Part shown: one piece after another, positions 1-25,049 of the stretch | Position numbering within the stretch: position 1 is the stretch's first letter | How the letters are laid out: every line of letters starts with the position of its first letter | From: an uncultured Phascolarctobacterium sp. | GTDB taxonomy: Bacteria; Bacillota; Negativicutes; Acidaminococcales; Acidaminococcaceae | Direction: 5' to 3' | DNA length: 25,049 nt | NCBI GenBank assembly: GCA_900553055.1 | Contig: USBV01000003.1 | Location: 1 to 25,049, forward strand | Program-made: the position numbers and the translations under genes | Notes under the pieces: generated by a model | Told to the model about the DNA's origin: nothing | The model's input: the letters and a program-made list of their open reading frames with translations, nothing else | The model's database searches: none

Positions 1-137
1 TGGTGTTCTCTTTTATTTTTATTTCCCGTTTTTCCTACAAAAACTTTACGCTAGCCCCCCATAATCCCCCGTATATTAAGCCAAATCCATTTAATTCACA
101 AAAAGCTTACAAAAACATCACTTTTTATTAAACAAAA

Positions 138-171
138 AGCTCGAGGCAGCTAGTTACAGCCACCCCGAGCT
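138..171 (-). terminator. Intrinsic terminator of the iron-type ABC operon
   Basis: Read on the minus strand, a 13-bp stem (outer AGCTCG/CGAGCT, then a GC-rich part with G-U pairs) closes an 8-nt loop and is followed by TTTTTGTTTAAT. It lies about 25 nt past the stop of the ATPase gene, so it ends the operon. The outermost bases 1-130 are AT-rich and show no gene. Confidence 0.85.
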
Positions 172-196
172 CTAAAAATTAACAATTTAGAAAGAT

Positions 197-1321
197 CTAC
201 TTCATTAAGCTGCCACTGGCAAGCTTGATCCCGGCATCACCCATAGCGAAGAGATGATGCTGGTCGCCCTTGAAGCTAATCTTTACGGGCTGGTTCACAG
301 CAAAATCCACACCGCCAAATACTACCGCAGTAAGCATAATGCCCTTCATCTCAAGGCGCACTACCGTCTCCATGCCGCTGGGCAGCGTGCTATAAACCTT
401 AGCGTTGAAGTCGCCTTCAGCTTCACTGAGTAGTACATTCTCAGGGCGCACACCCAGTACCAGCTCGCTTCCGCTGTCAATAGAACTAGCCTCACCTGCA
501 TAAGCAAAGCGCAGCTGGCTATCGCCCAGCTTGATTACTGCAGCATTCTTTTCAACCTTATCAACCAGCACAGGGAGCAAATTTATATTGGGACTGCCGA
601 TAAAATCTGCTACAAAGCTATTAGCCGGCTCATGATAAACAGTGAGCGGTGCAGCATACTGCTGCAGCTGACCCTGCTTTAGAAGGCAAATTTTCGTAGA
701 CAACGTCATCGCCTCTAACTGGTCATGGGTTACATAGACAAAGGTCGAATCTGTTTCCAAATGCAATCGCTTCAGCTCCGTGCGCATTTCCATGCGCAGC
801 TTGGCATCCAGATTGGACAGGGGCTCGTCCATAAACAGGGTCTTAGGGCCCGTAGCCAAGGTTCTTGCAATGGCCACACGCTGCTGCTGACCACCACTGA
901 GCTCGCTAGGATAACGCCCGGCGTATTCGCCAATCTTCAGCATGGCCATGAGCTCAGTTGCTCTAGCCTTGATCTTTTCCTTTTCCCATTTCAGGTTTTC
1001 CAAGCCAAAGGTAATGTTTTCATACACCGTCATATGGGGCCACAGAGCGTAGTTTTGGAACAAAAAGCCCACACCACGCTTTTCCGGCGGCACATCAATG
1101 CCCTTTTCCGAGGAGAAAACCACTTCATCATTAATGGTAATCTCACCACTGGTAGGAGTCTCAAGGCCTGCAATCATGCGCAAGGTAGTGGTCTTGCCGC
1201 AGCCTGAGGGACCCAAAAGCGTAATGAAGGAGCGGTCCTCAATAACTAAATTTAAATTTTCTACAGCAGCGCTTTTGCTGCCAAACTTTTTCGTTATATT
1301 TTTTAAAACAATTTTCGGCAT
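197..1321 (-). CDS. Iron(III)/spermidine-type ABC transporter ATP-binding protein
   Basis: This 374-aa protein is the cytoplasmic ATPase that powers the importer encoded just upstream. Visible motifs are Walker A GPSGCGKTT (37-45), signature LSGGQQQR (141-148), Walker B TLFMDEP (161-167) followed by the D-loop, and the switch histidine in YVTHDQ. The C-terminal ~100 residues, including LVLGVRPENV, form a TOBE domain, as in the FbpC/PotA/MalK class. The ATG is preceded by GGGTGAG. The SD overlaps the permease stop codon and only 4 bases separate the genes, so translation is probably coupled. The family call is secure. The substrate (Fe3+ versus phosphonate, thiamine or polyamine) cannot be told from the ATPase. 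Confidence 0.9.
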   Translation of the reverse strand: MPKIVLKNITKKFGSKSAAVENLNLVIEDRSFITLLGPSGCGKTTTLRMIAGLETPTSGEITINDEVVFSSEKGIDVPPEKRGVGFLFQNYALWPHMTVYENITFGLENLKWEKEKIKARATELMAMLKIGEYAGRYPSELSGGQQQRVAIARTLATGPKTLFMDEPLSNLDAKLRMEMRTELKRLHLETDSTFVYVTHDQLEAMTLSTKICLLKQGQLQQYAAPLTVYHEPANSFVADFIGSPNINLLPVLVDKVEKNAAVIKLGDSQLRFAYAGEASSIDSGSELVLGVRPENVLLSEAEGDFNAKVYSTLPSGMETVVRLEMKGIMLTAVVFGGVDFAVNQPVKISFKGDQHHLFAMGDAGIKLASGSLMK

Positions 1322-1325
1322 ATTC

Positions 1326-3116
1326 TCACCCTATTCCTTTATCAATAGAAGCACCCGTCAGCTTATTAATAATCCAGTTGGACAGCAATACAACCAGTAC
1401 AATCAGCAAATTGATAGCGTTAGCATACTGGTTCCAGCCCTTCTCATTGTATTGGAAGAGCATGGTGGTCAGCACTGCTGAGGACGGGGAAATCAACAGA
1501 ATAAATAGTGACAGCTCGCGCATGCAGGAAATGTACGGCAGCAAATAACCGGACAATATGCTGGTTTTTTGGATGGGCATAATGATGCGTACCATACGCT
1601 TCCACCAAGGAATGCCCATAATAATACCTGCCTCTTCAATTTCACCACCCAGCTGCAGCATGGAGTTAACCCCTGCTTTAGTGGCAAAGGGCAAATATTT
1701 TACCGTACCAATCAAAACTAAAACAGAGAAGGTACCATACAAGGCCGGAATAGGCCCACGGGGCAACGCGAACATTGACAAATAAATGGCACCAAAGGCC
1801 ATGGACGGAATCAAATAGGGGAAGAAGGTGAGATGGTTAACAGCATTGCTCAGCCAGGTACCCTTCTTGCGCACGATGGCATAACCTGCAAGAATACCGA
1901 TAGTGCCGGCGAAAAAGGCGCACAGCACGCTCAGCACAATACTATTATAAAGTCCGTTATAGATGCTACGGTTCTTCAGCACGCCGGGCTCGCCATTAGC
2001 AATATCGGTAGCACCCTCGCCTACCCAAAAGACGGTGCTGAAATTGCTCCAGCTGTAGTTGCCAGGCTCAACAATAAAGCTTTCCACCGCAAAGGTAATC
2101 AAGGGAATGATGGTCACGCAGGTCAGCAAGAATCCCAAGCCGTAGGACAAGGGAGTGCGCAGCGCACGCAGATTAAACAGGGAAATATTGGAGCTTTTGC
2201 CTGTAATAGTGGTATAGGATTTGCGATTGTCCAGCACCTTTTGATTAATCAGCATAATGCCCACGCCGATGAGAATCAAAATCAAGGCCATCAGATAACC
2301 ATAGCCGGGGTTCAGTCCCTGCAGAGTACGGAAGAGCTGTGTGGTCAACACATGGTAGCGCACTGGCGCACCTAAAAAGGCGGGCACAGCAAAGGCACTC
2401 ATAGAGCTGGAAAAGGCCAGCAAAAAGGTGGACAAAATCGCAGGCTTAACCATTGGCAGGGTAATGCGACGCAGAATTTGCCAACGAGAGGCATGCAAAA
2501 GCTGAGCTGCCTCCTCCAGATTGGCATCCATATTTTTCAAAATGCCACCGATCAAAATATAGGCGAAGGGAGCATAGTGAATGCCCTGCACAATAGAAAT
2601 GGGCAAAAAGCCGTAAGCGAACCAGTTAGGGGTGGGGATGCCTGTGAGCACAGTAAAAAGGCCCGGCACGCCGCCAACCAAAGAGTTTCTAAAAAAGTTC
2701 AGCCAAGCCAAAGCCAACGTCCATGAGGGCATAATATATGGAACCACAAAAATAGCGGACAAAAAGCCCTTAAAACGAATATTAGAGCGGGTAATAAGCC
2801 AGGCCATAGTACCGCCAAAACCGATGGCGATGGCACAGGTAGCAAAGGAAATCAGCACTGTATTCCAAAGAGGCTTATAAAAAATAGCCATACTGTTTTC
2901 GCCATCCAAAAGCACCTTGCGCCAATGGTATAGCGTCCAATCCCCCGCATGACTGCCGCGGATGCGCATCACCTCAGAGGTATGCACAGTAAAGGTGTCC
3001 AAGACAATGGACAGCAGAGGCAGGAATGTTAGCACAATTAAGGCTACAAATAAAAATGCCAAAATTAAATTGTGCGGCTTGCGACAAAACATCCGCACGC
3101 GATGCAATAAACTCAT
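1326..3116 (-). CDS. Iron(III)-type ABC transporter permease (fused double-domain, FbpB-like)
   Basis: This 596-aa integral membrane protein has two homologous permease halves, as in FbpB/SfuB/AfuB-type transporters. Each half has about six hydrophobic segments and an EAA-type loop that contacts the ATPase: EEAAQLLHASRWQILRRITLP in the first half and EEAGIIMGIPWWKRMVRIIMP in the second. The N-terminus is a short basic stretch followed by a membrane anchor. The ATG at 3116 has GAGG eight bases upstream. It sits between the lipoprotein gene and the ATPase gene, the usual order for this family. The length is typical for a duplicated permease, and no frameshift is seen. Confidence 0.9.
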   Translation of the reverse strand: MSLLHRVRMFCRKPHNLILAFLFVALIVLTFLPLLSIVLDTFTVHTSEVMRIRGSHAGDWTLYHWRKVLLDGENSMAIFYKPLWNTVLISFATCAIAIGFGGTMAWLITRSNIRFKGFLSAIFVVPYIMPSWTLALAWLNFFRNSLVGGVPGLFTVLTGIPTPNWFAYGFLPISIVQGIHYAPFAYILIGGILKNMDANLEEAAQLLHASRWQILRRITLPMVKPAILSTFLLAFSSSMSAFAVPAFLGAPVRYHVLTTQLFRTLQGLNPGYGYLMALILILIGVGIMLINQKVLDNRKSYTTITGKSSNISLFNLRALRTPLSYGLGFLLTCVTIIPLITFAVESFIVEPGNYSWSNFSTVFWVGEGATDIANGEPGVLKNRSIYNGLYNSIVLSVLCAFFAGTIGILAGYAIVRKKGTWLSNAVNHLTFFPYLIPSMAFGAIYLSMFALPRGPIPALYGTFSVLVLIGTVKYLPFATKAGVNSMLQLGGEIEEAGIIMGIPWWKRMVRIIMPIQKTSILSGYLLPYISCMRELSLFILLISPSSAVLTTMLFQYNEKGWNQYANAINLLIVLVVLLSNWIINKLTGASIDKGIG

Positions 3117-3132
3117 AAAAATAACCTCAAAA

Positions 3133-3168
3133 GCAAGAAGGAGCGGAGAAGCTTCCCCGCCCCCTTGC
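3133..3168 (-). other. Intra-operon hairpin between lipoprotein and permease genes
   Basis: A GC-rich imperfect stem lies in the 97-bp gap. Its core is an 18-nt palindrome (3143-3160) and its outer arms GCAAG/CTTGC pair at 3133-3137 and 3164-3168. On the minus strand it is followed at once by TTTTGAGG. It could act as a partial terminator or as a 3' stabiliser that leaves more binding-protein mRNA than permease mRNA, a common arrangement in ABC import operons. The structure is visible; the role is inferred. Confidence 0.6.
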
Positions 3169-3213
3169 CTAATTTACCTTATTCAATCATTGCTCAACCA
3201 GTAACGAGCTTCA

Positions 3214-4386
3214 TTACATGAATTTAGAAATGAACTCTTCAACCTCGGCACGATGCTCGAAGATATATTGCGGATCGTCGCCAACCAATACCTTTTGCCA
3301 TTCAGCCAAGGGCTTGTCGCCTTTTGCAACCTTAATGGTTTCGTTGCCGGAATAGGTGCCCATATCCTTGGACCAGCTTGCAAAGCCTTCCTTGGTCAGC
3401 AAAAATTGTACGAACAGCTTAGCAGCAGCCGGATGCTTCGCATCCTTCACCAGCATTACATATTCAGGATAGTAGAAGCCTGCAAAGGGAGTTACCTTAT
3501 CAGCAGTGCCCACTGCCAAATTTTTCTTTTCAGCATAACGCAGCTTGGAATAGTTCAAAAGGCCAATAGCAGTCAGGTTTTGACCCTTTACGCCTACGGA
3601 CTCGGTCATAGCAGTATCGGAGGGGCCCATTACTAAACCATTTTGGAAGGCCATTTTAATCCATTCATAGCCAGCATTCTTAGTAGTCAGCTTCAAGGGC
3701 TTCTTGTACAAATCCTCGTAAGCCTTGGCCAGCTTGTCAGCATTTTCTTGCTTGGTCAGCATGGTCAGGAAGTTGGCATTGATGCCCTCCTGCATGGGGC
3801 TCTTAAAGAAGAATTTGCCCTTCATATTGGGCTCGGTCAGCTGCCACAGATTGCTGATGGGAGCAGCCTTACCATTTTCATTATTATAAACCAGCACCTT
3901 GTTCATATAAGCAAATACCAAGGGGCTCTGGTTAGCTTCAGGAATAACACTCTTAAGGTCGGCAGGCACATAGTTTTGCAGATAACCGGTAGTAATCAGC
4001 TCACCATAGACACGACCGCTGTCTTGGCAAATAACAAGGTCAGCGCCTTCAGCCTTAGCCTTAGCCTCGGTAGAAATCTTATCAATCAGCTCGAAATCCT
4101 TCAGGTTGCTAGCAATAACCTTAATGCCATACTTTTTCTCAAAGGCAGCACCAGCTTTAGAAACGCGGGAGGTAATGGAATATACCTTTACACTGCCCTC
4201 TTTTTTAGCTTGAGCCAGCAAATCGGCCTCTTTTTCGCTCTTCAATTGCACGATCTTACCGGCGCTAGCTTTGGTATCCTTAGCAGCATCCTTTTTGGCA
4301 TCGCCACCACCGCAGCCTGCGGACAGCATTACAACCAAACCCATTGCCAAAGCGGCTGCCAAGCTCTTTTTCCAAGTTTTCTTCAT
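3214..4386 (-). CDS. Iron(III)-type ABC transporter substrate-binding lipoprotein
   Basis: This 390-aa extracytoplasmic receptor captures substrate for the adjacent permease and ATPase. A lipoprotein signal peptide is clear: KK-rich start, hydrophobic core, and lipobox LSAGC with Cys25, followed by a Gly/Ala/Lys linker. The rest fits the type II binding-protein fold of the FbpA/AfuA cluster (EKKYGIKV near the N-terminus, GADLVICQDSGR, MNKVLVYNNE, and FVQFLLTKEGFASW near the C-terminus). The start is taken as ATG 4386 because AGGAGG lies 8 nt upstream. An in-frame TTG at 4404 falls inside that SD region and is rejected. Iron is the best guess for the cargo, but the binding residues were not checked against a structure. 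Confidence 0.85.
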   Translation of the reverse strand: MKKTWKKSLAAALAMGLVVMLSAGCGGGDAKKDAAKDTKASAGKIVQLKSEKEADLLAQAKKEGSVKVYSITSRVSKAGAAFEKKYGIKVIASNLKDFELIDKISTEAKAKAEGADLVICQDSGRVYGELITTGYLQNYVPADLKSVIPEANQSPLVFAYMNKVLVYNNENGKAAPISNLWQLTEPNMKGKFFFKSPMQEGINANFLTMLTKQENADKLAKAYEDLYKKPLKLTTKNAGYEWIKMAFQNGLVMGPSDTAMTESVGVKGQNLTAIGLLNYSKLRYAEKKNLAVGTADKVTPFAGFYYPEYVMLVKDAKHPAAAKLFVQFLLTKEGFASWSKDMGTYSGNETIKVAKGDKPLAEWQKVLVGDDPQYIFEHRAEVEEFISKFM

Positions 4387-4479
4387 GACAATATCCTCCT
4401 TCAAAAGCTGTCCCCCTTCTTAGCTATAAGCATTTATTTCTGCCAAAAATAGGACGCTCCGTTAAACACTCTGTCTAAT

Positions 4480-4508
4480 ATTATATACCCAGAAACATGC
4501 GAAAACAA
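4480..4508 (-). promoter_or_regulatory. Sigma-70 type promoter for the iron-type ABC operon
   Basis: On the minus strand, TTGTTT (4508-4503) and TATAAT (4485-4480) are separated by exactly 17 bases. It lies about 95 bp upstream of the lipoprotein ATG. The -35 hexamer overlaps the end of the upstream regulator's terminator. No Fur-box-like 19-bp repeat was recognised over it. Confidence 0.75.
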
Positions 4509-4549
4509 TGCTTTCTAAGCAGGTCAGAGTAATTTTTCAGAAAGCATTG
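4506..4549 (-). terminator. Intrinsic terminator of the LysR-type regulator gene
   Basis: An 11-bp perfect stem CAATGCTTTCT/AGAAAGCATTG closes a 22-nt loop and is followed on the minus strand by TTTTCGC. It starts 27 bp past the regulator's stop codon. The U-tract is short and doubles as the -35 region of the next promoter. Confidence 0.75.
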
Positions 4550-4575
4550 AATAACACATAGCTGTTTTGGTATCT

Positions 4576-5469
4576 TCATAATCCTCCACAACAGCCACAC
4601 AGCTCGTAATAAATCTTGCGATAATCCTCTTGAAAAATGCTAGCCTTGCGGTAGATGAAATTGATTTCATGGAATAAGTGCAAATCTCGCAGGGGAATAA
4701 CCGCCAATTCTCCGCGTTTTTCCTCCTGCTTGATGGCCGCATGATAGCAAAAGCTGATGCCCAAATCATCCTGCAGCATATATTTAATCGCGCCTATATT
4801 GCCCAGCTCCACTCTGGTAGCAAAATCCTGCACACTCAAGCCCTGCTGCTCCAGATAGTCCTCCAAAATATTGCGCGTACCACTTCCGGGCTCGCGCAAA
4901 AACACTGTTTCCTGTAGCAGGTTCCGAACGCTGGCACCGGCGTATTGCTTAGCCTTTGCTGGACTACCCACTGCTACAAAGGCCTCCTGCTTATATGGTA
5001 AAAAGGCATATTCCGCCTTGGGAAATGCGCCCTCCACAATAGCAAAATCAAGCTCGCTGGTCCCCAGCAGCTGCAGCAGATCCTGCGTATTGCCCACCTG
5101 CATCCGCACATGGCTGTCGGGATGGCGATGCAAAAAGTTGCGCAAATCTTCCACCAGCATAAACTCCGCTACGGAAAGCGTTGCGCCAAAGGCGTAATTA
5201 GTGAGGCCGATTTTAGTTTGCAGCATGCGCTCACGCATGTGCTGCTCATCATGCTTCATATTTAAGGCCGCCTGCTGCAAAATTTTGCCAGCCTCCGTTA
5301 GCTGCAAGCGCTTGCCTTCCATGATAAACAAATCAACCCCATAGCTTTGGCTCAAAAAGCGAATATGCTGGGACACCGCAGGCTGCGTCATGTTTAAATA
5401 GGCCGCAGCCTTAGTAAAATTCATAAACTTGCACACAGCAAGAAATGTGTCCATTCTAAAATCCTGCAT
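4576..5469 (-). CDS. LysR-family transcriptional regulator
   Basis: This 297-aa DNA-binding regulator probably controls the divergent yeiH-like gene. The N-terminal winged helix-turn-helix is plain (residues ~17-38, FTKAAAYLNMTQPAVSQHIRFL), followed by LTEAGK and a long linker helix. The C-terminal part is a periplasmic-binding-protein-like effector domain (ELDFAIVEG, REPGSGTR). GSGTR and the overall look resemble the CysL/YeiE branch, which is often beside YeiH transporters. ATG 5469 is chosen over the in-frame TTG 5484 because GGAGG lies between them at ideal spacing. The effector is unknown. Confidence 0.9.
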   Translation of the reverse strand: MQDFRMDTFLAVCKFMNFTKAAAYLNMTQPAVSQHIRFLSQSYGVDLFIMEGKRLQLTEAGKILQQAALNMKHDEQHMRERMLQTKIGLTNYAFGATLSVAEFMLVEDLRNFLHRHPDSHVRMQVGNTQDLLQLLGTSELDFAIVEGAFPKAEYAFLPYKQEAFVAVGSPAKAKQYAGASVRNLLQETVFLREPGSGTRNILEDYLEQQGLSVQDFATRVELGNIGAIKYMLQDDLGISFCYHAAIKQEEKRGELAVIPLRDLHLFHEINFIYRKASIFQEDYRKIYYELCGCCGGL

Positions 5470-5501
5470 TGCGAACCTCCTCAAGCGTATTCCTTGTCTA
5501 T

Positions 5502-5530
5502 ATTATAACAAAACTTTATCATATAATAAA
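5502..5530 (-). promoter_or_regulatory. Promoter of the LysR-type regulator
   Basis: On the minus strand there is an extended -10, TGTTATAAT (TATAAT at 5507-5502). A weak -35, TTTATT, lies 17 bases upstream. It is in the divergent intergenic region, about 35 bp before the start codon. Confidence 0.6.
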
Positions 5531-5535
5531 GATAG

Positions 5536-5550
5536 ATAATTTTTCATTAT
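5536..5550. promoter_or_regulatory. Putative LysR-type operator (ATAAT-N5-ATTAT)
   Basis: A perfect 15-bp interrupted palindrome, ATAAT TTTTC ATTAT, contains the T-N11-A spacing typical of LysR-type boxes. It overlaps the -35 of the yeiH promoter and lies just beyond the -35 of the regulator promoter, a position that would allow control of both. The region is AT-rich, so chance is possible. Confidence 0.5.
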
Positions 5551-5569
5551 CCTCTTTTTATGTTATGAT
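5541..5569 (+). promoter_or_regulatory. Promoter of the yeiH-like gene
   Basis: TTTTCA (5541-5546) is followed after 17 bases by an extended -10, TGTTATGAT (TATGAT at 5564-5569). It leaves a 5' leader of about 45 nt before the ATG. Confidence 0.6.
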
Positions 5570-5620
5570 AGAAACATCGTAAAAACGCCTACTGAATTTT
5601 GAAGGAAAGAGGTTTTTGAA

Positions 5621-6661
5621 ATGCAATTTATAGAAAAAAACTGGAAGGGCATGCTGCTGTGCCTCATCATCTCCACTCCCTGCTGGTTCCTTGGTAAAAT
5701 GTTTCCCCTGATTGGCGGCCCTGTTTTCGCCATCATCGCCGGTATGATTGTTACCCTGTTTATCCATGATAAAACTAATTTGCAAACCGGCATCAACTAT
5801 GTTTCTAAAAAGATTTTGCAATACGCAGTAATTTTACTGGGCTTTGGTTTGAATTTATCCGTTGTTTTGCAAACCGGCGTGCAATCCCTGCCCATTATCA
5901 TCAGCACCATTGCTACCTCGCTTTTGATTGCTTGGGCTATGCATCACTGGATGGGCATGCCCACTAAAATCTCTACTCTGGTAGGCGTTGGCTCCTCCAT
6001 CTGCGGCGGCTCCGCCATCGCTGCAACTGCTCCCGTTATCAAGGCCGATGACGAGGAGGTAGCGCAGTCCATCTCCGTAATCTTCTTCTTCAACATGGTG
6101 GCAGCGCTGGTCTTCCCGACCTTGGGCATGCTGGTGGGCTTTTCCACTGGCAGCGGCGAAGCCTTCGGCATTTTTGCCGGCACCGCCGTTAACGACACCT
6201 CTTCCGTAACTGCCTGCGCGGCCACTTGGGATTCTATGCACAATCTGGGCTCTGCAACCTTGGACAAGGCAGTTACCGTTAAGCTCACCCGCACTCTGGC
6301 CATCATCCCCATTACCATGGTGCTGGCTTATTTGACTACGAAAAATGCTAAAAATGCAGCCGGTGCAGAAGGCAATAGCTACAGCATCAAGAGCGTTTTC
6401 CCCTTCTTCATCATTTACTTTGTACTGGCTTCTGTAATCACCACTATCGCACTCAATATGGGTGTAGCCATTGAAGCCTTCAATCCCTTAAAAACCCTGA
6501 GCAAGTTCTTCATCGTGCTTTCCATGTGTGCCATTGGCCTCAACACCAATATCGTGAAGCTGATTAAAACCGGTGGTAAGCCTATTTTAATGGGCTTCTG
6601 CTGCTGGGTGGGCATCACTGTGGTGAGCCTCATTATGCAGCACGTGCTTGGACTGTGGTAA
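5621..6661 (+). CDS. yeiH: YeiH-family (UPF0324) putative sulfate/anion exporter
   Basis: This 346-aa polytopic membrane protein is the only plus-strand gene in the window. About ten hydrophobic segments run along its length. Family landmarks visible are [11 protein letters not shown] near residue 30, the polar intramembrane stretch [30 protein letters not shown], the loop [17 protein letters not shown], and KLTRTL. The family is annotated as putative sulfate exporter from work on sulfonate degradation. The true substrate is not settled for most members. The ATG has a purine-rich SD (GGAAAGAGG). The divergent LysR-type gene suggests inducible expression, as for yeiE-yeiH in E. coli. Confidence 0.88.
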
Positions 6662-6685
6662 GAAGATAATTATATAAGATAAAAA

Positions 6686-6721
6686 AGAGCCCTGCTTTTA
6701 ATTTATTAGAAGCAGGGCTCT
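6686..6721. terminator. Shared terminator between yeiH and proA
   Basis: A 12-bp perfect stem, AGAGCCCTGCTT/AAGCAGGGCTCT, closes a 12-nt AT-rich loop. For the minus-strand proA transcript it is followed by a run of T's (the A-run at 6681-6686), so it is a strong terminator there. For yeiH the downstream bases are T-poor, so it would work less well in that direction. Confidence 0.85.
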
Positions 6722-6762
6722 AGCTTTCGCTCAAGGTCCACAAAAGGGGCCTATTTTTAATT

Positions 6763-8019
6763 TTATCCTCTAATCTGGCCATTGCCACAGATTAAATACT
6801 TGGTGCTGGTCAGCTCAGGCAGGGCCATGGGTCCCCGCGCGTGCAGCTTTTGGGTGCTAATGCCGATTTCCGCACCAAAGCCAAACTCATTGCCATCGGT
6901 GAAGCGTGTGGAAGCATTGACATATACTGCCGCTGCATCCACAGTCTTCTGGAACAGCTGAGCTTGGCTGTAATCATTGGTCACAATGCACTCGCTGTGG
7001 CCCGTGCCAAAGCGCGCAATATGCTCCATCGCCTCCTCGATGGAGTCCACAAGCTTCACGGATAGGCGCAAGTCGCCGTATTCCGTCGCCCAGTCCTCTT
7101 CCGTAACGGGCACCACAGCCTTGTCAAAGGACTGCACACCCTCGTCACCGCGGATTTCCACGCCAGCCTCAGCGTATTTGGCCAGCATGGCGGGCATAAA
7201 CTTATCTGCTATAGCCTTATGCACCAACAGTGTTTCCATAGCGTTGCAAACAGAAGGACGCTGCACCTTGGCGTTATAGGCGATTTTAACTGCCATTTCC
7301 ACATCAGCGCTGGCGTCAACGTAGGTGTGGCATACCCCTGCACCGGTTTCGATAACGGGTACGGTAGCGTTCATCACCACCATCTTAATCAGGCCTGCGC
7401 CACCGCGGGGAATAACCACATCCACAAGGCCATTCAAATGAATCAAATCCTGCACGGCCTGACGGTCGCTGGTATCAATAAACTGAATCGCTCCCTCCGG
7501 CATGCCTGCAGCTGTCGCTGCTTCACTCAGAATCCCGGCCACCGCCTTATTGGACTCCATGGCCTCGCTGCCGCCCTTAAGCACCACGGCGTTACCAGAT
7601 TTCAGGCACAGTCCTGCCGCATCCGCAGTTACATTGGGGCGCGCTTCGTAGATGATGCCGATTACGCCCAAGGGCACCCGCACCTTGGTAATAGTGAGCC
7701 CATTAGCCAGCGTTTTGCCATCCAGCACATTGCCCACCGGGTCGGGCAAATTAGCCACCTGACGCAAGCCATCGGCCATGCCCTCGATGCGAGCAGCGGT
7801 CAGCTTTAAACGGTCCAGCATGGAGCTCTTCATGCCCTTGGCAGCAGCACGCTCCATATCGAGAGCGTTAGCCGCTAGAATCTCCTCCTGCTTGGCTAGT
7901 AGAGCCTCTGCCATCGCCAGCAGCGCCTTATTCTTCACAGCTGTGCTGGTCACAGCCAGCTTAGCAGCCGCCTTTTTCGCAGCCGCAGCCTTTGTTTTCA
8001 CCAATTCATATGTATCCAT
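6763..8019 (-). CDS. proA: Glutamate-5-semialdehyde dehydrogenase (gamma-glutamyl phosphate reductase)
   Basis: This 418-aa cytoplasmic enzyme reduces gamma-glutamyl phosphate with NADPH to glutamate-5-semialdehyde, the second step of proline synthesis. Family landmarks are GVIGIIYEARPNVTADAAGL (~118-137), GNAVVLKGGSEA, the VQRPSVCNAMETLL block with the expected catalytic Cys258, and the C-terminal FGFGAEIGISTQKLHARGP. The length is normal for the family. The ATG has GAGGG upstream. It is the last gene of obgE-proB-proA, 69 bp after proB. The N-terminus is unusually rich in Ala and Lys, but the fold should be unaffected. Confidence 0.97.
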   Translation of the reverse strand: MDTYELVKTKAAAAKKAAAKLAVTSTAVKNKALLAMAEALLAKQEEILAANALDMERAAAKGMKSSMLDRLKLTAARIEGMADGLRQVANLPDPVGNVLDGKTLANGLTITKVRVPLGVIGIIYEARPNVTADAAGLCLKSGNAVVLKGGSEAMESNKAVAGILSEAATAAGMPEGAIQFIDTSDRQAVQDLIHLNGLVDVVIPRGGAGLIKMVVMNATVPVIETGAGVCHTYVDASADVEMAVKIAYNAKVQRPSVCNAMETLLVHKAIADKFMPAMLAKYAEAGVEIRGDEGVQSFDKAVVPVTEEDWATEYGDLRLSVKLVDSIEEAMEHIARFGTGHSECIVTNDYSQAQLFQKTVDAAAVYVNASTRFTDGNEFGFGAEIGISTQKLHARGPMALPELTSTKYLICGNGQIRG

Positions 8020-8088
8020 GTGTATCCCTCACTAAAATAGCCACGAGCGAGCAAAGCCTATTAGACAATTCCTCGCCACGCCCAACAC

Positions 8089-9231
8089 TTATTGCAAAAT
8101 AACCAAATCGTCACGATGAATTACTTCGTCGTAGTTTTTATGACCTAAAATGCCTTCTATATCACTGGACTTGCAGCCCTTGATTTTTTCTAGCTCCGCA
8201 GCTGTATAATGCACAAGACCTCGAGCCAGCTCGTGGCCCTCCTTGTCAATAACGCTGATCGTGCTGCCGCTTTGGAAATCACCCACCACCTGATAGATAC
8301 CTGCGGGCAAAATACTGCAGCCACCGGCCTTACGAATGGCCTTAGCGCAGCCATCATCCACCACGATACTGCCCTGAATCTTAGCGCCAAAGGCCAGCCA
8401 ACGCTTGCGGAACTGCAGGCGGTTTTCGCGGCTTACGAAAAGCGTACCAATTTCCTCACCCTGCAAAATGCGCGGGATAGCGTTCTTTTCGGTGCCACTG
8501 GCAATAACCAGCTGAATGCCGCTATTGGTAGCCGCTTTGGCAGCTTGGATTTTGGTAGCCATGCCACCGGTACCACGGGAAGAGCCCACGCCACCAGCAC
8601 TGGCTTCAATCTCAGGTGTAATCTCCTGCACAGTGTGCACCAGCGTTGCCTCGGGATGTGTGGCAGGGTTAGCCGTGTAAAGACCATCTATATCGGACAA
8701 AATGATGACCAAATCAGCGTCCACGATGCCTGCAACAAGAGCCGACATATTATCATTATCGCCAATCTTCAGCTCGTCCAGCGCCACCACGTCATTTTCG
8801 TTGACAATGGGGATAACACCCTGCTGCAGCAAGGTCATAAAGGTGTTGCGGCAATTGGTATAACGATGACGGTCAATGGCCTCAGTACGCGTAATCAACA
8901 CCTGAGCCACAATCTGACCATAATCAGCAAAAAGCTTTTCGTAAGTATGCATCAAAACGCCCTGTCCCACAGCAGCACAGGCCTGCTTGCCGGGGATAGT
9001 GGAGGGCTTAGCGGGCAGGCCTAAGCGGTCCACACCCACCGCGACAGCACCACTGGAAACAAGAATCATTTCCTTGCCCTGGTTCTGCAAATCGCTCAGC
9101 TCCCTAGCCAAGCGATCTATTTGACTAAAATTACGCTTGCCATTGGCATAGGTAATGGTGCTAGTACCAACCTTTACCACAATGCGTTTGGCTTTTTTTA
9201 AGGCTTCACGAAAGGATTTACCCTCTCCCAT
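8089..9231 (-). CDS. proB: Glutamate 5-kinase with PUA domain
   Basis: This 380-aa cytoplasmic kinase phosphorylates glutamate with ATP, the first and feedback-controlled step of proline synthesis. The amino-acid kinase domain shows KVGTST (20-25), SSGAVAVG (59-66), NENDVVA (144-150), the aspartate stretch LSDIDGLYTANP, and GTGGMATKI (220-228). A C-terminal PUA domain (~285-365) is present, as in the long ProB form. The ATG has AGGTGAG upstream. It starts 15 bp after obgE ends and is followed by proA, so the two pathway enzymes are co-transcribed. Confidence 0.97.
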   Translation of the reverse strand: MGEGKSFREALKKAKRIVVKVGTSTITYANGKRNFSQIDRLARELSDLQNQGKEMILVSSGAVAVGVDRLGLPAKPSTIPGKQACAAVGQGVLMHTYEKLFADYGQIVAQVLITRTEAIDRHRYTNCRNTFMTLLQQGVIPIVNENDVVALDELKIGDNDNMSALVAGIVDADLVIILSDIDGLYTANPATHPEATLVHTVQEITPEIEASAGGVGSSRGTGGMATKIQAAKAATNSGIQLVIASGTEKNAIPRILQGEEIGTLFVSRENRLQFRKRWLAFGAKIQGSIVVDDGCAKAIRKAGGCSILPAGIYQVVGDFQSGSTISVIDKEGHELARGLVHYTAAELEKIKGCKSSDIEGILGHKNYDEVIHRDDLVILQ

Positions 9232-9246
9232 AATCTCACCTGTTTC

Positions 9247-10533
<1,287 letters not shown>

Positions 10534-10629
10534 CTATAACTACAAAAATAAAATTAAACGACATAAACACAACGCCTGCCACGAACATTTTGCTCATAGC
10601 TAAAAAAGGGCATAAACCCACTTATACAT

Positions 10630-10659
10630 ATTATAGCGTGAAACACTAGCTTTGCGCAA
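10630..10659 (-). promoter_or_regulatory. Promoter of the obgE-proB-proA operon
   Basis: On the minus strand, TTGCGC (10659-10654) and a consensus TATAAT (10635-10630) are 18 bases apart. The transcript would have a leader of about 100 nt before the obgE ATG. No riboswitch or T-box was recognised in it. Confidence 0.7.
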
Positions 10660-10705
10660 CGTGCCCGAAGTGAAATTTTTGAGCCACAGCTTTATAATAG
10701 ACAAA

Positions 10706-10734
10706 GCACCACCTACTCTAACCGTAAGTGGTGC
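10706..10734. terminator. Hairpin downstream of the metal ATPase gene
   Basis: GCACCAC/GTGGTGC plus an inner TAC/GTA with one mismatch form a stem with a 7-nt loop. On the plus strand it is followed by TTTTT; on the minus strand by TTTGTCTATT. It lies 16 bp past the stop of the minus-strand ATPase gene, so it probably ends that transcript even though the better U-tract faces the other way. Confidence 0.65.
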
Positions 10735-10750
10735 CTTTTTAGATATGCAC

Positions 10751-13588
10751 TTAAATCTTTTTATATAAAATACGCACGGAATTCAGCACGCACAGCACGG
10801 AAACACCCGTATCCGCAAAAACGGCGGCCCACATCGAGGCATAACCCATCAGGCCTGCTACCATAATAATTACCTTAACGCCTAGAGCGAAAACCACGTT
10901 CTGCCAAGCGATGCTGCCCGTCGCACGGGCAATAGCGATGGCCTGAGGAATAGCCTTCATTTCGCTATTCATGAAAACTACATCCGCTGCCTCGATAGCA
11001 GCATCTGCGCCGCTGCCCATGGCTGCGCCCACATCGGCACCCGCCAGCACCGGTGCATCGTTGATGCCGTCGCCCACGAACATCACAGCGCCATATTTAT
11101 TACGTATTTTATTGAGCTCATTGAGCTTATCCTGAGGCAAAAGCTGTGCCCTCACCTCGTCAATACCAGCAGCGCTAGCCACGGCCTGAGCCTCTTTTGG
11201 GGCATCACCCGTAAGCATAGCAGTGACCAAGCCCTGCTTTTTCAAAGTGGCGATAGCTGCTTGAGCATCCTCCTTCAGCGTATCGCTAATCACAAGCTGG
11301 CCGATAAAGTTAGAGCCTTCTGCTACCAGCACCTCACTGCCGCTGGCAGCTGCTTCGTAGGCTTCGCACTTAATACCAAAGTGCTGCATCAGCTTGGTAT
11401 TACCACAGAGCACGCGCTTAGTGCCAAAATGCGCCACCAAGCCCTCGCCGGCAATCTCTTCAAAGCTGTCCGGTCGTACCAGCGTGAGGCCTCTTTCCTT
11501 CGCCGCTTGCACGATGCTTTGGGCAATGGGATGGGTCGAAACAAGCTCTGCGCTGGCGGTATATTGCAAAAGCTCCGCTTCGCTAAAGTCTTGTGCTGCC
11601 TGCAGGGACTGCAGTACGAAATTACCCTTGGTCACGGTGCCGGTTTTATCCATAATCACGGCCTTCACATGCTTTAAAGCCTCCATGGCTACGCCACCCT
11701 TGAACAGGATGCCATATTTGGAGCCAGCGCCGATACCGCTGAAAAAGGCCAAGGGTACGCTCAGCACTAAAGCGCAGGGACAGCTAATAACGAGGAAGGT
11801 CAGTGCTGTGTAAACCCATTTTTGCCAATCCCCTGTAAGCAGGGAGGGAATCACAGCCACAGCCACTGCCGCAGCTACTACAAAGGGAGTATAAACACGG
11901 GCGAAGCGGGTAATAAAGCGGTCAATGGTCGGCTTGGAGGCAGCGGCATTTTCCACGCTGTCCAAAATTCTCGTTACCATGGACTCTGCCAGCACCTTTT
12001 CCACGCGAATTTTGAGCATACCGCTGGTATTCACGCAGCCGGAGACGATTTCATCACCATATTTACGCTTCACCGGCACGGGTTCGCCCGTAACGGGGGA
12101 AGTGTCCACGAGGCTTTCGCCTTCAATAACCACGCCATCCAGAGGAATGCGGTCGCCGGCGCGTACCAAAAGAATATCGCCCACATGCACGTCCTCGGCA
12201 GGGATAACCTTCACCTCTTCGCCCACCAGCAGATTCACAACCTCAGGACGCATATCCACTGCATCCATAATCTGGCCACGGCTTTTTTCTACAGCGCGCT
12301 GCTCAAAATACTCGCCCACGCGATAGAAGAACATAACGCCCACAGCCTCTTCCCAGGCCTGAATGGCGAAAGCACCGAGGGTAGCTACCGTCATCAAAAA
12401 GTTTTCGTCAAAAACATTGCCCTTCAAGATATTCTTCAGAGCAGTTATAACAATACGCCCACCTAATAAAATGTAGGCGAAAATCAGGCAATACATATGA
12501 TAGGCCTCGGGAATCAGGCCCAACCATTCAGTGATGATAAAAACTGCACCACCAAGGGCAATCTCCAGCAGCGACTCCTTTTCGCTAAGGCTGGATAGAA
12601 TGCCACCGGCCTTCTTGCGCTCCTCCAGATCAGGGGCTAGACTGGGCTTGGTGTGAGCCTCCACCAGCAGCACGCCCTCCTCCACACTATCGGTAACTGC
12701 TTGCATCTTAGCCAGCAGTCCTTCATAATTAGTGGCCTTGATCTGCAGCTTTTTGGTAGTAAAGGTCAGCACGGCGCTATCGATTTCCGGCATAGCGTTA
12801 AGGGCACGCTCGATTTTCGCACCACAATTAGCGCAATCCAGATTTTGCACTAAATAAGTGCGGCCGCTGTCCTTGCCGACCTCGGGACGCTTATCACGCG
12901 GTATAACCTCCACATCGGATTCGATGGAGGTACAGATTTTTTGAATCAGGGGCAGCAGTGCTTCGTGATCTGCGGCGCTCAAGCGCAGCTGCTTCGTGGT
13001 GAAGCCTACATTGGCATAGGTAACGCCCGGCAGCTCCTTAATTTTATGCTCCATTTTGGCAGCGCAATTGGCACAGCCTAAGTTTTTCAAAATATAAACA
13101 CGCTTCACCTTATCCGCATCGGGCATTCTGCAGGTGCAGTTGGCTAAGCTTTCGCCACAAACATCGCAGTACTCCTCGTGAGGATGGCAAATTTCACATT
13201 GGCAGTCATCGGGATGCCCCGGCACATGATGTGCGTGCTCATGATGATGCTCGTACCCACAGCCGCATTCATCGTCATCATGCTCTTCATGCTCATGATG
13301 ATGCTCCTCATGCGCAGCGTGGTCATTACCACAGCAGCAGTCATCGTGCTGTTCCGCAGCATGCTCATGCGTATGGCTGCAGCCATCACCATGGCTATGC
13401 TTCGGGATATGCCCCATGCTGCTATGATTGTGGTCCTTGCCACAGTGACCACAGGTACAGCCTTCGGGATGGTTGCTATAATCTTCATTCCCCTTAATAT
13501 GTCCGTGCACATGTCTAAAGCTGCGCACCTCTTCCGAGGAGTTACGCACTTCTTCTAAATCCCTAACTGCTTTTTTATCATCTTTCAC
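10751..13588 (-). CDS. cadA: PIB-type Zn/Cd/Pb-transporting P-type ATPase with His/Cys-rich N-terminus
   Basis: This 945-aa inner-membrane pump exports divalent soft metals. Residues 26-153 hold 30 His and 16 Cys, including two HPxxCxCxxC units (40-49 and 125-134) and a CxxC...CxC knuckle (141-153). Two HMA domains follow (metal-binding CANC at 172-175 and 252-255). The pump core has TGEPVP (500), CPC in the membrane (603-605), phosphorylation loop DKTGT (647), HP (686) and GDGINDAP (839). K905 and D926 in the last two helices match the ZntA-type (PIB-2) site, which favours Zn/Cd/Pb over Cu. Typical family length is 650-800, so the extension is unusual. The start is GTG with SD GGTGG 9 nt upstream; no in-frame ATG lies before residue 58. 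Confidence 0.95.
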   Translation of the reverse strand: MKDDKKAVRDLEEVRNSSEEVRSFRHVHGHIKGNEDYSNHPEGCTCGHCGKDHNHSSMGHIPKHSHGDGCSHTHEHAAEQHDDCCCGNDHAAHEEHHHEHEEHDDDECGCGYEHHHEHAHHVPGHPDDCQCEICHPHEEYCDVCGESLANCTCRMPDADKVKRVYILKNLGCANCAAKMEHKIKELPGVTYANVGFTTKQLRLSAADHEALLPLIQKICTSIESDVEVIPRDKRPEVGKDSGRTYLVQNLDCANCGAKIERALNAMPEIDSAVLTFTTKKLQIKATNYEGLLAKMQAVTDSVEEGVLLVEAHTKPSLAPDLEERKKAGGILSSLSEKESLLEIALGGAVFIITEWLGLIPEAYHMYCLIFAYILLGGRIVITALKNILKGNVFDENFLMTVATLGAFAIQAWEEAVGVMFFYRVGEYFEQRAVEKSRGQIMDAVDMRPEVVNLLVGEEVKVIPAEDVHVGDILLVRAGDRIPLDGVVIEGESLVDTSPVTGEPVPVKRKYGDEIVSGCVNTSGMLKIRVEKVLAESMVTRILDSVENAAASKPTIDRFITRFARVYTPFVVAAAVAVAVIPSLLTGDWQKWVYTALTFLVISCPCALVLSVPLAFFSGIGAGSKYGILFKGGVAMEALKHVKAVIMDKTGTVTKGNFVLQSLQAAQDFSEAELLQYTASAELVSTHPIAQSIVQAAKERGLTLVRPDSFEEIAGEGLVAHFGTKRVLCGNTKLMQHFGIKCEAYEAAASGSEVLVAEGSNFIGQLVISDTLKEDAQAAIATLKKQGLVTAMLTGDAPKEAQAVASAAGIDEVRAQLLPQDKLNELNKIRNKYGAVMFVGDGINDAPVLAGADVGAAMGSGADAAIEAADVVFMNSEMKAIPQAIAIARATGSIAWQNVVFALGVKVIIMVAGLMGYASMWAAVFADTGVSVLCVLNSVRILYKKI

Positions 13589-13630
13589 TTCTAGATACCA
13601 CCTTTCTCAAAGCCAAATGCTGTTATTGTA

Positions 13631-13644
13631 TGAGTACTTATTCA
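13631..13644. promoter_or_regulatory. Second ArsR/SmtB-like operator (degenerate)
   Basis: TGAG-N6-TTCA sits within a 16-bp dyad, ATGAGT ACTT ATTCAT, with one mismatch. It has the same architecture as the site at 13722-13735. It lies in the leader, about 43 bp before the start codon of the metal ATPase gene. Confidence 0.5.
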
Positions 13645-13710
13645 TGTATTACTGAAAAAAATATAGTGCAGCTGCTTTACCTTTTTCTTGAAACCAGCTC
13701 CGCTAAGCTT

Positions 13711-13719
13711 ATTATAACA
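13711..13719 (-). promoter_or_regulatory. Extended -10 promoter of the metal ATPase gene
   Basis: On the minus strand, TGTTATAAT is an extended -10 (TG-N-TATAAT). The -35 is poor (TAGATG at 17-bp spacing). The sequence between the -35 and -10 is taken up by the operator at 13722-13735. Expression therefore depends on the extended -10 and should be blocked by a protein bound at the operator. Confidence 0.65.
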
Positions 13720-13721
13720 TA

Positions 13722-13735
13722 TGAATGAGTATTCA
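13722..13735. promoter_or_regulatory. ArsR/SmtB-like metal-sensor operator
   Basis: TGAATGAGTATTCA fits the TGAA-N6-TTCA core of the SmtB/CzrA operator class. It is part of a perfect dyad, ATGAAT-GAGT-ATTCAT (13721-13736). It sits in the promoter spacer of the metal ATPase gene. No ArsR-type repressor gene is found in this window, so the regulator must be encoded elsewhere. Confidence 0.65.
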
Positions 13736-13776
13736 TCTATAGTTTTTTTGTAAAATTTTCGCGGAATTTTAAAGGC

Positions 13777-13820
13777 TGGGTGCGGCCATAATCACGGGAG
13801 TGTAGCTAGGCGCGCACCCA
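13777..13820 (-). other. GC-rich hairpin downstream of the last transporter ATPase gene
   Basis: TGGGTGCG/CGCACCCA, with an inner GCC/GGC and one bulged base, forms a long stem about 45 nt past the stop codon at 13867. The U-tract is absent (CCTTTAAAATT follows), so it is either an imperfect terminator or a 3' mRNA stabiliser. The rest of 13589-13866 holds the metal ATPase promoter and operators and no gene. Confidence 0.5.
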
Positions 13821-13866
13821 ATTGGAGATGGAAGGGGAAAAATTCTCCTTTATACAGAGAAAGCTT

Positions 13867-14853
13867 TTAAAATAGGTGGCAGGCCACCCAGTGCCCCTGC
13901 TCAATTTCTTTAAGCGTGGGCTTATTCTTGAGGCAGTTTTCGCTGCAATGCTCGCAGCGACTAGCAAAGGGACACCCTGGCGGTAAATCCAGGGGACTGG
14001 GGATTTCGCCCTCTATGGGCTCAATCTTTTCGCCGGGACGAAAATCAACCTTAAAGACAGCCTTCATCAAGGCCTTGGTATAAGGATGCTTGCAGCTTTC
14101 GGCGATACGTCCGTGCTCCAGCCATTCCACCACATTGCCCAAATACATCACTGCTACCTGATGGCACATTAAGTCCACCAAGCCCAAGTCGTGGGCAATA
14201 AACAGATAGGTAATATTCTTTTCCTTTTGCAAACGACAGAGCAGCTCGCACACCTTTTCCTGTACAGAAACGTCCAAGGCGGAGGTTGCTTCGTCGCAGA
14301 CAATAATCTTGGGCTCTAGGGACAGGGCACGGGCAATACCCAAGCGTTGGCGCTGGCCGCCGCTCATGCTATGGGGATAGCGGTCCTTGAAGGAAGCAGG
14401 CAGCTCTACCATTTCCAAAAGCTCGGCAGCCTTAGCATCTACCTCATCCTTTTTAATCAAGCCAAAATTCTTCAAGGGCTCGGTGAGGATATCCTTCACC
14501 AACATCTTTGGGTTAAAGGCTGCTGTCGGGTCTTGAAAGACCATTTGGATTTTGCGACGATCCTGACGGGACTCCTCGCCCCGATCCTTAAGCAAATCGT
14601 GACCTTCAAAAATGGCCTCACCGCTGGTAGCAGGCTGAATCTGCAGCAGCGTGCGCACCAAGGTGCTCTTACCACAGCCGGATTCGCCAATGATGCCCAA
14701 GGTTTTGCCCTCGTAGGCACGCAGGGAAATATCGTTGCAGGCCGTCAACAGTCTACCGTCATCCACCTTAAATTGCTTGGTCAAATGCTTAATATCTAAA
14801 ATAACCTTATTACGCTCATAGGCGGGCTTGACAGCACTATTTTGATTAGGCAT
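13867..14853 (-). CDS. Nickel/peptide-type ABC transporter ATP-binding protein (NikE/DppF-like)
   Basis: This 328-aa protein is the second ATPase of the B12-riboswitch-controlled importer. Motifs are Walker A GESGCGKST (56-64), MSGGQRQR (163-170) and Walker B IIVCDEA (183-189). The C-terminal oligopeptide/nickel extension carries a cluster of cysteines (GCPFASRCEHCSENC and a final ACH). In some OppD/F-type ATPases such a cluster binds an iron-sulfur centre; whether it does here is not known. Its ATG overlaps the end of the preceding ATPase gene by 8 nt, with AGGAGG upstream, indicating coupled translation. It is the last gene of the operon. Confidence 0.92.
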   Translation of the reverse strand: MPNQNSAVKPAYERNKVILDIKHLTKQFKVDDGRLLTACNDISLRAYEGKTLGIIGESGCGKSTLVRTLLQIQPATSGEAIFEGHDLLKDRGEESRQDRRKIQMVFQDPTAAFNPKMLVKDILTEPLKNFGLIKKDEVDAKAAELLEMVELPASFKDRYPHSMSGGQRQRLGIARALSLEPKIIVCDEATSALDVSVQEKVCELLCRLQKEKNITYLFIAHDLGLVDLMCHQVAVMYLGNVVEWLEHGRIAESCKHPYTKALMKAVFKVDFRPGEKIEPIEGEIPSPLDLPPGCPFASRCEHCSENCLKNKPTLKEIEQGHWVACHLF

Positions 14854-15637
14854 AATAACACTTCCCTCCTATGATAGGCACTGCTCGTAGCAGCTGCTTG
14901 GTATATTCATGCTGAGGATTGCCAATAACATCCTCACGCTTGCCATATTCCACAACCTTGCCACCCTGCATAACCATAATTTTATTGGAAACATAGGAGG
15001 CAACACCAATATTATGAGTTACGATAATCACCGCAACCTTATATTCGTTGCGAATATCCACGATTTGGCGAATAATCTGAGCTTGCGTAGTAACGTCCAA
15101 GGCACTGGTGGGCTCATCGGCCAGCAATATCTTCGGGCTGAAAATCATGGCCATAGCGATGCCTACACGCTGACGCATACCGCCGGAAAGCTCAAAGGGA
15201 TAGCAATTCATAATATTTTCCGGATTGGGCAAACGCACATTGGTCAGCATTTGGCAAGCCATTTCATAAGCCTCACCCTTGGATTTATCCGGCTGGTGGG
15301 CTTGGATATAGTCGATGAATTGCGCGCCGATGCGGCGAATAGGGTTAATCATATTGCCGCTGTCCTGGAAAATCATCGACATTTCGCTGCCATACATCTG
15401 CCGCCACTGCTCCGGCGTGTTTTGCAGTACATCCTTACCATCAAAGGTAATGGAGCCTGCACTCACGCGCCCAGTACCAGGCAAGCAACCCATAATGGCG
15501 CGGATGACGGTTGTTTTACCACTGCCGGACTCGCCTACAATGGACATTATCTCGCCCTTATCTAATTCTAGGCTAGCACCAGCTACGGTGAGGCGCTCAC
15601 CGTAGCTGATGTCTAAATCTTTTACTTGAAGTAGCAT
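14846..15637 (-). CDS. Nickel/peptide-type ABC transporter ATP-binding protein (NikD/DppD-like)
   Basis: This 263-aa protein is the first ATPase of the importer and would form a heterodimer with the next gene product. Motifs are Walker A GESGSGKTT (35-43), Q-loop FQDSGNMINP, LSGGMRQR (150-157) and Walker B ILLADEP (170-176), then THNIGV with the switch histidine. It is shorter than the typical DppD (~330 aa) because the C-terminal peptide-type extension is nearly absent. This length is closer to NikD (~254 aa) and supports a metal-type transporter. The start ATG has AAGG upstream. It follows the binding-protein gene by 33 bp. Confidence 0.92.
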   Translation of the reverse strand: MLLQVKDLDISYGERLTVAGASLELDKGEIMSIVGESGSGKTTVIRAIMGCLPGTGRVSAGSITFDGKDVLQNTPEQWRQMYGSEMSMIFQDSGNMINPIRRIGAQFIDYIQAHQPDKSKGEAYEMACQMLTNVRLPNPENIMNCYPFELSGGMRQRVGIAMAMIFSPKILLADEPTSALDVTTQAQIIRQIVDIRNEYKVAVIIVTHNIGVASYVSNKIMVMQGGKVVEYGKREDVIGNPQHEYTKQLLRAVPIIGGKCYYA

Positions 15638-15670
15638 TAAACTATACCTTCTTCATTAAAATTCATGTTT

Positions 15671-17248
15671 TTAGTTCTTCGGAGCAATGTCCTTAGTCAG
15701 CCAATAATAATCAGCCGGATAAATATTGGCATTTGCTAAACCAGCTTTAGATACCATATTAGTCTTAGGATAACCAAAGAACAGAGCTACACCATCATCC
15801 AACAGGATTTGTTGCATTTCAATCATGTATTGACGGCGCTTAGCCGGATCAAATTCTACAGCCAGCTTGTCGGACAGAGCATCAAACTTCGGATTGCTGT
15901 AGCCGGTGGAATTTTGCGGTTGGCTACCATTGATATTGCTCTTCCAGTACCAGTTCAAATAAACCTCCGGGTCACCAGTATTTGCAGTAAGGATGTTGGA
16001 AATAATCAGGTCAAATTGACCCTTTTGGCGCATGGGATCCAGCACGTTGTAGTCCACATTCTTCATATTAACCTTAATACCAATTTTCTTAGCATCTGCT
16101 TGAGTTGCTTCAGCGTACAGAGGTAATTCAGCACGACCACTGTAGAAAACAAAGTCTATTTCCAAATTTTTGCCGTTCTTATCCACATAGCCGTCGCCAT
16201 TGGTATCCTTCCAGCCAGCTTCAGCCAAAAGTTTCTTTGCGTTTTCAGGATTATAAGCATTGGGATCCTTCAATTGGTCAAAGCCATAATCCAAAGAAGG
16301 AGGAACAGGTGCTTTGCCCGGAATAAAGGTGTCCTTTAAGAGGACCTTATTATAGGTAACACGGTCCAAGCATTGAATCAGGGCAGCACGCACCTTAGGA
16401 TCATGCAGGGGTTTGCCCTCGTTCATATTAATCTGGGCCAGCACAGTACGCAGGGAGGCAATCTCAGAGATATTGTATTTTGCTTTATCCTTGAACAGCT
16501 GCAGGTCGCCTGCTGCAATATTGATAGCAAAGTCGATTTCACCCTTTTGCAAAGCCATAGCACGGGTATTGGGGTCATCAATGGTAGGAATCTCTGCATT
16601 CTTGAAGGGAACAGCGCCATCCCAATAATTGGGGTTAGCAACCATCACAGCCTTAGCCTTGCTATAGGTCTTGACAGCGTAGGGACCGGTACAGATAGGA
16701 CCTTCTTTCTTAATATCCCTATCCTTAACCTTGGTATCAATGATAATGAACAGGGGGTCTGCCAGCATGCCAGGTAAGGAAGGAGTGGGGTTTTTAGTTT
16801 TAATAATTAAATTTTGTCCGTCAGCCTTAATTTCGGCATATTGGAAGACGGATTGAGCTCGGTTGGAAAGCTTAAAGGTTCTTTCCAAGGATTCCTTAGC
16901 GATTTCAGCAGTCAGCTTATCACCATTAGAAAACTTAACCTTGTCGTTAATATGGAAGGTCCAGGTCAGCTTATCATCGGAAATAGACCATTTATCAGCC
17001 AACCAAGGAGTAGCATTCATTTTGTTATCAAATTTCACCAAGCATTCGCCCAAACCATAGCGCATTACTACCCAGCTGAAGAAATTATCTGCAGGGTCCA
17101 GATTATCAGCAAAGTTGGTTACACCAAATTTTACCATTTCATTAGTAACATTTGCCTTTTTAGAGCTACCACCACCGCAGCCCGAGGCTGACAAAGCTAA
17201 TACACCAATCATGGCTGCTGCTGCGGAAATTTTAAATATTTTTTTCAT
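15671..17248 (-). CDS. Nickel/peptide-type ABC transporter substrate-binding lipoprotein (NikA/DppA family)
   Basis: This 525-aa extracytoplasmic receptor belongs to the SBP_bac_5 family. The lipoprotein signal ends at Cys24 (ASGC). Family landmarks are NLDPADNFFSWVVMRYGLGECLV, TWTFHINDKVKFSNGDKLTAE, CTGPYAVKTY (186-195) and NPNYWDG. DTNGDGYVD (348-356) resembles a calcium loop, as often seen in this family. The NLDPA...Y..GE.LV start is more like NikA-type than OppA-type receptors, but the cargo cannot be read from this. ATG 17248 is used because AGGAG lies 8 nt upstream; the in-frame GTG at 17257 overlaps that SD. Control by a B12 riboswitch suggests a corrinoid-related cargo such as cobalt. 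Confidence 0.9.
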   Translation of the reverse strand: MKKIFKISAAAAMIGVLALSASGCGGGSSKKANVTNEMVKFGVTNFADNLDPADNFFSWVVMRYGLGECLVKFDNKMNATPWLADKWSISDDKLTWTFHINDKVKFSNGDKLTAEIAKESLERTFKLSNRAQSVFQYAEIKADGQNLIIKTKNPTPSLPGMLADPLFIIIDTKVKDRDIKKEGPICTGPYAVKTYSKAKAVMVANPNYWDGAVPFKNAEIPTIDDPNTRAMALQKGEIDFAINIAAGDLQLFKDKAKYNISEIASLRTVLAQINMNEGKPLHDPKVRAALIQCLDRVTYNKVLLKDTFIPGKAPVPPSLDYGFDQLKDPNAYNPENAKKLLAEAGWKDTNGDGYVDKNGKNLEIDFVFYSGRAELPLYAEATQADAKKIGIKVNMKNVDYNVLDPMRQKGQFDLIISNILTANTGDPEVYLNWYWKSNINGSQPQNSTGYSNPKFDALSDKLAVEFDPAKRRQYMIEMQQILLDDGVALFFGYPKTNMVSKAGLANANIYPADYYWLTKDIAPKN

Positions 17249-17284
17249 ATTATGCACTCCTATCTTTTAATACTAACCTTTACT

Positions 17285-17387
17285 AAAATCGTTCTGAAGG
17301 TACCATATACAAGGAATAGCGACGACGGTGTATCGGGAATACTCCTAGGAGCTACGACGCAGTAGATGGTGCCTTATGGACGATTTT
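17285..17387 (-). ncRNA. Long structured intergenic RNA element (candidate)
   Basis: Nearly the whole gap between the second permease gene and the binding-protein gene folds. The outer arms pair over 8 bp (17285-17292 with 17380-17387) and the inner arms over 10 bp with one mismatch (17297-17306 with 17366-17375). Inside are small hairpins: CTCCTAGGAG at 17342-17351, CTAC-N6-GTAG at 17352-17365 and GTAT-N5-ATAC at 17330-17342; the first and last share a base. No known family was recognised. It may be an RNA processing or stabilising element that raises binding-protein expression. Confidence 0.5.
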
Positions 17388-18224
17388 TTAATCTTTTACA
17401 TCGTTACGAGGGTCTAATACATCGCGCAAATTGTCACCCCAAAGGTTAAAAACAACTACTGTCACAAAAATCGCTAAGCCCGGGAAAATCATCAACCAGG
17501 GTGCAGTTTGCAGCTGCTGGCGTCCCTCGTTCAACATCAGGCCCCATTCAGGAGCAGGGGGCTGACTGCCAAAACCCAGGAAGGACAGACCTGCCAACTC
17601 CATCATCAGCGCACCAATATCAGCGGCTGCTGTAATAACCATCATGGGCAGAATGTTGGGCAGGATATGCACCCAGAGAATATGGGGAGATGTACCACCA
17701 TTGACAATGGCCGCTTCCACATAATCACGGCGCTTTACCTTGAGCACCATGCTGCGAGCCAAGCGAGCGTATTTAGTCCAGCTGACGATGGTCAATGCGA
17801 TAACAGCATTCACTAGGCTGCCGCCCATAATACCGGCAATTGCAATGGCCAAAATCATGCCGGGGAAGGAAATCATCATATCACTAAAGCGCATGATAAT
17901 TATATCCACCTTCCCGCCGAAATAGCCGGATAAAACACCCATCGTAGTGCCAACTAAGAAAACGCTGGCTACTAAAACTAAAACGCCGGTGAGAGAAGCA
18001 CGAGCACCATAGAGTACACGGCTAAAGCAGTCACGCCCCAGCTTATCTGTACCAAACAGATGCGTCATGCTGGGCTCTAAGAAAGCATCCTTCATCTCTG
18101 CATGGGTAGGGTCAAAGGGAGATATAATAGGCGCAGCTAAGGCTATCGCCAGCAAAAGCAGTACCAGCAGACTGGTCACTGCAAAGGCGCGGTTAGTTTT
18201 AAAACCATTTACTAAAGTTTCCAT
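17388..18224 (-). CDS. Nickel/peptide-type ABC transporter permease (NikC/DppC-like)
   Basis: This 278-aa inner-membrane permease has about six hydrophobic segments. DppC/NikC landmarks are PTHAEMKDAFLEPSMTHLFGTDKLGRDCFSRVLYGARASL (the N-terminal OppC-type region) and the EAA-type loop DYVEAAIVNGGTSPHILWVHILPNILP, which contacts the ATPases. It starts 3 nt after the first permease gene ends, so the two are coupled and would form the heterodimeric channel. The length is normal for NikC. Confidence 0.93.
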   Translation of the reverse strand: METLVNGFKTNRAFAVTSLLVLLLLAIALAAPIISPFDPTHAEMKDAFLEPSMTHLFGTDKLGRDCFSRVLYGARASLTGVLVLVASVFLVGTTMGVLSGYFGGKVDIIIMRFSDMMISFPGMILAIAIAGIMGGSLVNAVIALTIVSWTKYARLARSMVLKVKRRDYVEAAIVNGGTSPHILWVHILPNILPMMVITAAADIGALMMELAGLSFLGFGSQPPAPEWGLMLNEGRQQLQTAPWLMIFPGLAIFVTVVVFNLWGDNLRDVLDPRNDVKD

Positions 18225-18227
18225 TAC

Positions 18228-19169
18228 TTACCTCACCTTTCTTAAACGGGGATCAAGATGGTTATAGGACATATCTACAACTAGGTTGATCACCATATAC
18301 ATCAATGCAATCCACACTACTACGCCCTGCACTAATTGGAAGTCGCGGTAGGTAATTGCTTCAATAGCCAAGCGACCTAAGCCCGGCCATTGGAAAACCA
18401 TTTCAATAACAGCGGCACCGCCCAAAAGATTGCCCAGGGACAAGCCCAATAGAGTAATCAGCGGCAGCATAGCATTGGGCAGAACCTCCTTCCAGAGAAT
18501 GTGGCTTTCGGTCATGCCCCTGGCACGAGCGCCTACCACATAATCCTGATGCAGCTCCTCCAAAATAGCTGTGCGCACCTGACGCGTATATTTTGAAGCC
18601 ATGGCTATGGCTAGGGTCAGGGACGGCATAATTAACGTTTCCAAGCTAATTTCGCCACCAACAATAGGCAAAAGGTCCAACTTTAGGCCAAAAATCCACA
18701 GTAGCATAAGGCCTACCCAGAAGCCCGGCATGGACACACCCATGAAAGTAAAAACCCTCACGATATTATCCACAACACTACCGCGCTTCACAGCTGAATA
18801 AATGCCTGCCGGTATGGATACTACCATCATCATAAAAAGCGAGGCCAAGGATAGCAGTACAGTTCCTGGAAGTCCTTCCCACAGGGCCTCTACCACGGGT
18901 TTTTTCACCATGTAGGAAAAGCCTAAATTGCCCTGTAGCGCTCTGCCCAACCAATCCAAATATTGGAAGAAGAAGGGCTTATCCAAGCCCAACTCAGCAC
19001 GTAGAGCATCAATTTCCGCCTGGCTTACCATAATGTCCTCATTGCCGGCAATCATCTGTCGCACAACATCACCAGGCGCTAGCATTACCAAAGCAAAGGT
19101 AATGAAGCTGATGCCCAATAATACGAGAACGATCTGGCCTATGCGGGCCAGAATTTGTTTTTTCGTCAA
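18228..19169 (-). CDS. Nickel/peptide-type ABC transporter permease (NikB/DppB-like), first gene after the B12 riboswitch
   Basis: This 313-aa inner-membrane permease has about six hydrophobic segments. Landmarks are the N-terminal LARIGQIVLVLLGISFITFALVMLAPGD, GNLGFSYMVKKPV, and the EAA-type loop DYVVGARARGMTESHILWKEVLPNAMLP. The start is TTG at 19169 with GGAG 10 nt upstream; no in-frame ATG lies between it and an upstream stop codon. The weak start is consistent with a gene controlled mainly at the RNA level. It is the first gene of a five-gene operon lying directly behind the riboswitch terminator. Confidence 0.92.
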   Translation of the reverse strand: MTKKQILARIGQIVLVLLGISFITFALVMLAPGDVVRQMIAGNEDIMVSQAEIDALRAELGLDKPFFFQYLDWLGRALQGNLGFSYMVKKPVVEALWEGLPGTVLLSLASLFMMMVVSIPAGIYSAVKRGSVVDNIVRVFTFMGVSMPGFWVGLMLLWIFGLKLDLLPIVGGEISLETLIMPSLTLAIAMASKYTRQVRTAILEELHQDYVVGARARGMTESHILWKEVLPNAMLPLITLLGLSLGNLLGGAAVIEMVFQWPGLGRLAIEAITYRDFQLVQGVVVWIALMYMVINLVVDMSYNHLDPRLRKVR

Positions 19170-19195
19170 AACACATCATCTCCATATATAAAAAT

Positions 19196-19227
19196 AGCCT
19201 TTTTCTGCATAGAAACAGAAAAAGACT
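19196..19227 (-). terminator. Riboswitch-controlled intrinsic terminator
   Basis: A 12-bp stem, AGTCTTTTTCTG/CAGAAAAAGGCT (one G-U pair), closes a 7-nt loop and is followed by ATTTTTATATA on the minus strand. It lies between the cobalamin aptamer and the first permease start codon. Upstream CAGAA at the end of the aptamer linker can pair with TTCTG of the 5' arm, giving a possible antiterminator. Confidence 0.88.
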
Positions 19228-19249
19228 ACATAACGTGCACTATTATGTA
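19227..19249 (-). promoter_or_regulatory. Riboswitch P13/L13 hairpin
   Basis: A 7-bp stem, TACATAA/TTATGTA, has the 9-nt loop TAGTGCACG. Loop bases TGCAC (19239-19235) are exactly complementary to GTGCA in the aptamer's L5 loop (19349-19345). This is the L5-L13 kissing interaction typical of cobalamin riboswitches. The stem shares its last base with the terminator that follows. Confidence 0.75.
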
Positions 19250-19281
19250 ATATACTTCTGTCCCAAGCAGAATATATCATA

Positions 19282-19388
19282 CCGAGGCTGCGACCTGGCT
19301 AAGCCCATCAAGTAGGCTTCACAGTGGCTGGACCGCTGCGGATTTGCACCGCATTCCCTAATTTACCTCTCTTGCGAGAGCACCTCAG
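19282..19388 (-). promoter_or_regulatory. Cobalamin (B12) riboswitch aptamer
   Basis: On the minus strand the B12-box core is present almost intact: GGGAATGCGGTGCAAATCC, then GCAGCGG and CCAGCCACTGTGA, and later AGCCAGGTCGCAGCC. The closing P1 stem is CTGAGG (19388-19383) with CCTCGG (19287-19282). P5 is GCGG-N7-CCGC at 19338-19352. It binds adenosyl- or other cobalamins and, when occupied, should favour the downstream terminator, shutting off the five-gene transporter operon. The region 19170-19606 contains no protein gene. Confidence 0.95.
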
Positions 19389-19457
19389 CAGTTGACAAAA
19401 CACAAGTATTGACCAAATGAGCTAATTAGTAAATTTTTATTTTTGTATTACGATTAT

Positions 19458-19486
19458 ATAATAGCACTAATCCTCAATAAAAGCAA
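19458..19486 (-). promoter_or_regulatory. Promoter of the riboswitch-transporter operon
   Basis: On the minus strand, TTGCTT (19486-19481) and TATTAT (19463-19458) are separated by 17 bases, with an alternative TATAAT three bases further on. It lies about 60 bp upstream of the aptamer's P1 stem. Confidence 0.7.
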
Positions 19487-19552
19487 GAGTAGTTTTGCTT
19501 TATTTTTGCATTTACTTCACATTATTTTCACTTATCGAGTTGCAAATTAAGA

Positions 19553-19585
19553 AAGCACTACGATAAGGCCATCATCGTAGTGCTT
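19553..19585. terminator. Terminator of the MATE exporter gene
   Basis: A 12-bp perfect stem, AAGCACTACGAT/ATCGTAGTGCTT, has a 9-nt loop and starts about 20 bp past the stop codon. On the minus strand it is followed by TCTTAATTT, a modest U-tract. It isolates the MATE gene from the riboswitch promoter downstream. Confidence 0.8.
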
Positions 19586-19606
19586 GTAATATCTTTCCTA
19601 TATAAT

Positions 19607-20917
19607 CTAAATAAAAATCTCTTTAATTAATCCTTTGAGATATGTTGTCAAAACAATGGATTGCGTGAGCATAAAGCCCAAAAGGGCAAGCCACAACCCA
19701 GCATTACCCCAAAGTGGCACAAGGAAATGCTGTAACAGATAAAAAACAGCCAAGGCTATCAGCATCATATTGCGTACTGGAGCCGTGCGTGTAGCGCCGC
19801 AAAAGACACCATACAGCACCATGCCCACGCCGGCACACACAGGATAAAAGAGTACATAGAGCTCATAGGCTTGAGCCATAACGATTACCTCTTGAATACT
19901 CGTGAACAGGCGTATACAGTGAGCGCTGGTCAGGTAATAGCCTCCCATCAGGCCTAGAGCTAACACCAACAGCCATTTATAGGTCATTTTAATAGTCTCA
20001 TCAAAAAGCTGTTTATCCTTGCTCCCCACCGCCTTGCCGCTAAAAATGGCAGCGCCATTGGCCATGCCATCAATTAGATAGCTCATAATATCCTTTAGCT
20101 GCAGCAGCACCGCATTGGCTGCCAGCACCACTGTGCCCAAGGATGCGCCCACGGCAGCGATAATATTATTTACCGTCAAGAGGCAGGCTGTGCGAATCAT
20201 TAAATTGGCATTGACCTGTAGCATGCCGATAAACTGACGCCAATCCAAAAGCTCGCCCCATGGCAAGCCTTTATAATCAAAATCACCGTATAGATAGATT
20301 AAATAGGCTCCCAGCACTCCGCCGTAGATTTGACTGAGCAGGGTGGCCAGCGCCACGCCCATGATATCCATGTGCAGGTAAAAGACGAAAAAGATGCTCA
20401 GTGCCATATTAAGCACGTTCATGGATACCTGCATAAACACGCTGGCCCGCACCCGCGTCTGCCCCATCAGCCAGCCTAAGGCTACGTAATTGAAAAGCAC
20501 CATGGGCGCTCCCCAAATGAGGATGTAGTAATAAGCGCGGCACAGATCATTTACCTCCGCCGCAGCGCCAATCATCCCCAAATAACAATCCACTATGGGC
20601 CTTTGCAGCACAATGCACAGCAGGCTCACGATTGTGGCCAGCACCAAGGGCTTAAAAAAGGCCAGCATACTGAGCCTTTGATCTGCCGCGCCATGAGCTT
20701 GAGCCGCATAGCCCGTGGTGCTCACACGCAGAAAGCCAAAGAGCCAGTAAAGATTATTGAACAAAATAGCTCCCAGCGACACGGCCGCAATGTATTTAGG
20801 GTCCGGCAGCTGGCCCATCACCGCCGTATTCACCGCTCCCATCAAGGGCTGCGTCATCGTAGAAAGCATAAAGGGCACCGTTAAGCCTAAATACTCCCTA
20901 TCCGTAAGCAACTTCAT
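19607..20917 (-). CDS. MATE-family multidrug/metabolite exporter
   Basis: This 436-aa polytopic membrane protein has about twelve hydrophobic segments. DinF/NorM-type landmarks are the N-terminal REYLGLTVPFMLSTMTQPLMGAVNTAVMGQLPDPKYIAAVSLG and, after the middle, IIAAVGASLGTVVLAANAVLLQLKDIMSYLIDGMANGAAIFSGKAVG, the second of the two family repeats. It exports cationic compounds using Na+ or H+ gradients; the substrate is unknown. ATG 20917 gives MKLLTDREY. The in-frame TTG at 20929 abuts the SD (GGGGAG) and is less likely, although the ATG spacing of 12 is long. It is a single-gene unit with its own promoter and terminator. Confidence 0.9.
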   Translation of the reverse strand: MKLLTDREYLGLTVPFMLSTMTQPLMGAVNTAVMGQLPDPKYIAAVSLGAILFNNLYWLFGFLRVSTTGYAAQAHGAADQRLSMLAFFKPLVLATIVSLLCIVLQRPIVDCYLGMIGAAAEVNDLCRAYYYILIWGAPMVLFNYVALGWLMGQTRVRASVFMQVSMNVLNMALSIFFVFYLHMDIMGVALATLLSQIYGGVLGAYLIYLYGDFDYKGLPWGELLDWRQFIGMLQVNANLMIRTACLLTVNNIIAAVGASLGTVVLAANAVLLQLKDIMSYLIDGMANGAAIFSGKAVGSKDKQLFDETIKMTYKWLLVLALGLMGGYYLTSAHCIRLFTSIQEVIVMAQAYELYVLFYPVCAGVGMVLYGVFCGATRTAPVRNMMLIALAVFYLLQHFLVPLWGNAGLWLALLGFMLTQSIVLTTYLKGLIKEIFI

Positions 20918-20978
20918 AAAATTATACAACTCCCCTATTCATATTTAATACTAATATATATAAGTAGCTTAGATATAT

Positions 20979-21007
20979 ATATTATCACAGCACAGGGATT
21001 TTAGCAA
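20979..21007 (-). promoter_or_regulatory. Promoter of the MATE exporter gene
   Basis: On the minus strand, TTGCTA (21007-21002) and TAATAT (20984-20979) are 17 bases apart. An AT-rich leader (TATATA repeats) of about 60 nt follows. Confidence 0.55.
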
Positions 21008-21029
21008 TAGCGTTCTTGAGAGCAAAAAA

Positions 21030-21055
21030 GCGGCAGAGCTAAAATGCTCTGCCAC
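21030..21055 (-). terminator. Terminator of the methylmalonyl-CoA mutase operon
   Basis: A 10-bp stem, GTGGCAGAGC/GCTCTGCCGC, has a 6-nt loop and is followed by TTTTTTGC on the minus strand. It starts 4 bp after the meaB stop codon, so meaB is the last gene of the operon. Confidence 0.92.
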
Positions 21056-21059
21056 TCTT

Positions 21060-22235
21060 TTATTTATATTGATTGTAATGCTTCGCTGCAGCACGATCTA
21101 TATCGAAGGCACGAATCAATTCTGTAACTGCTTGGCTAGGCGAAACCACACCATTAACAGCAGCCTCCATAACAGCGGGCAAACGCCCTTTAATCATGGG
21201 GTCCTCAAAGAAAAGATTATGCAAATGCTCGTCGATCATGCTATTAACCCAGGACACAGTCTGGCTTTTGCGCCGTCTCGCGAAAGCGCCCGATTCCTTA
21301 GTCATCTTTTCGAACTTGCGCATCACCGCCCACAGCTCTAGCAGGCCCTCGCCGGTAAGGGCAGAGCAGCGATAGGCATGGGTTTTCCAGCCCTCGGTAG
21401 CAGGACGAATGAACTCAATCATGCGTTCATACTCACCCTGGGTCACAATGGCCTTGGGCAAATTGTCCCCATCTGCCTTGTTAACCACAATGGCATCCGC
21501 CACCTCCATAATGCCCTTCTTAATGCCCTGCAAATCGTCACCTGCACCGGTGAGCACAACCAGCATAAAAAAGTCCACCATGGAGCGCACGGTAATTTCG
21601 CTTTGCCCCACGCCAACAGTTTCTACGAGAATGACATCACAGCCAGCGGCCTCGCACAGCAGCATGGTTTCGCGGCTTTTGCGAGCCACACCGCCCAAGG
21701 TTCCCTTGGCCGGGGAAGGGCGAATAAAGCAATTGGGTTCACGGGACAGCATCTGCATACGGGTTTTATCGCCCAAAATAGAGCCACCGGTTATGGAGCT
21801 AGTGGGGTCCACCGCCAGCACGGCCACCTTATAGCCCTGCTTGCACAGCATTTGACCAAAGGCTTCGATAAAGGTACTTTTGCCAGCACCGGGAACGCCG
21901 CTGATGCCAATGCGCAGGGCCTTGCCCGTGCGGGGCAAGAGTGACTGCAGCACCCGTTGCGCTTTGTCAAAATCCTTGGGAGCATTGCTTTCAATCAAAG
22001 TAATAGCTTGGGAAAGAGTTTTGCGATCGCCCTCACTGACTCCTTTAATTAGCTGTTCCGGAGTAGGCTTTTTCCGCAAAGGAAACCTTTTAATCTGCTC
22101 TACCGGAGTATACTTTTCTTCAGAAGCAGCGTTTACGGCACTATCAATACCGCCCATAACGGAGCAAGCAAAGTTGGGATCTTTTTTAAGAGGAACCCAG
22201 CTCGGCCTAATATCTTTTTCACCAGTTTCAGGCAT
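21060..22235 (-). CDS. meaB: Methylmalonyl-CoA mutase-associated GTPase MeaB (ArgK family)
   Basis: This 391-aa G3E-class GTPase gates adenosylcobalamin loading and protects methylmalonyl-CoA mutase from inactivation. Visible motifs are Walker A GVPGAGKST (113-121), VDPTSSITGGSILGDKTRM (142-160), the switch ETVGVGQSE (205-213), and NKAD (252-255). The C-terminal dimerisation arm is present. Family members are usually about 310-335 aa. Here residues 1-56 form an N-terminal extension without a recognised domain. The ATG has GAGGTGATG upstream and sits 10 bp after the mutase large-subunit stop, so it is co-transcribed with its client enzyme. Confidence 0.95.
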   Translation of the reverse strand: MPETGEKDIRPSWVPLKKDPNFACSVMGGIDSAVNAASEEKYTPVEQIKRFPLRKKPTPEQLIKGVSEGDRKTLSQAITLIESNAPKDFDKAQRVLQSLLPRTGKALRIGISGVPGAGKSTFIEAFGQMLCKQGYKVAVLAVDPTSSITGGSILGDKTRMQMLSREPNCFIRPSPAKGTLGGVARKSRETMLLCEAAGCDVILVETVGVGQSEITVRSMVDFFMLVVLTGAGDDLQGIKKGIMEVADAIVVNKADGDNLPKAIVTQGEYERMIEFIRPATEGWKTHAYRCSALTGEGLLELWAVMRKFEKMTKESGAFARRRKSQTVSWVNSMIDEHLHNLFFEDPMIKGRLPAVMEAAVNGVVSPSQAVTELIRAFDIDRAAAKHYNQYK

Positions 22236-22245
22236 TTACATCACC

Positions 22246-24441
22246 TCAGTCCTCAGCCTGTTCAGCCTTCGCGCGGTCAACCAGCATTTGCAGCAGCTGG
22301 ATGCAGCATTTGGGAATATTGGTACCGGGGCCAAAGATACCTGCAGCACCATGCTCGTACAGATAATCATAGTCTTGAGCAGGGATTACGCCACCAATGC
22401 AAACCATGATATCCTCACGACCGCGTTTTTTCAATTCATCAACCAGAGCGGGCAGCAAGGTCTTGTGACCTGCAGCCAGGGAGGAGAAGCCTACCATATC
22501 AACGTCGTTATCCACTGCATCTTGAGCGGATTCCTCGGGAGTTTGGAACAAGGGACCAACGTCGACAGTCCAGCCCATATCGGCAAAGGAGGTTGCCAGT
22601 ACCTTTTGGCCACGGTCATGACCATCCTGACCCATCTTGGCCAAGAAGATACGCGGACGACGGCCCTCCAGCTTTTCAAACTCATCAGCCAGCTTGGTGG
22701 CTTTTTCCATATCGTCGTTGCCACTGAATTCGGAAGAATATACACCGGAAACAGTGTGGATTACAGCATTGAAACGACCGGAAACCTTTTCTACTGCGTC
22801 GGAAATTTCGCCCAAGGAAGCACGGTCGCGTGCTGCTTGTACGGCCATCTCCAGCAGGTTGCCGTTGTCACGGCTTTCGGCGGCGCGAGTAATAGCCTCC
22901 AGGTCAGCTCTAACCTTTTCGCCATCACGCTCTGCTCTCAGTTTTTCCAAGCGCTTGATTTGGGCATTGCGTACAGCGGTATTATCAATGGACAATACGT
23001 TCAGCGGGTCTTCCTTAGCCAAACGATACTTGTTCAGGCCAACGATGGTTTCCTTGCCGCTGTCGATGTTAGCTTGACGGCGAGCTGCGCACTCTTCGAT
23101 ACGCATCTTGGGCAAGCCGGTGGCAATAGCCTTGGCCATACCGCCCAAAGCTTCAACCTCTTGAATATGAGCCCAAGCACGGCGAATAATCTCATTAGTG
23201 AGGTATTCCAGATAATAGGAACCGCCCCACGGGTCAATAATCTTGCAAACCTTGGTCTCGTCCTGAATATACAGCTGGGTATTACGGGCCAGGCGAGCGG
23301 AGAAGTCAGTAGGCAGCGCGATAGCTTCGTCCAAAGCGTTAGTATGCAGGGATTGGGTGTGGCCCAAGGCTGCAGACATAGCTTCCATACAGGTTCTGGA
23401 AATATTGTTAAACGGATCCTGCTCTGTCAGGGACCAGCCAGAGGTTTGGCTATGGGTGCGCAGCGCCATGGATTTCGGATTCTTAGCGCCAAAGCTCTTC
23501 AGGATCTTAGCCCACAGCACGCGAGCCGCACGCATCTTGGCCACTTCCATGAAGTAGTTTTTGCCCATATCCCAGAAGAAGGACAAGCGTTTCGCGAAGG
23601 CATCCACCGGCAGGCCGGCAGCTTCACCGGTACGGATATATTCCATACCATCTGCCAGAGTATAGCCCAGCTCCAGGTCGCAGGTAGCGCCGCATTCCTG
23701 AATATGATAGCCGGAAATAGAAATGCTGTTGAACTTAGGCATGTATTTGGTGGTATATTCAAAAATATCGCCGATAATACGCATGGACATAGCCGGCGGA
23801 TAAATATAAGTATTACGCACCATGAATTCCTTCAGGATATCGTTTTGAATGGTGCCCGCCATAATGGATTTATCAACGCCCTGCTCCTCGCCGGAAACGA
23901 TGAAGAAGGCCAGAATAGGCAGTACGGCGCCGTTCATAGTCATGGATACGGACATTTGATCCAAAGGAATGCCGCTGAACAGAATATTCATGTCCAGCAT
24001 GGAGCATACAGATACGCCAGCCTTACCTACGTCGCCTACAACACGTGGGTTATCGGCATCATAGCCGCGGTGGGTGGGCAGGTCGAAGGCGATGGACAAG
24101 CCCTTTTGACCAGCAGCCAAGTTGCGGCGGTAAAACGCGTTGGATTCCTCCGCAGTGGAGAAGCCTGCATATTGGCGTACAGTCCAGGGACGGAAAACAT
24201 ACATGGTGGAATAAGGGCCACGCAGGAACGGAGGAATGCCGCTCATGAAGTCCAAATGGTTGCATTTAGCATAGATATCCTTGGTATACAGCGGTTCTTT
24301 AGGAATACGCTCCAAGGTTGTATCGTAAAGGGCATCATAATTTTCGCCCATTTTCGCTTCCAGGTTTTTCTTCCATTCTTCATAAGAGCAGGACGGATGA
24401 TCCGGAACAGATACTTTAGTGAAATCAGGATTAATGCTCAT
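22246..24441 (-). CDS. mutB: Methylmalonyl-CoA mutase, large (catalytic) subunit
   Basis: This 731-aa adenosylcobalamin enzyme interconverts succinyl-CoA and (R)-methylmalonyl-CoA, the key carbon rearrangement in propionate formation from succinate. The N-terminal TIM barrel shows [56 protein letters not shown], and [19 protein letters not shown]. The C-terminal B12 domain carries DGHDRG (D606, H608, G611), where His replaces the lower ligand of cobalt, followed by the GG pair of the nucleotide tail site (IGGVIPAQD). The length matches the alpha chain of heterodimeric MCM. Its ATG overlaps the small-subunit stop (TAATG), indicating coupling. Confidence 0.98.
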
Positions 24442-25049
24442 TATTCAATCATCCCCTTCTTCTGTTGCAGTTTCTTCAAGGTTGCAAAGCAATTAGCTTT
24501 GACACTGATAAAATCATCAACACCGGCAGCTAGATAAATAGCCTCCAAATCCTTAGGTGCTGCGCCTGCCAGGAACAGAGTCATATTGGGGTTGGCAGCC
24601 TTCAGCATAGGAGCCAGCGCCGGCACATCCTCCGGATAGGTTTTATCAGTGGAGCAAATTACAGCCACATCGTAGGGAGTACCCTTATCGTCAATACCAG
24701 CCTTCAAGGCAGCTACGCATTTCTCATAGCGGGAACCGGGCTTGCCCTCGTCATCCTGGAAGCCATTGTTCAGATGCACATTGAATTCGCCAACCTGCAG
24801 GAAGCTGGTGGAGAAGTCGGCGCGAGCCTTGTGTTGGGGAATGGGTCCCATGTTAGCCAGGAATACCTCCACATTCTTACCAGTTTCCTTCATATAGCGT
24901 TCCGTATCAAAGCGCAGCGCTTCATAACGCTCGGTCCAATGATGAGCGGTGATGGGTGTGATAGTCTCGATTTCTTCAGCCTTGCAGCCCGCTGCTGCAA
25001 CCTGTCCTAAAGTAGCGCCATTACTAAAGGCTTCAACGGCTGCTTCTAC
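24441..25049 (-). CDS. mutA: Methylmalonyl-CoA mutase, small subunit (C-terminal part, runs off the window)
   Basis: The open frame reaches the right edge with no stop; 202 codons are visible, ending at TAA on 24443-24441. An internal Met at 24893 is not the start: the frame upstream still reads as mutase ([46 protein letters not shown]). The C-terminal domain resembles the B12-binding fold but lacks the DxHxxG motif, as expected for the non-catalytic beta chain ([21 protein letters not shown] aligns where the large subunit has its cobalamin motif). It pairs with the following gene to form the heterodimer. The real start lies outside the window. Confidence 0.95.

Follow-up and report, generated by a model that had tools for sequence, protein, structure and literature searches.

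A cobalamin riboswitch precedes a probable cobalt importer of the peptide/nickel ABC transporter family in Phascolarctobacterium

Results

Organization and family placement of the operon

The stretch of DNA analysed here, 25,049 nucleotides of contig USBV01000003.1 from an uncultured Phascolarctobacterium sp. and referred to below as the window, carries on its reverse strand five genes, which encode two permeases, a receptor and two ATPases in that order. The first, nikB (18228-19169, with a TTG start at 19169), encodes a NikB-type permease with a score of 378 bits against the NCBIfam Opp2B cut-off of 350, and is followed after a gap of 3 nt by nikC (17388-18224), whose NikC-type product reached 328 bits against the Opp2C cut-off of 300; Pfam supported both assignments. 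The third gene (15671-17248) encodes a solute-binding lipoprotein of the SBP_bac_5 family, for which Opp5A/NikA was the closest named family, under its cut-off. The open reading frame list gives a GTG at 17257 as the receptor start, and the ATG at 17248 better matches the upstream GGAG. The last two genes, identified by open reading frame, NCBIfam and Pfam, encode ABC ATPases of 263 aa (14846-15637) and 328 aa (13867-14853, with an oligo_HPY C-terminus), and their reading frames overlap by 8 nt. One SBP_bac_5 receptor, two BPD_transp_1 permeases and two ABC_tran ATPases (Pfam) within a single operon are the components of a peptide/nickel ABC importer, and the five-gene operon of the NikABCDE/Dpp type that had originally been predicted was confirmed by the reading frames at 13867-19169 together with their Pfam and NCBIfam placement.

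The permeases did not pass the Opp1B, Opp1C, TIGR02789, TIGR02790, PRK10352 or PRK10417 models. The receptor scored below both NikA equivalog cut-offs in NCBIfam (315.7 versus 600 and 185.1 versus 393 bits), as well as below those for CntA (128.8 versus 800), DppA (76.7 versus 1005) and OppA (72.9 versus 947), and no domains of the BtuF/FecCD type (BtuCDF) were found among the Pfam matches of the receptor and permeases. The first ATPase gave its best NCBIfam score with OppD (244.5), followed by DppD, CntF, CntD and NikD at 225-228, all far under cut-off; its short length, proposed in the original prediction as a sign of the nickel type, was therefore rejected as evidence for nickel, as these models do not separate the types.

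The AlphaFold model of the receptor had a mean pLDDT of 89.7, and the solved structures with the highest Z scores included nickel-binding proteins of Bacillus halodurans (41.5) and Staphylococcus aureus (38.9). As peptide receptors ranked close behind them, the fold leaves the cargo undecided. Arg97, Arg137, Tyr402 and His416, described as nickel-site residues of Escherichia coli NikA in the available text of PMC2667541, aligned with Ala134, Asp167, Gly428 and Ile442 of the receptor, so that none of the four was kept at the aligned positions, in an alignment that runs near gaps, uses a mutant reference chain and places receptor Arg133 next to the Arg97 position. NikA of S. aureus likewise departs from the E. 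coli protein at Arg137, the single position that could be read.

The 130 nt that separate nikC from the receptor gene contain a dispersed repeat with inverted ends (17275-17385), which had 13, 17, 7 and 23 matches in the related genomes G001, G002, G003 and G004, respectively, and none in G005-G007. A hairpin in this gap was discarded, since it folded no better than shuffled sequences (z -0.8) and is part of this genus repeat.

The cobalamin riboswitch and its leader

A short form of the cobalamin riboswitch aptamer was detected on the reverse strand at 19269-19402 (Rfam RF00174, 47.2 bits, E 4.2e-9, gathering threshold 31.5). A complete aptamer had been proposed at 19282-19388, and the covariance match bore this out, covering model positions 1-189 of 189 with both ends complete; 9 of the 134 nt of the window aptamer stand for 62 model positions. 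It was the sole Rfam match listed at gathering threshold in the 25-kb window, one overlapping, lower-scoring match of the same clan being omitted from the listing. The region 19155-19405 folded more strongly than all 200 of 200 dinucleotide shuffles (z -4.3), and the distance from the aptamer to the nikB start is 99 nt. About 1.7 kb upstream of the riboswitch, past a MATE gene named from NCBIfam, genes for a MeaB-type GTPase and methylmalonyl-CoA mutase subunits, which are B12-dependent functions named here from reading of the sequence, occupy positions 21060-24893.

The P13 hairpin and the intrinsic terminator expected directly ahead of the operon were both present, with a further hairpin between them. 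P13, best placed at 19275-19252, carries the loop GCUUGGGAC, aligns in register with the loops of relatives, e.g. GCGAGUGAC and GCGAGCGAC, and its position and loop are kept, with supporting folds, in 12 leaders, designated f1/f4, of the same family and order. The terminator (19229-19194) consists of a 15-pair stem and a T-rich tail. The 3' arm of P13 (19264-19255) is complementary to the 5' half of the terminator (19221-19212), and the two form a candidate antiterminator: when the leader was folded without the terminator 3' arm, they paired and enclosed the second hairpin (19249-19227, UACAUAA..UUAUGUA), and when the full leader was folded the terminator formed. In comparison with shuffled sequences, this complementarity gave p <=0.051 in eight and p <0.1 in ten of the 12 f1/f4 leaders, a set that includes several close kin and in some members of which the pairing reaches into the P13 loop. 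The antiterminator stem is kept with differing letters, for instance in the window and in the related loci L034, L035 and L037. As p <=0.05 was reached in only 14 of the 55 leaders with a terminator from all families, the mechanism is claimed solely for the 12 f1/f4 leaders, and families beyond these may use a different leader arrangement. An alignment of 12 leaders was too loose on the 3' side, and for this reason no covariance model was made.

The elements of this leader suggest regulation through P13, antiterminator and terminator. Under corrinoid shortage, the P13 3' arm would pair with the terminator 5' half and allow read-through, so that the lipoprotein receptor with its permeases and ATPases would be made and cobalt imported, probably chelated by a small molecule, for example in a histidine complex. 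Once corrinoid occupies the aptamer, a contact between loop 5 and loop 13, presumed for the window leader, would hold P13; given the antiterminator complementarity, a P13 closed by the B12-bound aptamer would therefore release the terminator arm, and the operon would be switched off. In Dehalobacter, according to the available text of PMC4285132, corrinoid represses operons that have cobalamin riboswitches with predicted terminators. The riboswitch, the terminator and the operon, with their conservation and the antiterminator complementarity, were established computationally, and the riboswitch of the window would be expected to respond to corrinoids in Phascolarctobacterium.

Conservation across the Negativicutes

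The genomes and loci compared are all ones that we take to belong to the class Negativicutes. Receptor orthologs are spread over records labelled Phascolarctobacterium, Selenomonas, Mitsuokella, Anaerovibrio, Pelosinus, Veillonella and Dialister, among others, and those of G002 and G004 are 99% identical to the receptor of the window; the source names of such receptors among the matches listed were ABC transporter or peptide/nickel transport substrate-binding protein. We collected 75 loci around receptor orthologs, 17 from the search of relatives and 58 from the class search, and 68 of them contained both nikB and the receptor, the other seven having no nikB match; these 68 operons are non-independent, with several per genus. 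A riboswitch of the cobalamin family was found by Rfam in 55 of the 68 operons (two as RF01482), on the same strand and 100-284 nt before nikB. The arrangement of riboswitch and NikABCDE-type operon is conserved across the class.

No riboswitch was detected in the remaining 13 operons (L040, L042, L059, L060, L061, L064, L067, L087, L088, L089, L098, L103 and L112), five of which (L059, L060, L061, L064 and L067) belong to one genus, g57, and one of which, L103, is cut off by the end of its contig some 390 nt beyond nikB. A relaxed Rfam search of nine of these operons (L042, L059, L061, L064, L087, L088, L089, L098 and L112) gave no cobalamin match at E <=1. Upstream of nikB (10521) in L042 there is a terminator-like hairpin together with AATAGTGCAC, a piece of the second hairpin, and no aptamer was detected there; this leader possibly represents a lost riboswitch. 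In a paralog group with 34-39% identity no cobalamin riboswitch reached the gathering threshold at nine loci, one of which ends before nikB and two of which show the receptor gene alone.

In ten loci (L100 and L102-L110), all of genus g49, the operon is directly followed by another receptor gene, which has 50-52% identity to that of the window. In the genus of the window, L045, L046 and L047 carry receptors with 58-61% identity and no nikB or nikC match in the fetched stretch, L046 and L047 being whole short contigs. The receptor ortholog of G017 (L033, 7916-9481) contains one in-frame stop, by error or decay, and on account of this internal stop L033 was omitted from the protein alignments.

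Cargo of the importer

The distribution of the receptor was compared with that of cobalt-related genes in 150 genomes of the class, for which a completeness of at least 95% was requested and to which the nearest genome, G001 (60%), was added. Genomes with a receptor ortholog of at least 500 bits were counted as carriers and those with lower matches as non-carriers, which gave 67 carriers among the 150. All 67 possessed CbiC, an enzyme of corrin-ring synthesis, and the ortholog was absent from all 14 genomes that lack CbiC, an association with p 2.7e-4 by genome and 0.07 by genus; seven of these 14 belong to one genus, the genomes are not independent and the genus-level statistics are weak. Among the nearest relatives, CbiC was found in G002 and, over part of the gene, in G004.

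With CbiN used as the indicator of a complete CbiMNQO system, no carrier was found among the eight CbiN genomes (five genera). CbiM-family genes were rarer in carriers (13/67) than in other CbiC-positive genomes (46/69), with p 0.002 within families and p 0.26, which is not significant, within genera; 12 of the 13 carriers concerned have a long open frame. CbiM was therefore rejected as a clean opposite of the receptor. Carriers of the window's genus with a CbiM-family gene include G002, G003 and G007, where cobalt might also enter through this gene. The gene of G002, the only one of this kind for which a PDGLE domain was shown, has a CbiQ-type gene as its neighbour, encodes a CbiM-PDGLE fusion and falls under every NCBIfam CbiM cut-off listed.

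The original proposal, that B12-riboswitch control argues for cobalt or a related cargo, was strengthened in favour of cobalt by the riboswitches of the 55 operons, by the CbiC and CbiN distributions and by the hydrogenase pattern in the window's own family. A match to PF00374 of more than 500 bits, indicating a [NiFe]-hydrogenase, was found in 50 of the 67 carriers, all of them outside that family, and in none of its 13 carriers, ten of which had a weak match and three none. As a class-wide discriminator the hydrogenase had to be given up, since 50 carriers were strongly matched, and it is informative only within the window's family. Import of nickel, or of nickel and cobalt together, under repression by B12 would fit these 50 carriers, the passage of NikB and NikC over the NCBIfam nickel-permease cut-offs and the nickel-binding proteins among the closest solved structures, and mixed nickel/cobalt transport is hard to tell apart by these means. 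However, the window's family offers no strong hydrogenase match, the E. coli NikA site residues are not kept, a point tempered by the departure of S. aureus NikA at Arg137, and B12 control of nickel uptake has no obvious logic; we consider this reading unlikely.

Uptake of a corrinoid (cobinamide or cobamide) or of a corrinoid precursor under B12 control would agree with the frequent placing of corrinoid uptake genes under B12 riboswitches, as described in passages of PMC3766115 and PMC7689651. Yet genomes that do not make the corrin ring, in which salvage matters most, would be expected to keep a corrinoid importer, and because the orthologs are restricted to CbiC-positive genomes cobalt is favoured over corrinoid import; moreover, the SBP_bac_5 and BPD_transp_1 domains are unlike BtuCDF. 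Corrinoid import is thus quite improbable. It is still harder to credit a peptide importer whose riboswitch reflects a link between peptide supply and B12: family 5 receptors and their ATPases do resemble Opp/Dpp, but the receptor scores far lower with DppA and OppA than with Opp5A/NikA and every carrier is CbiC-positive. Sequence comparison thus favours cobalt as the cargo over the other readings, and the importer encoded in the window, a member of the peptide/nickel ABC family, is probably a cobalt transporter repressed by B12. In Phascolarctobacterium, a gut bacterium, a B12-sensing RNA switch stands ahead of a pump that most likely takes up cobalt for B12 synthesis. Conservation of the riboswitch, together with the confinement of the receptor orthologs to genomes with CbiC, leads to a testable reassignment of these receptors to cobalt, which, if true, would explain the route by which cobalt for B12 enters many bacteria of the gut, rumen and mouth.

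Relation to known systems

The S. aureus NikA system (Opp2/Opp5A) resembles that of the window in that the window permeases pass Opp2B and Opp2C, the best match of the receptor is Opp5A_nikA and S. aureus NikA is among the top structures; it differs in that the window receptor lies far below the equivalog cut-off, and we know of no B12 riboswitch at the S. aureus system. Clostridium tetani and Desulfitobacterium hafniense, which presumably lie outside the Negativicutes, are different organisms whose likeness to the window is by description. Their NikABCDE systems, earlier predicted with a B12 riboswitch, are presented in the available text of Zhang et al. (2009; PMC2667541) as exceptions to nickel specificity among NikA orthologs; as in the window, the riboswitch stands before the operon, and cobalt was deduced from it. 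The window agrees with a B12-regulated cobalt NikABCDE in the sense of that study in having a B12 riboswitch directly upstream of the operon and orthologs in corrin-making genomes.

The nikA riboswitch of Sporomusa ovata, a Negativicutes species of another genus, is termed promiscuous and responds to corrinoids in a Bacillus subtilis reporter, as given in the accessible part of Kennedy et al. (2022; PMC9600662), who placed 38 riboswitches before gfp in that host. Like that of the window it is a cobalamin riboswitch, and it is set beside the window by its nikA name, the assay having been made on the RNA and not on the transporter. A B12-switched cobalt importer is hence not new in kind, having been previously predicted (PMC2667541) and the S. 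ovata nikA riboswitch assayed (PMC9600662), as far as the available texts of both go. With the cobalt ECF importer CbiMNQO, for which B12 riboswitch control is known from the portion of PMC4285132 at hand, the window system shares the presumed cargo and differs in belonging to an unrelated protein family. In the accessible portions of the open-licence literature no class-wide account of B12-riboswitch NikABCDE was found, and the available part of PMC6250798, the one paper that combines Phascolarctobacterium, cobalt and riboswitch, yielded no cobalt-uptake content.

Linked metal-efflux genes

A heavy-metal P-type ATPase is encoded downstream of the operon at a distance of 278 nt (10751-13588, reverse strand; open reading frame, NCBIfam and Pfam), and this linkage recurred in nine of 14 relative loci. 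The protein has two HMA stretches and an N-terminus very rich in His, and it is possibly the efflux partner of the importer. In L035 (Phascolarctobacterium faecium), the stretch 12766-13826 holds a NiCo riboswitch that precedes a cation-efflux gene encoding a CDF exporter; it lies on the strand opposite to the importer, about 2.6 kb away from the importer aptamer, and this was the one locus of the 14 longer nikB loci (L031-L044) with a NiCo riboswitch at gathering threshold. We tentatively put forward, as a wider scheme that is plausible though somewhat doubtful, that a distinct cobalt-specific branch of the NikA receptor family, spread through the Negativicutes, could do most of the cobalt import in place of CbiMNQO in a large part of the class and that in Phascolarctobacterium and its kin it could be wired to efflux, the B12 riboswitch stopping import and the linked P-type ATPase, or in P. 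faecium the CDF exporter under the NiCo riboswitch, removing excess metal.

Weaker cobalamin riboswitch matches were also seen in L034 (1749-1833, 41.7 bits), L035 (14170-14314, 38.6 bits) and L038 (12773-12915, 32.3 bits), in each case some 2-4 kb away from the riboswitch of the importer itself.
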